From positions 248,001 to 312,000 of the forward strand of contig JABLXX010000003.1 of the NCBI GenBank assembly GCA_013177825.1: DNA of 64,000 nucleotides, given 5' to 3'. The position numbers and the translations under genes are program-made. This DNA is from Syntrophaceae bacterium (GTDB lineage Bacteria; Desulfobacterota; Syntrophia; Syntrophales; PHBD01). The notes under the pieces are model-generated. The model saw only the letters and a program-made list of their open reading frames with translations, did not search any database and was not told where the DNA came from. Of the stretch, positions 1-64,000 are shown in pieces. The first letter of the stretch is position 1. Each line of letters opens with the position of its first letter.

Positions 1-1
1 C

Positions 2-298
2 GCCGACGCCCGCCGCCGGCTCAGGGTGATGGAGGAGACCCAGGACGGATTCCGGATCGCCGAGGAAGACCTGGCGATCCGCGGCCCCGGCGAGTTTCTG
101 GGAACCCGCCAGTCGGGCCTGCCGGACTTCCGGGTGGCCGACATCGTCCGGGACGGGAGGATCCTCGCCGAGGCCCGCGCCGACGCATTTGCAACGGCCG
201 AGCGGGATCCCGGCCTGGAGAAGCCGGAGCATGCCCTCCTGAAGGAGGTGCTCCTGAAGCGGTGGCACGGCCGGCTCGAGCTGGCCCGGGTCGGATAA
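2..298 (+). CDS. recG: ATP-dependent DNA helicase RecG, C-terminal part
   Basis: This is the 3' end of a gene cut by the left edge of the window; about 98 residues are visible. The segment EEDLAIRGPGEFLGTRQSG and the tail ending in KEVLLKRW...LELARVG match the last part of RecG, the branch-migrating helicase that remodels stalled forks and Holliday junctions. No helicase motifs beyond the final domain are in view, so the call rests on this C-terminal block. A small hairpin (307-330) follows the stop codon, and the phosphatase gene starts about 70 nt downstream on the same strand. Confidence 0.85.
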   Translation, partial: ADARRRLRVMEETQDGFRIAEEDLAIRGPGEFLGTRQSGLPDFRVADIVRDGRILAEARADAFATAERDPGLEKPEHALLKEVLLKRWHGRLELARVG

Positions 299-304
299 AA
301 CGGG

Positions 305-332
305 AAGGGGACGGATTATTGTCTGTCCCCTC
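305..332 (+). repeat. Small hairpin of the GGGGACAGG family after recG
   Basis: GGGGACGGA and TCTGTCCCC form a 9-nt inverted repeat (one G-T pair) around a 6-nt loop, about 10 nt after the recG stop. The same arms recur after aspC (31627-31650) and after metK (32168-32193). There is no T-run here, so it is a poor intrinsic terminator; a transcript 3'-end or small dispersed repeat is more likely. Confidence 0.55.
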
Positions 333-370
333 AGGCACGACTTTGAACAACCTGAAGGTGAGGATTGCAG

Positions 371-1015
371 ATGATGGAAGCAGACTTGTTGATCTTTGAC
401 CTCGACGGCACGCTCGTGTCCTCCGGGGGAGACATCGCCGCCTCGGTGAACGCCACCCTCCGGCGCCTGGGCCTGCCGGAGAGGCCCGCCGGGGAGATTC
501 TCCGGTTCGTCGGCGACGGGGTGCGCCTGTTGATCGAACGCAGCCTGGGCGGACTGGACGGCGGGCGTTTCGACGAGGCACTGGAGATTTTCGGCGCCCA
601 TTATAGGGAGCACATGCTGGACACGACCCGCCCGTACCCCGGCATCGAGGAGGCACTCCGCCACTTCGCGGGCAAGCGCAAGGTGATCCTGACGAACAAG
701 CGACACGCCTTCGCCCGTCCCATCGCGGACGCCCTGGGGCTTGCGGAACATTTCGACGAGGTGATCGGTGCCGACAGTACCCCCTACACGAAGCCCGATC
801 TCCGCCTGCTGGACCTGGTGACCCGGCGTTTCGGCGTCCTGCCGGGACGGACGGCGGTCATCGGGGACGGCGTCAACGACGTTCTCCTGGCCAGGAACGG
901 CGGGGCCTTGAGCTGCGCTTACCTGAACGGCCTGACCCCCCGGGACTCGCTCCTGGCCCTGAATCCCGACTGTACTTACGAGGATCCGGCGGAGCTCGTG
1001 ACACTGCTCCGCTGA
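371..1015 (+). CDS. HAD-family phosphatase, phosphoglycolate phosphatase-like
   Basis: The protein has about 214 residues. HAD motif I (FDLDGTLVS) lies near the N-terminus with the nucleophilic Asp, motif II is ILTNK near the middle, and motif IV is IGDGVNDVLLA near the C-terminus. Length and the alpha-helical cap fit the Gph/PPase-like subfamily, which removes phosphate from small metabolites such as 2-phosphoglycolate. The exact substrate cannot be read from sequence. ATG at 371 is preferred because GGTGAGG sits 7 nt upstream; TTG at 365 and ATG at 374 are alternatives. It lies between recG and tilS on the same strand. Confidence 0.8.
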   Translation: MMEADLLIFDLDGTLVSSGGDIAASVNATLRRLGLPERPAGEILRFVGDGVRLLIERSLGGLDGGRFDEALEIFGAHYREHMLDTTRPYPGIEEALRHFAGKRKVILTNKRHAFARPIADALGLAEHFDEVIGADSTPYTKPDLRLLDLVTRRFGVLPGRTAVIGDGVNDVLLARNGGALSCAYLNGLTPRDSLLALNPDCTYEDPAELVTLLR

Positions 1016-1049
1016 GCACGCCGGCGGCCGATGCCGGCAAGGATGAGAG

Positions 1050-2462
1050 ATGGACCCGTTCCTGCGCAGGATTTCCCGGACCATCGACCGCCATGCCATG
1101 ATCGGGGATGGTGAGCGGGTTCTGGTGGCCGTCTCCGGCGGTGCCGACTCGGTGGCCCTCCTGGAGGCGCTCTGCCGTCTCGCCGGCCGCCGGAAATGGA
1201 CGCTGTCGGCGGCCCACCTCAATCACGGCCTTCGAGGCATGGAGGCGGACCGGGACGAATCGTTCGTGAGGACCCTGGCGCACCGGACGGGGGTGCCCCT
1301 GGCCTGCCGGCGCCTGGAGCCGGGGAGCCTGCGGGAACGCCAGGGGCGGTCCCTCGAGGAAGCGGCCCGGGACGCCCGCTACGGTTTTCTCCGGGATGCC
1401 GCCGAATCGTCGGGCGCCGGCCGGATCGCCCTGGGCCATCACCGCGGGGACCAGGCGGAGACGGTCCTCATGAACCTGATCGGGGGAGCCGGCATCGACG
1501 GCCTGAAGGGCATGCTGCCCGTCCGGGACGGCCTTTATGTGCGCCCGCTCCTGTTCACTCCCCGGAGGGAGATCGACGAATTCCTGGAGAGGGAAGGACT
1601 CCCCTTCCGGGAGGACGCGACAAACCGGGACCAGCGGTTTCTCAGGAACCGGATCCGGCGGGACCTCCTGCCGCATCTTGCCGCCCGTTACAACCGCCGG
1701 ACCGAGGAGGGGCTGGCCCGGCTGGCGGACATCGCCCGCCGGGAGAACGATTTCCTGGAGCGGGCCGTCCGGGAGGCTCTGGAGCGGCTCGGCCTGGAGC
1801 GAACCGGGTCGCCTGTCGAAATGGTCCTGGACGACCTGGCGGGCCTGCACCCGGCGCTACGGTACCGGATCGTGAAGACTCTCCTGGACGGCCTGGCTGC
1901 GGGTCGGAGGGTGGGCCACGGGCACGCGGAGGCGGTGCTGGCCCTGGCGGAAGGCCTCCGGCCCCAGGGGGTGCTCCATCTTCCAGGCGGCGTCACGGCC
2001 GTCCGGGAATACGGCAGGCTGCTCCTCTGGACCCGGGTTCCGGAAAACGCCGGATATGAATATCCCGTGGCCGTGCCGGGACGGATCGCCATTCCCGAGG
2101 CGGGATGCCGCCTCCATGTCTCACTGGCTGACCCTCCATGGGAGACGGGAACCGGCCGGGTTGCGCTGTTCGATGCGGAGAAGGTCGCCTTACCCCTGGC
2201 GGTCAGGGCCGCACGTCCCGGGGACCGCATCCGCCCCCTTGGGCTCGGGGGGACGAAAAAGCTCCAGGACGTGTTCACCGACCGGAAGGTTCCCCGGTCC
2301 CGTCGATCCGTCGCACCGGTTCTCGAGGATCGCGGGGGAATCCTCTGGGTGGCGGGCATCTGCCGCGACGACCGGGCCCGGGTGACGGAGGAGACGCAAC
2401 ACGCCCTCCGGGTGGAGATCGAGGAGACACCGCCGGATGCGCCGCCATCGCAAAGTGTTTGA
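1050..2462 (+). CDS. tilS: tRNA(Ile)-lysidine synthase
   Basis: TilS modifies C34 of the AUA-reading tRNA-Ile to lysidine using ATP and lysine, which changes its decoding from AUG to AUA. The PP-loop SGGADS is at residues 29-34, followed by AAHLNHGLRG and later LGHHRGDQAETVLMNLIGGAGIDGLKGM, typical of the N-type ATP pyrophosphatase domain. The 470-residue length includes the substrate-binding and C-terminal TilS domains (RPGDRIRPLG...KKLQDVFTDRKVP near residues 395-420). A GGATGAGAG ribosome site precedes the ATG. It is followed by ftsH, a common neighbour of tilS in many bacteria. Confidence 0.95.
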   Translation: MDPFLRRISRTIDRHAMIGDGERVLVAVSGGADSVALLEALCRLAGRRKWTLSAAHLNHGLRGMEADRDESFVRTLAHRTGVPLACRRLEPGSLRERQGRSLEEAARDARYGFLRDAAESSGAGRIALGHHRGDQAETVLMNLIGGAGIDGLKGMLPVRDGLYVRPLLFTPRREIDEFLEREGLPFREDATNRDQRFLRNRIRRDLLPHLAARYNRRTEEGLARLADIARRENDFLERAVREALERLGLERTGSPVEMVLDDLAGLHPALRYRIVKTLLDGLAAGRRVGHGHAEAVLALAEGLRPQGVLHLPGGVTAVREYGRLLLWTRVPENAGYEYPVAVPGRIAIPEAGCRLHVSLADPPWETGTGRVALFDAEKVALPLAVRAARPGDRIRPLGLGGTKKLQDVFTDRKVPRSRRSVAPVLEDRGGILWVAGICRDDRARVTEETQHALRVEIEETPPDAPPSQSV

Positions 2463-2568
2463 AATGGCGAAACGGTTATTGTAAGGAAGGAGCAAATTCA
2501 GGGATGCGTCGGTGTGGCGCATCCATACTTTTCCCAAGGCCGGGAACGGCAAGAGAGGAACGAACCCT

Positions 2569-4404
<1,836 letters not shown>

Positions 4405-4551
4405 ACCGGACCCGGACGGTTGAAGAAGCGAGGCGGCAGGCCTTTATAGCCTGGCCGCGGTTCGTCCCCGTTCTCCTGCGGAATCCCCAGGAAGATAGCG
4501 GCATTCGAGTCCTGCAGGCCGTTTCCGAACGGCCTGCCCACGGTGTAACGT

Positions 4552-5784
4552 ATGCGGAATCCCCGTATTCTCCATTGTCCGACGCCCGCAGACGCCCGGG
4601 AGATCCTCCGGCGCACGGGCTGCGATCCCTGGGGAATCGAAGCGATGGTGCACAAGATGACGGGGCTGGCCGTTCTCCTGGAAAAGCTGCCCTGCCGGGA
4701 CGCCAACATCCTCAAGCAGGAGATGCTCTCCGTGGGGGGGGACGCGGCGGTGGCCCGGGGGACCGTCGCCTGCAGCCTGCCGTCCACGGACGTGGTCCTC
4801 ATGGGGACCGTCAAGCAGCTCCGGCGGTTCGCCGAAAAAATGGGCTTCCAGCCTTTTGGCCTGAAAACGCTGGCGGACGAGATCCCGGCGCTCCTGGAGA
4901 GGCACTTCCGGGACCGTCACCTCCTCCGGGCCGGGAAATGGGAGATGACGCTGGGAGGGCGGACCCTCGTCATGGGGATCCTGAACGTCACCCCCGACTC
5001 CTTTTCCGACGGCGGGCGCTGCCTGGAGCCGGAGACGGCCGTGGCCCGGGCGTGGCAGCTGGTCGAGGAGGGTGCCGACCTGATCGACATCGGGGGGGAA
5101 TCGACCCGGCCGGGATCGGAACCCGTTCTTCTGGATGAGGAACTCCGGCGGGTGATTCCCGTCGTCGAGGCCCTGGCGCGGCAGTTCCCCGTACCGCTGT
5201 CGGTGGATACGACAAAGGCGGAAGTGGCCCGGCGGGCCGTCGAGGCCGGTGCGGCCGTGGTCAACGACGTCAGCGCCATGACCTTTGACCGGGACATGGC
5301 CGGGGTCGTGGCGGAGACCGGTGCGGCGGTGTCGCTGATGCACATCCGCGGCGTTCCGAGGGACATGCAGTCGGCCTACGTACCCTATGAGTCCGTGCCG
5401 GGAGACATGATCGCATTTCTCCGTGAGCGGATGGAGGCGGCCGCCTCGGCCGGCGTCCCGGAGGAGCGGATCCTGGTGGACCCGGGGTTCGGTTTCGGCA
5501 AGAGCGATCGCGACAACTGGCGGATTCTCCGCCACCTGGAGGAATTCCGGTCCCTCGGCAGGCCCGTTCTGGTGGGAGTGTCCCGGAAGGCCTCCATCGG
5601 CCGGGCGACGGGAGACCCCCCGGCGGAGCGGCTGGAAGGGACCGCCGCCGCCGTCGCGGCGGCCATTCTGAACGGAGCCGCCATGGTCCGGGTCCATGAC
5701 GTGAAGGCCATGAAGAAAGTCGCCGCCGTCGCCGACGCGGTCCGCCGGGAAGGCGCCGGGAACGAAACGGGAGATAATCCGTGA
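4552..5784 (+). CDS. folP: Dihydropteroate synthase with N-terminal extension
   Basis: FolP condenses 6-hydroxymethyl-7,8-dihydropterin pyrophosphate with p-aminobenzoate in folate synthesis. The barrel signature MGILNVTPDSFSDGG is at residues 141-155, followed by DIGGESTRPG and later VDPGFGFGK and VGVSRKASIG. The protein is 410 residues long, whereas typical bacterial FolP has about 270-290. The extra 125 N-terminal residues show no catalytic motif I recognise. No clear ribosome site precedes the ATG, but the extension reads as real protein. The stop overlaps the GTG start of acpS by 4 nt, so translation is probably coupled. Confidence 0.92.
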   Translation: MRNPRILHCPTPADAREILRRTGCDPWGIEAMVHKMTGLAVLLEKLPCRDANILKQEMLSVGGDAAVARGTVACSLPSTDVVLMGTVKQLRRFAEKMGFQPFGLKTLADEIPALLERHFRDRHLLRAGKWEMTLGGRTLVMGILNVTPDSFSDGGRCLEPETAVARAWQLVEEGADLIDIGGESTRPGSEPVLLDEELRRVIPVVEALARQFPVPLSVDTTKAEVARRAVEAGAAVVNDVSAMTFDRDMAGVVAETGAAVSLMHIRGVPRDMQSAYVPYESVPGDMIAFLRERMEAAASAGVPEERILVDPGFGFGKSDRDNWRILRHLEEFRSLGRPVLVGVSRKASIGRATGDPPAERLEGTAAAVAAAILNGAAMVRVHDVKAMKKVAAVADAVRREGAGNETGDNP

Positions 5785-6200
5785 TCGCCGGCATGGGCAT
5801 CGACCTGGTGGAGGTCCGGCGGATCGACCGGCTCCTCGAGAAATGGGGGGACCGTTTCACGGGCCGGTTCTTTGCCCCCGGGGAGGTCGCCTACTGCGGC
5901 CGCAAGGCCCGCCCGGCCATCCACTACGCCGCTCGCTTCGCCGCCAAGGAGTCCTTCCTGAAGAGCCTGGGGATCGGTCTGGGGATGGGGGTGCACCTGC
6001 GGGACATCGAGGTATCCAGGGACCGGCGGGGGAAGCCGGCCCTGGTGCTGCACGGACAAGCCGCTTCCATGCTGGCGGAGCGGGGCGTCCGGGCCGTCCA
6101 TCTGAGCCTGACCCATACGGCGGAGCATGCGGCGGCCGCGGTGATCCTGGAAGGGGGAGCAAAACGGAAGACGGAGCGAAAACAATATGTCCGGAAGTGA
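5781..6200 (+). CDS. acpS: Holo-[acyl-carrier-protein] synthase
   Basis: AcpS moves the 4'-phosphopantetheine arm from CoA to a serine of apo-ACP. The N-terminal GMGIDLVEV carries the metal-binding Asp (D8), and FAAKESFLKSLGIG carries the conserved Glu and Lys. The 139-residue length is slightly above the usual 120-130. The GTG start overlaps folP by 4 nt, and the 3' end overlaps tsaE by 14 nt, giving a tightly packed folP-acpS-tsaE operon. The stretch HLSLTHTAEHAAAAVI near the C-terminus is typical of the family. Confidence 0.95.
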   Translation: MIAGMGIDLVEVRRIDRLLEKWGDRFTGRFFAPGEVAYCGRKARPAIHYAARFAAKESFLKSLGIGLGMGVHLRDIEVSRDRRGKPALVLHGQAASMLAERGVRAVHLSLTHTAEHAAAAVILEGGAKRKTERKQYVRK

Positions 6201-6675
6201 CAGGCTGATCCTCGAAACGAAAAACGCAGACGTGACCCGTGCCCTGGGACGGCTGCTCGGCACGGTCCTGAAGGCCGGCGACGTCGTGGCCCTTACGGGG
6301 GAACTGGGAGCGGGCAAGACCTGCCTGACCCAGGGGATCGCCGAAGGACTGGGCATCTCCGGGGAATATCGCATTACCAGCCCCACGTTCACGCTGGTAA
6401 ACGAATATCCGGGGCGCCTGACCCTGTATCACGTCGATGTCTATCGCCTGGCCGGTCAGGCGGACCTGTACGATCTCGGCTTCGACGAGTTTTCCGAGGG
6501 ACGGGGGGTCGTCGTCATCGAGTGGGCCGAGAAAATCCGCGAATCCGTCCCCGAGGGAGCGCTCTGGATTTTCCTCTCCTATGTGGACGATGCGACGCGG
6601 CGGATCGAGATCGCCGCGCCAGAGGAAATCCCTTGCAAAAATGACCTTGTTGAACTATGTAACCGCACCCCCTGA
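6187..6675 (+). CDS. tsaE: tRNA threonylcarbamoyladenosine biosynthesis ATPase TsaE
   Basis: TsaE is the small ATPase that works with TsaB and TsaD to form t6A37 in ANN-decoding tRNAs. Walker A GELGAGKT is at residues 38-45, preceded by GDVVALT, and [12 protein letters not shown] and the YHVDVYRL block follow, all characteristic. The length of 162 residues is normal. The start lies inside the acpS 3' end (14-nt overlap). Its partner tsaB is about 19 kb downstream at 25900. Confidence 0.93.
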
Positions 6676-6713
6676 GGGGGCATCAAACGGACTGCCGGAG
6701 GGCGTTTTTTGGT

Positions 6714-7934
6714 ATGGGGCTGATCGTTCATAAATACGGCGGCACATCGGTGGCCGACCTGGAAAAAATCGAAAACGTAGCCCGGAAAGTAATCCGGACA
6801 AAAGAGACGGGGAATGAGGTGGTTGTGGTCCTCTCCGCCATGGCCGGGGAAACGGACCGCCTGATCGCCCTCGCCCAGAAGGCGGCGGACGAACCGGATC
6901 CGCGGGAATACGACTCCCTGATCTCCACGGGCGAGCAGGTCACGGTGACGCTCCTGGCGATGGTGCTGAACCGCATGGGATACCGCGCCAAATCGTTCCT
7001 GGGGACGCAGGTGAAGGTCCACACGGACCAGGCCTTCAAAAAGGCCCGGATCATGGAGATCGACCGGAAGGCGCTCAAGGACGAGCTGAAGAAGGGGACG
7101 ATCTGCGTCGTCGCCGGTTTTCAGGGTGTCGATTCCGAGGGAAACATCACGACCCTCGGGCGGGGCGGCTCGGACACGAGCGCCGTGGCCCTGGCGGCCG
7201 CTCTCGGAGCCGATTTCTGCGACATCTACACGGACGTGGACGGCGTCTATACGACCGATCCGAACATCTGCCCCCAGGCCAAGCGCCTCAGCAAAATCTC
7301 CTATGACGAAATGCTGGAAATGGCCCGGGCGGGCGCCAAGGTGCTTCAGCCCCGGTCGGTGGAGATGGCGAAGAAGTACAATGTGCCCGTCTATGTAAAA
7401 TCGACGTTCACGGACGAAGGGGGAACCCTGGTGACGAAGGAGGACAAGGACATGGAAAAGGAAGTGGTCTCCGGGGTTACGTACGACCGGGATCAGGCGA
7501 AGTTCACCGTGGTCCGCGTGCCCGATCGGCCCGGCGTTGCGGCCCGGCTGTTCACACCCCTGGCGGATAACAATATCGTGGTGGACATGATCATTCAGAA
7601 CGCCAGTATCGAGGGCTTTACGGACCTGAGTTTCACCGTCTCCCGCAAGGAAGTGAAGACGGCCCGGGAACTCATCGAGAAGGCCGCCCGGGATGTCGGG
7701 TCGGAGCGGGTGGAAGTGGACGAGAACGTCTCGAAGGTCTCCATCGTCGGGGTCGGCATGATCAGCCATTCCGGTGTCGCCGCCAGGATGTTCGCCACCC
7801 TCGCCAAGGAAGGCATCAACATCGAGATGATCAGCACGTCGGAGATCAAGATCTCCTGCGTGATGCACGCGAAATACACGGAATTGGCCGTGATGGCGTT
7901 GCATGAGGCCTTCCAATTGGAGCAGCGCTCCTAG
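6714..7934 (+). CDS. lysC: Aspartate kinase
   Basis: LysC phosphorylates L-aspartate, the first step to lysine, threonine, methionine and diaminopimelate. KYGGTSV is at residues 8-14; [24 protein letters not shown] is the kinase signature region; two C-terminal ACT domains (about residues 265-400) bear the allosteric amino-acid site. The length of 406 residues matches monofunctional bacterial aspartate kinases. GGAGGG lies about 11 nt before the ATG. The leader to tsaE is only 38 nt, too short for a lysine riboswitch. Later pathway enzymes in this window are asd (28257) and metK (32201). Confidence 0.95.
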
Positions 7935-7990
7935 GGTGGGCGACCCTTGAAAAAGGCCGGATGCGTCGTTGTGCTTCGGCCCTCGTCGCT

Positions 7991-8066
7991 GCGACGTACG
8001 TGCAAAGTACGTCTCACTCCTTGGACCTCGCACGCCTCGCCTGCGGCCATTTTGAAGGGTCGCCGG
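7991..8066. repeat. Repeat unit A, copy 1
   Basis: 76 bp beginning GCGACGTACG and ending GGGTCGCCGG, matching 8199-8274 at all but one position (8022). It contains the perfect inverted repeat GACGTAC/GTACGTC at 7993-8013. Confidence 0.85.
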
Positions 8067-8081
8067 GGCGCAGGCAAAAAT

Positions 8082-8104
8082 AAATCTGATTTGAAATCAG
8101 ATTT
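8082..8104. repeat. Perfect AT-rich hairpin between repeat copies
   Basis: AAATCTGATTT and AAATCAGATTT are 11-nt perfect arms separated by a single G. It follows repeat unit A copy 1 by 15 nt, just as a related hairpin follows copy 2. Confidence 0.7.
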
Positions 8105-8198
8105 TATATTTGCGCGATTTACGCTCCTTGCCTGCGGGCATTTTGCGGAGCCACCCGGAGTGGGAAAGGCGCCGGCAAAACGACCAAATCTTGGCATC

Positions 8199-8274
8199 GC
8201 GACGTACGTGCAAAGTACGTCTCACTCCTCGGACCTCGCACGCCTCGCCTGCGGCCATTTTGAAGGGTCGCCGG
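8199..8274. repeat. Repeat unit A, copy 2
   Basis: 76 bp copy of 7991-8066 in the same orientation with one mismatch (C at 8230 for T at 8022). It is followed 8 nt later by the hairpin at 8283-8313. Confidence 0.85.
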
Positions 8275-8282
8275 CGGGACGG

Positions 8283-8317
8283 ACATCAATCCGATTTCAA
8301 ACCGGATTGATGTTTTG
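8283..8317 (+). terminator. Hairpin with T-rich tail after repeat copy 2
   Basis: ACATCAATCCG and CGGATTGATGT form a perfect 11-bp stem that extends inward by three more pairs across one mismatch. TTTTG follows. It may act as an intrinsic terminator for read-through from lysC, though the stop of lysC is 350 nt upstream. Confidence 0.45.
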
Positions 8318-8443
8318 TCTGGCGTTGATTCATCGGATCAGCGCTTGTGACAACACGTCGAATCAGCCTCACGGAACCCGGTCTTCACCGGAGCCGGGAG
8401 GCCGTTATCTCCCCTTGCAACGATACAGCCGTTCCCGGAAACC

Positions 8444-9061
8444 ATGCGTGTCTTGCGTATGCTCCGGAAAATTCTGGATATCCCGCTGACGGAAAGCCAG
8501 CGCGAAGGCTCGGCGGCGCTGTTCCTGCTGGCCGTGGCGGTCCTTCTCGTTTCCCGTTTTATGTCGCCCGAGCCCGCTCCCCGGGCAGTGCTCTCCGGAG
8601 ACGAGCGCTCCGGTTCCGTCGTGGCGGTCGTCGACGGCGCTGATGGCGCGGCGGGGGTGTATTTCCTGCCGGAAGGAGCCACCCGTGGGGACTTCGGGAA
8701 GCGGGCCGGCATTCCGGCGGATGCGTGGCGGGACGGGACGAATCCGGACCGGGCGCTTGCATCCGGAACGGTCATCCTGTGGAAAGGCCGTGCTTCCGGC
8801 GAGGCGCCGCATTTTGTTTCCCTGGACGCTCCGCGGCGTCTGGCCCTGGGGCTGCCTGTCGACGTGAACCGCTCGACCGGGGAGGAGTTGGCGCTGGTTC
8901 CGGGCATCGGACCGCGGACGGCGGAGGCGATTCTCCGCTTTCGGGAGCAGCGGGGAAGAATCCATCGCCTGGAGGAGTTGAAATCGATCCGGGGAATCAA
9001 GGAGAAGCGGCTGCGGAAACTGCGGCCTTATCTGGCGGTTCTGCCGGAGGGGCGTTTGTAA
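8444..9061 (+). CDS. ComEA-like helix-hairpin-helix protein
   Basis: A 205-residue protein with one membrane segment near residues 25-42 (ALFLLAVAVLLVS). The C-terminal 65 residues are a tandem helix-hairpin-helix unit: VDVNRSTGEELALVPGIGPRTAEAILRFRE followed by LEELKSIRGIKEKRLRKLRPYL. This is the DNA-binding fold of ComEA, the competence DNA receptor, and of related small envelope proteins. The domain between residues 50 and 130 is not recognised. No other competence genes are nearby, so a DNA-uptake role is not shown. ATG at 8459 is an alternative start. Confidence 0.75.
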   Translation: MRVLRMLRKILDIPLTESQREGSAALFLLAVAVLLVSRFMSPEPAPRAVLSGDERSGSVVAVVDGADGAAGVYFLPEGATRGDFGKRAGIPADAWRDGTNPDRALASGTVILWKGRASGEAPHFVSLDAPRRLALGLPVDVNRSTGEELALVPGIGPRTAEAILRFREQRGRIHRLEELKSIRGIKEKRLRKLRPYLAVLPEGRL

Positions 9062-9093
9062 AAAAGCGGCGGACCGCCTGCCGGGAGAGCGCC

Positions 9094-9699
9094 TTATTTG
9101 CGGTAAGTGTCCAGGTAGGAAAGGACCCGCTGCACGTACTGCTGGGTCTCCCGGTAGGGGGGAATGCCGCCGTAGCGCTGGACGGCTTTCTCGCCGGCGT
9201 TGTAGGCCGCCAGGGCCAGCCGGAGATCGCCGTTGAAGAGCTGGATCAGGTAGCGGAGATAGCGGACTCCGCCGTCGATGTTCTTTTGCGGGTGGAAGGA
9301 ATCGTCGACCTGAAGCGATGAGGCCGTGGCTGGCATGAGCTGCATGAGGCCCCGGGCTCCCTTCGGAGAAACGGCCTGGTGGTTGAAATTCGACTCGGCT
9401 TTGATGACCGCCTTGATCAGTGCCGGGTCCATCCCGTGCTTCCGGGCCGACTGGGTGATGATCGGGTCGTACTTGGTGATGTCCCGCGCGATTTTGCGGT
9501 TGAAGAGAACCCGCGGCTCTCTCATGATCAGCGTATATTTTTTGTTTGTGTCGGTGGGAACGTTCGTGAGGTGAATAATCCCGGTCTCGTCCACGTATTT
9601 GTAGATGTCCGCCGCGACGTCGCCCGGCAGGGCAGGTAGAATAAGGAGCAGGGCAAGAACCATCCATCCGCCCCGCGTTACGTGCTTCGTTGCCGGCAT
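9094..9699 (-). CDS. Lytic transglycosylase (SLT) with DUF4124-like N-domain
   Basis: A periplasmic murein lytic transglycosylase of 201 residues. A signal peptide or anchor (WMVLALLLILPALPG) is followed by DIYKYVDETGIIHLTNVPTD, a DUF4124-type segment that often precedes SLT domains. The SLT domain has the catalytic Glu in IKAESNFN (near residue 102), then SPKGARGLMQLMPATA and ALAAYNAG. It cleaves peptidoglycan glycan strands to 1,6-anhydro products. ATG at 9699 is chosen because GAGAGG lies 5 nt upstream; GTG at 9705 is possible. It is transcribed away from the carboxylase genes. Confidence 0.85.
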   Translation of the reverse strand: MPATKHVTRGGWMVLALLLILPALPGDVAADIYKYVDETGIIHLTNVPTDTNKKYTLIMREPRVLFNRKIARDITKYDPIITQSARKHGMDPALIKAVIKAESNFNHQAVSPKGARGLMQLMPATASSLQVDDSFHPQKNIDGGVRYLRYLIQLFNGDLRLALAAYNAGEKAVQRYGGIPPYRETQQYVQRVLSYLDTYRK

Positions 9700-9782
9700 A
9701 TCCACCTCTCAAGCCCGGTATGTTAAGAGACCGCGGATGGGAATGCAAGCATTTTCAGGGGGATTACGGGATGATATCCTTC

Positions 9783-9811
9783 TTGACATATAAATTGATA
9801 CTGAGTATAAG
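9783..9811 (+). promoter_or_regulatory. Sigma-70-like promoter for the biotin carboxylase genes
   Basis: TTGACA (9783-9788), a 17-nt spacer and TATAAG (9806-9811) form a near-consensus promoter in the gap between the leftward transglycosylase and the rightward biotin carboxylase gene, leaving a leader of roughly 110 nt. Confidence 0.65.
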
Positions 9812-9928
9812 GTCACGCTCGATTATCAGCAGGTCCAGATCTCTCCACGTTTATCGGAATGTCGCAGCATCCATCCGTTGCAAACGAACACAAGAGGAGA
9901 AATGGGCCTTCCATCGGAAAGGCGGAAT

Positions 9929-11389
9929 ATGAAAGTGACCGTACGGCAAATCAGGCGCGTGATGATTGCGAACCGGGGGGAGATCGCCCTCCGGATCCTG
10001 AGGACTGCCAAAGAGCTGTCCCTGGATGTCGTCGTTGTTTATGAAAGTCCCGACAGCGAGGCGTATTACATCCGGATGGCCGAAGACGCCATCATGATCG
10101 GCGACGGGCCCAGGAAGGATTACCTGGACATTGATAAGATCATCTGGGCGGCTCGCAAGAGCGGTGCCGACGCGATCCATCCGGGTTACGGCTTCCTGGC
10201 GGAGAATCCCGATTTTTCGGCTGCCTGCGACAAGGCGGGAATCATCTTCATCGGCCCCCCTCCCGGTGTGATCAGCAACCTGGGCAACAAGGTCGTGGCC
10301 CGGCAGATCGCCATGAAGGCCGGGATTCCCTGTGTTCCCGGAACGTCGGATTTGCGCCGCGGCGAGGCAGGCGTCCGGGAGGCCGTCGATTTCGGGCGGA
10401 TGCACGGATACCCCCTGATGCTCAAGGCGTCCGCCGGCGGCGGCGGCCGGGGCATCCGGAAAGTGATCGACGAAGCCGACCTTCTTAAGCAGATTCCCCA
10501 GGCCCGCGCGGAGACGCTGGCGGCCTTCAACGATGAGAACATCTACGTGGAGAAGTGCATCGAGGCGCCGCGCCACGTGGAAGTGCAGATCCTGGCGGAC
10601 AAACACGGCAACGTGATCCACCTGGGAACGAGAGACTGCTCGATCCAGCGGCGTCATCAGAAGCTCCTGGAGATCGCACCGGCGGACCTGCCGCCGGACG
10701 TCCTCGAGGCGATGTGCGATTGCGCCATCCGCTTCTCCCGCGAGTCGGGCTATGTCAACGCCGGGACGGTGGAATTCCTGGTCGACTCGAAGACCAACGA
10801 ATTCTGGTTCATGGAGATGAATACCCGGCTACAGGTGGAGCACACCGTAACGGAGGAGCTCTCCGGGGTGGACATCGTCCGGGAGCAGATCCGTATCGCT
10901 GAGGGCCACGTCCTTAGCATTCCCCAGGAGTTGGGGCATCTCCGGGGGAAGGCCATTCAGGTCCGGATCAACGCCGAAGACCCGAAAAACAACTTCATGC
11001 CCGAGGGCGGCAAGAGGCTGGAGGTATACCAGTCCTCCGGCGGACCCGGCGTCCGGCTGGACGGCGTGGTCTACCAGGGATTCAAGATCCCCACGGAATA
11101 CGACTCGATGATGGTCAAGATGACCGTCCGGGGGCTGAACTGGGAACAGGCCATCCAGCGGCTGAAAAGGGCCCTTCAGGGATTCCTCATCGTGGGGCCC
11201 AAGACCACGATCCCATTCTACCTGTCCATCTGCGACGAACCCGACTTCCAGGCGGGCCGGTTCGATACGAGCTACCTGGAGACGCATCCCGGGATCTTCG
11301 AATACCCGGAGCCGGAGCGCGAGGTGGCGAAACTGGCGGAACTCATCGCGGAGATTCACGCCCGCAAGATCAACCCTTACGCATACTGA
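9929..11389 (+). CDS. Biotin carboxylase subunit (pyruvate carboxylase A-type)
   Basis: This subunit uses ATP and bicarbonate to carboxylate protein-bound biotin. RRVMIANRGEIALRILRTAKEL opens the protein, HPGYGFLAEN follows, ATP-grasp residues KASAGGGGRGIRKV lie near the middle, and FMEMNTRLQVEH is the active-site signature. The length of 486 residues fits a stand-alone AccC/PycA subunit. The ATG at 9929 follows AAGGCGGA; an ATG at 9902, close behind AGAGGAG, is a credible alternative adding 9 residues. The partner carboxyltransferase/biotin subunit follows after 64 nt, so the pair is one split carboxylase, most simply pyruvate carboxylase. Confidence 0.88.
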   Translation: MKVTVRQIRRVMIANRGEIALRILRTAKELSLDVVVVYESPDSEAYYIRMAEDAIMIGDGPRKDYLDIDKIIWAARKSGADAIHPGYGFLAENPDFSAACDKAGIIFIGPPPGVISNLGNKVVARQIAMKAGIPCVPGTSDLRRGEAGVREAVDFGRMHGYPLMLKASAGGGGRGIRKVIDEADLLKQIPQARAETLAAFNDENIYVEKCIEAPRHVEVQILADKHGNVIHLGTRDCSIQRRHQKLLEIAPADLPPDVLEAMCDCAIRFSRESGYVNAGTVEFLVDSKTNEFWFMEMNTRLQVEHTVTEELSGVDIVREQIRIAEGHVLSIPQELGHLRGKAIQVRINAEDPKNNFMPEGGKRLEVYQSSGGPGVRLDGVVYQGFKIPTEYDSMMVKMTVRGLNWEQAIQRLKRALQGFLIVGPKTTIPFYLSICDEPDFQAGRFDTSYLETHPGIFEYPEPEREVAKLAELIAEIHARKINPYAY

Positions 11390-11453
11390 GTCTCCCGGTT
11401 CCGGCGGTGGGAAACCGCAGCGGCCGGCCTGAAAAGGGAGACGGGGAGGAACC

Positions 11454-13403
11454 ATGCTGAACAATATTTCCCAGAACCTGCTCGACGAGCGGATTTCCCC
11501 GCAAGACCTCCGGGAACGAGGAGTCCGGTTCGTGCTGGACAAGATCCGGCAGGCCGAGGGTTACTATCTGACCAATACCGAGAGGGACCAGTCCCAGTCG
11601 GATTTCAAAAACCGGATCATGCCCCATACCCAGCTCCTCGTGGCCCGGCCGCGCAACGACGCGGGCTACCTGTCCCTCGAGATCACGGGCGGGGCCTCGG
11701 TCCATGTGGACATGCTGCGCAAGCAGATCAATCCCCTGGAGAAGCTCCAGGTGTTGAGCGAGCGCATGCCCGAGACCATGTTCCAGACCCTCTGCCGGGG
11801 GATCAACCTCTTCGGTTACCGTCCCTATCCGGAAAACGTGGTCCGCCTGACGGTGCGGACCTTCGCCCGCTATGTCCACGTCTGGCGCGTGTTCGACTTC
11901 CTCAACTACATCCCCAACATGCGGGCGGTATTCGAGGAGGTGCAGGCGTCGGGATGCATCCTGGAGCCGTCCATCTGCTTCTCCACCGGACCCGAGCACA
12001 CCGACGAATACTACGTGGGCAAGGTGGGGGAGATCCTCGACGTGACGGGGCCTGACATCCTCCTGTGCATCAAGAACCACGGCGGCCTCGGGACGTCGAA
12101 ACGCATCGGGGACCTGGTGCGGGCCATCCTGGACCGGTACCCGGACCTCATCATCCACTATCACGGCCACAACACCGACGGGAACGACATCGGGCGGATC
12201 GTCGAGGCGGTGCGCAACGGGGCGAAAATCGCCGACGCGGCGGACCACGCCTTTACCGGCTTCTACGGCCCACCGCCGCTCCTCACGGTGATCGAAACCC
12301 TGGAGGAATACGGCCATCGGGCCATGGGCATCGACAAGCAGTCCGTTCTCGACACGTCCAGCATGCTCCGGCCGGAGCGCGAGTTCTACAAGGATCTCGA
12401 GTCCCAGTTCCTGGGGTTCGATCCCTCCGTCCAGGTGCACAAGCTCCCCGGCGGGGCCACGGGTTCCAGTTTCGAACAGGCCGTCAAGGGTGGCTTCCTC
12501 CACCGGATGCCGGAGATCCTCCAGCGGGAGCTTCCCCGCGTGCAGACCGAGCTGGGAAACTGGTGGAGCGTGACGCCGGGCTCCCAGATCCTCTGGACCA
12601 CGGCGGTGAACAACGTCCTGAAAGGCGTCCGTTACAAGGACGCCAACGACGACCTGAAGAGCCTGATGCTGGGACGATACGGCGATCTCCCGTTCTACTG
12701 GCCCTCCGACGAAATCTACCGGGCCGTATTCGGTCCCGACTGGAAGCAGATCCGGGAGTGCGACACCTGTTACCAGCGCATCGACGACGTGGACCTCGAC
12801 GTGGAGAAAAAGGTCCTGGAAAAGCGCCTGGGCCGTCATGCCACGGAAGACGAACTGGTGCTCTACCTGCAGCATCCGAACGATGCCGTCAACTTCCTCA
12901 AGTTCGAGACGAAGTTCGGGAAGACGTGGGTCCTGTCGCCGAAAATCTGGTTCAACCGGGGAGGTTTCTCGCAGGGCGAGAAGTTCGATTTCCCGGACGC
13001 TTTCGGCCGGCTCCATACCATCGAGATCGGACCGCAGCGGAAAACCAAGGCGGGCGACATGGTCACCTACATGGTCATCGACCACCACACCGAGCCCGTC
13101 CTCACCGTCCTGGAGGAGGAGGGGAACGAGCAGGCGAAGAAAAAGATGGTCCTGTCGGCCAAAGAGATCAGCGAGCTGGCCAAGAAGGGCGATATCCGGT
13201 CCCATATCAGCGGGACGGTCAGCGAGATTCCCGTTACGGAAGGGGCGGAGGTCGAGCCGGGACAGGTCCTGATCATCCTGGAGGCCATGAAGATGCTCAA
13301 CAATGTGGCTTCCGACCTGAAGGGGCAGGTGGTGGAGATCCGGGTGTCCCCGGGCGACAAGGTCGAAGTGGGAGATCCCCTGATGACCGTCCGGAAGGAA
13401 TAG
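11454..13403 (+). CDS. Biotin-dependent carboxyltransferase with biotinyl domain (PycB-like)
   Basis: A 649-residue partner of the upstream biotin carboxylase. The N-terminal HMGL-like barrel keeps the metal/catalytic pattern: RDQSQSD near residue 43, Lys in CIKNHGG (K207), and H235-Y-H237. The C-terminal domain has the biotinylation site EAMKM with Lys near 613. Ordinary pyruvate carboxylase has DMAG after the Lys and HTHDTSG at the His pair; here these are NHGG and HYHGHNTDG, so the barrel is divergent. It probably makes oxaloacetate from pyruvate, but another acyl or keto acid acceptor cannot be excluded. Confidence 0.8.
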   Translation: MLNNISQNLLDERISPQDLRERGVRFVLDKIRQAEGYYLTNTERDQSQSDFKNRIMPHTQLLVARPRNDAGYLSLEITGGASVHVDMLRKQINPLEKLQVLSERMPETMFQTLCRGINLFGYRPYPENVVRLTVRTFARYVHVWRVFDFLNYIPNMRAVFEEVQASGCILEPSICFSTGPEHTDEYYVGKVGEILDVTGPDILLCIKNHGGLGTSKRIGDLVRAILDRYPDLIIHYHGHNTDGNDIGRIVEAVRNGAKIADAADHAFTGFYGPPPLLTVIETLEEYGHRAMGIDKQSVLDTSSMLRPEREFYKDLESQFLGFDPSVQVHKLPGGATGSSFEQAVKGGFLHRMPEILQRELPRVQTELGNWWSVTPGSQILWTTAVNNVLKGVRYKDANDDLKSLMLGRYGDLPFYWPSDEIYRAVFGPDWKQIRECDTCYQRIDDVDLDVEKKVLEKRLGRHATEDELVLYLQHPNDAVNFLKFETKFGKTWVLSPKIWFNRGGFSQGEKFDFPDAFGRLHTIEIGPQRKTKAGDMVTYMVIDHHTEPVLTVLEEEGNEQAKKKMVLSAKEISELAKKGDIRSHISGTVSEIPVTEGAEVEPGQVLIILEAMKMLNNVASDLKGQVVEIRVSPGDKVEVGDPLMTVRKE

Positions 13404-13753
13404 GGCGACGGCACTCCTCCGCGGACGTGAACGAGGGGATCCCGCCCGAGAGAGCAGTCGGTCGCCGGTCCTGTTTCCGGGATTACGGACGAGGGCGCCG
13501 CACCGGGCTCCGATCACCGTTTTGTTTGAACGCAACCAGCTGAAAAAAGGGGAGAAACGGACGGATCCGGGATTTCGGTCTTGACTTTCCCGGCATCCGT
13601 GGTAACGTGGCGAACCCTTTGCAACCAGGTATCCGTCGGTTCCAATCTCATCCCGTTCGCGCTTCGGTGATCCGCCCGCATCCAACCCGAAAGAGGATGT
13701 TCAGCCTCCTCCGGGCGACGACCGGAGGGGACGCGGAATGGCAAGGAGTCAGG
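13404..13753. other. 350-bp gap with a candidate promoter
   Basis: No gene is seen. TTGACT (13581-13586), a 16-nt spacer and TAACGT (13603-13608) make a plausible promoter for the M23 peptidase gene. No strong terminator for the carboxylase genes was found here. Confidence 0.5.
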
Positions 13754-14662
13754 ATGGCGAAACGCGGCTTTACCCTCTTGATCATTCCCCGAAGGGACGG
13801 TCCCGTCCATACCTTCGGGATTCCGGGTTCTCTCCTGACAGGGCTGGCCGCGGTCCTGGCAACCGTTGTTCTCCTCTCCCTCTACTTGGCCTACGACTAT
13901 ATCTCCATCCGCCGGGATGCCTCCGAACTGGCCCGCCTGCGGGCGGTCACGGGAAATCAGGAGAAGCAGATCGTCGACCTTGCCGGCCGCCTGGAGCGGT
14001 ATGGTGCCAGGATCGACGAGTTGAAGGAGTTCGACCGGAAGATCCGGATCGCCGCCAATATCGAGAGCAACCGCGACAAACAGGAGATCCTCGGGATCGG
14101 GGGCACCGTACCGGACGAGCGGCTCGTTCCGTCGCGCCTGGATGGAGACCGACAGGCCATCCTGAAGGAGGTCGTCCGGGGTGTTGACCGGCTGGAGCAG
14201 GATGCGGCCGCACAGGAGAAAAGCTTTGTCCAGATCCTGAAGTTCCTGAACCGTCAGCGGTCGGTTATCGCGTCAACCCCGTCCCTCTGGCCGGTACGGG
14301 GGCTCGTGACATCCGAATTCGGCACCCGCTCCTCCCCCTTCGGTGGGGGCCGGGAGCATCACGACGGCATCGACATCGCCACGCAGCAGGGAATGCCCAT
14401 CCGTGTGCCCGCCGACGGGGTGGTGCTCGAAGCGGCGCGGCAGAGCGGTCTGGGCAACATGGTCAAGGTCGACCATGGCCGGGGGCTCTCCACGACCTAT
14501 GGCCACATGTCCCGGATCGCCGTCCGGCAGGGAGCGATCGTCCGCAGGGGGGAAATCATCGGATATGTCGGGAACACCGGCCGCAGCACCGGTTCCCATC
14601 TGCATTACTCGGTCCATTTCAGCGGGGTTGCCGTGAATCCCCGAAGTTATCTGCGCCCATAG
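13754..14662 (+). CDS. M23-family (LytM-type) peptidase, membrane anchored
   Basis: A 302-residue envelope protein. One membrane segment (GLAAVLATVVLLSLYLAYDY) is followed by a coiled-coil region rich in Glu, Arg and Leu, then a C-terminal LytM domain (about residues 180-300) with FGTRSSPFGG, HHDGIDIA and HLHYSVHF, which supply the zinc ligands of a glycyl-type endopeptidase. It probably cuts or controls cutting of peptidoglycan cross-links. ATG at 13754 is chosen because AAGGAG lies 6 nt upstream; an earlier in-frame start would add a 49-residue Arg-rich leader that looks non-coding. Confidence 0.85.
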   Translation: MAKRGFTLLIIPRRDGPVHTFGIPGSLLTGLAAVLATVVLLSLYLAYDYISIRRDASELARLRAVTGNQEKQIVDLAGRLERYGARIDELKEFDRKIRIAANIESNRDKQEILGIGGTVPDERLVPSRLDGDRQAILKEVVRGVDRLEQDAAAQEKSFVQILKFLNRQRSVIASTPSLWPVRGLVTSEFGTRSSPFGGGREHHDGIDIATQQGMPIRVPADGVVLEAARQSGLGNMVKVDHGRGLSTTYGHMSRIAVRQGAIVRRGEIIGYVGNTGRSTGSHLHYSVHFSGVAVNPRSYLRP

Positions 14663-14704
14663 GAAGTATGCCCTTCCGTCCTCACTTGGGCGGCCGAATG
14701 TCTG

Positions 14705-14731
14705 ACACCGGTGTGACGCCGGTTTTTTTAT
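14705..14731 (+). terminator. Short intrinsic terminator before secA
   Basis: ACCGG and CCGGT form a 5-bp GC stem over a 7-nt loop, followed by seven T residues. It lies between the M23 peptidase stop and the secA start, only 12 nt before the secA ATG. Confidence 0.55.
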
Positions 14732-14743
14732 TGGATAACCAAC

Positions 14744-17266
14744 ATGTTTGAAAACATCCTGAAAAAAATCGTGGGCAGCAAGAACGACCGCGATCTCAAG
14801 CGCCTGTCCTTCCTTCTGGAGGAAGTCAACGACCTGGAACCGGCCATGCTGGCCTTGAGTGACGCCGAGCTACGGGCGAAAACCCCGTATTTCAAGGAGA
14901 AACTGGACAACGGCGCCTCCCTGGAGGACATCCTGCCGGAGGCCTTTGCGGTCGTGCGGGAGGTGTCCCGGCGGACCCTGCTGATGCGCCCCTTCGACGT
15001 GCAGGTCATCGGCGGCATCGTTCTTCACGAGGGGAAGATCGCCGAGATGAAGACCGGGGAAGGAAAAACCCTGGCGGCGACCATGCCGATGTACCTGAAC
15101 GCCCTGGCGGGCAGGGGCGCCCATTTGGTCACGGTGAACGACTACCTGGCCCGTCGCGATGCCTCGTGGATGGGTCCTGTCTACAATTTCCTCGGACTGA
15201 CCGTGGGCGTTATCGTCCACGGCATGGACGACGCGGAGCGCAGAAAGGCCTATCTGTCCGATATTACATACGGAACGAACAACGAGTTCGGGTTTGACTA
15301 TCTCCGGGACAACATGAAGTTCACCCTGGACGACTACGTCCAGAGGGACTTCAACTATGCCATCGTCGACGAGGTCGACAGCATCCTCATCGACGAGGCC
15401 CGGACACCCCTCATCATCTCCGGGCCCTCCGACGAATCGACGGACAAGTACTACCGGATCAACCAGATCATCCCGCGTCTTCACAAGGACACGGACTACA
15501 CGATCGAGGAAAAGAGCAAGACCGTGGTGCTGACCGAGGAGGGCGTCGCCCGGGTGGAAACCCTCCTGAAGGTCCAGAACCTCTACGAGCCAAGGAACAT
15601 CGAGATCGTCCACCACGTGAACCAGGCCCTCCGTGCCCACACCCTCTTCAAGCGGGACGTGGACTACATGGTGAAGGACGGCGAGGTCATCATCGTCGAC
15701 GAGTTCACCGGCCGGCTCATGCCGGGGAGGCGTTACAGCGACGGCCTGCATCAGGCCCTGGAGGCGAAGGAGAAGGTCAAGATCGAGCGGGAAAATCAGA
15801 CCCTGGCGTCCATCACCTTCCAGAACTACTTCCGCATGTACGACAAGCTGGCGGGCATGACCGGTACCGCCGATACGGAGGCGGAGGAGTTCAAGAAGAT
15901 CTACGGCCTCGAGGTGGTGGTCGTCCCGACGAACATGCCCATGATCCGGAACGACGCGGGAGACGTGGTCTACAAGACGGAAGTGGAAAAATTCAATGCC
16001 GTCATCGAAGAGATCAAGGAGATGCACCGGAACGGACGGCCCGTCCTGGTGGGCACGATCTCCATCGAGAAATCGGAGCACCTGAGCAAGCTTCTTTCCC
16101 GTTCGGGAGTGAAGCACCACGTTCTCAACGCCAAGCAGCACGACAGGGAGGCGGAGATCGTCGCCCAGGCGGGCCAGAAGGGCATGGTGACCATCTCGAC
16201 CAACATGGCGGGGCGAGGAACCGACATCAAGCTGGGAGACGGCGTCGCGGAGCTGGGGGGCCTCCACATCCTGGGGACGGAGCGCCACGAGAGCCGGCGG
16301 ATCGACAACCAGCTCCGGGGCCGGTCGGGACGCCAGGGGGACATGGGGTCTTCCCGATTCTACCTGTCCCTCGATGACGACCTGATGCGCATCTTCGGGG
16401 GTGAAAAGATCTCCGCCATCATGGACCGAATCGGCATTGAAGAGAACCAGCCCATTGAGCACCGGATGATCTCCAAGGCGATCGAGAACTCGCAGAAGCG
16501 CGTGGAAGGACAGAACTTCGAGATCCGGAAACACCTCCTGGAATACGACGATGTCATGAACCGCCAGCGGCAGGTCATCTACGAGCAACGCCGCAAGGTG
16601 CTCCGGGGAGGCGAAGGCCTCTGGTCGGACCTGGAGGAGATGCTGGGGGACGTCCTGGACGATCTGATTCCGGATTTCATTGACGAGAAGGGCCACGCGG
16701 AGGAAGGGGATCTCAAGGGGCTGGAGGACATGGTCTTCAAGCAGTTTTCCCTGAAAATGAACTTTTCCGATCGGGAGGACCTGCGGCCCGCCGTGATCCA
16801 AGAAGAGATCCGCGAAGCGGTGATGGGACTTCTGAAGGGGAAGGAAGCGGAATTCGGGACGGAGCTGATGGAATATCTCCTCCGGGTGATCATGCTGAAC
16901 GCCATCGATACCCAGTGGAAGGACCACCTGTTGGCCATGGACCACCTCAAGGAGGGGATCGGCCTCCGGGGATACGGCCAGAAGGATCCGGTCCGGGAAT
17001 ACCAGAAGGAAGGGTACGACATGTTCATGGAGATGATCGAGCGGATCAAGATGGACAGCCTGGAGAAGCTCTGTATGGTCCGAATCCAGCGGGAGGACGA
17101 GGTCGAGCGGATCCAGCGGCGGCAGGAGCAGGAGTACGTCATGAGCCGGGGAGGAGACGGAGCGGCCGCTGCCCCGGTGAAGCGGACCGGTGAAAAGGTC
17201 GGGCGGAACGATCCCTGCCCCTGCGGGAGCGGAAAGAAATACAAGAAGTGTTGTGGCGCAAATTGA
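14744..17266 (+). CDS. secA: Preprotein translocase ATPase SecA
   Basis: SecA drives post-translational export through SecYEG. The 840-residue protein has Walker A MKTGEGKT near residues 102-109, the [19 protein letters not shown] Walker B region, GRGTDIKLG and [11 protein letters not shown] of NBD2, and a C-terminal zinc-binding SEC-C motif ([18 protein letters not shown]). The length is slightly shorter than in E. coli (901), as expected for compact SecA forms. No clear ribosome site lies before the ATG, and the terminator hairpin ends 12 nt upstream, so initiation here may be weak or regulated. Confidence 0.97.
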
Positions 17267-17323
17267 GAAAACGGCCGCATGAAGCGTTCCCGGTGCCGTG
17301 TTGCGGTGGGAGAAGGCTGAAGG

Positions 17324-18520
17324 ATGAGTAAAGACGAAAGTTTAACCGTCCCCGGTTTTCGGGCGGCGGGGATCGCTGCGGGGATCAAGGAGAACGGGCG
17401 GAAGGACCTGGCCCTCATCGTCTCGGACGAACCGGCCGCGGCGGCCGGCCTGTTCACGACCAACACCTTCAAGGCCGCCCCGGTGATCTTGGACATGGAG
17501 CGCATCCGGTCCGGCCGGGCCCAGGCCATCCTGACCAACAGCGGAAACGCCAACGCAGCAAACGGTCCCGAAGGGGTTGAGGACGCCCGGGCTTCATCCC
17601 GGGCCGTCTCGGAGGCGTTGGGCATTCCGGATGACCTGATCCTGGTGGCCTCCACGGGGGTTATCGGCCGGCGCCTCCCGGTCGGGAAGATCCTTGCCGG
17701 CATCCGGCCGCTCGCAGGATCCCTCCGGCCGGACGGAATGGAAGATGCACAGGAGGCGATCCTCACGACGGACCGCTTCCCCAAGATGGCCGTGCGCGTG
17801 GAGAACATCGACGGCAGGCCCGTGACGGTCCTCGGGATGGCCAAGGGAGCGGGCATGATCCAGCCGAACATGGCGACTCTACTTTCCTACGTCCTCACCG
17901 ACGCGGCCGTCGATGCCCCTCTCCTGGAAGACCTGCTCCGGGAGGGCGTGTCCCGCAGCTTCAACGCGATCACCGTGGACGGCTGCATGAGCACCAACGA
18001 CACGGTCCTGATCCTGGCGAACGGCCGGGCGGGAAACCGTCCCTTCCGGAAGGGCGGCCGGGACGGCCGGATGTTCCGGAGCATGCTGTCCGCCGTACTG
18101 GAGGAGATGGCCCTGGCCATGGTCCGCGACGGGGAGGGGGCGACCAAGATCGTCACGGTCGAAGTCTTGGGAGGAAGAACGAAGGCGGAGGCCCGGAGAG
18201 TGGCCTATGCCGTGGGGAACTCGAACCTGTTCAAGACGGCGTGTTTCGGGGGCGATCCCAACTGGGGACGGGTGATCCAGGCCGTCGGGGCTTCCGGCGT
18301 ATCCGTGGATCCCGATGCCGTCGACGTGTCCTTCGGCGGTGTGACGGTTTTCTCCGGCGGGCGGGGCATTCCCGCGGCAGTACCGGAACTGGCCGGGATC
18401 ATGGCGGCCGACCGCATCCATGTCCGGATCAACCTTTCCGTGGGCAGGGGAACGTTCAGCCTTCATGCGTCCGACCTGACCTTCGATTACGTCAAGATCA
18501 ACGCGCATTACACGACCTGA
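17324..18520 (+). CDS. argJ: Glutamate N-acetyltransferase / amino-acid acetyltransferase ArgJ
   Basis: ArgJ transfers the acetyl group from N-acetylornithine to glutamate, recycling acetyl in arginine synthesis; bifunctional forms also use acetyl-CoA. The precursor self-cleaves before the Thr of KGAGMIQPNMATLLSY (T185), which becomes the nucleophile. TNSGNANAANG, TVDGCMSTNDTV and CFGGDPNWGRV are further family signatures. The length of 398 residues is normal. Whether this enzyme is mono- or bifunctional cannot be told from sequence. It follows secA by 57 nt on the same strand. Confidence 0.95.
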   Translation: MSKDESLTVPGFRAAGIAAGIKENGRKDLALIVSDEPAAAAGLFTTNTFKAAPVILDMERIRSGRAQAILTNSGNANAANGPEGVEDARASSRAVSEALGIPDDLILVASTGVIGRRLPVGKILAGIRPLAGSLRPDGMEDAQEAILTTDRFPKMAVRVENIDGRPVTVLGMAKGAGMIQPNMATLLSYVLTDAAVDAPLLEDLLREGVSRSFNAITVDGCMSTNDTVLILANGRAGNRPFRKGGRDGRMFRSMLSAVLEEMALAMVRDGEGATKIVTVEVLGGRTKAEARRVAYAVGNSNLFKTACFGGDPNWGRVIQAVGASGVSVDPDAVDVSFGGVTVFSGGRGIPAAVPELAGIMAADRIHVRINLSVGRGTFSLHASDLTFDYVKINAHYTT

Positions 18521-18727
18521 GCGGGAATTCCATTTGTCGGGGCGCGGGGGCTGTCACTCCCGCGGCAGGATCGAAAGGAGACCGGGTTTTCCCTTGCCAA
18601 GGGAATCCCTTTATGCTAATGGCCACCAGATTTCGCACATCCCCGGACCGGCAGGGGGTTGCTTTTCCTTGGAAAAGTTCCCTGGCGGGGTGATGGGGGT
18701 GGAGGAAAAAACAAAAGGAGAAAGACT

Positions 18728-19555
18728 ATGGCAGCATTGATTTCCATGAAGCTCCTGCTTGAGGCGGGAGTCCACTTCGGTCACCAGACCAACAAATGGA
18801 ACCCGAAGATGAAGACCTACATCTTCGGCGCCCGGAACGGCATCTACATCATCGACCTCCAGCAGACCGTCGAGATGTTCCACAAGGCCTACGACTTTGT
18901 TGTGAACACCGTGGCGAACGGGGGTACCATCCTGTTTGTGGGAACGAAGAAACAGTCCCAGGAGTCGATTCGCGAGGAATCGGAGCGGTGCGGCATGCCT
19001 CACGTGAACCAGCGTTGGCTCGGCGGGATGCTGACCAATTTCGTCACCATCAAGAAGAGCATCGACCGCCTGAACATGCTGGACAAGATGTTCCAGGACG
19101 AAAGCGTCCGCGCATTTCCGAAAAAGGAGATCATGAAGCTCCAGAAGGAGCGGGACAAGTTGATCAAGGTCCTCGGCGGAATCCGGACCCTCAAGGGGCA
19201 TCCGGGAGGGCTGTTCATCGTGGATCCGAAGCGGGAGGACATTGCCGTTCAGGAAGCCCGGAAGCTCGGCATTCCCATTACGGCCATCGTGGATACGAAC
19301 TGCAACCCCGACCTGATCGATTACGTCATCCCGGGGAATGACGACGCCATCCGGGCCATCAAACTCTTTTCTTCCCGCATCGCCGACGCGGTCCTGGAAG
19401 GAAAGAGGCGCTACGAGGAAAAGCTCCAGGCAGAGAGCGACAAGAATGCCCCGGCGGAGACACCCGTCGAGGAGGCCGAGCCGGATGTTCCGGAGAGCGT
19501 AGAGCGGAAGGAAAGTCCCGAGGCACAGGACGGGGCGGCGGAAGTAAGTGCATAA
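18728..19555 (+). CDS. rpsB: 30S ribosomal protein S2
   Basis: A 275-residue S2. It opens [20 protein letters not shown] and contains [21 protein letters not shown] and [21 protein letters not shown], all hallmark segments. The C-terminal 35 residues are an acidic tail. ATG at 18728 follows AAAAGGAG by 7 nt. It heads the rpsB-tsf-pyrH-frr cluster, the usual arrangement in bacteria, where S2 often represses its own operon through the leader. The leader between argJ and rpsB is about 205 nt, and I could not identify a defined autoregulatory structure in it. Confidence 0.97.
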
Positions 19556-19586
19556 TTCCACAGATACAAGGATGGAGGTTTGAGCA

Positions 19587-20192
19587 TTGGAAATTACATC
19601 CGGAATGGTAAAAGAGCTGAGAACGAAAACGGGCGCCGGCATGATGGACTGCAAGGAGGCCCTTCAGGCCTCGGATGGCGATTTTGAAAAGGCCATCGAC
19701 TTTCTGCGCAAAAAGGGCATGTCGGCGGCGACCAAGCGCTCTTCCAAGGCCGCCAAGGACGGCGCCGTCGGTTCCTACATTCACATGGGAGGAAAGATCG
19801 GCGTCCTGGTCGAGGTGAACTGCGAGACCGACTTCGTGGCGAAGACGGACAATTTCACCGCTTTCGTCAAGGACATCGCCATGCACGTGGCGGCGTCGAA
19901 TCCCCTGTACCTGAACAGCGAAGAGATCCCCGAGGCCGATATGGAACGGGAGAAGGCCATTTATCGCGATCAGCTTGCCCAGGAGAAAAAGCCCGAGAAG
20001 ATCTGGGACAAGATCATCGAGGGGAAGCTCCGGAAGTACTATGAGGATGTGTGCCTCCTGGATCAGAAGTTCATCAAAAACACAGACATCACGGTGAAGA
20101 CGCTTCTGAACGAGATGATCGCCAAGACGGGAGAGAACATCATCATCCGTCGCTTCGCCCGGTTCCAGCTGGGAGAAGAGTTGAAGGGCTGA
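19587..20192 (+). CDS. tsf: Translation elongation factor Ts
   Basis: EF-Ts exchanges GDP for GTP on EF-Tu. [20 protein letters not shown] is the N-terminal signature, followed by [13 protein letters not shown] and later [16 protein letters not shown]. At 201 residues it is the short form with a single core subdomain, common outside the gamma-proteobacteria. The start is TTG at 19587, with GGAGG about 10 nt upstream. The gap to rpsB is 31 nt, and pyrH starts 1 nt after the stop. Confidence 0.96.
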
Positions 20193-20193
20193 T

Positions 20194-20910
20194 TTGGAAC
20201 GGCCGGTCTATCGCAGGGTTCTGTTGAAACTCAGCGGCGAAGCCCTTGCCGGCGGCAAGGGCTTCGGCTTCGATTTCGAGGTGATCGAGGGGATCGCCCG
20301 GGAACTCAAGTCGGTTGCGGCGTTGGGAGTCCAGATGGGCCTCGTCATCGGCGGCGGCAACATCTGGCGTGGCGGTGTCGCCGCTGCCCGAGGCATGGAC
20401 CGGACGGCGGCGGACTACACGGGAATGCTGGCCACGGTCATCAACTGCCTGACCATGCAGAGCGCCCTGGAGGCCCAGGGGGTTCCGGCCCGTGTCCTGT
20501 CCGCCCTGGACGTCAAAGGGGTGGCCGAACCCTACATCCAGAGGCGAGCCATTCGTTACCTCGAGGAGGGGCGCGTTCTTCTGCTGGCGGGAGGGACGGG
20601 AAACCCGTTTTTTACCACCGACACGGCGGCGGCACTCCGAGCCGTCGAGATCAAGGCCGATGTTCTCCTGAAGGCCACGAAAGTGGACGGCGTCTATGAC
20701 CGGGATCCCGTCAATCACCCGGAAGCGGTCTTTTTCGAACGCATCGGCTATGCAGATGTCCTGGTGAAGGACCTGAAAGTGATGGACGGCACGGCCGTTT
20801 CTCTCTGCCGGGAGAACGGCATGCCGGTGATCGTCTTCAACCTCCAGAAGAGTGGGAACATCAAGCGGGTACTCTGCGGGGAACCGGTAGGGACCCGGTT
20901 AGGAGCGTAA
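20194..20910 (+). CDS. pyrH: Uridylate kinase
   Basis: PyrH phosphorylates UMP to UDP and is usually hexameric and GTP-activated. The amino-acid-kinase fold shows [12 protein letters not shown] at the N-terminus, [10 protein letters not shown], the acceptor-binding [18 protein letters not shown], and [10 protein letters not shown]. The length of 238 residues is normal. The start is TTG at 20194, one nucleotide after tsf, so translation is probably coupled to tsf. frr begins 3 nt after its stop. Confidence 0.96.
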
Positions 20911-20913
20911 ATC

Positions 20914-21471
20914 ATGAAAGAAAAGGTATTTGCCACGCTGAAGGAAGATATGGACCGGTCTATCGGAGCCTTGGAGAAGTCGTTCAGCAAGGTTCGAACG
21001 GGACGTGCCTCCCTGGCGCTCCTGGACGGGATCAAGGTCGATTACTACGGGGTGCCCACGCCGCTGAACCAGGTGGCCAACCTTTCGATTCCGGAGAGCC
21101 GGATGATCCTGATTTCCCCCTGGGACATCAGCGTCATCGGCGCTATCGAAAAGGCGATCCAGAAGGCGGACATCGGCCTTACCCCCACCAATGACGGCAA
21201 ACTGGTGCGTCTGGCCATTCCGGCACTTACGGAAGAGCGCCGGAAGGAGCTGGTCAAGGTCGTCAAGAAGATGACCGAGGAAAGCAAGGTCAAGCTGCGG
21301 AACGCACGCCGCGACGCCAACGAGGAGTTCAAGACCCTGAAGAAGGACAACAAGATCTCCGAGGACGAGATGTTCACGCAGCAGGAGGAAGTGAAGAAGC
21401 GAATGGACAAGGCCATCGAGAAAGTGGATGACCTTCTGGCGGCGAAAGAGAAGGAGATCATGGAAATCTGA
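20914..21471 (+). CDS. frr: Ribosome recycling factor
   Basis: Frr splits post-termination ribosomes together with EF-G. The 185-residue protein carries SFSKVRTGRASLALLDGI, the tip region PLNQVAN, and KKMTEESKVKLRNARRDAN in the long three-helix bundle. It is the last gene of the rpsB cluster; a strong intrinsic terminator stands about 90 nt downstream (21558-21583). Confidence 0.97.
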   Translation: MKEKVFATLKEDMDRSIGALEKSFSKVRTGRASLALLDGIKVDYYGVPTPLNQVANLSIPESRMILISPWDISVIGAIEKAIQKADIGLTPTNDGKLVRLAIPALTEERRKELVKVVKKMTEESKVKLRNARRDANEEFKTLKKDNKISEDEMFTQQEEVKKRMDKAIEKVDDLLAAKEKEIMEI

Positions 21472-21533
21472 TGGGGCATGTCGATATCATCGCTCCGAAA
21501 CAGGTTTCCGGCGATCATGGATTCAAAGGTATT

Positions 21534-21551
21534 CCGGCCCCGCGGGGCCGG
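21534..21551. repeat. Perfect 18-nt GC palindrome after frr
   Basis: CCGGCCCC-GC-GGGGCCGG is an exact palindrome sitting 6 nt before the terminator stem. It could form its own hairpin or be a protein site. Confidence 0.5.
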
Positions 21552-21557
21552 CAGGGG

Positions 21558-21583
21558 AAGGGAGCGGAAGCTCCCTTTTTTTT
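21558..21583 (+). terminator. Strong intrinsic terminator of the rpsB-tsf-pyrH-frr operon
   Basis: AAGGGAGC and GCTCCCTT form a perfect 8-bp stem capped by a GGAA tetraloop, with eight T residues running from inside the stem outward. It ends the translation operon before uppS. Confidence 0.85.
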
Positions 21584-21586
21584 GTC

Positions 21587-21720
21587 AGGCTGTTGATGAG
21601 GGGCTGACTGCGGCGTTTCCCTCGTCACTCAGCCGCTCAACGTAACATGAAGTGCGCCGCGCGGCTCAGGACTTCGGGAGCCTGGTATCCAACCCCTTTT
21701 GAGCGGTCTGGAAAGCTGAT
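21587..21720. repeat. Degenerate copy of repeat B, opposite orientation
   Basis: The stretch 21608-21645 (CTGCGGCGTTTCCCTCG... to ...CTCAACGTAAC) matches the reverse complement of 22761-22797 inside the 126-bp element upstream of cdsA, with a few mismatches and one gap. It starts with AGGCTGTTGATG, resembling the GGGCTGTTGAAAA end of that element. Outer limits are approximate. Confidence 0.6.
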
Positions 21721-21796
21721 GGTGCTCCTGCCGGGACGGGCGTTTGCATTCGAACTAGGGATGTGTTAGGGCCGGAAGCAGGGGGAGAGTCTATCC

Positions 21797-22534
21797 GTGA
21801 GCGATTTCAACGGGATCGATCCGAAAAATCTGCCCCGGCACATTGCCGTCATCATGGACGGCAATGGGCGCTGGGCGAAAAAGCATGCCCTGGGAAGAAT
21901 CGCCGGCCACCGGAAGGGGGCCGAGGCCGTCCGGACGACCGTGCGGACCTGCAGACAGATCGGCATTCAATACCTGACGCTGTACGCCTTTTCGGTGGAG
22001 AACTGGATGCGGCCGGCCCGGGAGGTATCGGCCCTGATGGACCTGCTGGTCGACTATCTACAGTCCGAGTCCCGGGAGCTTCAGGAGCAGGGGATCCGCC
22101 TGCAGACGATTGGAAACACCGCGGCGCTCCGGGAACCGGTGAAGCGTTTTCTCCGGGAGACGATGGAAGCCACGAAGGAGAACCGGGAGATGGTCCTGAT
22201 CCTGGCGCTGAGCTACGGAGGCCGGGACGAGATTCTCGAAGCGGTGCGGGCCATGGCCGGAAAATGCGCGACCGGACTCCTTGCTCCTGAGGACATAGCA
22301 AGGGAAACGTTCGAGGAACACCTCCAGACCACCGGAATTCCCGATCCGGACCTGCTCATCCGGACGAGTGGAGAATTCCGGATCAGCAATTTTCTCCTCT
22401 GGCAGATGGCCTATACGGAGTTCTTCTTTACCGACGTCCTGTGGCCCGATTTCGATCGCAACGAGCTCCTGAAGGCTATTACCGCCTATCAGCAGCGGGA
22501 GAGAAGGTTCGGGTTGACGTCCGAACAACTCTAA
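21797..22534 (+). CDS. uppS: Isoprenyl (undecaprenyl) diphosphate synthase
   Basis: A cis-prenyltransferase that builds the C55 lipid carrier for peptidoglycan and surface polymers. HIAVIMDGNGRWA has the catalytic Asp (D21), followed by LTLYAFSVENWMRP, and the C-terminal DLLIRTSGEFRISNFLLWQMAY and FTDVLWPDF are diagnostic. The length of 245 residues is normal. GTG at 21797 is the start, preceded by GGGGGAG. It opens a run of envelope genes (uppS, cdsA, dxr, rseP) conserved in many Proteobacteria, and it is flanked on both sides by related inverted repeats. Confidence 0.95.
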   Translation: MSDFNGIDPKNLPRHIAVIMDGNGRWAKKHALGRIAGHRKGAEAVRTTVRTCRQIGIQYLTLYAFSVENWMRPAREVSALMDLLVDYLQSESRELQEQGIRLQTIGNTAALREPVKRFLRETMEATKENREMVLILALSYGGRDEILEAVRAMAGKCATGLLAPEDIARETFEEHLQTTGIPDPDLLIRTSGEFRISNFLLWQMAYTEFFFTDVLWPDFDRNELLKAITAYQQRERRFGLTSEQL

Positions 22535-22537
22535 TGG

Positions 22538-22827
22538 GCGGGCTGTTGAAAAACGCTCGCCTGCATCTCGGTATGACTGTGGGACGGTGAATCGGACTCG
22601 TTCCCCGTGGAAACATCCCGGCTCGATGCACGGGATCGCCGGCAAGGAACGGAGGATTATTCGCCCATCGGTAAACAGCGGAATAGGTATTCAACCGGGC
22701 TGTTCAAAAATGCCCGGATGCAAGGCCCCCGAAATCCTGAGCCGCGAGTCGTTCCCGTTCGTACGTCGAGTGGCGAAGGATGAGGGAAACACAGCAGACG
22801 GGCGTTTTTCAACAGACCGGAGGTGTC
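22538..22827. repeat. Intergenic repeat B region between uppS and cdsA
   Basis: A 290-bp gap. It begins with a partial end (GGGCTGTTGAAAAACGCTC at 22540-22558) and holds a complete 126-bp element at 22695-22820 whose 22-nt ends are inverted repeats matching at 19 of 22 positions (22695-22716 and 22799-22820). The right end runs directly into the cdsA ribosome site. Confidence 0.75.
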
Positions 22828-23637
22828 ATGGCGAGTTCACACTTACAACGCTGGCTCACAGCAATCGTCGCTGTGCCGATCCTGTTCGCCCTGGTTCTTT
22901 TCGGGGGGGAGCTCTTGTTCTTCCTCCTGATCCTGGCCGTCGTCCTCCTCGGGATGGAGGAGTACACCCGCATGTCCTTCGGGGAGGGGCATCCCTGGGA
23001 GCGGTGGGAGGGCCTCCTCTTCGCCGGCGCGGTCTGTCTCGCCGCCCGAACCGGCGATGCCCGTATCCTGATGGCCGTGGTCGCCTTTTCGGTCCTGATC
23101 GTCTTCATGACCTACCTGCCCCGGATCCGGGAGGAACGTTTCGACATCCTGCCGGTGCAGAAACTCGTCTTCGGCATCCTCTACATCCCCCTGATGATGT
23201 CCCACATCATCATGATCCGGCAGGCACCGGACGGGGTCCTGTGGATTTTTTTCGTTCTTGTCCTGGCGTTTTCGGGTGATGTGGCGGCCTTTTACGTGGG
23301 CAGGACCTTCGGGCGGAACAAGCTGCTTCCCCTGGTGAGTCCCGGGAAGACTGTCGAGGGGACCCTGGGCCTCTTCGCCGGAAGCCTCCTGTTCTGCCTC
23401 ATCTACCGGTACTTCTTCCTGCCGGACCTGCCGGTGGGACACACGGTGGCCCTGGCCCTCGCGGGGAGCGTCATCGGGCAGCTCGGCGACCTCTGCGAGT
23501 CGGCCCTGAAGAGGGCCTCGGGGACGAAGGATTCGGGAACACTCCTCCCGGGCCATGGAGGGTTCCTGGACCGCCTGGACTGCCTCATCTTCATCGGGCC
23601 GTTCGTCTACTATTACAAACTTTTCCTTCTTCCATGA
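22828..23637 (+). CDS. cdsA: Phosphatidate cytidylyltransferase (CDP-diglyceride synthase)
   Basis: CdsA makes CDP-diacylglycerol, the precursor of all major phospholipids. The 269-residue integral membrane protein has about seven hydrophobic segments and the family signature SALKRASGTKDSG...LPGHGGFLDRLD near the C-terminus. ATG at 22828 follows GGAGG by 6 nt; that ribosome site overlaps the right end of an interspersed repeat. CDP-diacylglycerol made here feeds PssA and Psd further down the same strand. The stop overlaps dxr by 4 nt. Confidence 0.94.
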   Translation: MASSHLQRWLTAIVAVPILFALVLFGGELLFFLLILAVVLLGMEEYTRMSFGEGHPWERWEGLLFAGAVCLAARTGDARILMAVVAFSVLIVFMTYLPRIREERFDILPVQKLVFGILYIPLMMSHIIMIRQAPDGVLWIFFVLVLAFSGDVAAFYVGRTFGRNKLLPLVSPGKTVEGTLGLFAGSLLFCLIYRYFFLPDLPVGHTVALALAGSVIGQLGDLCESALKRASGTKDSGTLLPGHGGFLDRLDCLIFIGPFVYYYKLFLLP

Positions 23638-24794
23638 GAAAACTCTCGATTCTCGGATCCACCGGTTCCATCGGAACCAGCGCTCTGGACGTGGTGCGGC
23701 GGAACCGCTCCCGCTTCGACGTGGTCGCCCTTGCGGCGGGACGAAACCTGGACCTGCTGATAAAGCAGATCGAGGAGTTCAACCCGGAAGTCGTTTCGGT
23801 CATCGACGAGGAGCATGCCCGTCGACTCCGGGAGATGACCGGCCCCGTCCGGGCGGACATCCTCTACGGGACGGACGGCTATTGCCTTTGCGCATCGGCG
23901 AAAGGTGCGGACATGGTCCTGTCGGCCCTGGTGGGGGCTGCGGGGCTCCTCCCGACGCTGGCGGCCATCGAGGCGGGGAAGGACATCGCCCTGGCCAACA
24001 AGGAGACCCTCGTCACGGCGGGGTCCCTGGTCATGGAGCGGGTCCGGGCGAAAGGGGTCCGGCTTCTTCCCGTTGACAGCGAGCACAGTGCCGTCTTCCA
24101 GTGCCTCGAGGGGCAGCAGCGGGGTGCCGTGCGGCGCATTGTGCTGACGGCCTCGGGGGGGCCGTTTCTCCGCCACGGCCGGGAGCAGATGGCAGCCGTT
24201 ACCCCCGCAGAGGCTCTGAAGCACCCGAACTGGACCATGGGGCGCAAGATCACCATCGACTCGGCCTCCATGATGAACAAGGGGCTGGAGGTCATCGAGG
24301 CGCGGTGGCTCTTCGATGTCGATTACGACCGGATCGACGTGGTCATCCATCCCCGGAGCATCGTCCACTCCATGGTGGAGTTCCGGGACGGCTCCATCCT
24401 GGCCCATCTGGGCGTGCCGGACATGCGGATCCCCATCGCCTATGCGCTGACCTGGCCCGAGCGGATCCCGCAGCCGGGCTCGCTCCTGGATCTGACCCGG
24501 GCGGGCATCCTTGAATTCCTGGAGCCGGACCGGGATCGCTTCCCGAGCCTGGATCTGGCCTACGGGGCCGGGAGAGCCGGAGGAACCGCCCCGGCGGTCC
24601 TCAACGGGGCCAACGAAGTCGCAGTGGAGGCCTTCCTCGCCGGAAAAATTCGCTTTACAGACATGGCGGCGACGATTAAAGAGGTTCTCTCCCGCCACAC
24701 GAAGGAGGACATCCGGACCGTCGAGGACGTTCTCCGGGCGGACCGCTGGGCCAGGGAAGAGGCCCAAACCATCATCGAGAGGCAAGGCGCTTGA
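23634..24794 (+). CDS. dxr: 1-deoxy-D-xylulose 5-phosphate reductoisomerase
   Basis: Dxr converts DXP to MEP, the committed step of the non-mevalonate isoprenoid pathway. NADPH-binding GSTGSIGTSALDVV is at the N-terminus, ANKETLVTAG and LPVDSEHSAVFQCL follow, and TASGGPFL and HPNWTMGRKITIDSASMMNKGLE form the active-site region. The 386-residue length is normal. It starts within an ATGA overlap with cdsA. Its products feed UppS upstream, and IspG (33701) acts later in the same pathway. Confidence 0.97.
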   Translation: MRKLSILGSTGSIGTSALDVVRRNRSRFDVVALAAGRNLDLLIKQIEEFNPEVVSVIDEEHARRLREMTGPVRADILYGTDGYCLCASAKGADMVLSALVGAAGLLPTLAAIEAGKDIALANKETLVTAGSLVMERVRAKGVRLLPVDSEHSAVFQCLEGQQRGAVRRIVLTASGGPFLRHGREQMAAVTPAEALKHPNWTMGRKITIDSASMMNKGLEVIEARWLFDVDYDRIDVVIHPRSIVHSMVEFRDGSILAHLGVPDMRIPIAYALTWPERIPQPGSLLDLTRAGILEFLEPDRDRFPSLDLAYGAGRAGGTAPAVLNGANEVAVEAFLAGKIRFTDMAATIKEVLSRHTKEDIRTVEDVLRADRWAREEAQTIIERQGA

Positions 24795-25900
24795 TCGGCA
24801 TCAGCATCCTATCGGTCATTGTTCTCCTGGGTGTTCTCATCTTCGCCCATGAGTTGGGGCATTTCCTGGCAGCCAAATGGTCCGGAGTCGGAGTCCTGAA
24901 GTTTTCCCTGGGCTTCGGCCGGAAGCTCTACAGCCGGAAAATCGGGGAGACGGAGTACCTGCTCTCCCTCATCCCCCTGGGGGGATACGTGAAGCTCCTG
25001 GGAGAATCGGAGGCGGAACTTCTCCCGGAAGAAGAGCGCCATCGCTCCTTCTCGAACAAGTCCGTCTGGGTCCGCATGGGCATCGTCCTGGCCGGCCCGG
25101 TCTTCAACTTCATTCTGGCCATCCTGATCTTTACCGGCATTTACATGGCCGGCGTGCCGACCCTGACCAGCACGATCGGGACCATCCAGGAAGGCTCGGC
25201 GGCCATGGAGGCGGGGATGCGGCCGGCGGACACCGTGGTGGCCATCGACGGGAAGCCGGTCCGCAAATGGGAGCACCTGGCGGAGATCATCGGGGCCAGC
25301 GGCGGCAAAGCGCTCCGGATCGCGGTGGACCGGGGAGGGCAGCGGCAGGACCTTTCCGTCACCCCCCGTTCGATGAAGGCAAAGAACCTCTTCGGGGAGG
25401 AGGTCGACGCCTGGAAGATCGGCGTCAGTCCGGACCCGAAAATCGTGACGGAGCGACTGAATCCGGCCGAGGCGTTCTGGGTCGGCCTGAAGAAAACTTG
25501 GTACCTGAGTGAGCTCACCCTGGTGAGCATCGTCAAGATCTTCGAGGGGGTCATCTCCCCGAAGACCCTGGGAGGCCCGATCTTCATCGCCCAGCTTGCC
25601 GGTGCCCAGGTCAAGGAAGGATTCGTTCCCTTTTTCCTCCTGATGGCGCTGCTGAGCATCAATCTGGGAGTTCTCAACCTTCTGCCGATCCCGATTCTCG
25701 ACGGCGGGCATCTCCTGTTCTACGTCATCGAAGCGGTCATTCGGCGGCCGGTGAGCATGAAAATTCGTGAAATCGCCCAGCAGGTGGGTTTTGCATTTCT
25801 CATTCTCCTGATGATCTTCGTGTTCGGGATGGACATCGATCGGCTCCTGGGGGATAACCCGATTTACGAAGGCTTTGTGCGATTCTTTACCGGTAAATAA
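24791..25900 (+). CDS. rseP: RIP metalloprotease (site-2 protease) RseP
   Basis: A membrane zinc protease that cuts transmembrane regulators such as anti-sigma factors. HELGH is at residues 20-24 in the first membrane helix, a PDZ domain spans about residues 120-200 (GSAAMEAGMRPADTVVAIDGKPV), and the second active-site motif NLLPIPILDGGHLLFY lies near the C-terminus. The length of 369 residues fits the single-PDZ form rather than the two-PDZ E. coli type. TTG at 24791 overlaps dxr by 4 nt. Confidence 0.93.
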   Translation: MIGISILSVIVLLGVLIFAHELGHFLAAKWSGVGVLKFSLGFGRKLYSRKIGETEYLLSLIPLGGYVKLLGESEAELLPEEERHRSFSNKSVWVRMGIVLAGPVFNFILAILIFTGIYMAGVPTLTSTIGTIQEGSAAMEAGMRPADTVVAIDGKPVRKWEHLAEIIGASGGKALRIAVDRGGQRQDLSVTPRSMKAKNLFGEEVDAWKIGVSPDPKIVTERLNPAEAFWVGLKKTWYLSELTLVSIVKIFEGVISPKTLGGPIFIAQLAGAQVKEGFVPFFLLMALLSINLGVLNLLPIPILDGGHLLFYVIEAVIRRPVSMKIREIAQQVGFAFLILLMIFVFGMDIDRLLGDNPIYEGFVRFFTGK

Positions 25901-26601
25901 TGAAGATCCTGGCTTTGGACACGGCAACAAAAACGGCCTCCGCGGCCCTCCTGGAGGATGAAAAGATCCTGGTGGAGGGGTACGCGGACCTGGGCCGTCA
26001 TCATGCAACGGTCGTTCTTCCCTTTGTCCAGTCCATCCTCGATCTGGCCGGCATCCGTATCGAAGAGATCGATCTCCTGGCCGCGACAGGCGGGCCGGGT
26101 TCGTTCACGGGCCTGCGCATCGGGGCGGGAACCATCAAGGGACTTGCACTGGCCACGGGGAAACCGATCGTTCCCGTTTCCACCCTGGAGGCCCTGGCCA
26201 TGAACGCCGCCGGATCCGGCATCCCCGTCTGTCCGCTCCTCGATGCCAGAAAAGGTCAGGTCTATGGGGCTCTCTACCGCTTCGACGGAACCGGCCTTCC
26301 CCAGGCCTGGATTCCCGATGCGACAGTGTCCCTGTCGGAACTTCTGGGTTCCATTCAGGAGCCGGCCCTCTTCATCGGTGAAGGGGCGGTTGTCTATGCG
26401 GAGGCGATCCGGGAAAGGCTCGGAGAGAAAGCCCGTTTTGCCCCCGCCCCGTTGAACGGCATCCGGGCCTCCGCCGTGGGATGGCTGGCCTGGCACTATT
26501 ATCGGGCGGGGCGGTTTGCAGACCCGCTGACCTTTGTTCCCGCCTATCTGCGGCAGTCCGAGGCGGAAACGAAACAACCCCCGCCGGGTCAGGGGACGTA
26601 G
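25900..26601 (+). CDS. tsaB: tRNA threonylcarbamoyladenosine biosynthesis protein TsaB
   Basis: TsaB is the inactive, scaffold-like member of the ASKHA family that binds TsaD for t6A synthesis. ILALDTATKTASAAL at the N-terminus and TGGPGSFTGLRIGAGTIKGLA are the hallmark motifs; later residues diverge as usual. The length is 233 residues. The ATG shares one base with the rseP stop (TAATG). Its functional partner tsaE is at 6187. Confidence 0.93.
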   Translation: MKILALDTATKTASAALLEDEKILVEGYADLGRHHATVVLPFVQSILDLAGIRIEEIDLLAATGGPGSFTGLRIGAGTIKGLALATGKPIVPVSTLEALAMNAAGSGIPVCPLLDARKGQVYGALYRFDGTGLPQAWIPDATVSLSELLGSIQEPALFIGEGAVVYAEAIRERLGEKARFAPAPLNGIRASAVGWLAWHYYRAGRFADPLTFVPAYLRQSEAETKQPPPGQGT

Positions 26602-26732
26602 CAGAGCCGGCTTCCCGAATGACTGCAACGGCAAGGCTCGCCGTCCCGGAACCCGTTGACATCCGGCACGATCTCGGATAATAGGGAAATCATAATCCGG
26701 GCTTGGCCGTCGCTTCTCGGGAGAGTGAATTC

Positions 26733-27374
26733 ATGAGCCGAAACAGCATCATCGTGCCGGAAGGCATTCCGTTTATCGCCGTCCCGGCCGTTTTTGCCGT
26801 TACGTCCTGGCTCGCCGGTTATCCCGTCTCCGCAACACTTCTCACGCTCATCACGGCTTTTGTCCTCTGGTTTTTCCGGAATCCCGAAAGGAAGACCCCC
26901 GAAACGCCCGGTCTGGTCGTTTCTCCCGCCGACGGCAAGGTTATCTTCGTGGGAGAGGCCGAAGAGTCCGATATTCTGAAAGGGCGGGCGAAGAAGATCT
27001 GCATTTTCATGAATGTCTTCAATGTTCATGTGAACCGGATTCCCTGCTCGGGAACGGTGGAAGGGATCCGCTACTACAAGGGGAAGTTTCTCGTTGCGAG
27101 CCTGGACAAGGCGTCGACCGACAACGAGCGCAACGCGGTCCTGATCCGGACCGATGATGGAAAGAAAATCCTGACGATTCAGATCGCCGGGCTGGTGGCC
27201 AGAAGGATCGTCTGCTGGCTGAAAGAAGGCATGACCGTAACCCGGGGCGAGCGTTTCGGCCTCATCCGATTCGGCTCGCGCCTGGATGTCTTCCTGCCTG
27301 TGGAGTCCACGGTCTCCGTCAAAGTCGGAGACGTGACCCGGGCCGGGGAGACCCCCCTGGGGGTGCTGCATTGA
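26733..27374 (+). CDS. psd: Phosphatidylserine decarboxylase (small PSD-A type)
   Basis: Psd converts phosphatidylserine to phosphatidylethanolamine with a pyruvoyl cofactor made by self-cleavage. The cleavage site is G181-S182 in RFGSRLDVFLP; PADGKVIFVG, FMNVFNVHVNRIP and YYKGKFLVA are conserved. Two hydrophobic N-terminal stretches anchor it. The 213-residue length fits the short archaeal/delta-proteobacterial type. ATG at 26733 follows GGGAGAG by about 8 nt. It overlaps pssA by 4 nt, so the two successive enzymes are made together. Confidence 0.94.
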   Translation: MSRNSIIVPEGIPFIAVPAVFAVTSWLAGYPVSATLLTLITAFVLWFFRNPERKTPETPGLVVSPADGKVIFVGEAEESDILKGRAKKICIFMNVFNVHVNRIPCSGTVEGIRYYKGKFLVASLDKASTDNERNAVLIRTDDGKKILTIQIAGLVARRIVCWLKEGMTVTRGERFGLIRFGSRLDVFLPVESTVSVKVGDVTRAGETPLGVLH

Positions 27375-28165
27375 ACGAAAAAACCGGTCGTATGCGCGAC
27401 GGCATGAAGAAGGGAATTTACGTCCTGCCGAACTTATTCACGACGGCCAGCCTGCTGTGCGGCTTCTACTCGGTGGTTGTCTCCACCCACGGACAGTTTG
27501 AAACGGCCGCCTGGGCGATTATGGCGGCCCTTGTTCTGGACGGCCTGGACGGCCGGATCGCCCGGATGACAAACACGACCAGCAAGTTCGGAGCCGAGTA
27601 TGATTCCCTGGCGGACCTGGTGGCCTTCGGCGTGGCCCCATCCATCCTGGCCTACACCTGGTCCCTGTCTTCCTTCGGCAAGTGGGGATGGCTCGCAGCC
27701 TTCCTGTTCGTCACCTGCGGAGCTCTGCGGCTTGCCCGGTTCAACATCCAGATCGGCATCATCGAGAGCAAGGTGTTCAACGGGCTGCCCATTCCGGGAG
27801 CGGCCTCCGTCGTCGCCACGGGAGTGCTTCTGTACCACTATCTGGGCTTCCAGGGTGCTTTCCCGCATGCGGGAGTCCTGATCGGCGTTATCTGCCTGTC
27901 GCTGTTCATGGTGAGCAGCATCAAGTACTACAGCTTCAAGGATCTGAATTTCTTCGCGCGGAAGCCCTTCATCTCCTTCGTGCTGATTGTGCTCGTCCTG
28001 GTCATTGTCGTTGCGGAGCCTCAGATCATGGTGTTCACATTCTTCGCCGGATACAGCGTTTCCGGCCCGGCATGGTTTGCCTATAAGATGTTCCGGAAGG
28101 CGATCTACGGCGCGGAAGCCAAAAAAAAGGGGCCCGCCGAGCCCCGGCAAGCCGTGAAGAAGTAA
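27371..28165 (+). CDS. pssA: CDP-diacylglycerol-serine O-phosphatidyltransferase
   Basis: PssA joins CDP-diacylglycerol and serine to give phosphatidylserine, the substrate of the Psd encoded just upstream. The CDP-alcohol phosphotransferase motif is seen in DGLDGRIARMTNT followed by the spaced GAEYDSLAD. About seven membrane segments are present. The length is 264 residues, ending in a Lys/Pro-rich tail. The start is TTG at 27371 in a 4-nt overlap with psd; a start at ATG 27392 or 27404 is also possible. Confidence 0.93.
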   Translation: MNEKTGRMRDGMKKGIYVLPNLFTTASLLCGFYSVVVSTHGQFETAAWAIMAALVLDGLDGRIARMTNTTSKFGAEYDSLADLVAFGVAPSILAYTWSLSSFGKWGWLAAFLFVTCGALRLARFNIQIGIIESKVFNGLPIPGAASVVATGVLLYHYLGFQGAFPHAGVLIGVICLSLFMVSSIKYYSFKDLNFFARKPFISFVLIVLVLVIVVAEPQIMVFTFFAGYSVSGPAWFAYKMFRKAIYGAEAKKKGPAEPRQAVKK

Positions 28166-28256
28166 GCGAAGCGAAGGAAGGGTAGGCGCACGGAAAGCGG
28201 ACGCACACCACGCTCCAGTGCTCTACCCTTTCAATTTGTTCGGAAGAGGTTTTTTT

Positions 28257-29270
28257 ATGAGAACATGGAGTGTAGCAGTAGTCGGCGCCACCGGCGCCGT
28301 CGGCAATGAAATGATCCGGATCCTGGAGGAGCGCAACTTTCCCGTGGGCCAACTGAAGCTGCTGGCCTCGGAGCGATCTCTGGGCAAGTCCCTCGAGTTC
28401 CGGGGGAAGTCTTATCCCGTGGAGGTCCTGAAGGATGATTCCTTTGGCGGTGTCCAGATCGGACTCTTTTCAGCCGGGGGGAGCATCAGCGAGAAGTTTG
28501 CCCCCATCGCGGCCCGGGCGGGCTGCGTCGTGGTGGACAACACGAGCGCCTTCCGTATGGTGCCGGATATCCCCCTGGTCGTGCCGGAGGTCAACCCGGA
28601 GGCGATCTCCCAGTACAGGAACCGGGGAATCATCGCGAACCCGAATTGTTCGACCATCCAGATGGTGGTCGCCCTGAAGCCGATTCACGATGCGGTTCGG
28701 ATCAGGCGGATTGTCGTCTCCACCTATCAGGCCGTTTCCGGCACCGGCAAGAAGGCCATCGACGAGTTGGAGCAGCAGACCCGGGCACTCCTGGCCTGCC
28801 AGGAGCCGACCGTGAAGGTCTATCCCCACCAGATCGCCTTCAACTGCCTGCCCCAGATCGACGTCTTCATCGAGAACGGCTACACCAAGGAAGAGATGAA
28901 GATGGTCAATGAGACGAAGAAGATCATGGACCCCTCCATCGCGGTGACCGCCACAACGGTCCGGGTGCCCGTGTTCTACAGCCATTCGGAATCGGTGAAC
29001 ATCGAGACGGAGAAAAAGATCACCGCCGCCGAGGTGAAGGCCCTCCTCGCCGAAGCGCCGGGAGTGAAAGTGGTGGACGATCCCGCAAACCGGCAGTATC
29101 CCCTGGCCATTCATGCCGCCGGGAAGGATGACACCTTCGTGGGGCGGATCCGGGAGGACGAGTCGATCGCCAACGGGATCAACCTCTGGGTCGTTTCGGA
29201 CAATCTTCGGAAGGGCGCGGCCCTCAACGCCGTCCAGATCGCCGAGATCCTGATCCGGGATTACCTGTGA
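28257..29270 (+). CDS. asd: Aspartate-semialdehyde dehydrogenase
   Basis: Asd reduces beta-aspartyl phosphate (made by LysC at 6714) to the semialdehyde, the branch point to lysine, threonine and methionine. The NADP-binding VAVVGATGAVGNEMIRIL is at the N-terminus and the catalytic Cys is in NPNCSTIQ (C131). VSTYQAVSGTGKKAIDEL and the PVFYSHSESVNIE region complete the fold. The length is 337 residues. ATG at 28257 follows GGAAGAGG; an earlier in-frame start lacks a ribosome site. Confidence 0.96.
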   Translation: MRTWSVAVVGATGAVGNEMIRILEERNFPVGQLKLLASERSLGKSLEFRGKSYPVEVLKDDSFGGVQIGLFSAGGSISEKFAPIAARAGCVVVDNTSAFRMVPDIPLVVPEVNPEAISQYRNRGIIANPNCSTIQMVVALKPIHDAVRIRRIVVSTYQAVSGTGKKAIDELEQQTRALLACQEPTVKVYPHQIAFNCLPQIDVFIENGYTKEEMKMVNETKKIMDPSIAVTATTVRVPVFYSHSESVNIETEKKITAAEVKALLAEAPGVKVVDDPANRQYPLAIHAAGKDDTFVGRIREDESIANGINLWVVSDNLRKGAALNAVQIAEILIRDYL

Positions 29271-29343
29271 ACAACCGGGTGGACCGCCGGATAGACCGGG
29301 GCGGCGAGCCCGGCAACTCCGGACGACCGGAGAGGCGGTACGG

Positions 29344-29916
29344 ATGAGGGTGATCGGGGGCATTTCCCGCGGAAAACGGCTCTTCGTCCCGAAAGGCAGC
29401 CGGGCAAGGCCCACTTCCGACCGGATCCGGGAAGCCCTGTTCAACATCCTTCAGGATGTCCGGGGATTTGCCTTTCTGGATCTCTACGCCGGCTCCGGGG
29501 CCGTTGGTATCGAGGCCTTGAGCAGGGGCGCCGCCAGGGCGGTGTTCGTTGAGCAGGATCCTCGAATGGCGGAGTGCCTGCGGAGAAATGTCCGGGATTG
29601 CGGATACGACGGCGCAGCGGAGATCCTGGAAACCGATGCCTCCGACGGCGTCAGACGGCTCTCCCGGAGGGGAGAACGCTTCCACTTGGTTTTTGCCGAC
29701 CCCCCCTACGCCGGGAACCGGGTTGGTGAAATCCTGAAGGAAACGGCCGAGTGGCCGCTTCTGGACGGGGAAGGCCTGCTGGTGATTCAGCATTCGGCAA
29801 GGGAGGAACTGACGGAGCCGGCGGCGGAGATCTGGCGCTGCTCGGACAGAAGACGGTACGGGGACACCATGATCTCCTTCTATGAACTCACTGCGCGCGG
29901 AGAAAATTACGCATGA
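29344..29916 (+). CDS. rsmD: 16S rRNA (guanine966-N2)-methyltransferase RsmD
   Basis: A class I SAM-dependent methyltransferase acting on G966 of 16S rRNA. MRVIGGISRGKRL and TSDRIREALFNIL open the protein, FLDLYAGSGAVGIEALSRG is the SAM-binding motif I, and DPPY is at residues 119-122. The length of 190 residues is normal. It overlaps coaD by 4 nt (ATGA), the common rsmD-coaD pair. Confidence 0.95.
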   Translation: MRVIGGISRGKRLFVPKGSRARPTSDRIREALFNILQDVRGFAFLDLYAGSGAVGIEALSRGAARAVFVEQDPRMAECLRRNVRDCGYDGAAEILETDASDGVRRLSRRGERFHLVFADPPYAGNRVGEILKETAEWPLLDGEGLLVIQHSAREELTEPAAEIWRCSDRRRYGDTMISFYELTARGENYA

Positions 29917-30410
29917 AAAAGATAGCGGTTTATCCTGGTTCTTTTGATCCCATCACGAACGGCCATATCGACATCATCGAAAGGGGCCTCCGGATTTTCG
30001 ACGAACTCGTGGTCCTGGTCGCATACAACCCCAATAAGGCCTCCCTCTTCACCGTGCAGGAACGGATGGACCTGATCCATGAGGTACTCAAGGACACGGT
30101 GCACGACTGGGAGCGGGTCCGGGTTGACAGTTTTGCGGGACTGCTGGTGGATTACGCCCGCAATACCGGAGCCGGCGTGATCCTGAGGGGGCTCCGTGCC
30201 GTGTCCGACTTCGAGTACGAGTTCCAGATGGCCCTCATCAACCGCCGCCTCAACCGGGATGTGGAGACGGTTTTCCTCATGACGGGCTACAAGTGGTTCT
30301 ATACCAGTTCCAACCTCATCAAGGAGGCGGCGAGCCTCGGCGGGTCCGTCCGGGGCCTGGTGCCGGATCTCATTCACAGGAAACTGCAGGAGAAATTTAC
30401 CAAGAAATAG
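29913..30410 (+). CDS. coaD: Phosphopantetheine adenylyltransferase
   Basis: CoaD adenylates 4'-phosphopantetheine in CoA synthesis. AVYPGSFDPITNGHIDII carries the nucleotidyltransferase (T/H)xGH motif, and RGLRAVSDFEYEFQMALINRRL and YTSSNLIKEAASLGG are diagnostic. The 165-residue length is normal. It is translationally coupled to rsmD by the ATGA overlap. Confidence 0.97.
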   Translation: MKKIAVYPGSFDPITNGHIDIIERGLRIFDELVVLVAYNPNKASLFTVQERMDLIHEVLKDTVHDWERVRVDSFAGLLVDYARNTGAGVILRGLRAVSDFEYEFQMALINRRLNRDVETVFLMTGYKWFYTSSNLIKEAASLGGSVRGLVPDLIHRKLQEKFTKK

Positions 30411-30422
30411 GAAACGAAAACC

Positions 30423-31616
30423 ATGAAACTGTCACCTCGAGCAACACTCATCAAACCTTCTCCGACCCTGGCCGTGACGGCGAAAGCGGCGGCTCTCAAG
30501 GCGGCCGGACGGGATATCCTCGGGTTCGGGGCCGGGGAACCCGATTTCGACACACCGGAGCACATCAAGCAGGCCGCCGTGGAGGCCATCCGGGCCGGTT
30601 TCACGAAATACACCCCCGTGGGGGGGATCGATGACCTGAAAGATGCCGTCATCGCCAAGCTGAACCGCGACAACGGACTGACCTACAGCCGTCCCGAGAT
30701 CCTGGTTTCCTGCGGGGCGAAGCACAGTCTCTACAATCTGGCCCAGGTCCTCTTCGGCGATGGGGACGAGGTGATCGTCCCGGCACCCTACTGGGTGTCC
30801 TACCCGGATCTCGTGGTCTTGGCCGGCGGCACGCCGGTGATCCTCCCGACGGAAGAGAAGGACGGCTTCAAGGTCGGGCCGGAGGCGCTCCGGAAGGCCC
30901 TTACGGGACGGACGAAGGCCCTCATTCTAAATAGTCCTTCCAACCCGACGGGGTCGGCCTATACGGAGACGGAACTGAAAGCCCTGGCGGAGGTCGTTCT
31001 GGAGACGGATATTCTTGTGATTACCGACGACATCTACGAGAAGATCCTCTACGACAGCCGGAAATTCGCCAACATCGTCAGCGTCGACGGGCGGCTGAAG
31101 GAACGCGCCTTCGTCGTGAACGGCGTTTCGAAGGCCTATGCCATGACAGGCTGGCGGATCGGTTATGCCGCGGGTCCACGGGAGGCCATTGCCGCGGCGA
31201 CGGACCTCCAGAGTCAGAACACCTCCAATCCGACTTCCATCGCCCAGAAGGCCTCCGTGGCGGCCCTGAACGGCGAAGAATCCGTCGTAAGCGCCATGGT
31301 CGTGGAATTCCAGAAGCGGCGCGACGTCATCACGTCCGGGCTGAACGCGGTTCAGGGCATCTCCTGCCGCCTTCCTGAGGGTGCCTTCTACGTGTTTCCG
31401 AACGTGGAGGGGCTCTTCGGACGCCCGTGGCGCGGGAAAACCCTCGAAGGATCCACCGGTGTGACGGAATTCCTGCTGGAGGAGGCGAACGTGGCGGTGG
31501 TGCCCGGGATCGCCTTCGGCGACGACCGGTTCATCCGCCTCTCCTATGCCACCTCCATGAAAAACATCGAGGAAGGGCTGCGCCGGATCGCGAAAGCCGT
31601 CGCGAGCCTGGGCTGA
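30423..31616 (+). CDS. aspC: Aspartate aminotransferase (class I PLP enzyme)
   Basis: A type I fold aminotransferase of 397 residues. The PLP Lys is in NGVSKAYAMTGWRIGY (K237); GAGEPDFDTP, NSPSNPTGSAY and DDIYEKILYD supply cofactor contacts. The family (AspAT subgroup Ib) exchanges amino groups between aspartate and 2-oxoglutarate; prephenate or other side activities are possible. It would supply aspartate to LysC. A hairpin of the GGGGACAGG family and a pyrimidine-rich tract follow the stop. Confidence 0.93.
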   Translation: MKLSPRATLIKPSPTLAVTAKAAALKAAGRDILGFGAGEPDFDTPEHIKQAAVEAIRAGFTKYTPVGGIDDLKDAVIAKLNRDNGLTYSRPEILVSCGAKHSLYNLAQVLFGDGDEVIVPAPYWVSYPDLVVLAGGTPVILPTEEKDGFKVGPEALRKALTGRTKALILNSPSNPTGSAYTETELKALAEVVLETDILVITDDIYEKILYDSRKFANIVSVDGRLKERAFVVNGVSKAYAMTGWRIGYAAGPREAIAAATDLQSQNTSNPTSIAQKASVAALNGEESVVSAMVVEFQKRRDVITSGLNAVQGISCRLPEGAFYVFPNVEGLFGRPWRGKTLEGSTGVTEFLLEEANVAVVPGIAFGDDRFIRLSYATSMKNIEEGLRRIAKAVASLG

Positions 31617-31626
31617 ACAAAAGTCG

Positions 31627-31678
31627 GGGGACAGGCGTTCGCCTGTCCTCCGCTACCTTTCCCCTCTTTTTTCTCCCT
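31627..31678 (+). terminator. Hairpin and pyrimidine tract after aspC
   Basis: GGACAGGCG and CGCCTGTCC form a perfect 9-bp stem with a TT loop (31629-31648), followed by a C/T-rich tract that includes six T residues. It begins 11 nt after the aspC stop and belongs to the GGGGACAGG hairpin family. Confidence 0.65.
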
Positions 31679-31908
31679 TCCAGACGCAGGCATTCGCCAG
31701 GAGCATTGTGTAACTCAGTTCTACTGTTCCCTTGTGTTTTTCCTTGCTTTGAGCGTCGTGTCACGGGGGCTGTCACGGGGGTTCCCGCCGTCGCGGCCAT
31801 TTTTCCGCAATCCGCCGTTGACGACCACTCAGGCAGGAGGGATGGAAAAATGTCCTAATCGCTCCTCTGGGAACCCCCGGCCGCGCCCCCGCGGATGGCG
31901 GGGAGTGG

Positions 31909-32070
31909 GGCTTCCCGGAGCGCGAATAGAGGCTTTTTCGGGGCACCCTGCCGTCGCAGTGCAGCGCCCGCAAAGTCATCTGTCTGAGCGCCGCCAGGCG
32001 CGAGTTATGACTTTGCAGCGGAGCGAGACGCTGCAGGGTCGAAAAAACTCTTCTGAGCGCGAGGGAAGCC
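31909..32070. repeat. Long imperfect inverted repeat (about 160 bp)
   Basis: Nested complementary pairs run from outside in: GGCTTCCC/GGGAAGCC (31909/32063), TTTTTCG/CGAAAAA (31934/32040), ACCCTGC/GCAGGGT (31945/32033) and GCAAAGTCAT/ATGACTTTGC (31970/32007). A transcript could fold into one long interrupted hairpin. It could be a non-autonomous mobile repeat or a structured RNA. Confidence 0.6.
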
Positions 32071-32130
32071 TCTCTCCAGAGTGACCGACAGAAGGCGATC
32101 CGGCTGGTGGGGGAGAAAAGGAATAAGGAA

Positions 32131-32156
32131 GGGGGCGGATTCGGAAATCCGCCCCC
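32131..32156 (-). terminator. GC-rich hairpin terminator for metK
   Basis: GGGGGCGGATT and AATCCGCCCCC are perfect 11-nt arms over a CGGA loop. On the minus strand the stem is followed by TTCCTTATTCCTTTT, so it reads as a leftward terminator about 45 nt after the metK stop. Confidence 0.7.
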
Positions 32157-32167
32157 TCGGAAAAGGC

Positions 32168-32193
32168 AGGGAACAGGCTCCCGCCTGTCCCCT
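32168..32193 (-). repeat. GGGGACAGG-family hairpin after metK
   Basis: On the minus strand GGGGACAGGC and GCCTGTTCCC pair around a GGGA loop, starting about 8 nt after the metK stop and followed by TGCCTTTT. It shares its arms with the hairpins after recG and aspC. Confidence 0.6.
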
Positions 32194-32200
32194 CAACGAG

Positions 32201-33382
32201 TTAGATGCCTGCGTCCTTCTTCAGCTTCTTCGCCAGGTCCGTCTTCTCCCAGCGGTAGTTGTCCATGAACAGGGTCACGGGAATCTTCCGGTAGACGTTC
32301 CCGTTGAGGAGGTCAAAGCGCTCGATCATCCCGGCAGGAGTGAGGTCGAAATTGGCCTCGACGAGTTTTTCCAGTTTCCTGGCCGGAACTTTTCCCGTTC
32401 CGAAGGTGTCGATGTAGATCGAGAAGGGCTTCGCGATGCCGATGGCGTAGGCGAGCTGGACGGAGCACTTCGCGGCCAGTCCGGCGGCTACGATGTTCTT
32501 GGCCACGTAGCGGGCGCCGAATGCGGCGGAGCAATCCACTTTCTCGGGCGACTTGTTCACTACGGAGCCGCCGCCCAGCTGGGCCCCCGGATATCCGCCG
32601 TAGCACTGAACCACGAGCTTGCGGCCCGTCACGCCCGAATCGGCGGCGCTGCAGGAGTTGATCGCCTGCCATTCCCCGGTGGGGTTGAAGAGAAATTCCG
32701 TCTTCTTGTCCACCCAGTCGGCGAGGCATTCGAAGGCGATCTTCTTCGCCCTGGTCTCCACGGCTGATCTCTTCCCCTTCACGAAGCGGTAGTCGATGGC
32801 GTTGGACATCAGGACCTTGGCAAGCCGCTTCGGCTTCCCCGTCTTGTCGTCGTATTCGACGGAGACCTGGCCCTTGCCGTCGGGAGCGAAAATGGGATCG
32901 TTCAGCGCCTCGAAGGTACGCATCATCCGGCTCACCAGGACATAGGGAAGGGGGAGCAGGTCCGGTGTCTCGTCGCAGGCGAAGCCGTACATGATCCCCT
33001 GGTCGCCGGCACCGATTTCCTTGTGTTTACCGAGGTCTCCCCGGGTGCCGATGTTGATGTCCGGAGACTGGGGAATGATGGCGTTCAGGATGCCCATCGA
33101 GTTTCCGTTCAGGCCGACGGCCGCGTCGTTGTATCCCAGGGCCAGGACGGTCTTGCGGACCACCTTATCGATATCGATGTACACGCGGGTGCTTACCTCG
33201 CCCCCGACGACGCAGAGCCCCTTGCCGATAAACACCTCCACCCCGCAGTGAGGCATGGTGTTGATGTCCATCTTCTTTCTCTCGTGTTCCGCGTCCAGGA
33301 TTTCCGCGATGATGTGGGCGGCGATCATGTCCGCAACGATGTCGGGGTGTCCAACCTTGATGCTTTCCGATGAAATCTGCAT
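32201..33382 (-). CDS. metK: Divergent S-adenosylmethionine synthetase
   Basis: MetK makes SAM from ATP and methionine. The 393-residue protein keeps the family frame: SSESIKVGHPD, QSPDIN, GAGDQGIMYGF (signature 1), YVAKNIVAAGLA and IDTFGTG. Several usually invariant positions differ from canonical bacterial MetK as I recall it: HPDK is HPDI, VDTYGG is VQCYGG, GGGAFSGKD (signature 2) is GGGSVVNKS, and KVDRSA is KVDCSA. It may be an active lineage variant or have altered activity. ATG at 33382 follows AGAAAGGAAAG. The leader carries a riboswitch-like structure, which supports a role in SAM homeostasis. Confidence 0.82.
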   Translation of the reverse strand: MQISSESIKVGHPDIVADMIAAHIIAEILDAEHERKKMDINTMPHCGVEVFIGKGLCVVGGEVSTRVYIDIDKVVRKTVLALGYNDAAVGLNGNSMGILNAIIPQSPDINIGTRGDLGKHKEIGAGDQGIMYGFACDETPDLLPLPYVLVSRMMRTFEALNDPIFAPDGKGQVSVEYDDKTGKPKRLAKVLMSNAIDYRFVKGKRSAVETRAKKIAFECLADWVDKKTEFLFNPTGEWQAINSCSAADSGVTGRKLVVQCYGGYPGAQLGGGSVVNKSPEKVDCSAAFGARYVAKNIVAAGLAAKCSVQLAYAIGIAKPFSIYIDTFGTGKVPARKLEKLVEANFDLTPAGMIERFDLLNGNVYRKIPVTLFMDNYRWEKTDLAKKLKKDAGI

Positions 33383-33454
33383 GCTTTCTTTCCTTTCTTC
33401 TGTCAGGTTCCGTAGTTCCCAAACCAATGAGCCCGCGGGGCTTTTGTCCGATGG

Positions 33455-33484
33455 ATAAAAAAACCCGCGCCGGAAGCGCGGGTT
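33455..33484 (-). terminator. Intrinsic terminator/attenuator in the metK leader
   Basis: Minus strand AACCCGCGC-TTCCG-GCGCGGGTT forms a perfect 9-bp stem running into TTTTTTT. It lies about 75 nt upstream of the metK start, inside the transcript leader, where it can only act by premature termination. Confidence 0.8.
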
Positions 33485-33556
33485 GAAACGGACGGATCGG
33501 TTCGGCGCTTTAGCACATTTGTATAGCGGAGCAATTTACCTTTTAAATTCCCGCTG
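33458..33556 (-). promoter_or_regulatory. SAM-II-like riboswitch with terminator, metK leader
   Basis: Read on the minus strand, the metK leader starts with AGCGGG (33555-33550), pairs it with TCCGCT (33530-33525), and encloses a T/A-rich loop with AATTTAAAAGGTAAATTGC. The 3' part, ATACAAATGTGCTAAAGCGC, closely resembles the SAM-II aptamer core (AUAAAUGUAGCUAAA). GGT of the loop can pair with GCC at the 3' end as in the SAM-II pseudoknot. Downstream, AACCCGCGC/GCGCGGGTT plus seven T residues is an intrinsic terminator (33484-33455). The aptamer end GCGCCG (33508-33503) is complementary to CGGCGC in the terminator (33472-33467), giving a possible antiterminator. The second half of the SAM-II pseudoknot is not clear by eye. 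Confidence 0.6.
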
Positions 33557-33564
33557 TGGCGGAT

Positions 33565-33593
33565 GCCGTATCGCACAAGGGTGGACGTGTCAA
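33565..33593 (-). promoter_or_regulatory. Promoter for metK
   Basis: Minus strand TTGACA (33593-33588), a 17-nt spacer and TACGGC (33570-33565). The -35 is perfect and the -10 poor. The expected start near 33558 is just before the first aptamer stem, which fits a leader that begins with the riboswitch. Confidence 0.55.
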
Positions 33594-33627
33594 GGAAAAA
33601 GTGACATCCCTGGTGGAAAATGGCCGG

Positions 33628-33656
33628 TTGATCGCTGCACCCCTTCGTGTTATAAG
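33628..33656 (+). promoter_or_regulatory. Promoter for ispG
   Basis: TTGATC (33628-33633), 17-nt spacer, TATAAG (33651-33656), about 45 nt before the ispG TTG start. Confidence 0.6.
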
Positions 33657-33700
33657 AAAACCCTCCTTCATTTAGGCAGTTTCATTCCCGGAGTCCGTCC

Positions 33701-34777
33701 TTGGAGAGATCCGTCAGAAGAAGGCAAACCCGTCCCGTCGTGATCGGCGGTGTGCAGATCGGCGGCGGTGCGCCGGTGGCCGTTCAGTCCATGACCTCAA
33801 CGGATACGCGGAACGTGGAAGCCACAGTCCGGCAGATCCACGCCCTCGAGGAAGCGGGGTGCGAGATTATCCGGGCGGCCGTCCCGGACGAGGAGGCCGC
33901 CCTGGCTCTGAAAGCGATCAAAGAGCGGATTTCCCTGCCCCTGGTCGCGGACATCCATTTCGATCACCGTCTTGCCCTTTTGTCTATCGAGAGAGGTGCC
34001 GACGCCATCCGGATCAACCCGGGCAACATGAAACGGGAGAAGCTCCCCGAGGTCGTGCGGGCCGCCGGGGAGCGGGGGATTCCCATCCGCGTCGGAATCA
34101 ACGCCGGCTCCCTGGAAAAGGACCTGCTGGAGAGGTACGGCGGACCCGCGGCGGAGGCCCTCGTGGAAAGCGCCCTCCGGAATGTCCGCCTCCTGGAGGA
34201 CCTGGGCTTTACAGCCATCAAGCTGTCCCTCAAGTCCTCCGATGTGCCGACCATGATCGAGGCCTACCGGGAGGTATCCCGCCGAACGGACTATCCGCTC
34301 CATCTGGGCGTCACCGAGGCGGGGACGCTGCTCAACGCCGCCGTCAAGTCCGCCGCCGGCATCGGGACACTGCTCTACGAGGGGATCGGCGATACGATCC
34401 GGGTGTCCGTCACCGGGAATCCCGTACCGGAGGTCGGCATCGCCTACGGAATCCTTCGGGCTCTGAATGTCCGGGCCGTGGGCCCCGATATCATCGCCTG
34501 CCCCACATGCGGACGCTGCGAGATCGACCTGCTTGCCGTTGTCGAAGAGGTGGAGCGCCGGCTCGCCGGCATGCGGGAACCGCTGAAGATCGCCATCATG
34601 GGATGCGTCGTCAACGGCCCCGGCGAGGCGGCGGAAGCGGACATCGGTATCGCCGGGGGAAAGCGGGCCGGGATGCTCTTCAAGAAGGGAAAACCCGTCC
34701 GGAAGGTCGCCGAGGGCGACCTGGTGAAAGCGCTGCTGGAGGAAGTGGACGCCATGACCGGCCGTCGGCCGCGCTGA
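33701..34777 (+). CDS. ispG: 4-hydroxy-3-methylbut-2-enyl diphosphate synthase (IspG/GcpE)
   Basis: IspG is the iron-sulfur enzyme that converts MEcPP to HMBPP near the end of the non-mevalonate pathway begun by Dxr at 23634. The 358-residue protein has the barrel segments VAVQSMTSTDT, ADIHFDHRLAL and RINPGNM, and the [4Fe-4S] Cys residues in CPTCGRC and MGCVVNGPGE near the C-terminus. TTG at 33701 is the start. It is followed by proS with a 51-nt gap. Confidence 0.95.
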   Translation: MERSVRRRQTRPVVIGGVQIGGGAPVAVQSMTSTDTRNVEATVRQIHALEEAGCEIIRAAVPDEEAALALKAIKERISLPLVADIHFDHRLALLSIERGADAIRINPGNMKREKLPEVVRAAGERGIPIRVGINAGSLEKDLLERYGGPAAEALVESALRNVRLLEDLGFTAIKLSLKSSDVPTMIEAYREVSRRTDYPLHLGVTEAGTLLNAAVKSAAGIGTLLYEGIGDTIRVSVTGNPVPEVGIAYGILRALNVRAVGPDIIACPTCGRCEIDLLAVVEEVERRLAGMREPLKIAIMGCVVNGPGEAAEADIGIAGGKRAGMLFKKGKPVRKVAEGDLVKALLEEVDAMTGRRPR

Positions 34778-34828
34778 CCGCATACGTTCTTTCGTGCCGC
34801 GGCACAACCAACCATACGAGGAGGATTC

Positions 34829-36550
34829 ATGCGTTATTCCGAGATGTTTCTGCCCACGGTCCGGGAGGTCCCGTCCGACGCGGAGGTGATCAGCCACCAG
34901 CTCATGATCCGGTCGGGAATGATCCGCAAGCTCACGAGCGGCGTTTACACGTATCTTCCCCTTGGTTATCGCGTTATCCGGAAGTTCGAGCAGATCGTCC
35001 GGGAGGAGATGAACCGTGCGGGGGCGCAGGAGGTCTTCATGCCCACGGTGCAGCCGGCGGAGCTCTGGCAGGAGTCGGGCCGCTGGGTCCATTACGGGAA
35101 GGAGCTTCTCCGTTTCCGGGACCGCCACGACCGGGAATGCTGCCTCGGGCCGACCCACGAAGAGGTCATCACCGACCTGGTGCGGAACGAGATCAAGACC
35201 TACCGCCAGCTTCCCCGGAATCTCTACCAGATCCAGACGAAGTTCCGGGACGAGATCCGTCCCCGCTTCGGCGTCATGCGCTGCCGGGAATTCGGCATGA
35301 AGGACGCCTACAGCTTCGACGTGGACAGCGAGACGGCCGAGACCAGCTACCAGAAGATGTTCGACGCCTACAACCGGATCTTCGCCCGCTGCGGCCTGAA
35401 ATTCCGGCCCGTCGAGGCCGACTCGGGGAGCATCGGCGGAAGCTTTTCCCATGAGTTCCTCGTCGTCGCCGATACGGGCGAGGACGGAATGGTCTACTGC
35501 GAATCCTGCAACTATGCGGCGAACCTCGAGAAGGCGGAGATCGCGCGGCCGCCCGAACCGGCGCCTGCGGCCTCGACGAAGGCCGTCGAGGATGTCCACA
35601 CGCCTGACGTCCGGACCATTGAGGAAGTCTGCGCGTTCCTGAAGGTGACCCCCCAGGAGGTCGTCAAGACCCTGATCTACAGCGCCGACGACAAACCCGT
35701 GGCGGTCCTGATCCGGGGCGACCACGAGGTGAACGAGATCAAGGTGAAGAATTTCCTGGGGTGTGACGTACTGGAAATGGCCCTGGAAGACGTGATCGTC
35801 GAGGTGGCGAATGCCCCCAGGGGCTTTGTCGGGGCCGTGGGCATCCGGTGTCCCGTCTACGCCGACTATTCCCTGATCGGGATGACCGACTTCGTCATGG
35901 GAGCCAACAAGGAGGATTACCACGTCCGGAACGTCAACATGGGGCGTGATTTCGCCGTGAAGGCCTTTGCGGACTTCCGGGCCATCCGAGAAGAGGATTC
36001 CTGCCCGCGGTGCGGAAAAAAGCTCCACTTTGCCCGGGGGATCGAGGTCGGACACGTCTTCAAGCTGGGCCTCAAGTACAGCAAAGCCATGCGGGCCGTC
36101 TACCTGGACCGGAACGGCAAGGAGCAGTACATGGTCATGGGCTGCTACGGCATCGGCATCGGCAGGACGGTGGCGGCCACGATCGAGCAGAACAACGACG
36201 CCGCGGGAATCGTATGGCCCATGCCGCTGGCGCCCTACCAGGTGATCATCACGCCGACGAACGTGAACGACAGCGCCCTCGCCGGGGCGGCGGAACGGCT
36301 CTACGAAGCCTGGAAGGACCGGGGGATCGAGGCGGTTCTGGACGACCGGGACGAGCGGGCGGGAGTCAAGTTCATGGACGCCGACCTCGTCGGCATTCCC
36401 CTCCGGGTTACGGTGGGGCCGAAACGCCTGGCCGAGGGAAAGGTGGAGGTCCGGATCCGCCGGACCGGCGAGGTTCACGTCCTGCCCCTGGACGAGGCGG
36501 TGGAGTTCGTCGACCGCACCGTCCGGGACGAAATGAAGGTTCCGGAGTGA
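34829..36550 (+). CDS. proS: Prolyl-tRNA synthetase (bacterial type)
   Basis: ProS charges tRNA-Pro. Class II motifs are visible: motif 1 region SGVYTYLPLGYRVIRKFEQIVREEMNR, motif 2 with FRDEIRPRFGVMRCREFGMKDAYSF, and motif 3 GIGIGRTVAATIEQ. An editing insertion of the YbaK/INS type occupies about residues 225-400 and removes mischarged alanine. The length of 573 residues is typical. A tRNA-Pro(UGG) gene lies 4.5 kb downstream at 41039. Confidence 0.97.
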   Translation: MRYSEMFLPTVREVPSDAEVISHQLMIRSGMIRKLTSGVYTYLPLGYRVIRKFEQIVREEMNRAGAQEVFMPTVQPAELWQESGRWVHYGKELLRFRDRHDRECCLGPTHEEVITDLVRNEIKTYRQLPRNLYQIQTKFRDEIRPRFGVMRCREFGMKDAYSFDVDSETAETSYQKMFDAYNRIFARCGLKFRPVEADSGSIGGSFSHEFLVVADTGEDGMVYCESCNYAANLEKAEIARPPEPAPAASTKAVEDVHTPDVRTIEEVCAFLKVTPQEVVKTLIYSADDKPVAVLIRGDHEVNEIKVKNFLGCDVLEMALEDVIVEVANAPRGFVGAVGIRCPVYADYSLIGMTDFVMGANKEDYHVRNVNMGRDFAVKAFADFRAIREEDSCPRCGKKLHFARGIEVGHVFKLGLKYSKAMRAVYLDRNGKEQYMVMGCYGIGIGRTVAATIEQNNDAAGIVWPMPLAPYQVIITPTNVNDSALAGAAERLYEAWKDRGIEAVLDDRDERAGVKFMDADLVGIPLRVTVGPKRLAEGKVEVRIRRTGEVHVLPLDEAVEFVDRTVRDEMKVPE

Positions 36551-36599
36551 GCCGCCGGGACGGGAACGCAAGAGACGAAAGGATCGGAGTGAGCGGTTC

Positions 36600-38747
36600 A
36601 TGATCCGCATCACCGACATTCTCGACCGGGCCCAGGCCTACATGACGCCGGAAGAGCAGGAGCTCATCCAGAAGGCCTACGTCTTCTCCGCCAGCGTCCA
36701 CCAGGGACAGGTCCGCCTTTCGGGAGAGCCTTACCTCATCCACCCGATGGAAGTGGCGGGGATGTTGACGGACATGCGGCTCGACTGCTCGACCGTCGTG
36801 ACGGGACTGCTCCACGACACCGTGGAGGACACCCTGGCCACGCCCGAGCAGATCGGGGAGGCCTTCGGCAAGGACGTGGCTTTCCTGGTGGAGGGTCTGA
36901 CGAAGATCAGCCGGATCACCCTGGGCAGCCGGGAGGCACTGCAGGCGGAAAACTTCCGCAAGATGATCCTGGCCATGTCGGCGGACATCCGGATCCTCAT
37001 GGTGCGCCTGGCGGATCGGATCCACAACATGCGGACCCTCCAGTACCACCCCCCGGACAAGCAGAAGTACATCGCCCGGGAGACGCTCGATCTCTACGCC
37101 CCCCTGGCGAACCGCCTGGGGATCTACTGGATGAAAGTGGAGCTGGAGGACCTCGCCTTCCAGTACCTCGAGCCCCATGCCTTTAACGAGTTGGGCTTCC
37201 GTGTCTCGGAGAAGCGGGAGAAGCGGGAGCACTACACCGAGGAAGTCACCCGGATCATCCGGGAGGAGCTCAGGAAGGCCGACCTCGTGGCCGATGTGGA
37301 GGGGCGCGCCAAGCACCTCTGGAGCATCCACAAGAAGATGCAGGCCCAGCATATCGAGTTCGACGAGGTTTACGACCTGATCGCATTCCGGATCATCCTG
37401 GCGTCCGACACGGTGCGGGAGTGCTATGCGGCCCTCAGCATGATCCACTCCCTGTGGAAGCCGGTTCCGGGACGCTTCAAGGACTACATCGCCATCCCCA
37501 AGGCCAACAACTACAAGTCTCTTCACACGACCGTCATCGGCCCCTACGGGGAGCGCATGGAGGTCCAGATCCGGACCCGGGCCATGCACGAGTGGGCCGA
37601 AGAGGGGATCGCCGCCCACTGGCGGTACAAGGAGCGGCGCTCCACCGACGGCGGGGAGGACGAGCAGATCAAGAGGCTCCGGGAGCTCCTGGAAGTCCAG
37701 CAGGAGGTGGACAATCCCAGGGAGTACATGTCCACCCTGAAGATGGCCCTCTTCCCCGACGAGGTGTACGTCTTTACACCCAACGGCGACGTCCGGGCCT
37801 TCCCGAAGGGGGCCACGCCCATCGACTTCGCCTACAGCATTCATTCCGACGTCGGCCACACCTGCATCGGCGCCAAGGTGAACCGCAACATCGTCCCCCT
37901 CAAGTACCAGCTCCAGAACGGGGACCGGGTGGAGATCACCACGCAGGCAGGGCACCACCCCAGCAAGGACTGGCTCAAGTATGCCGTTACGTCCCGGGCC
38001 CGCTCCAAGATCAAGAACTGGGTCAACACGGAAGAGAGGAACCGGAGCATCGTTCTGGGCCGCGAGCTCCTGGAGAAGGAGTTCCGCAAGCACGGCCTGA
38101 AGTTCAGCCTTCTCGGCAAGCCGGAGGCGCTCAAGAAGATCTACGAGGAGAACCAGGTCCGTTCCCAGGACGACCTGATGGCGGCGGTGGGCTACGGGAA
38201 GCTCTCGCCGAAGCATGTCGTCCAGTATTTCGTGCCGGAAGAGCCGAAAGCGGAAGAGCCCGTTCCCGAGAAGGCGAAGAAAAAGATGCACGAGGTGTCC
38301 ACCGTCGGCATCTCCCTGACGGGGATCGAGGACGTGATGGTGCGGTTCGCCAAGTGCTGCACGCCCATCCCCGGGGACGAGATCGTGGGCTACATATCCC
38401 GGGGACGGGGGATCGTCGTTCACACAAGCACCTGTCCGAACACCCGGGACATGGAGGCGGACCGCCTGGTGGACGTGGAATGGAACGTGAAGGAAAGGCA
38501 CACCTATCCCGTTCATATCCGCGTTGTCTGCCGGGACCGCAAGGGAGTGCTGGCAGACGTGAGCAGCGCCATCTCCGCCCACGACGTCAACATCAGCAAC
38601 GCCCAGGTGGACACGAACAACCCGGACATGCAGGCGGTCTGCGACTTCAAGATCGACGTCAACGACCTGAACGAACTCAACAAAGTGGTAACGGCCATCA
38701 AGAAGCTGGATTGCGTGATGTCGGTCGAGCGCCTCCGGCAGTTGTGA
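36600..38747 (+). CDS. Bifunctional (p)ppGpp synthetase/hydrolase, RelA/SpoT family
   Basis: A 715-residue Rel/Spo homologue. The N-terminal HD hydrolase domain keeps HPMEVA and HDTVEDT; the synthetase domain has FDEVYDLIAFRII, RFKDYIAIPKANNYKSLHTTV and EVQIRTRAMHEWAEEGIAAHW; TGS (VFTPNGDVRAFPKGATPIDFAY) and a C-terminal ACT domain follow. Because both catalytic sites look intact, it probably both makes and degrades (p)ppGpp in the stringent response. ATG at 36600 follows GGAGTGAG. Confidence 0.93.
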   Translation: MIRITDILDRAQAYMTPEEQELIQKAYVFSASVHQGQVRLSGEPYLIHPMEVAGMLTDMRLDCSTVVTGLLHDTVEDTLATPEQIGEAFGKDVAFLVEGLTKISRITLGSREALQAENFRKMILAMSADIRILMVRLADRIHNMRTLQYHPPDKQKYIARETLDLYAPLANRLGIYWMKVELEDLAFQYLEPHAFNELGFRVSEKREKREHYTEEVTRIIREELRKADLVADVEGRAKHLWSIHKKMQAQHIEFDEVYDLIAFRIILASDTVRECYAALSMIHSLWKPVPGRFKDYIAIPKANNYKSLHTTVIGPYGERMEVQIRTRAMHEWAEEGIAAHWRYKERRSTDGGEDEQIKRLRELLEVQQEVDNPREYMSTLKMALFPDEVYVFTPNGDVRAFPKGATPIDFAYSIHSDVGHTCIGAKVNRNIVPLKYQLQNGDRVEITTQAGHHPSKDWLKYAVTSRARSKIKNWVNTEERNRSIVLGRELLEKEFRKHGLKFSLLGKPEALKKIYEENQVRSQDDLMAAVGYGKLSPKHVVQYFVPEEPKAEEPVPEKAKKKMHEVSTVGISLTGIEDVMVRFAKCCTPIPGDEIVGYISRGRGIVVHTSTCPNTRDMEADRLVDVEWNVKERHTYPVHIRVVCRDRKGVLADVSSAISAHDVNISNAQVDTNNPDMQAVCDFKIDVNDLNELNKVVTAIKKLDCVMSVERLRQL

Positions 38748-38910
38748 AAGATCGTTGAAACCTGCCCGTTCGCCGCGTTTCCCCCGCCGCCGCCATTCGA
38801 GGCATCTGGAAAACGGGAGATTTCGGGAGACGGTGCTCGAGCGTTTCCCGGTGGCCTTTCCGGCAGGCTCTTTCTGCAAACACGTTGCGGGACATCCGCG
38901 CGGTTGCCGG

Positions 38911-38940
38911 TTGACACGGATGTTCCCCCTGCGGTATGAA
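38911..38940 (+). promoter_or_regulatory. Candidate promoter for the amidase gene
   Basis: TTGACA (38911-38916), 18-nt spacer, TATGAA (38935-38940), about 40 nt before the amidase start, in a 232-bp gap after the relA/spoT-family gene. Confidence 0.55.
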
Positions 38941-38979
38941 CCCGCAGCCTGTTCCAAGGGTATTTCCAACAAGGGATGA

Positions 38980-39666
38980 ATGATGAAGCGGCTGTTCCTG
39001 ATGATGTTCGTTGCGATTCTTGCGGTGACGCTCCTTTCCGTTCCGATTTCCGCGGAGGCCCAGTCCGCCCGTCGGGTCGTTCTCATCGACCCGGGACACG
39101 GGGGATCGGATGCGGGCGTGCAGGTAGGGGAAAAGACCGCCGAAAAAGACGTCACCCTGGCGGTTGCGCTCCTGATGAAGAAGGCGCTGGCCGGCGGGGG
39201 AATCGACGTGCTCCTCACGAGAACCGCCGATACCTCCCTGTCCCAGGCAGACAGGGCGAAGGCAGCCGCGAGCGCGAAGCCGGACCTTGTCCTTTCGCTC
39301 CACGTCAATGCCGGCTTCGACAAGAAGGCCCACGGATTCGAGGTCTGGTTCCCCGGCTTCCAGGCTGCGGCCGGGAACGGCGGAGACTCGAAGGCGATCC
39401 TGAAAGACATGGCGAAGAACAGGTACCTGAACGAAAGCGTTCGCCTGGCGCGGGCCATCGAGAAGAATCTCTCCACGGTTTTCCCGAAGGCCAACCGGGG
39501 CCTCCGGGAGGCTCCCGTTCCCCTGCTGGAAGGCCTGACCGTGCCGGCCGTGGTGGTGGAGATCGGGTTTGCCACCCATCCCGAAGACAGCAAGCGGCTC
39601 CTCGAAGACGGCACCCAACAGGCCATAGCCGCCGCCCTCGCGAAGAGCATCCGCGAGGTCCTCTGA
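38980..39666 (+). CDS. N-acetylmuramoyl-L-alanine amidase (exported)
   Basis: A 228-residue zinc amidase (AmiA/CwlM type, amidase_3) that frees stem peptides from glycan strands. A signal peptide (LFLMMFVAILAVTLLSVPISAEA) ends near residue 28. The domain has VVLIDPGHGGSDAGVQ with the first zinc His, a second block LVLSLHVNA, and VPAVVVEIGFATHPED with the catalytic Glu. There is no cell-wall-binding domain. It is monocistronic or a leader of the rph-rdgB pair. Confidence 0.92.
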   Translation: MMKRLFLMMFVAILAVTLLSVPISAEAQSARRVVLIDPGHGGSDAGVQVGEKTAEKDVTLAVALLMKKALAGGGIDVLLTRTADTSLSQADRAKAAASAKPDLVLSLHVNAGFDKKAHGFEVWFPGFQAAAGNGGDSKAILKDMAKNRYLNESVRLARAIEKNLSTVFPKANRGLREAPVPLLEGLTVPAVVVEIGFATHPEDSKRLLEDGTQQAIAAALAKSIREVL

Positions 39667-39707
39667 GAAGAGGGACGGCGTAATAAACTGATGGAAGCGA
39701 ATTGAAT

Positions 39708-40430
39708 ATGCGAACAGACGGCAGAAAACTCCTTGAATTGCGTCCGGTCCGCATGACCGTCGGCTACCTGGACCACGCGGAGGGTTCCGTCCTCATCGAG
39801 ATGGGGGCCACGAAGGTCCTCTGTACGGCCTCCCTGGAGGATGGCGTCCCGCCGTTTCTGAGGAACACCGGGAAGGGCTGGCTCACCGCCGAGTATGCGA
39901 TGCTCCCCATGGCAGGGACCACAAGGACACCCCGTGAGTCGACCCGCGGCAAGGTCGGCGGGCGCACCCACGAGATCCAGCGGCTCATCGGCCGGTCGCT
40001 CCGGGCCGTGACCGACCTGAACGCCTTCGGCGAGCGCACGATCTACATCGACTGCGACGTTCTCCAGGCCGACGGCGGAACCCGTACGGCCTCCATCACG
40101 GGGAGCTTCGTGGCCCTGGTGGAGCTGTTCCGGAAGATGAAGGAGCGGGGCCTGGTGGACCGTATCCCAGTTGAAGATTCTGTCGCGGCGGTCAGCGTGG
40201 GCGTGCGGGACGGCGAGATCCTCCTGGACCTGAACTATCCCGAGGATTCCCGGGCGGACGTGGACATGAACGTGGTGATGACCGGAAGCGGGCGATTCAT
40301 CGAGGTACAGGGAACGGCGGAGGAGTCTCCCTTCGAGCGGGAGCTTCTGGATCGCATGCTGGAGGCGGCCTCCGGCGGAATCCGGGCCCTCGTCGATGCG
40401 CAGCAGGCGGCCCTGGGGGACCGCCGTTGA
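39708..40430 (+). CDS. rph: Ribonuclease PH
   Basis: RNase PH trims the 3' ends of tRNA precursors by phosphorolysis. [45 protein letters not shown] and [13 protein letters not shown] are characteristic, and [12 protein letters not shown] and [11 protein letters not shown] complete the active site. It has 240 residues from ATG 39708; TTG at 39702 is an alternative. It overlaps rdgB by 4 nt, the usual rph-rdgB pair, and both precede a tRNA gene. Confidence 0.96.
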
Positions 40431-41029
40431 AGACCGTTGTTTTCGCATCCCGCAACCGGGGGAAGATCCGGGAAATTCGGGCCCTCCTGGCAGGACTGCC
40501 GATTTCGCTCCTCTCGCTGGACGATTTCCCCGATGCCCCGGACGTAGAGGAAGACGGCGAAACCTTCCTGGCGAATGCACAGAAAAAGGCACTTGCCATT
40601 GCCCATTATACCGGCCATCCGGCCCTGGCCGACGATTCTGGCCTTACTGTGGACGCCCTGGACGGCGCCCCGGGAGTCCATTCGGCCCGGTATGCCGGGG
40701 AGAATGCCGACGATGCAAGGAACATCGAAAAGCTGCTCCGGGAGATGAAGAACGTTCCGAAGGAGGGAAGAAACGCCGCCTTCCGGTGCATCCTGGTCAT
40801 CTGCGAGCCCGACGGATCCTGCGAATCCTATGAAGGCGCCTGGGAGGGGATAATCGCGGAGACACCCGATGGAGACGGAGGGTTCGGGTACGATCCGGTA
40901 TTTTATGTTCCCGCCCTTGGGAAAACGGTGGCTCGCCTGTCTCTGGAGGAAAAGAACCGTCTCAGCCATCGAGCCCGGGCCTTCGGCAAATTCAGGGAGG
41001 CCCTTGAGAGGCGGCTTCAGAACCGCTAG
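40427..41029 (+). CDS. rdgB: XTP/dITP diphosphatase
   Basis: RdgB removes non-canonical purine triphosphates (ITP, XTP) from the nucleotide pool. [12 protein letters not shown] at the N-terminus, [24 protein letters not shown] in the middle, and [12 protein letters not shown] and SHRARAF near the end are the Ham1 family signatures. The length of 200 residues is normal. TTG at 40427 overlaps the rph stop by 4 nt. Confidence 0.96.
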
Positions 41030-41038
41030 CAAATGAAT

Positions 41039-41115
41039 CGGGGCGTAGCGCAGCCTGGTAGCGCGCTTGCTTTGGGAGCAAGATGTCGCAGGTTCGAATC
41101 CTGCCGCCCCGACCA
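41039..41115 (+). tRNA. tRNA-Pro (anticodon TGG)
   Basis: A 77-nt cloverleaf with acceptor arms CGGGGCG and CGCCCCG, discriminator A and encoded CCA. The anticodon arm CTTGC-TTTGGGA-GCAAG gives TGG at 41073-41075. The T arm has GGTTCGAATCC. Confidence 0.97.
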
Positions 41116-41120
41116 TATGA

Positions 41121-41160
41121 ACGAAGAAAGGCTGCAAGTCACCTTGCAGCCTTTCTTCGT
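41121..41160 (+). terminator. Perfect 18-bp hairpin after tRNA-Pro
   Basis: The 18-nt arms at 41121-41138 and 41143-41160 are exactly complementary over a TCAC loop, starting 5 nt after the tRNA CCA end. There is no long T-run after it. It probably ends the tRNA transcript or protects its 3' end. Confidence 0.75.
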
Positions 41161-41200
41161 ATGGCCGATCCGTCCCGTCGGGTTTGCAATCATTATTGAT

Positions 41201-41229
41201 TTGACGTTCCCGGCCCATAGGTTTAAAAA
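41201..41229 (+). promoter_or_regulatory. Candidate promoter for the hybrid kinase
   Basis: TTGACG (41201-41206), 17-nt spacer, TAAAAA (41224-41229), about 100 nt upstream of the kinase start. Confidence 0.4.
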
Positions 41230-41332
41230 GTCAATATAGACGGCTGGTTTCACGGATCGACAATCTGATGGGGGAAACGAGCGCGCAGCGATGCACCGGC
41301 CGGCAACGTGGATCGCAAAGGGAGGACATCCA

Positions 41333-44300
41333 GTGACAGATCAGGGTCTGCTCAGAGAGAACGCCCTGCTGAGGCAGCGGATCAAGGAGCTGGAACAGTC
41401 GGAATCCATCCTCCGGCGGGCGGAGGAAGCACTCCGTGCATCGGAGATCAAATTCCGCATGCTGCACCGGAGCATGATCGACGCTTTTGCCGCCGTTGAC
41501 ATGCAAGGCCGTATTCTGGATTACAATCCCACCTTTCTTCGCATGCTCGGTTATGCACCCGACGAGATCAGAAGGATGACCTACGAGGACATCACGCCCG
41601 GGAAATGGCATGCGATGGAGAAGGCCATTATCGAGAGCGAGGTACTCACCAGGGGCTATTCCGGTATTTATGAAAAGGAGTACCGCAGGAAAGACGGGAC
41701 GGTCTTCCCGGTGGAGCTGCGGACCACGCTCCTGAGGGATGCGGATGGCGACCTTTCCCTCATGTGGGCCATCGTCCGTGACATCTCGGAACGCAAGCGG
41801 ACGGAAAAGGCCCTCCGGGAAAGCGAGGAGCGGTTCAAATCCTTTGTATCGACGAGCCAGGACTGGATCTGGGCCATCGATTCCGAGGGGCGCCATACCT
41901 TCAGCAACGATGCGCTGGATCAGATCCTGGGGTATCGCCCCGGCGAAATCGTGGGGCAGGACCTGCTCCATCTGCTTCACGAAGACGACTTTGCCCATGT
42001 CCGGGAAACCCTGGACCGGTGCCGTGCAGAGAACACCGGCTGGAAGAGTCTCGTTTTGCGCTGGAGGCATCGGGATGGAAGCTACCGCTACCTGGAAAGC
42101 AATGCGGTTCCGATCCTCGACGCCGCGGGAAGCCTGCAGGGCTTCCAGGGTTCCGACCGCGACATCACGGAATGGAAGCGGGCGGAGGCGACGCTCCTCG
42201 AGAGCGAGGAGAAGTTCTCCCGCGTGTTCCGCATGAGTCCCGACATCATGACCATCACCCGGCTCAGAGACAGCGTCTATGTCGATGTGAGCGACGAGTT
42301 CACCCGGCAGACCGGCTATGCAAGGGAAGAAGCCATCGGCAGGACCCCCTTTGACCTCGCCGTATGGATCGATCCGTCGGACCGCGAACGCGTATTGGAA
42401 AGCCTGCGTGCCGATGAGGAGATGCAGGCGCGGGAATACCGGTTTCGACGCAGAAACGGGACAATTTTCACCTGCGAGATGACGGCCCGCATCATCACGA
42501 TCGGCGGTGAACGGTGCCTTCTCGGCATGTACCGGAATGTCACGGAAAAAATCGAGGCTGAGAGAGCCCGGCGGGAGAGCGAGGAAAAATTCCGGTCCGT
42601 GGTCGAAAAGTCCCTGGTCGGGATCGCCATCATCGACGACGCCTCCCGATATGCATACGTGAACGAGGAGTTCTGCCGTCTTTCCGGGTATTCGGAACAG
42701 GAGCTGCTGGGCAGGCACTCCGATTTTTCACTGACGGAAGAAAGCCGGAAAATGATGACCGAGCGTTTAGAGCGCCGTCTTCAGGGGGAGGACGTCCCTT
42801 CCCATTACGAATTTTCTTTCTTGCGGAAAGATGGTGCAAAGCGTACCGGCGAGGTGCGCAGTGCGTTGTATTTGGATTCATCGGGCCGTATGAAAGCGAT
42901 CATTCAGGTCATCGACATCACGGACCGGAAGAACACGGAGGAGTCGCTTCTCCTGATGCAGTTCGCAATGGACAACGCCCCGGACAGCATCTTGCTGGTG
43001 GATCATGACGGCGGCATCGAATACGCGAACAATGCCGCCTGCACCTCCATGGGCTATTCCCGGGAAGAACTGCTGGGGATGACGGTGTTCGACATCGACC
43101 CGGATTTTCCCATCGAGGGGTGGGAGCAGCATAAGATGGATGTCCGGCGCCTGGGCAGGATGACCTTTACCAGCAACCATCGGAAGAAGGATGGACAGCT
43201 GTTCCCCGTCGAAGTGAACACGAATTATTTTGATTACAAAGGCAATTTTCTTTCCATCGCCTTTGACCGGGACATCACCGGGCGCAGGCAGGCGGAGGAG
43301 GAGAGGCGCCTGCTGGAGGAGCGGCTGAACCGTGCCGAAAAGATGGAGGCCCTGGGAAAGCTGGCGGGAGGCGTCGCCCACGACCTGAACAACACCCTGG
43401 GCGTCGTCATCGGGTACACGGAGCTGCTCCTGAACAGCCTCGACGCCGACAGCCCGGTCCGATCCCGCCTCACGAGCATCATGCAGGCCGGCGGCCGGGC
43501 CGCGGCGATCGTCCAGGATCTCCTGACCCTGGCGAGGAGAGGAGTGACCGGGAAGGAGGTCCTGAATCTGAATCGGATCGTGGGTGATTTTCAGAAATCC
43601 CCGGAGATCGAAAACCTGGCCTCCCATCATCCCGGCGTTCGTTTCCGCATCGACCTCGAACCGGACCTGCTGAACATTTCTGGATCATCGGTTCATCTCG
43701 CCAAGACGCTGTTCAACCTCGTCTCGAATGCCGTCGAGGCCATGCCGGGAGGCGGTCTGCTGACGGTCATGACGGCCAATCATTGTCTGGACAGGCCGCT
43801 TTTCGGATACGAGCAGGTCCGGGAAGGGGATTACGTGGTTCTTGCCGTCTCCGATGCCGGGGAGGGCATTTCAGCCGCCGACCTGCCGCACATTTTCGAG
43901 CCGTTCTATACAAAGAAGGTCATGGGGAGAAGCGGAACGGGCCTGGGGCTGTCAGTGGTCTGGGGCACGGTGAAAGATCACGACGGCTTCATCCATGTCC
44001 AAAGCGGGGAGGGGAAAGGCAGCACCTTCACCATCTACTTTCCCGTCACAAGAGAGGAACTGCCGGTCGCGGCCGTATCCACGCCCGTTTCCGAATACAT
44101 GGGCCGGGAGGAGTCGATCCTGGTCGTGGATGATGTCAGGGAGCAGCGGGAGTTGGCGGCGGAGCTGCTCAGGAGCCTCCGCTACCACGTGGATATCGTC
44201 TCCAGCGGGGAGGAGGCTATGGATTACCTGCGGGAGAACAGAGCGGACCTGGTGCTCCTGGACATGATCATGGACCCGGGGATGGACGGGCTGGACACCT

Positions 44301-44476
44301 ACCGGCACATCCTGGAGATCAACCCGAAGCAGAAGGCGATCATCGTGAGCGGCTTTTCGGAGACGGACCGCGTGAACGAAGCCCAGGCCCTCGGCGCGGG
44401 CGAATATGTCCGCAAGCCCTATGTCGTCGAGAAGCTCGGCCTGGCGGTCAGGAGAGAGCTGGACCGGACCGCGTGA
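41333..44476 (+). CDS. Soluble multi-PAS hybrid histidine kinase
   Basis: A 1047-residue sensor with no membrane segment. After a short coiled coil come five PAS/PAC repeats (about residues 40-660, each ending in a DITER/DITDRK-type linker), a HisKA domain with the phospho-His in [12 protein letters not shown] (H683), an HATPase domain ([21 protein letters not shown]) and a C-terminal receiver with phospho-acceptor Asp in LVLLDMIMD (D977). Phosphate would move from His to the attached receiver; no separate response regulator is next to it. GTG at 41333 is chosen because GGGAGG sits 9 nt upstream; ATG at 41291 would add 14 residues. Confidence 0.9.
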
Positions 44477-44593
44477 CGCCTGGAGTGCTTCTGTCCGATC
44501 CGGCTGCGTGCCATCCCTTGTGACGGCAGGCCCGCCCGGATCAGAGCGTGATCAGCAGGAACATGATGGTGTAGTAAAGAATCTTCATGGTGT

Positions 44594-44872
44594 TTAGAAA
44601 GGCAGTCCCCTCATCGATCCAGGTTTCGGCCCGCCATGATTGATCTCCACGAGCCTGCGGATCCAGCTGTTGGTTTTCCTGATATTCTGAAGAAGAGCCC
44701 ACTTGAGGAGGTCGGATTCGGCCTGTAGCCCGCGGAGCAGAATCCCGTTCCCGTGCATGTCCTGGTACCGGACCGTCGCCCGGATGCAGTCACTGCCCCG
44801 CGCACTCTCCCTGATCCGGTCCATGCTGTTTTTCCAGATGGATGCCCTGTTGGCTAACGGTTTATCCGCCAT
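44594..44872 (-). CDS. Hypothetical small protein (92 aa)
   Basis: Not recognised. The predicted product is basic, with a helical C-terminal half (ESDLLKWALLQNIRKTNSWIRRLVEI) and no membrane segment or signal. AAGGGG lies 11 nt before the ATG, a loose ribosome-site spacing. Its composition looks more protein-like than other frames in this gap, but the gene is uncertain. If transcribed, the 15-codon frame at 44541-44588 follows it by 5 nt. Confidence 0.35.
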   Translation of the reverse strand: MADKPLANRASIWKNSMDRIRESARGSDCIRATVRYQDMHGNGILLRGLQAESDLLKWALLQNIRKTNSWIRRLVEINHGGPKPGSMRGLPF

Positions 44873-45213
44873 GTACGTACGTTTCCCCTTGCCCGCTTCC
44901 TTGCCGTAACTCGCAGCGTTCGATTTTCCCCCTCGCCGGTCCTTTCCGGCGAAGGCTTTGCAGTGGTCCCGCTACTCTTTTCGGCTCGAAGACCCGATAA
45001 CTTTAACGGGTATACGGGGATGGTCCGGTCTTTTCCACAACGAAGAGGAATCGGATGCCCAATCCCGGATGGCTCAAGCGAACATCCGGACCGTTCCCCC
45101 CATACAACTTCCATGGGAATTTCCTCCGAAGAGAATCAATCGGATATCATTGGGAATTATTAAATGCCGTGAAAAACCCCTTGACCGGGGGCGGATCTTT
45201 TTGTAGTTGGCAG

Positions 45214-45226
45214 GTGGTAATACCAC
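45214..45226. promoter_or_regulatory. GTGGTA-A-TACCAC dyad, candidate FadR/PdhR-type operator
   Basis: A perfect 6-1-6 inverted repeat containing TGGTAATACCA, which fits the TGGT-N3-ACCA half-site pattern known for PdhR/LldR/FadR-type regulators. A weak promoter (TTGACC at 45181, TAGTTG at 45204) would start transcription near it. A FadR-type regulator is encoded 4 kb downstream (49259). Confidence 0.5.
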
Positions 45227-45349
45227 AGCGTTGGCATGATGACCGGCCACAAGAAGGTCGCCGGCCATGCCGTCGTCGGAATCATGATGCTGCGGCCGCT
45301 TCGGGAGACGCGCTTCAAAGGCATGGGAACTTTCACAGGAGGCAATCAA

Positions 45350-46849
45350 ATGGCGGATTACGATGTCATCGTCATCGGCGCCGGATGCGGCGGCCTGAGC
45401 GCGGGTGCGCTCCTGGCCAGACAGGGCCGCAAGGTGCTGGTGGTCGAACAGAGTGGTCTCATCGGGGGCTGCTGTTCGACCTTCGAGAAAGACGGCTTCA
45501 AGTTCGATCTGGGCGCATCCCTGATCGAGGACGCCGAGGTGATCAACTGGTGTTTCCAGCGCCTCGGCACGACCCTTCAGCAGGAGGTCGACCTGGTGTC
45601 CTGCGATCCCGTCTACGACGTCATCCTCAAGGACGGCACCAGGCTCAAATACCCCATCTCCAGCGAGGAATCGGCGAAGAACATCGGTGCCGTCGCCCCG
45701 GGGGACGTCAAGGGCTGGCATTCCTACGCCGAGTACATGCAGGGATTCCTCGACGCCGCCCTGAAGGGATTCTTCGTGGCGCCGGCAAACACCAATGCCG
45801 ATCTCGTCCGGCTGTTCCGCAAGACCCCGCAGCTCCTGCGCTACGGCCCCATGTTCCTGAGCAGCTACCAGGGTGTGATCGAAAAGTACTTCAAGGATCC
45901 GCGCATCCGGGAGTCCATCGCGTTCCAGAGCTTCTACGGCGGCCTGCCGCCCAACACTTGCCCGGGCTACATTGCCATGGTTCCCTGGTCGGAGCATGCC
46001 GGGATCTACTACAGCAAAGGGGGCATGATCGGCATCCCCCGCGCCCTCGAGCGCTGCGGCGGGAAATTCGGCATGACCGTCCGCCTGAAGACGCGCGTGG
46101 ACAGCGTGATCATCCGGAACCGGCGCGCCATGGGCGTGGTCCTGGCCGACGGCACCGAGATCACCTCCGATCTGGTCGTATCGGACATCAACGCCAAGCT
46201 GCTCTATCTCGAGATGATCGGTGAGGAGCACCTGCCCTGGCTGGCGCGCGTGGGAATCAAAAGCTACGAGTACTCCATGTCGACACCCATGCTGTACCTC
46301 GGCGTGGATTACAGGCCGCCCCTGGAGGGGCATCACACCCTGATCACCCGGCCGATGGACGAGCTGAACGACTACTGGTGGAACGTTTACAAAAAGGGCC
46401 GCTTCGGACAGGAGCATTTCGGCATCGTCAGCTGGACCTCGCATTCCGATCCCGGACTGGCCCCGGAGGGCCAACACGTCCTCGTCCTCACCCTCCAGCC
46501 CGGTCCCTACCGGCTTCGGGGAACCTCCTGGGACGAATGCAAGTCCGCCCTGATCGAGCAGGTTATCCGTTACATGTCGGACCGCTACATCCCGGGTCTG
46601 GCCGAACACGTCAAAGTGGCGGAGCTCTCCACTCCTCTCGACTTCGAGCGGCGCCTGCTGTCCCCCGAGGGGGCCATCTATGCCCTGCGGCAGGATCTCA
46701 CCAGCGGCGTTACCTTCCGCCCCTCGGCGAAATCCAAGAGCATCAAGGGCCTTTACCTGGTCGGCGCCTCCACACATCCGGGCGGCGGCGTGCCGACGAC
46801 CATCGCTTCGGGGATGATCGCGGCCGACCTGATCCAACAATACGAGTAG
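45350..46849 (+). CDS. CrtI-like FAD-dependent oxidoreductase, paralogue 1
   Basis: A 499-residue member of the phytoene desaturase/retinol saturase-like flavoprotein superfamily. The N-terminal Rossmann fold has YDVIVIGAGCGGLSAGALLA and VVEQSGLIGGCCSTF; the C-terminal FAD motif is LYLVGASTHPGGGVPTTIAS. ATG at 45350 follows AGGAGG by 8 nt. It is closely related to the gene at 47134 along the full length, and each is followed by a tiny membrane-protein gene. No phytoene or squalene synthase is nearby, so carotenoid synthesis is not supported; the substrate is probably another polyunsaturated or isoprenoid/acyl lipid. Confidence 0.85.
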   Translation: MADYDVIVIGAGCGGLSAGALLARQGRKVLVVEQSGLIGGCCSTFEKDGFKFDLGASLIEDAEVINWCFQRLGTTLQQEVDLVSCDPVYDVILKDGTRLKYPISSEESAKNIGAVAPGDVKGWHSYAEYMQGFLDAALKGFFVAPANTNADLVRLFRKTPQLLRYGPMFLSSYQGVIEKYFKDPRIRESIAFQSFYGGLPPNTCPGYIAMVPWSEHAGIYYSKGGMIGIPRALERCGGKFGMTVRLKTRVDSVIIRNRRAMGVVLADGTEITSDLVVSDINAKLLYLEMIGEEHLPWLARVGIKSYEYSMSTPMLYLGVDYRPPLEGHHTLITRPMDELNDYWWNVYKKGRFGQEHFGIVSWTSHSDPGLAPEGQHVLVLTLQPGPYRLRGTSWDECKSALIEQVIRYMSDRYIPGLAEHVKVAELSTPLDFERRLLSPEGAIYALRQDLTSGVTFRPSAKSKSIKGLYLVGASTHPGGGVPTTIASGMIAADLIQQYE

Positions 46850-46859
46850 GAGGACGGCA

Positions 46860-46994
46860 ATGAAGAAAAAGCTTCTGATCGCCGGAGCGGCCCTGGCCGT
46901 TATCATTTACCTGAAGCAGCCGGAGCGGAAAAAACGCTTCCTCAAGGAAATCCTTCGCCAGGTGCCTTTTCTCATCCCGCGCTACTTTGCGTAG
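46860..46994 (+). CDS. Single-span membrane microprotein (44 aa), cassette 1
   Basis: A 44-residue gene 10 nt after the flavoprotein stop, with AGGAGG 7 nt before its ATG. The product has a Lys-rich start (MKKK), one membrane segment (LLIAGAALAVIIYL) and a basic C-terminal tail ending in RQVPFLIPRYFA. The tail resembles that of the 49-residue protein at 48664 (KQAHSLPGRYMV), in the pattern Q-x-x-x-L-x-x-R-Y. It is probably a partner or anchor for the upstream flavoprotein. No known family is recognised. Confidence 0.75.
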   Translation: MKKKLLIAGAALAVIIYLKQPERKKRFLKEILRQVPFLIPRYFA

Positions 46995-47133
46995 GACGGG
47001 CCCGCCGCACGGCGCTGCGCGAGGGATATGGCGATTCGCCGGACGAACGCCGCACCCGGACGGCTGAAGCATTTTACAACATACGAGGTCGAAGACCCGT
47101 GCGAGACCTTATTGGAAAGGAGTTGCAGAGATT

Positions 47134-48642
47134 ATGGCAGATTATGACGTAATTGTGATTGGTGCCGGACTGGGAGGCCTCTCCTCGGGGGCGCTTCTGG
47201 CCCACCATGGGCTGAAGGTCCTGGTCCTCGAACAGAGCGACCGCATCGGCGGATGCTGCTCGACCTTCGAGCGGAACGGCTATCGCCACGACGTCGGGGC
47301 CTCCATCGTGGAGATTACGCAGCCCATCGAAACGGTTTTCCGAAAGCTGGGAACCCACTTCGACAGGGAGGTGGAATTGCTCCCCTGCGATCCCATGTTC
47401 TCGGTCATGTATCGCAACGGCGAGCGCGTCACGATCGAGAAATCCATCGAGGCCACCGGCAGGATGATCGCCTCCATGTCGCCGGAAGACGGAAGGCGAT
47501 GGTTTGAATTCTGCGATTACTGCAGTGACATGATGGATGTTCTCCTGGACACCATCCTGTGCAGTCCTGCCGACACGATGGGCGACATGGCCCGGATGAT
47601 CAGGAAAAACCCGGCGCTGCTTCGCTACCTGCCCACGTTCATGACCACCTATCAGGACCTCATCCAGAAGTACTTCAAGAACGAGCGGGTCCTCGGGACC
47701 ATGGCCTATCAGTCCCTTTACATGGGCATGCCCCCCGCCCTCTGTCCCGGGGCCTTCGGCATGATTCCGTACAGCGAGCATCGCGGCATCTGGTATCCCC
47801 GGGGCGGTATGATCCGCATCCCCGAGGCCCTGCTCCGGTGCGGCCGGAAGGACGGTCTCGAGATCCGGATGAACAGCACCGTGACGAGCGTGATGGTCCG
47901 CAACGGCCGCGCCCAGGGCGTCGTGCTCGCAGACGGCGGGGAGATCAGCTCGCGGATGGTGGTTTCCAACATCAACCCCAAAATGCTATACCTCGACCTC
48001 ATCGGGGAGGAGAACCTGCCCTGGCTCACCCGCTCCGGTGTGAAAAGCCTCAAGTACGGAAAGGGGCTATGCATGATTTACGTGGGTGTGGACTGCAAGC
48101 CGCCGCTGGACGCGCATCACAGCTTCACGGCCGTTTCCATGCAGGAGGTCAACGATTTCTGGACCAACAACGTCGAGACGGGCGTGATGCTGCCGGCAAG
48201 CACGAATTACGGCCTGGTCTGCTGGCCTTCCCACTCCGACGACAGCCTGGCACCGGAAGGACACCATGTCATCAACGTGATCCCGGAATCCTTCTATCAC
48301 CTGAAGGGGACGGACTGGGACTCCTTCAAGGACCAGTTCGTCGACGAGTATCTCGACTATATCTCCGAAAAGCTGGTGCCCGGGCTCCGGGGACACATCG
48401 TTCATGCGATCGCCGCCTCGCCCGTGGATTACGAGAGGAATCTGAACCTGCCGGAGGGATCGATCTACTGTTTCCACCAGGACGCCTCGCACCAGGCGGT
48501 CTTCCGTCCCTCCTCCAAGTCGAAATGCATCGAGGGCCTGTATCTGACGGGATCGGGGACCCATCCCGGCGGCGGCGTTCCCACGACGGTCGCCTCCGGT
48601 TACATCGCCTACAACCAGATCGTGAAATACGAGAGATTATAA
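47134..48642 (+). CDS. CrtI-like FAD-dependent oxidoreductase, paralogue 2
   Basis: A 502-residue paralogue of the 45350 product with the same motifs: YDVIVIGAGLGGLSSGALLA, IGGCCSTFERNGY, RKNPALLRYLP and YLTGSGTHPGGGVPTTVASG. Shared stretches such as the PP-x-x-CPG and SEH-x-GI-x-Y blocks point to a tandem duplication. ATG at 47134 follows AAAGGAG, somewhat distant. The pair may act on different intermediates or as a heteromer. It is followed by its own microprotein gene after 21 nt. Confidence 0.85.
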   Translation: MADYDVIVIGAGLGGLSSGALLAHHGLKVLVLEQSDRIGGCCSTFERNGYRHDVGASIVEITQPIETVFRKLGTHFDREVELLPCDPMFSVMYRNGERVTIEKSIEATGRMIASMSPEDGRRWFEFCDYCSDMMDVLLDTILCSPADTMGDMARMIRKNPALLRYLPTFMTTYQDLIQKYFKNERVLGTMAYQSLYMGMPPALCPGAFGMIPYSEHRGIWYPRGGMIRIPEALLRCGRKDGLEIRMNSTVTSVMVRNGRAQGVVLADGGEISSRMVVSNINPKMLYLDLIGEENLPWLTRSGVKSLKYGKGLCMIYVGVDCKPPLDAHHSFTAVSMQEVNDFWTNNVETGVMLPASTNYGLVCWPSHSDDSLAPEGHHVINVIPESFYHLKGTDWDSFKDQFVDEYLDYISEKLVPGLRGHIVHAIAASPVDYERNLNLPEGSIYCFHQDASHQAVFRPSSKSKCIEGLYLTGSGTHPGGGVPTTVASGYIAYNQIVKYERL

Positions 48643-48663
48643 GACGTCGAAAGGAGAGCACGA

Positions 48664-48813
48664 ATGACCAAGAAAAAGAAGTTCGGCCTGATCATGACGG
48701 CGATTGTGGTGCTGGGAATCGTTTTCTATTGCGTCCTTCCCCCGCACAAGAAGCAGCAGTTGCGCTTCCTCCTCAAGCAGGCGCATTCGCTGCCCGGCCG
48801 TTACATGGTGTAG
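48664..48813 (+). CDS. Single-span membrane microprotein (49 aa), cassette 2
   Basis: A 49-residue gene with AAAGGAG about 7 nt before the ATG. It starts MTKKKKFG, has one membrane segment (LIMTAIVVLGIVFYCVL) and ends in a basic tail with KKQQLRFLLKQAHSLPGRYMV spread over the last 21 residues. Position, size, topology and tail pattern match the microprotein at 46860, so the flavoprotein/microprotein unit was duplicated as a whole. Confidence 0.75.
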   Translation: MTKKKKFGLIMTAIVVLGIVFYCVLPPHKKQQLRFLLKQAHSLPGRYMV

Positions 48814-48905
48814 GATACGCACGGATTCTGAAACGGTACGCGGGCGCCGCGCCGGCGCAGGCAGGTCGCGGCGCCCTTTTCGGCAGACACAAGGAAGGTG
48901 GATTT

Positions 48906-49115
48906 ATGGCGGAGCAGATATTGCCTTTTTTCTGGATGGGTGTGGCCTTGATGCTGATCGTCGCTCTGGCGGTGCTCACCATGACGCTGTGGGAGGTCCG
49001 CAAGACGGTCAAGTCCCTGTCGATCATCAGCGACCGTGTCGCATACCTGACGGACGTCAAGGCCTGGATCGGTCTCCTGACGAGCTGGAGAAGAAGGAAG
49101 GATCCGAAGAAGTGA
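48906..49115 (+). CDS. Small membrane protein (69 aa)
   Basis: A 69-residue protein with a membrane segment (residues 7-28, PFFWMGVALMLIVALAVLTMTL), an amphipathic helix (WEVRKTVKSLSIISDRVAYL) and a basic C-terminus (SWRRRKDPKK). AAGGTGGA precedes the ATG. The layout resembles small DUF948-like envelope proteins, but I make no family claim. It is the last rightward gene before the FadR-type regulator and appears to belong to the flavoprotein operon. Confidence 0.65.
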   Translation: MAEQILPFFWMGVALMLIVALAVLTMTLWEVRKTVKSLSIISDRVAYLTDVKAWIGLLTSWRRRKDPKK

Positions 49116-49151
49116 GGAAGTGACTTTCCTTCGGGAAATCACGGTTGAATT

Positions 49152-49172
49152 GTGATAATTGACGGTTATCAC
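49152..49172. promoter_or_regulatory. GTGATAA-N7-TTATCAC dyad upstream of the GntR gene
   Basis: A perfect inverted repeat of 7-nt arms with a 7-nt spacer, about 85 nt before the FadR-type regulator start. It may be an operator; the spacing equals two helical turns between arm edges. Confidence 0.45.
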
Positions 49173-49186
49173 GCTCACGCGAAGAA

Positions 49187-49217
49187 GAGCGGCCGCGTCC
49201 GAGCATGCCGCTTTTTT
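49187..49217 (+). terminator. Weak intrinsic terminator before the GntR gene
   Basis: AGCGGC (49188-49193) and GCCGCT (49207-49212) form a 6-bp stem followed by TTTTT, after the small-protein operon. Confidence 0.5.
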
Positions 49218-49258
49218 ATTAACGTTGAAGAATCCTTCGTTAGCGGGTTGTTTTGTCC

Positions 49259-50002
49259 ATGAAGACGCTGCTGTCGCCGATCCGGGCCAAAAGTCTGAAA
49301 GAGGTGTTCATCGAGCGATTCGAGTCGCTGATCCTGTCCGGCAAGCTCGAAGCGGGCCAGAAGCTGCTTTCCGAGCGCGAGTTGGCGGAAGCCCTCGGTG
49401 TCAGTCGGCCCGTCGTCCATGAAGGCCTGCTTGAACTTGAATCCCGCGGCCTCGTGACGATAAAACCCCGGGTGGGAACGGTGGTCAACGACTACCGGAC
49501 CAACGGATCCCTGGCGATTCTCGACACCCTGATGAATTACTATTCGGGAGCGCTGGAGACGAAGCTGCTCGACAGCATGGTGGAAATGCGCATCCTCTTC
49601 GAGACGGAGACGGTCCGCCTGGCCGCGCTGAACCGGACGGAGGAGCAGCTCCTGGGCTTTCGTCAGTTCCTGGAAGAGTGGGAAAGCATCGACATGAACG
49701 ACGTTGTCGCCACGACCAGCCTGTATTTCCGCTTTCATCACCATGTGGCCATGGCTTCGGGCAATCTCTTCTACCCGCTTCTCCTGAATTCGTTCAAGCA
49801 TGTCTATGTCAACATCTCGCGACAATCCTTCATCGACGCCCCGTTCATGACCCAGGTGTCTTCCTTCCATCGCAGGATCGTCGAGGCCATCGCCGCGCAG
49901 GATTCACAAGCGGCGGTCGAGGCGATGAAAGACCTGATCGTCTTTGGCGCCGGGCACCTGAAGTCCCTGATGAATAAGGGTGAACGGGAAGAGGGGAAGT
50001 AA
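49259..50002 (+). CDS. FadR-subfamily GntR transcriptional regulator
   Basis: A 247-residue regulator. The N-terminal winged helix has LSERELAEALGVSRPVVHEGLLELESRGLVTIKPRVGTVV, and the C-terminal all-helical FCD-type ligand domain has Asp/His positions (FRFHHHVAMASGN, SSFHRRIVEAIAA) that may bind a metal and a carboxylate. Members respond to organic acids or acyl-CoAs. It sits between the flavoprotein cassette and a CoA-transferase, so an acyl or carboxylate effector is a reasonable guess. The start is ATG 49259 or TTG 49253; neither has a good ribosome site. Confidence 0.85.
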   Translation: MKTLLSPIRAKSLKEVFIERFESLILSGKLEAGQKLLSERELAEALGVSRPVVHEGLLELESRGLVTIKPRVGTVVNDYRTNGSLAILDTLMNYYSGALETKLLDSMVEMRILFETETVRLAALNRTEEQLLGFRQFLEEWESIDMNDVVATTSLYFRFHHHVAMASGNLFYPLLLNSFKHVYVNISRQSFIDAPFMTQVSSFHRRIVEAIAAQDSQAAVEAMKDLIVFGAGHLKSLMNKGEREEGK

Positions 50003-50218
50003 GGACCGCTCCTCCCGCCGGTCGATCCGTGCGTTTCCCCGGCCGTTGATTTGCCCGGCACGACAGCATAATTCCTGTTGACTGAAACGGCCGATATCCT
50101 TATATTCCCCCGCAGTAAAAAAAGTTCCTTCAAGAACCATTCTGTTATTGCTGGAAGCTCCATGATCCCCCCCTCGATTTTCCAGATGCCGCCCCGCTTT
50201 CGCGAAAACGAATCCACA

Positions 50219-50260
50219 AAGTGGCCGCCAAGCACAAGATTCCTGTGCTATCAGCCACTT
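50219..50260. promoter_or_regulatory. Compound dyad upstream of the CoA-transferase
   Basis: Outer arms AAGTGGC (50219-50225) and GCCACTT (50254-50260) enclose inner arms AGCACA (50231-50236) and TGTGCT (50244-50249). All arms are perfect. It ends about 31 nt before the CoA-transferase ATG and could be a regulator site or a leader hairpin. Confidence 0.5.
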
Positions 50261-50291
50261 GAATAAATAAAAAAGAGAGACGATGTGACCC

Positions 50292-51626
50292 ATGCAAGAA
50301 CTGAACAGAAAAAAGTACCGGGAAAAACTGAAAACCGCCGCGGAAGTGGCGGGAATGATCAACTCCGGGGATGAAATCTTCTTTGCGGAATTTACCCTCC
50401 GGCCGGAATCGCTCGACGAAGCCCTTGCCGCGCGCGTGGAGGAACTGACGAACGTCAGGCTCGACGGTGTCTGCATCACCAAGGTCCCCAAATTCATTGA
50501 GGCGGACCCCCATCGAAAACATTTCATCTATGACGACTGGCATATTTCCGGGGTCGGCCGGAAACTGTATCAACAGGGGCTCTGCAGCTACATCCCCCTG
50601 ACCTACCATCAGGGGCCCCGGATCATCCGGAAGTACCGGGACTACGATTACGTCTTCGTCAGTGCCAGGCCCATGGATTCGCAGGGATACTTCAATTTCG
50701 GCATATGCAATTCCCTGACGTCGGCGGCCATTACAAAAGCGAAGAAGGTGATCGTGGAAGTAAACGAGAACATGCCCCACTGCCTGGGCGGAAACCAGGA
50801 GTCGGTCCACGTGTCGCGAGTCGATTACATCGTGGAGGGGAAGAATCCGCCGATTCTCGAGGTTCCTCCGGCCCCCCCGACGGAAACGGACATCCAGATC
50901 GCCCGGCACATCATGAAAGAGATCGAGGACGGTGCCTGCCTGCAGCTGGGCATCGGCGGACTGCCCAACGTCATCGGCGCCATGATTGCCGACAGCGATC
51001 TCTCCGACCTGGGCATTCATACGGAAATGCTCGTCGATTCCATGGTGGATCTCTACAACACCGGAAAGATCACCGGCAACCGGAAGACGACGGACCGCTT
51101 CAAGATGGTTTACACGTTTGCCATGGGGACGAAGAAGCTCTACGACTTTCTCCACAACAACCCGGCCTGCGCCTCCTATCCCGTGAATTACACCAATGAA
51201 CCCCGGGTCATTGCCGTCAACGACAAGGTCGTCGCCATCAACAACGCCATCGAGGTCGACCTGTTCAGCCAGGTCTGTTCCGAGTCTTCGGGGACTACGC
51301 ACATCTCCGGAACGGGCGGACAGTTCGATTTCATCTTCGGCGCGTTCAGTTCCCGGGGCGGGAAGGGGATCATCGCCCTGAGTTCGACGTTCACGGATAA
51401 GAAAGGCAGTGTTCACTCGCGTATCGTCCCCACGCTCAAACCGGGGTCGATCGTCACGGTTCCGCGTTCCTGCGTCCAATACATCGCCACGGAGTTCGGC
51501 ATCGTACAGCTCAAGGGGAAATCTACATGGCAGAGGGCGGAGGCCCTGATCAGCATTGCCCATCCCATGTTCCGGGACGAGCTGACCAGGCAGGCGCGGG
51601 AGATGAAGATCTGGCTCGACCGGTAG
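50292..51626 (+). CDS. Acetyl-CoA hydrolase/transferase family CoA-transferase
   Basis: A 444-residue protein of the 4-hydroxybutyrate/butyryl-CoA:acetate CoA-transferase family. It swaps CoA between short-chain acids. The glycine-rich loop LGIGGLPNVIGAMI and the catalytic-Glu region AINNAIEVDLFSQVCSESSG are visible, followed by HISGTGGQFDF. The family acts in fermentation and syntrophic fatty-acid or dicarboxylate metabolism. The exact acyl donor is not readable. The ribosome site (AGAGAGACG) is about 13 nt from the ATG, which is long. A strong terminator follows (51681-51717). Confidence 0.87.
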   Translation: MQELNRKKYREKLKTAAEVAGMINSGDEIFFAEFTLRPESLDEALAARVEELTNVRLDGVCITKVPKFIEADPHRKHFIYDDWHISGVGRKLYQQGLCSYIPLTYHQGPRIIRKYRDYDYVFVSARPMDSQGYFNFGICNSLTSAAITKAKKVIVEVNENMPHCLGGNQESVHVSRVDYIVEGKNPPILEVPPAPPTETDIQIARHIMKEIEDGACLQLGIGGLPNVIGAMIADSDLSDLGIHTEMLVDSMVDLYNTGKITGNRKTTDRFKMVYTFAMGTKKLYDFLHNNPACASYPVNYTNEPRVIAVNDKVVAINNAIEVDLFSQVCSESSGTTHISGTGGQFDFIFGAFSSRGGKGIIALSSTFTDKKGSVHSRIVPTLKPGSIVTVPRSCVQYIATEFGIVQLKGKSTWQRAEALISIAHPMFRDELTRQAREMKIWLDR

Positions 51627-51680
51627 CGGTGCGGCATTGAATTTCCGGGGCAGGCGACGATCCGCCCCGTTCGGTCAAAG

Positions 51681-51717
51681 AAGCGGGTTGAGCGGGCGAC
51701 GCTCAATCCGCTTTTCT
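51681..51717 (+). terminator. Strong intrinsic terminator after the CoA-transferase
   Basis: A 14-bp stem (51681-51694 with 51700-51713, one G-T pair) over a GGCGA loop, running into TTTTCTT. Confidence 0.85.
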
Positions 51718-51888
51718 TATCTTCGGGAAAAGCGTAGATTCGCCTGGCGATCCATTGTGTCCATCCGTGTTTTTATGCATGCTTCAGAGGATATGCGGCG
51801 GATTCGGATTGCCGTTGAATCCCGGAAGTCGTCAGGCACAGAGCGTGGCGGCCGGGTGATCGTCCGGCGGGAAGGAAAGAGGTTTGAA

Positions 51889-52467
51889 ATGAAGGGAATC
51901 CTCGATGTGCTTTTCGTCAGGGGCAAGCATGTATGTCCGTGGTGGCTGTGCCGCAGTTTCGACAACCCGCTCCGCCGGCTTTTCCAGGACCCGGAGAAAA
52001 TCCTTCAACCGCATGTAAAACAGAGTTTTACCGTAATCGACGTCGGTCCGGGGATGGGGTATTTCACGATCCCGCTGCTCGGCCTCGTCGGCAGCGGCGG
52101 GAAGGTCGTTGCCCTCGACATCCAGAAGCGGATGCTGGATGCCCTCCGGCAGCGGGCCGATCGGGCGGGCCTCAGCGGGAATCTCGTCACGCACCTGGGC
52201 AAGCCCGGAGATCCCGATATGCCCGATTCCGCGGATTTCATCCTGATCTTCTGGATGATTCACGAAGTGCCGGACCAGCAGGCCTTCCTGTCCGATCTCA
52301 AGGCCTGTCTCCGGTCCGGTGGTCGCATGCTGATCGCCGAACCCCGCCTCCATGTCAGTGCAAAACGATTCCAGTCGACCCTGGATACGTCAGAGCGTGT
52401 CGGGCTGACCCTGGTGGCACGTCCCGAAATATCTCTGAGCCGGTCCGCTCTCTTTGCCAGGGACTGA
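51889..52467 (+). CDS. Class I SAM-dependent methyltransferase
   Basis: A 192-residue methyltransferase. Motif I is VIDVGPGMGYFTIPL, motif II is VVALDIQ, and FWMIHEVPDQQAF and LRSGGRMLIAEP follow as in methyltransferase family 11/25. The N-terminus has a CPWWLCRSFDNPLRR segment that may be a cap. ATG at 51889 is preferred because AAAGAGG lies 6 nt upstream; the 84 codons ahead of it look non-coding. The substrate is unknown; its position downstream of the lipid-like locus suggests a small lipophilic acceptor, as inference. Confidence 0.82.
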   Translation: MKGILDVLFVRGKHVCPWWLCRSFDNPLRRLFQDPEKILQPHVKQSFTVIDVGPGMGYFTIPLLGLVGSGGKVVALDIQKRMLDALRQRADRAGLSGNLVTHLGKPGDPDMPDSADFILIFWMIHEVPDQQAFLSDLKACLRSGGRMLIAEPRLHVSAKRFQSTLDTSERVGLTLVARPEISLSRSALFARD

Positions 52468-52524
52468 TTTCTCCATCCGATGAACCCACCCACTACTGAA
52501 GCAGTCCGTCGCATGAATTAATCG

Positions 52525-52537
52525 TTGACTAAGTCAA
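52525..52537. promoter_or_regulatory. TTGACTAAGTCAA palindrome before the MarR gene
   Basis: A 13-nt palindrome with 6-nt arms and a central A, about 45 nt upstream of the favoured MarR start. Position and symmetry suit an autoregulatory MarR site. Confidence 0.55.
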
Positions 52538-52581
52538 TGACCTATGCAATGAACGAGGCAATGGAAAAGACAGGGGACACA

Positions 52582-53031
52582 ATGAATCCGGAAATCCTGG
52601 AGCACAGGGGGGATGAGCTTCATCTCCTGAGGGAGCTTTATCGCACGCAGCAGGCGATGCTGAATGTCATCCCTCGGATCATCGGAATATCGTCCTCCAG
52701 GCTTGCTCTTTTGCGGCTCCTGGCCGTCGAGATGCCCAGGGAGGCCGGCGTCATGGAGATCGCCCGCCGGCTGGGCATCAACGCCGCCGCCGTGACCCGG
52801 CTCGTCCGGGAGATGGAGGAGCAGAAGTGGGTGCAGAGACGGTCCGATTCCAGGGACGGCCGCCGCAATTTTGTCAGCCTGACGGCGAAGGGAAGGCTCC
52901 AGTTCCGGAAGATCCACGAGCGCATGCATGCCTTCGAGCGCTCGGTGGGGGAGAAACTCGACCTGGAGGACGTTCAGGCGACGATCCGGGTCCTTGGAGC
53001 GCTTCGCGGCGCTCTGGACCAGTACAGATAA
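52582..53031 (+). CDS. MarR-family transcriptional regulator
   Basis: A 149-residue winged-helix regulator. The recognition region is VMEIARRLGINAAAVTRLVREMEEQKWVQRRSDSRDGRRNFVSLT, with the DxRxxR wing of MarR proteins. Start choice: ATG at 52582 has AGGGGA 5 nt upstream; ATGs at 52561, 52549 and 52537 are in frame but nearer the palindrome. The product probably controls itself and the two downstream genes, which follow after 13 and 12 nt. Confidence 0.85.
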   Translation: MNPEILEHRGDELHLLRELYRTQQAMLNVIPRIIGISSSRLALLRLLAVEMPREAGVMEIARRLGINAAAVTRLVREMEEQKWVQRRSDSRDGRRNFVSLTAKGRLQFRKIHERMHAFERSVGEKLDLEDVQATIRVLGALRGALDQYR

Positions 53032-53044
53032 GGGAGAAAGGACG

Positions 53045-53392
53045 ATGAAAACGAAAACGGAAAAACCCTTCAACAGGAGAGCCTTTGCCGCCTTGGCGGC
53101 GGCCTTCTCCGGACTGGGGCTTCCCCTCACGGGGTATGCCAATCACCTCTATCAGTTTTCCCCCGTGTCAACCCAGCGCCATGCCTGGATGGCGGCACAC
53201 AACGTGTTCGCGGTCCTTTTTCTCGTCTTTGCCGTCTGGCACATCTTCCTGAACCGCCATGCCCTGCTCCGGCATGCGAAAGGGGCTGTCCGGAACATTC
53301 CTTTCCCGAGCAGGGAAGCGATTCTGGCAAGTGTCATTGTCGCCTCGGTTGTGGTCCTGTTCGTGGGGCACGCCTTCGTGGCGGGAGGATGA
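53045..53392 (+). CDS. DUF4405-like small membrane protein
   Basis: A 115-residue protein with three to four hydrophobic segments and several His residues on membrane helices (HAWMAAHNVFAVLFLVFAVWHIFLNRHALLRH). This pattern matches DUF4405 proteins, small relatives of cytochrome b-type membrane subunits that may bind haem. The role is unknown. GGGAGAAAGG precedes the ATG. It lies between the MarR gene and a UbiG-like methyltransferase in one run. Confidence 0.7.
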   Translation: MKTKTEKPFNRRAFAALAAAFSGLGLPLTGYANHLYQFSPVSTQRHAWMAAHNVFAVLFLVFAVWHIFLNRHALLRHAKGAVRNIPFPSREAILASVIVASVVVLFVGHAFVAGG

Positions 53393-53404
53393 GAGGCGCC
53401 GGCC

Positions 53405-54214
53405 ATGCAGGTGAACAATGAGATTTACAGCCGGCGGGGACACGCCTGGTGGGACGACGATGAAGGCGAATTCGCCACTATCCGTTTTTTCATCAATCCC
53501 GTGCGATTCGGCTATTTCCGGCGGATCCTGGAGAAGGAGAGTGACGGGAGACCGGCATTCCGGACTGTCCTCGACGTGGGGTGCGGCGGAGGGCTGCTGT
53601 CGGAGGAGTTTGCCCGAGCCGGTTATGAAGTGACCGGCGTGGACCCGGCGTGGCCGTCCATCGAGGCGGCGCGGGAGCACGCTGCCGCAGGCGGGCTGCA
53701 GATTGATTACCGTTCGGCCGCGGGCGAGCAGCTTCCTTTCGGGGGCGGGAGCTTCGACATCGTTCTGTGCTGCGATGTCCTGGAACATGTCGAAGAAGTC
53801 GGGCGGGTGATTGCTGAAATCGCGAGAGTGCTCAAACCCGGCGGGATCTTCTGCTTCGACACGATCAACCGGACGTTCCGGAGCTGGGTCGCCGTCATCA
53901 AGATCATGCAGGACTGGCCGTCGACGGCCTTCGCCGAACCGAACTCCCACGTTTGGAAGAAGTTCATCCGTCCGGCGGAATTATCCGACCTGCTTGCCCG
54001 GCATGGACTTGTCCAGCGGGACATTCGCGGCATCGCCCCCCACGGCAATCCGATCGGTATCTGGCTCAATTTCAACAGGCGCGTCCGGGGCAGGATCTCG
54101 TACCGGGAGTTGGGGCGGCGCCTGGGCTTGTGCGAAAGCGTCGATACAAGCGCTTCCTACATGGGCTATGCCGTCAAGGGGATGAATGAACGAATGGAGC
54201 CGGCAGCTTCCTGA
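53405..54214 (+). CDS. UbiG-like SAM-dependent methyltransferase
   Basis: A 269-residue methyltransferase resembling UbiG. It begins NNEIYSRRGHAWWDDDEGEF and has motif I VLDVGCGGGLLSEEFAR, motif II VTGVDPA, and post-I VLCCDVLEHVEEV and ARVLKPGGIFCFDTINRT. UbiG does O-methylations in ubiquinone synthesis, but no ubiquinone genes are nearby and the organism is probably anaerobic, so a different quinone or small-molecule acceptor is possible. It ends convergent with the HD-GYP gene. Confidence 0.82.
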   Translation: MQVNNEIYSRRGHAWWDDDEGEFATIRFFINPVRFGYFRRILEKESDGRPAFRTVLDVGCGGGLLSEEFARAGYEVTGVDPAWPSIEAAREHAAAGGLQIDYRSAAGEQLPFGGGSFDIVLCCDVLEHVEEVGRVIAEIARVLKPGGIFCFDTINRTFRSWVAVIKIMQDWPSTAFAEPNSHVWKKFIRPAELSDLLARHGLVQRDIRGIAPHGNPIGIWLNFNRRVRGRISYRELGRRLGLCESVDTSASYMGYAVKGMNERMEPAAS

Positions 54215-54289
54215 CTCCGCCCGGTGCTGACCTCTGCCGAAAGAACGAGCGGCCCCCTCTCTGTCCTGATGGTTCCCATCCCCGTTTTT

Positions 54290-57286
54290 TCAGCCCAGAT
54301 ATTGCGAAATGTCGACCTCGTCGATCTGCTCGGGTTTGAGAAAACGCTTCGCATACCGCAGATACACGCCCGAGCGGAGGAAAAGATCGAACAGCGCCGA
54401 ATCGATGTGCCGGTCTTTTTTGAAAAAGGACAGGATTCTAATCGACTCGGACAACATCTTGGCCTTTTTGTACGGGCGGTCGGAAGCGGTCAGGGCCTCG
54501 AAGATATCGGCGATGGCCATGATGCGGGACGGGACGGACAGATCGCTTTCGGTCAGGCGGCGTGGATATCCGGAACCTGTCAGCGTCTCGTGGTGGGCGC
54601 CGGCGTACTCGGGAACCCTGCGCAGTTCCCTTGGAAAGGGCAGGGCATCCAGCATGGCGATGGTCTGGATGATGTGCTCGGTGATCTTGAAGCGCTCCTC
54701 TTCGGAAAGCGTGCCCCGCTCGACACACAGATTGATTATCTCACCGAAGTTATACAGGTTTTTCGGAACCTGCACTTTGAAGCCATACTTTGGATCGAAG
54801 ATCCTCCTGTCGCTCCGCGGAATGATGTGGCATGGCTTGTCGGAGAGCAGGGTCTCGACCGCCGGCAGCTCGGGGGCGGGCATGCCTTCGTGGCGCCGCA
54901 GTTCCTCCTCTGACAGGCCGAGGCGGTCGTCGAAATGACGGAGCCAGGTCCGGCCGGCGATCCTCTTGATCCGCACGATGCGCTCCGGGTCCATGAACTC
55001 GCCGCCGATGTTGCATTCCGCCACGAAGGCGAAATCGTCGATCAGCCCGGCGCGCCGCTCGCGGAATTCCCTGACGGCGGCTTCCGGATCGACGCCGCTC
55101 TGGATGGCCTTGAGGCAATCGATTTCCGCGTCCCTGAGCAGCACCTCGAAACGCATGCGTATTTCGTGGATGCGGTTGTAGATCGTCTCCAGCTTGGTTG
55201 CCTTGTCGACCACGTATTCCGGCGTCGTGACCTTGCCGCAGTCATGCAGCCACGCTCCGATCCGGAATTCCCGCCACTCTTCCTCCGAACGGAAAACGAA
55301 ACCAGCCAGCGGTCCCTCCGTTACACGGGAGGCCTCCTCCGCCAGCATGATCGCCAGCTCCGGCATCCGTTCGCAATGGCCTCCGGTATAGGGACTCTTG
55401 GCGTCGATGGCGCCGGCTACCAGCCTGATCAACGAATCCATCAGCACCCGCTGGGCCTGCAGCAGATTGTGATTCTCCAGTGCGACCGCCGACTGCGAGG
55501 CCAGCGCCTCGACAAACCCCACCAATTCCCGGGGAAACGGAATCACCTCCCCCGTATCCGGGTTCAGGGCGTTCATGAACTGCAGGACCCCGATCACCTC
55601 GCCTTCGCGGGGCGACATGGGGACGGTCAGCATGGAGATGGTCCGGTATCCCGTTTCTTCATCAAAGCGGTGCGACCCGCTCATGTCGAACTGTGTTTCG
55701 GAGTAGACGTCGTCGATGACGACGGTTTCATCATGCACCGCCGCGTAGACCGAGACGTATTGCTCGTTCAGTGATCCCGTGGCCGGATCGCGGAGCGGGA
55801 TCTCGAACGAGGGGAGCGTATCGTCCTTTGTACGCAATGCAAATGCCATCGTGCCCCTTTCCGTTTTCAGGTACATCGTTCCGGCGTCGCAATTGCACAA
55901 CTGCCTGCCGTTGAGGAGGATATGCCGGAGCAGTGCCTGTCGGTTGTGCTCCCTTGAGAGCAGGATTCCGTTCTCCACCAAGCTGGCGAGCTTTTCTTCC
56001 GCTACGGTCAGGGCCCGGGTGCGCTCGCGGAGTGTGCTCTTCATGACCCGGTGGGCCTGGTCGAGCGTGTCCACCTCATACAGGATGGAGGCGATTTTTT
56101 TAACTTCGCCGGAAAAATCCAGGTTCTTGATTCGTTCCGCGTCTCCTGCAAGGGCGGACAGGGCTCGCCCGACCCGGCGTGCGCCAAGGACGGCAAGGGG
56201 GATCACGACCAGCAGAAAGACGACCGTTACCAGGATGACTTGGTTCCGGGCCTCGACAATCAGACCGGAAAAGTCGGTCATCGGCGCAAAGGCGCCGATA
56301 CGGAATTCGACCCCTGTTGCGGCGTGGTACGTGTGGTTTGCAAACACGAAGGACTCTCCCCCGACGTCGACGACCCGCGCTTCTCCCCTCTCATTCCCGC
56401 CTTGCCACGATTCCAGGACGGCGAGATGAGGACTGGCCGTCTGGGAGATCGGTGTCAGTGCAGCCACTCCTGTCAGGTTGTAGGCCCGGGATGAACTGTG
56501 GAGGGCCAGGATCCGGTTGTGGTGATCGAGAATGACGATTGCGCCGGCCGGCGTCATCGGGATTTGTGTCAGAAAATTCCGCAACCCTTCCAGGCTCAGG
56601 TCCGCCCCCAGCACCCCGATTCCACCCCGGAGGGGACTGGAAACCGTGATGCCGACTTCCCGGGATGAGGCAAATACATACGGGTCCGTGATCGCGACGG
56701 GCGGATTCGACTTTGCCCCTTCGTACCAGGGCCGCTGGGTAGGGAAATATTTGGTCCGTCCTTCCTTTGAACCGATAACCTGCCGGTCGGAGGACCAGAA
56801 TTGCCAGGATTCCAATCGTTTGTCCCCGGTGGTCCGGGCGATTCTTCGCACCGCAAGCCGGGTGTTCGCAGGGGCCGACAGGGCGGCCAATATGCGAGGG
56901 TTATCGCGGACATTGATCACCTGGAAGAAGTCGTCGCTCTCGAGCCCGAAATAGACGGAATACAGGTTCTCTTCGCTCTCCAGCTCGGACATGAAAGTCA
57001 CCAGCATGTCCTCGCCGTTCAGGCGTCCTCCCCGGAGATAGCTTTCGCTCCTTGCGGCAGCCTGAACTGCGACGCATCGACTTGTCCCCCCGATGAGGGT
57101 CTGGAGCCGCTCCACGCCGGTCTGCGTGATGAGGATAAAGCGCTGCTTTGCGCTGTTTTCCGCCATGGAATTGAACTTGTCGATAACGACGGTGAGAACC
57201 GAAGCGGTAAGCGTAAAAACGAAGCAGAGCAAGGCGATGACGGCCCAGTTTTGGAAACGCAGCTTCAGGTTTGAAAAGAGAGCCAT
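54290..57286 (-). CDS. Membrane HD-GYP sensor with Cache-like and GAF domains
   Basis: A 998-residue protein. Two membrane helices (residues 13-34 and about 345-368) flank a large periplasmic Cache-like sensor. A HAMP-like linker, a GAF domain (about 430-620) and an HD-GYP domain follow. The HD pair is in AWLHDCGKV (H681, D682) and the GYP part in HHETLTGSGYP (near 898-908). About 130 residues separate HDxGK from the later HHxxxxGxGYP block, longer than usual and Arg/Glu-rich. HD-GYP domains hydrolyse c-di-GMP. ATG at 57286 follows AGAAAGGA. Confidence 0.88.
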   Translation of the reverse strand: MALFSNLKLRFQNWAVIALLCFVFTLTASVLTVVIDKFNSMAENSAKQRFILITQTGVERLQTLIGGTSRCVAVQAAARSESYLRGGRLNGEDMLVTFMSELESEENLYSVYFGLESDDFFQVINVRDNPRILAALSAPANTRLAVRRIARTTGDKRLESWQFWSSDRQVIGSKEGRTKYFPTQRPWYEGAKSNPPVAITDPYVFASSREVGITVSSPLRGGIGVLGADLSLEGLRNFLTQIPMTPAGAIVILDHHNRILALHSSSRAYNLTGVAALTPISQTASPHLAVLESWQGGNERGEARVVDVGGESFVFANHTYHAATGVEFRIGAFAPMTDFSGLIVEARNQVILVTVVFLLVVIPLAVLGARRVGRALSALAGDAERIKNLDFSGEVKKIASILYEVDTLDQAHRVMKSTLRERTRALTVAEEKLASLVENGILLSREHNRQALLRHILLNGRQLCNCDAGTMYLKTERGTMAFALRTKDDTLPSFEIPLRDPATGSLNEQYVSVYAAVHDETVVIDDVYSETQFDMSGSHRFDEETGYRTISMLTVPMSPREGEVIGVLQFMNALNPDTGEVIPFPRELVGFVEALASQSAVALENHNLLQAQRVLMDSLIRLVAGAIDAKSPYTGGHCERMPELAIMLAEEASRVTEGPLAGFVFRSEEEWREFRIGAWLHDCGKVTTPEYVVDKATKLETIYNRIHEIRMRFEVLLRDAEIDCLKAIQSGVDPEAAVREFRERRAGLIDDFAFVAECNIGGEFMDPERIVRIKRIAGRTWLRHFDDRLGLSEEELRRHEGMPAPELPAVETLLSDKPCHIIPRSDRRIFDPKYGFKVQVPKNLYNFGEIINLCVERGTLSEEERFKITEHIIQTIAMLDALPFPRELRRVPEYAGAHHETLTGSGYPRRLTESDLSVPSRIMAIADIFEALTASDRPYKKAKMLSESIRILSFFKKDRHIDSALFDLFLRSGVYLRYAKRFLKPEQIDEVDISQYLG

Positions 57287-57367
57287 GGGATTTCCTTTCT
57301 ATGGCGTCCGTCATGCGGGCCGGCCCGCCTCCCGGCAGTGTCTCACCGGTAACGGGAGGAAGCAACG

Positions 57368-57979
57368 TCAGCGAACGGTGATCTCCACCCGGCGGTTTTT
57401 CGGTTCGGGCGTGTTGTCCGGCGTGGGGATAAGGAGATTCCGCTCACCATGGGACGTGATCGTCAGGTCGTGAACCTGCAGGCCCGCCTTCCGGATGATT
57501 TCCGCCACGGACTGCGCCCGCTGCAGCGCAAGCTTTTCATTGGATTCGCTGTTCCCTACCGTATCGGTATGGCCGATCACCGATACGTCAGGCGCCGGCC
57601 GGTTTCTCGTTGCCTCCAGGATCGCCGGGATCAGGGCCTGGGACTCACCCGTCAGCATCGTTCCCCCGGCCCGGTAGTAGAGCATGAAGCTGACCGGCAG
57701 AGGCGGCCGGGTGGCGAGGGCCTCGCCGAAATCCCTCTGGATCCGGTCTTCTCCGACCGCGTACGGGGTGGATGTCGATCCGTCCAGGTCGGCGCCGGTG
57801 CGCGGCTTGTCCAGCAGCACCTCGCCCTTTTCCCCGCTGACCGAGATCTGTCCTGACGTTCCGTCCGCGTTGTCCATCAGGACGACGTAGGACTTCGGAG
57901 CGGGCTTCGGTGCCGTCGCGCAGCCCGCCGCCAGCAGCACGATACAAATGATCAGGACCGTCTTTGAGATGCTCATCAT
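57368..57979 (-). CDS. OmpA-family outer-membrane lipoprotein
   Basis: A 203-residue lipoprotein. The lipobox LLAAGC places Cys at about residue 20. The C-terminal OmpA-like domain (IGHTDTVGNSESNEKLALQRAQSV and NRRVEITV) binds peptidoglycan. The middle part is unrecognised. It overlaps the upstream fecR-like gene by 4 nt (ATGA), so the two are coupled. Confidence 0.88.
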   Translation of the reverse strand: MMSISKTVLIICIVLLAAGCATAPKPAPKSYVVLMDNADGTSGQISVSGEKGEVLLDKPRTGADLDGSTSTPYAVGEDRIQRDFGEALATRPPLPVSFMLYYRAGGTMLTGESQALIPAILEATRNRPAPDVSVIGHTDTVGNSESNEKLALQRAQSVAEIIRKAGLQVHDLTITSHGERNLLIPTPDNTPEPKNRRVEITVR

Positions 57980-58434
57980 GGCTTTTCACCTCCGTTCTGC
58001 GGCTCGACCCTGACCAGGTAGCGGGTACCGCGGATTCCGATCGTTCCCGTCGGCGTCTTCATGCGGACGGAGTTCGGCTTGAGCCTGGCAATCACACCCG
58101 AGACGACCTGCAGGCTGCCTTTCGACACGGTGGTGCCGAACTTGAGGTTGTCATTCCCCGGCGCGTAGAGATACTCGTCTACCGTCAGGGCGGTGTCGGG
58201 CCCGAAGGACATCACGGTGTTGTCCTTGAACGTAACCCCCATGCTCCCGTCGGGGCCGGTCTTCAGCGTGTTTCCCATCCTGATCGGCGTGCCCGGCGCG
58301 GCCCGGACCGGCTTCCCGCCGTCGATCACGAAGGCCCCGCCCTTGACCGTCTTGACATATCCGATGGAGTCCTGATCCCCCGCCCATGCCAGGGCCGGGA
58401 GAAGTAGGACGACTGCCATGACGAATCTCAGCAT
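57976..58434 (-). CDS. FecR-domain protein (periplasmic)
   Basis: A 152-residue exported protein with signal peptide (MLRFVMAVVLLLPALAWA) and a FecR domain containing IGYVKTVKGGAFVIDGGKPVRAAPG, LKTGPDGSMGVTFKDNTVMSFGP and TPTGTIGIRGTRYLV. FecR-type domains outside iron transport often pair with CHASE2 cyclases and OmpA proteins. ATG at 58434 follows GGAGGGG by 5 nt. Confidence 0.85.
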   Translation of the reverse strand: MLRFVMAVVLLLPALAWAGDQDSIGYVKTVKGGAFVIDGGKPVRAAPGTPIRMGNTLKTGPDGSMGVTFKDNTVMSFGPDTALTVDEYLYAPGNDNLKFGTTVSKGSLQVVSGVIARLKPNSVRMKTPTGTIGIRGTRYLVRVEPQNGGEKP

Positions 58435-58585
58435 GGTGTCCCCTCCTGCATGCATTTCTTGTGTTTTCCATCCTTCCGATCCGCGCGAATATCCGCGTCA
58501 CGGGATTCTGATGCGGTTGTCCTCGTCGGTTGCCAGGTGTCCGGGGATATGCCTTCCCCCGCTGCCTCTGTCATGAAGCCCGGTT

Positions 58586-60727
58586 CTATTTTTCCGCCAG
58601 AACGATGGTGTCTCCTGACTCGCCAGCCCGCAGGCGTTCCAGGTGAAGGCGAACGAGAGGATCGAGCGGCCTTTCGGCCGCCAGGCGCTCGAACGCCGCC
58701 CCGGCACCCGGGTCACTCCGGCGCAGCCTCTCGAATGCCTGCTCGTAGGCGCAGTCGTGCTCCGATGCCTCGCCTTTTCCGCCGGATGCCGCCAGCGGCT
58801 CATAGACCGCCAGGGGGCGGGTCTTCCCTTTCAGGACCAGAGCTCCCACGGGCCGGACCGCCGCGTCCGGGCAGCCGGCGAGGGTGGCCTCGGAGACGCA
58901 GATCCGTGTTCCCAGGTACTTGTTCACGCCTTCGAGACGGGAGGCCGTGTTGACGGCGTCGCCCAGGGCGCGGTAGTCGAACATGGTCGTTCCGCCGAAG
59001 TTCCCGACGATGACCTCGCCGGTGTGGACGCCGATGCGGGTCTGCCCGAAGGCAATGCCCTTCGCGTTGAGGTCGTCCGCGTACCGCTCCGCGAACGCAT
59101 GCATCTCCAGGGCGCACTTCATGGCCCGCTCCTGGTGGTCCGGCTGCACGACCGGCGCCGAAAACATGATCGCCACGGCGTCGCCGACGATCCGGTCCAG
59201 GGTCCCGCCGTGCCGGAAGGCGGTGGTGACCATCTCATCCAGGTAGGCGTTGAGGACCGAGACGGCGTCACCGGGGTCCATCGATTCCATGAGGCTTGTA
59301 AAACCGGCGAGATCCGTAAAGATGAAGCTGCATACCCGGCGCTGTCCCCCCAGTTCCAGCTGGTCGGGGTGCTCGACCAGGTAATCGACGCGGTTGGGCG
59401 ACACGTAACGCGAGAAGGCCTCCCGGACCCACCGCTGGCGCTGCTCGCTGGTCCGGTGACGGACGACGCTCCCCACGATGAAGGTGACCAGGAGCGCCAG
59501 GGCGGGAGTGACGGGGTCCAGGAGCAGGCCGTAACGGGTGAAGGCGATCCAGGCGCCCCCTCCGGCGGCCAGGAGAACGGCGGCGGTCACTCCGGCCGAT
59601 ACAAGGGCCTGGGTGGACAGGGCGATGATTGCGACGAGCAGGCCGCCGATGAAGATCACCAGCGCCTCGATGGCTCCCGCATGGGACGGGCGTTTCAGGT
59701 ACGTTGCCGTCAGGATCTGTTCGAGGGCCTGGGCATGGGCCTCCACCCCGGGGATGATGGTTCCCATCGGACTGAACCGGAGATCCATGAGTCCCTGGGC
59801 CGATGTTCCGACCAGGACGATGTGTCCGTCGATATGCTCTTGGGACGCCTCTCCCGCAAGCACTTTCCAGGCGGGAAGGGATCGGTCCGGAACGGGCCGG
59901 GTATAATGCACCCAGATTTCCCCCTGGGGCGTCGTTGGCACGGTAACGCCACCGGTCCGGATTTCCTCCACGCCGGTTCCCTTTTGGGCTCCGGTCTTCA
60001 CGATGTAATTCATCCCGCCCTGCGCTACCCGCAGCGACTCGGCGATGAGGGACGGCATCGCCTGGTCCCGCAGGCGGACCAGGAGGGGCACCCGGCGGAC
60101 GACCCCGTCCGAGTCGGGGATGAACGTCAGGGCGCCGTTGCCCGCCGCCGCGCTTTCCAGGAGCGGGATTGCCGTTACCGAGCTTTCAAAGGGATGTAGA
60201 GAAGGGAGGGGGGAGGGGCCGGAAAAGACGAATCGAAAGGGTTGCGCCGGCAGCGGACGCTCCGGGCCGTCCCGTTGGGCCGCGAATCCGAGGACGACAC
60301 GGCCGTGGCGGATCGTCCGGGCCAGAGCCTCGTCGTGGTCGGTCAGGCCCACCAGGCGCTGGCGGAGGTCTTCCGGAAGGTTCCAGGCGGCGGCCATGGA
60401 CTTCGGCGACGTCCGGTCGGGCTCTGCGAAGATGATGTCCATGCCGATAGCTGCCGCGCCGGCCTGCTGCAGCCTTTCGATCATGTCGGCGACGTGCGTG
60501 CGGGGCCAGGGCCATTGCCCGATTCGTTTCAGGCTTTCTTCGTCGATGTCGATGATGCGAACGGGTGCAGGCTGGTAAACCCGCGGATGCCAGTGCTGGT
60601 ATTGGTCGAAAACAGCGTTTCGCAGGACCTGCAGAGGGAGAGGTTCCAGGAAAAAAAGGACGGCCCCGAGGAAGATGGTGGCAAAGGGAATAATCATGAC
60701 GGGAGTGATCCTGCGAAAAGGTGTCAT
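58586..60727 (-). CDS. CHASE2-domain adenylate/guanylate cyclase
   Basis: A 713-residue membrane cyclase. One helix, an extracytoplasmic CHASE2 domain (RIIDIDEESLKRIGQWPWPR at the start), three helices (about 355-430), then a class III nucleotidyl cyclase domain with SFIFTDLAGFTSLMES, GDAVAIMFSAP and GVHTGEVIVGNFGG. Both metal-binding Asp residues appear present, so it is probably active and makes cAMP or cGMP; the base specificity cannot be read with confidence. ATG at 60727 is preferred to an earlier in-frame start at 60835. It heads the leftward cluster with FecR and OmpA genes. Confidence 0.88.
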   Translation of the reverse strand: MTPFRRITPVMIIPFATIFLGAVLFFLEPLPLQVLRNAVFDQYQHWHPRVYQPAPVRIIDIDEESLKRIGQWPWPRTHVADMIERLQQAGAAAIGMDIIFAEPDRTSPKSMAAAWNLPEDLRQRLVGLTDHDEALARTIRHGRVVLGFAAQRDGPERPLPAQPFRFVFSGPSPLPSLHPFESSVTAIPLLESAAAGNGALTFIPDSDGVVRRVPLLVRLRDQAMPSLIAESLRVAQGGMNYIVKTGAQKGTGVEEIRTGGVTVPTTPQGEIWVHYTRPVPDRSLPAWKVLAGEASQEHIDGHIVLVGTSAQGLMDLRFSPMGTIIPGVEAHAQALEQILTATYLKRPSHAGAIEALVIFIGGLLVAIIALSTQALVSAGVTAAVLLAAGGGAWIAFTRYGLLLDPVTPALALLVTFIVGSVVRHRTSEQRQRWVREAFSRYVSPNRVDYLVEHPDQLELGGQRRVCSFIFTDLAGFTSLMESMDPGDAVSVLNAYLDEMVTTAFRHGGTLDRIVGDAVAIMFSAPVVQPDHQERAMKCALEMHAFAERYADDLNAKGIAFGQTRIGVHTGEVIVGNFGGTTMFDYRALGDAVNTASRLEGVNKYLGTRICVSEATLAGCPDAAVRPVGALVLKGKTRPLAVYEPLAASGGKGEASEHDCAYEQAFERLRRSDPGAGAAFERLAAERPLDPLVRLHLERLRAGESGDTIVLAEK

Positions 60728-60790
60728 GGTCCCTGCGGCCTTTAAAAAAAGGGAAAGGGGAAAAGATCGTATTTTCCTTTTGGCGGGAGA

Positions 60791-60819
60791 AGAATACAGA
60801 GAAAGCTTCTTTGTGTCAA
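60791..60819 (-). promoter_or_regulatory. Promoter for the cyclase-FecR-OmpA cluster
   Basis: Minus strand TTGACA (60819-60814), 17-nt spacer, TATTCT (60796-60791), about 65 nt ahead of the cyclase start. Confidence 0.65.
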
Positions 60820-60873
60820 TGTTCCCATAAACCACACATTATTTGCTTATGCAGGATCCCGAGGAGCGAAACG

Positions 60874-60909
60874 AAAAAAGGCCGCCCCACCGGTTCGGCG
60901 AGGCGGCCC
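60874..60909 (-). terminator. Strong terminator after the ERVWSD small-protein gene
   Basis: Minus strand GGCCGCC (60908-60902) pairs with GGCGGCC (60886-60880), with inner pairs around an AACC loop, followed by TTTTTT. It separates the small gene from the cyclase promoter. Confidence 0.85.
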
Positions 60910-60937
60910 TGGGAAAGGAGAGAACAAGCAATTCTCT

Positions 60938-61159
60938 CTAGGCAGCTTTTCTCATCGATTTGGGGGCAACTGCATTATGAAGCGCATCCTCGTCGGACCA
61001 GACACGCTCGAAGCCGCTTTCCAGTTTGGAGGCCGACAGACCGGCTCGGACCGGCTGCTCGGTAATGCCGTGATTGGTTTCCCCGTATCCCGCCTGAGAC
61101 AGCGAGTCGCTGTCTGACCACACGCGTTCCATTCCTGTTTCCAGCATCTTGATTTCCAT
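60938..61159 (-). CDS. Small protein (73 aa) with duplicated ERVWSD motif
   Basis: Not recognised. The 73-residue product has two copies of the pattern L-E-[TS]-G-[MF]-E-R-V-W-S-D-x-D-[SA]-L, at residues 6-20 (LETGMERVWSDSDSL) and 46-60 (LESGFERVWSDEDAL). No membrane segment is seen, and the C-terminus is basic (PKSMRKAA). GAGGAG lies about 8 nt before the ATG at 61159. It has its own promoter region with a TetR-like operator and its own strong terminator, so it is a genuine expressed unit. The role is unknown. Confidence 0.75.
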   Translation of the reverse strand: MEIKMLETGMERVWSDSDSLSQAGYGETNHGITEQPVRAGLSASKLESGFERVWSDEDALHNAVAPKSMRKAA

Positions 61160-61186
61160 CGTAAATCTCCTCTCTGTATCCATATA

Positions 61187-61218
61187 TTACCGCGGTCATT
61201 ATGTAACCGCGGTTAGTT
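61187..61218. promoter_or_regulatory. TetR-type operator, copy 1 (before the ERVWSD gene)
   Basis: Contains two ACCGCGGT palindromes 17 nt apart (61189-61196 and 61206-61213). It matches 61901-61932 at 25 of 32 positions. On the minus strand TTGCCG-N17-CATAAT overlaps it, so binding would block the small-gene promoter. Confidence 0.65.
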
Positions 61219-61230
61219 GGCGGCAAAAAA

Positions 61231-61860
61231 TTATTCCTTTTTCAAGCCCTTCAAAATCAGCTCGACTGCGGCATCGATCGTCGGTTTGCGATAGTCCTTG
61301 CTGTCGGAGTCCATTCTGTTTTCCTGATATTGGATAACGCCCATGAAGCAATTCCACAGGATGATGGACACAAGCCTGGCATCGGGACCGTGGAAAATGC
61401 CCTGATCGATCCCTTTTTGAACGGCCTGCTCCATCTGATTGAAATTGGAGCGCATCAGGCTCTTCAGGGTATCCAGGCGGTTTTTTGGCAGAAGTCTTTT
61501 GAATTCGGCGGCGTTGTAACGGGATACGAGGTGATATGAGCCTGGATTGCTGAAGAAAACATCCCGGGTGGCGTCGATGATTTTCCTGACGGTGATTTCT
61601 GCCGGTTCTTCCCTGTTTTCGGCAATTTTGATCAGGCGGCGGCTCAGTTCAGCGAGAGCCGGCTCCACGATATGATAATAGAGATCATCTTTGCTCTTGA
61701 AGTAAAGGTAGATCGTGGCTTTGGATATCTCAACCTGGCGGGCGATTTCATCCAGAGACGTTTCGGCGTATCCCTTCCTGTAAAAGAGCTCGGCCGCAGT
61801 CTCCTGAATCTGCTGACGTCGCGATTCTTTTTCTCTCAGCTTGCGCTCCGCGATGCCCAT
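61231..61860 (-). CDS. TetR-family transcriptional regulator
   Basis: A 209-residue repressor. The N-terminal HTH is QQIQETAAELFYRKGYAETSLDEIARQVEISKATIYLYFKSKDDLYY; the ligand-binding C-terminal part is variable and not assigned. The gene lies upstream of the ERVWSD gene on the same strand, with matching operator-like sequences in front of each, which points to autoregulation plus control of the small protein. ATG at 61860. Confidence 0.9.
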   Translation of the reverse strand: MGIAERKLREKESRRQQIQETAAELFYRKGYAETSLDEIARQVEISKATIYLYFKSKDDLYYHIVEPALAELSRRLIKIAENREEPAEITVRKIIDATRDVFFSNPGSYHLVSRYNAAEFKRLLPKNRLDTLKSLMRSNFNQMEQAVQKGIDQGIFHGPDARLVSIILWNCFMGVIQYQENRMDSDSKDYRKPTIDAAVELILKGLKKE

Positions 61861-61900
61861 TTTGATCGTTCACCTGGAGTGAGGATGACAACGCTCTGAG

Positions 61901-61957
61901 TAACCACGGTCATATTGTTACTGCGGTCAGTTAACGCTCAGGGGACACTCTTGTCAA
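61901..61957 (-). promoter_or_regulatory. tetR promoter with operator, copy 2
   Basis: Minus strand TTGACA (61957-61952), 17-nt spacer and TTAACT (61934-61929) form the promoter. The operator-like sequence 61901-61932, a relative of 61187-61218, covers the -10 and start region, as expected for self-repression. Confidence 0.7.
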
Positions 61958-62011
61958 GAAGTTTTTTTTGCTCATGGAATGAAGTATCCGGAGGGCCGGC
62001 CGGTGATACGA

Positions 62012-62917
62012 TCAGCCGGCGGTGATCGCCCGGTTTCGTCCTTCGGCTTTTGCCCGGTAAAGGAGTTCATCTACCCGGGTGATGAGGGATTCCGCCGAAT
62101 CGTTCCTGCGTGCCATGGAGGCGCCCATGGAGACGGTAACCAACAGGTTGCAATTCCCAACCCGCAGAAAGGAGGTCTCCACGAGAACACGCAGCTTGTT
62201 GGCGGTAGGTTCCAATTCCCTTTCATCGAGATGCTGAAGGATCAGCAGGAATTCCTCTCCGCCCCACCGGCCTGTCGTATCGGAGGAGCGGATGTTTTCC
62301 TTCAGGGTCCTGGAGACCATTTTGAGCACTTCATCTCCGATCATGTGACCGTGCGTATCGTTGACATTCTTGAAGTGGTCGATGTCCGCGAAGACCAGGG
62401 CGAATGGGAAGCCGTGACGATGCAGATCCTCGAAGCAGGAACGGATTTTCATGTCCAGGAACCGCCGGTTGACCAGTCCCGTCAGAGGATCCAGGAGGGC
62501 CGCTTTTTTAAGGTCCTCGATGTATTGCATGACGGCCATGTCCGACGTGATCTCCCGGAAGATCTCGACGACCCCGACGGGCCTTCCCGTATGGTCCGGA
62601 ATAGGGGAGACATGGACGTTTACAGGAACGCGGTGGCCTTCCCTGTGGTGGAGGAACACATCGGCCTCCCGGCTTTCGGCGTCGGTCAGCGTCTGCAGGA
62701 CGGGGCAGCCGCCTTGGCAGAGCGGCGTTCCGTCCCCATCGACGTGCACCAGGATGTTGTCCCGGCAGCCGGATCCCAGAACATCGGAGGCGAGATACCC
62801 CGTAATCCGTTCCGCACCCCGGTTCCAGTAAGTGATCGTCCGGTTTGTGTCGAGGAAGTAGATTCCGTCGGACATGTTGTCCAGAATCCGCTCGCAAAAG
62901 AAATCGAGGGTCTGCAT
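62012..62917 (-). CDS. PAS-GGDEF diguanylate cyclase
   Basis: A 301-residue cytoplasmic protein. An N-terminal PAS domain (GIYFLDTNRTITYWNRGAERITGY) with a Cys-containing segment (CRDNILVHVDGDGTPLCQGGC) precedes a GGDEF domain with LLDPLTGLVNRRFL, ADIDHFKNVNDTHGH and an intact GGEEF motif. It should make c-di-GMP. The paired Cys residues in the PAS part occur in related sensors and might be redox-active or bind a cofactor, as speculation. It follows the hemerythrin gene after 21 nt. Confidence 0.9.
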   Translation of the reverse strand: MQTLDFFCERILDNMSDGIYFLDTNRTITYWNRGAERITGYLASDVLGSGCRDNILVHVDGDGTPLCQGGCPVLQTLTDAESREADVFLHHREGHRVPVNVHVSPIPDHTGRPVGVVEIFREITSDMAVMQYIEDLKKAALLDPLTGLVNRRFLDMKIRSCFEDLHRHGFPFALVFADIDHFKNVNDTHGHMIGDEVLKMVSRTLKENIRSSDTTGRWGGEEFLLILQHLDERELEPTANKLRVLVETSFLRVGNCNLLVTVSMGASMARRNDSAESLITRVDELLYRAKAEGRNRAITAG

Positions 62918-62938
62918 GGCCGGTCCTTCCTTCCTGGG

Positions 62939-63481
62939 TCAGAGCCGTCCGGCTTCGAAAGCATCCACCGCCCGGTTGTACTTTTCGTGGATCATCTTCC
63001 GGTCGAACTCCCAGAATTCCTCCAGCATGGCCTTTTGCTCGTCCTCGCTGAAATAGGAAAGGATCGGATAGAAGAATCCCTTGTCCTCCTTGGCGATGTG
63101 CTTCGGGTAGAACTCCGTCAGCCACCGGAGGCATTCGACCACCGTGGCCACGGCAGAGGTGTCACCCTTCAGGTATTGTTCCTTGGCCGCCACGAGGCGG
63201 GCTACGGTCTTCCGGCCCTGCCGGTGTTCCTCCATCAGTTCGTCCATGATCCGGGCGTGCTCGGGGGTCAGCTTTTTTTTCTTCATTTCCCGGAACAGGA
63301 TGTCTTCTTCCTTGCCGTGGTGGGTCCGGTCGGCGTAGGTCCGGATGAAGTCCACCGCGACGTCCACCGCCACCGGGTTGACCGTGTTCTCGCGGTTGAT
63401 CCGCTCGATCTCGACCTTTACGGCCCGGATCATCCGTTCGATGAGCCGGTGCTCCCACATCAGGGGTCCGATGGGTTTCAT
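62939..63481 (-). CDS. Hemerythrin-domain protein
   Basis: A 180-residue four-helix hemerythrin HHE-type protein. Likely di-iron ligands are His and Glu residues in MWEHRLIERM, RTHHGKEEDILF, MEEHRQGRK and YPKHIAKEDKGFFYP. Such proteins bind or sense O2 or NO or handle iron. The neighbouring Crp/Fnr-type regulator suggests a nitrosative or oxidative stress link. A ribosome site (GGAAAGGAGGGA) precedes ATG 63481. Confidence 0.88.
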   Translation of the reverse strand: MKPIGPLMWEHRLIERMIRAVKVEIERINRENTVNPVAVDVAVDFIRTYADRTHHGKEEDILFREMKKKKLTPEHARIMDELMEEHRQGRKTVARLVAAKEQYLKGDTSAVATVVECLRWLTEFYPKHIAKEDKGFFYPILSYFSEDEQKAMLEEFWEFDRKMIHEKYNRAVDAFEAGRL

Positions 63482-63509
63482 GGCATTCCCTCCTTTCCGG
63501 ATGGTTGGT

Positions 63510-64000
63510 TCAGGGAAGTTTTTCTCCCTCCGAGGCGATGGCCTCCAGGCTTTCCCGGTCGAGAATCGCGATCCGGGCGCCCTGGGTGCGGATCAGGCCC
63601 CGGCGGCTCATTCGCGCCAGGATTCGTGAGAGGGTCTCCGGGATCGTCCCCAGGAGCGCCGCCAGTTGGGCCTTGGAAAGATCCAGTTCGACGGTATCCT
63701 TTGTTTCTCCACCGCTCCGATAGAGCAGGTAGGCCGCCAGCCTCCCGGGGACCTCTTTCAGGGACAGGTCCTCCACCATGCGGGTGAAGCGACGGAGCCG
63801 GACGGACAGAACCGCCAGCATCCCCAGAGCCAGGGACGCATCCCCGCGGATCAGCCCCACAAAGTCCTCCCGGGGGAAGAACAGGAAGGAGCAGGCCCTT
63901 TCCGCTGCGGCATGGGCCGGATATCCCTGGCCGGTAAACACGGCCACCTCTCCGAAAATTTCGCCGGAGCCGAACAGGTGCAGGATCTGCTCCTTGCCTT
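63510..64000 (-). CDS. Crp/Fnr-family regulator, 5' end missing
   Basis: About 163 C-terminal codons of a Crp/Fnr regulator; the start is beyond the right edge. The cyclic-nucleotide-binding fold shows LHLFGSGEIFGEVAVF, the long dimer helix follows, and the winged helix has LSKAQLAALLGTIPETLSRILARMSRRGLI. The usual N-terminal Cys cluster of Fnr cannot be checked. It is followed by hemerythrin and GGDEF genes with short gaps, probably in the same transcript. Confidence 0.87.
   Translation of the reverse strand, partial: GKEQILHLFGSGEIFGEVAVFTGQGYPAHAAAERACSFLFFPREDFVGLIRGDASLALGMLAVLSVRLRRFTRMVEDLSLKEVPGRLAAYLLYRSGGETKDTVELDLSKAQLAALLGTIPETLSRILARMSRRGLIRTQGARIAILDRESLEAIASEGEKLP

Follow-up and report, generated by a model that had tools for sequence, protein, structure and literature searches.

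A divergent MetK subfamily with a retained catalytic set and a putative SAM-II-like leader RNA in Syntrophales

The active sites of MATs are commonly portrayed as almost unchanging from bacteria to eukaryotes. In the 64,000-nucleotide stretch of Syntrophaceae DNA that we analysed (the window), one metK gene departs from this picture at several signature motifs, which raises the question of whether its product is still a SAM synthetase. The original prediction listed HPDI, VQCYGG, GGGSVVNKS and KVDCSA beside a MetK-like GAGDQG, all of which are present in the protein, and proposed either a distinct, still active MetK class that matters for SAM supply or an enzyme with shifted activity. Our analysis favors the first. 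The protein is very probably a working SAM synthetase from a divergent MetK subfamily that has the housekeeping role in this Syntrophales lineage and whose gene would be repressed by SAM through transcription attenuation. The subfamily is almost certainly functional, judging its catalysis from sequence; it would use the standard residues to form SAM from ATP and methionine and to hydrolyse the tripolyphosphate.

The divergent MetK clade

The metK ORF occupies window positions 32204-33382 on the minus strand and its stop codon positions 32201-32203; the gene as a whole (32201-33382, minus) encodes 393 amino acids from an ATG start. A Shine-Dalgarno-like AAGGA, recognized by its sequence, lies about 8 nt 5' of the ATG (33391-33395, minus). 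The protein contains the N, M and C domains of MAT in order (Pfam PF00438, PF02772 and PF02773) and passes TIGR01034, the NCBIfam metK equivalog, narrowly, at 315.5 bits against a cut-off of 309.4. All 38 members of clade set A2 match the same model. The predicted structure aligns best with solved MATs (top TM 0.76). Since the AlphaFold2 model made from the clade alignment (mean pLDDT 67.5) falls below 50 at residues 1-14 and 238-282, the interface active site included, we drew no distances from it. In its three domains, its full catalytic set, its full-length alignment (about 35-37% identity in structure alignments) and its metabolic context, the protein resembles bacterial MetKs such as those of E. 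coli (1RG9, 7LOO) and N. gonorrhoeae (5T8S) and those described by TIGR01034.

Unlike these proteins, the divergent MetKs form a separate, long-branch clade. In a tree that took in MetKs of E. coli, Anoxybacillus, Streptomyces and phage together with canonical Desulfobacterota and canonical Syntrophales MetKs, they make up one group (support 100/100), and its stem measures 2.29 changes per site; because the branches are long, the exact sister of the clade is uncertain. Homologues of 70-96% identity occur throughout the order. A class-level search gave a match in 139 of 155 genomes, sorted by best-match score into about 115 of the divergent type, about 15 with a canonical homologue only (41-45% identity, all in genera g19 and g20) and about 9 with short or unclear matches. 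In a phylum-wide sample of 395 genomes, the divergent type turned up in this order alone, and the other genomes have canonical proteins at 40-47% identity. Likewise, the best 80 loci of a contig search all carry titles of Syntrophales, Syntrophaceae, Smithella, Deltaproteobacteria or unclassified Proteobacteria. Plasmids, phages and viral contigs gave no divergent homologue, the plasmid and phage matches all lying below 60% identity, and a mobile origin of the gene was rejected on this ground. We found no paper on this MetK clade, or on SAM-II in Syntrophales, in the open-access literature.

The host genome, which is listed as 100% complete, gave a single match to the divergent protein, its sole metK, and no match to the archaeal-type MAT family PF01941. 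A second canonical metK or an archaeal MAT in this genome was thus ruled out. Some genomes carry two divergent metK paralogues; in one assembly (PMBI01), one paralogue is riboswitch-led and the other is not (L048 and L090).

Catalytic residues and their neighbours

Eighty-eight distinct divergent homologues, taken from assemblies of Syntrophales and related deltaproteobacteria, were aligned with the MetK of E. coli and with 19 canonical ones of Desulfobacterota. None of the 15 catalytic or ligand residues that we checked has been lost: H14, D16, Q98, D118, D163, K165, D238, R244, K245, K265, K269, D271 and I302 are invariant among the 88 clade members, and E42 and E55 are nearly so (87 of 88). 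The differences from bacterial MetK are similarly fixed. K17 of HPDK is aliphatic (I, V or L) in 86 of the 88 sequences and T in two, and GRF, which adjoins adenine, is GEW (R229E, F230W) in every one. G264N and the change of D266 to S or T are likewise found in 88 of 88, D249Q, C239S and R272C in 87 of 88, and the replacement of S263 by V, M or I, together with S268E, is fixed or nearly fixed across the clade. C239 and S263 presumably lie near the monovalent-cation site, as in the E. coli enzyme. The altered residues are not shared by the 19 canonical Desulfobacterota MetKs, all of which retain K17, D249, C239, G264, D266 and R272.

The divergent clade therefore carries HPD(I/V/L), GGG(A/S)VVNK(S/T), VQ(F/L/C)YGG and GEW in place of the exact motifs HPDK, GGGAFSGKD, VDTYGG and GRF, which are signatures of MetK rather than its catalytic definition. 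The altered positions appear to have been replaced as a set, packed around the standard catalytic residues. The motif changes listed in the original prediction are all borne out, and others that are equally fixed had escaped it, above all GRF to GEW. For an error of sequencing or binning, or for a pseudogene in decay, we found no supporting point: the genus has a 96% identical homologue in a second genome, and the 88 distinct clade members have the same residues in intact frames. The chance of such an artefact is practically nil, and we rejected it; the altered residues are real.

Published structures place E55, Q98, I102, H14, D163, R229, F230 and D238 in contact with SAM (PMC8727953). The main-chain carbonyl of R229 reaches the adenine amino group (N6), and the aromatic ring of F230 stacks on adenine, a role taken by Tyr in archaeal MATs (PMC6850014; PMC3853416). 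Given the main-chain nature of the first contact, the aromatic nature of the second and the archaeal Tyr, R229E and F230W look compatible with binding and function. The archaeal enzymes (PF01941; T. kodakarensis, P. furiosus) belong to a separate family, and they illustrate that MAT chemistry survives large active-site divergence. In human MAT, E42 and R244 form a salt bridge that borders K+, and D249 and T250 fall within the tripolyphosphate recognition loop (human 264-273) (PMC6850014). The earlier assignment of the altered positions to the triphosphate and metal site holds in part. The triphosphate, Mg and methionine contacts of solved MATs (H14, K165, R244, K245, K265, K269, D271, Q98 and E55) are unchanged, and the altered residues are their neighbours or make main-chain (R229) or stacking (F230W) contacts. 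Several points count against our preferred explanation: the narrow TIGR01034 margin, the low confidence of the structure model at the active site and, for the leader (see below), the missed SAM-II gathering score and the missing sigma-70 promoter. Another is that human R249W, at the equivalent of E. coli R229, is pathogenic (PMC6850014), suggesting that canonical enzymes do not vary freely at this site.

The protein might still be a SAM synthetase in which the rebuilt shell (C239S, S263V, R229E, F230W and aliphatic K17) alters cation dependence, nucleotide choice or feedback. The substitutions are co-fixed in 88 sequences and clustered at the GRF, DCGLTGRK-VDTYGG and GGGAFSGKD motifs, and the stem of the clade is long, all of which would fit such a change. 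However, E42 and R244, the pair that borders K+ in the human enzyme, are conserved in the divergent clade, and canonical metK fills the same riboswitch slot in sister genomes (see below); we regard this alternative as doubtful. A shift in the use of substrate or cation is conceivable without being supported, and for the shifted activity of the original prediction we found no positive evidence. A loss of SAM synthesis, with ATP or a methionine analogue put to a different reaction, has nothing to recommend it beyond the altered motif residues themselves. It is very improbable for the sole MAT of any kind in a complete genome, with its full catalytic set retained, a SAM-type riboswitch and a linkage of the family to ahcY.

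The leader RNA upstream of metK

The original prediction also pointed to a riboswitch-like leader, and this leader proved both real and specific. It reads AGCGG GAAUUUAAAAGGUAAAUUGCU CCGCU AUACAAAUGUGCUAAAGCGCC, followed by a strong terminator, and the whole putative SAM-II-like element with its transcription-attenuation platform spans positions 33458-33555 (minus strand, as are all features below). The predicted aptamer occupies 33504-33555 and gives full-length but sub-threshold alignments to Rfam SAM-II (RF01726). Within it we observed the P1 stem (AGCGG/CCGCU, 33555-33551 with 33529-33525), the pseudoknot P2a (GGU/GCC, 33540-33538 with 33506-33504) and, in invariant or nearly invariant columns, a predicted SAM-pocket core (33509-33535) made up of AUUGC (33535-33531) and GCUAAA (33514-33509); the pocket assignment follows PMC6061858. 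The predicted antiterminator helix (33474-33510), supported by covariation, pairs AAGCGC (33510-33505) with GCGCUU (33479-33474), and the intrinsic terminator hairpin, AACCCGCGC...GCGCGGGTT followed by a T run, occupies 33462-33484. An inner stem of L1 (AAUUUA/UAAAUU) was weakly supported and set aside, and no sigma-70 promoter was found upstream.

No Rfam family matches the leader at its gathering score. Anti-hemB and similar weak matches cover the terminator hairpin alone and were dismissed. When the bare aptamer of a relative (L022) was searched, SAM-II was the sole coding-strand match, covering all 60 positions and scoring 18.4 bits, where gathering requires 44; the window aptamer gives 14.0 bits at the equivalent place. 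The leader shares with SAM-II (RF01726, "SAM-II long loop") the P1 stem, a GAUUU third strand, AUUGC and the AAAUG.GCUAAA core in the same order, as well as the pseudoknot and the transcriptional expression platform usual for that class (PMC6061858). It differs in its loop lengths, in the sequence of P2a and in scoring only 14-18 bits against 44. The SAM pocket and pseudoknot core, which are near-identical between SAM-V and SAM-II (PMC6061858), also make it resemble SAM-V; SAM-V, however, is translational and marine, whereas this leader has a terminator and an antiterminator, and Rfam SAM-V does not match it. SAM/SAH, SAM-III and SAM-Chlorobi elements likewise lie before metK and control it, but they belong to other folds or families, without a gathering match here (RF01727 gives low-scoring, chance-level matches). 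In the pocket shared by SAM-V and SAM-II, the SAM adenine pairs with U47, its sulfonium faces U20:A48 with U9, and its amino-acid end is bound by A50 (PMC6061858). AUUGC and GCUAAA would correspond to A18-U19-U20-G21 and C46-U47-A48-A49-A50 of SAM-V. On these features, we assign the leader as a putative SAM-II-like riboswitch that stays below the reporting threshold of Rfam. The SAM-II targets reported in alphaproteobacteria are metA, metX, metY and metZ, not metK (PMC4239095, PMC9373788), and Syntrophales are missing from the SAM-II references in Proteobacteria and from the 2010 motif survey.

P2a corresponds to alignment columns 19-21 with 54-56, and it covaries, with counts at one pair of GC 21, AU 13, GU 6 and UA 1. 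The antiterminator joins columns 50-55, in the aptamer 3' strand, to columns 92-97, in the terminator 5' arm; it is 96% paired and has double changes at three pairs, and it counts AU 26, GC 17 at one pair. For both helices the observed covariation score was reached by 0 of 500 shuffles, and sliding the helix partner abolished it. Leaders of canonical metK and other genes, which were held out of the helix inference, also favored their own partners over shuffled ones (0 of 500), among them second copies of the element in which AAACAG meets CUGUUU. Because columns 54-55 are common to P2a and the antiterminator, these two are mutually exclusive, as are the antiterminator and the terminator. This is the mutually exclusive, covarying arrangement of a transcription-attenuating riboswitch. 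At one related locus (L020, 2743-2945), two successive aptamer-terminator units precede a single divergent metK, the second of them degenerate and with its own matching antiterminator.

In the mechanism that we propose, transcription of metK would start upstream of the aptamer. When SAM is scarce, the aptamer 3' strand AAAGC(G/A)C would pair with the terminator 5' arm, forming the antiterminator and allowing metK to be transcribed; when SAM is plentiful, the pseudoknot would capture this strand, the terminator would form and metK would be turned down. We infer both SAM as the ligand and the direction of control, such that the leader would be an OFF switch in which SAM stabilizes the pseudoknot. 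Termination has been predicted for a SAM-II riboswitch before, at Sinorhizobium metZ (PMC9373788).

Genes associated with the element

A covariance model of the element gave hits in 84 of the 154 genomes of the class; across the sampled phylum, the hits were confined to this order. In about 15 Syntrophales genomes that have no divergent gene, it lies directly upstream of canonical metK (for example G028-G034, G039-G042, G046, G048 and G051). G036 and G037 have both metK types, with the element before the canonical one. In G038 (contig C165, L194), a tandem pair of elements precedes mtnA and then canonical metK, an arrangement that links methionine salvage to the same control. Since canonical and divergent metK occupy the same riboswitch slot in sister genomes, their cellular roles look interchangeable.

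The element was found at 77 divergent metK loci, none with a neighbouring ahcY, although 38 of the 77 end too soon for certainty. At the 40 divergent loci without it, ahcY (SAH hydrolase, identity confirmed by TIGR00936) is directly downstream in 38, and in 34 of the 40 there is also an upstream gene that we take to be DUF502-like. The collections overlap, so these loci are not independent genomes. Neither the loci of the ahcY type nor the canonical metK genes of the other Desulfobacterota tested showed the element. Whether with the element or with ahcY, divergent metK sits in SAM metabolism. The original proposal of a distinct MetK class that is still active and matters for SAM supply is well supported by sequence comparison: the gene is the sole metK, its clade is monophyletic with the catalytic set kept, its putative riboswitch is common to sister canonical metK, and the family forms an ahcY operon elsewhere.

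The leader might have the SAM-II/SAM-V fold and yet respond to another physiological ligand, such as a related nucleoside. It misses the Rfam SAM-II threshold, some copies precede small orphan genes without a Pfam match, and a report on spermidine riboswitches indicates that SAM aptamer variants can switch ligand (PMC10853860). However, the pocket nucleotides AUUGC and GCUAAA are conserved, and the element precedes two kinds of metK as well as mtnA-metK, which makes a ligand other than SAM quite improbable. A bolder reading joins enzyme and RNA. The protein would be a functionally distinct MAT class with a rebuilt cation- and adenine-side shell (C239S, S263V, R229E, F230W), for example K+-independent or adjusted to the low ATP of energy-limited syntrophs, and the leader a riboswitch class of its own, so far undescribed, within the SAM-II/SAM-V superfamily, kept while the enzyme beneath it was swapped. 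We consider this unlikely, and prefer an active SAM synthetase under a SAM-II-like riboswitch.

Several other observations were made. At six loci (L181, L182, L184, L185, L186 and L188), copies of the element, often in tandem, precede small orphan ORFs of about 110-200 amino acids with a common start like VVIRI(E/D)TIEKKYPGG; the one tested, from L186, had no Pfam match. Near the copy at L182 (G054:C2, near 475000-476000), frames that repeat FNPRARAGRD resemble a CRISPR array in translation. In the window, a highly structured element of about 200 nt (31880-32080; fold z-score -4.67) lies 3' of metK, before an aminotransferase gene. It has about 27 copies in this genome (89-100% identity), occurs in 36 of 154 class genomes, often several times in each (about 71-88% identity outside the genus), and has no Rfam match (E up to 0.5); it may be a repeat of the MITE kind or an unnamed multi-copy RNA. 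ARAGORN also places a tRNA-Met at 63576-63664, which Rfam does not report at gathering.

A natural clade with the MetK catalytic set and much of the shell replaced would show which of the "signature" residues are dispensable, and the divergent MetKs would offer new enzymes for SAM-analogue chemistry. The leader would extend SAM-II-type control to metK, in an order where the Rfam model misses it. The occurrence of canonical and divergent metK in one putatively riboswitch-controlled slot would be a clear case of enzyme replacement under a conserved RNA regulator.
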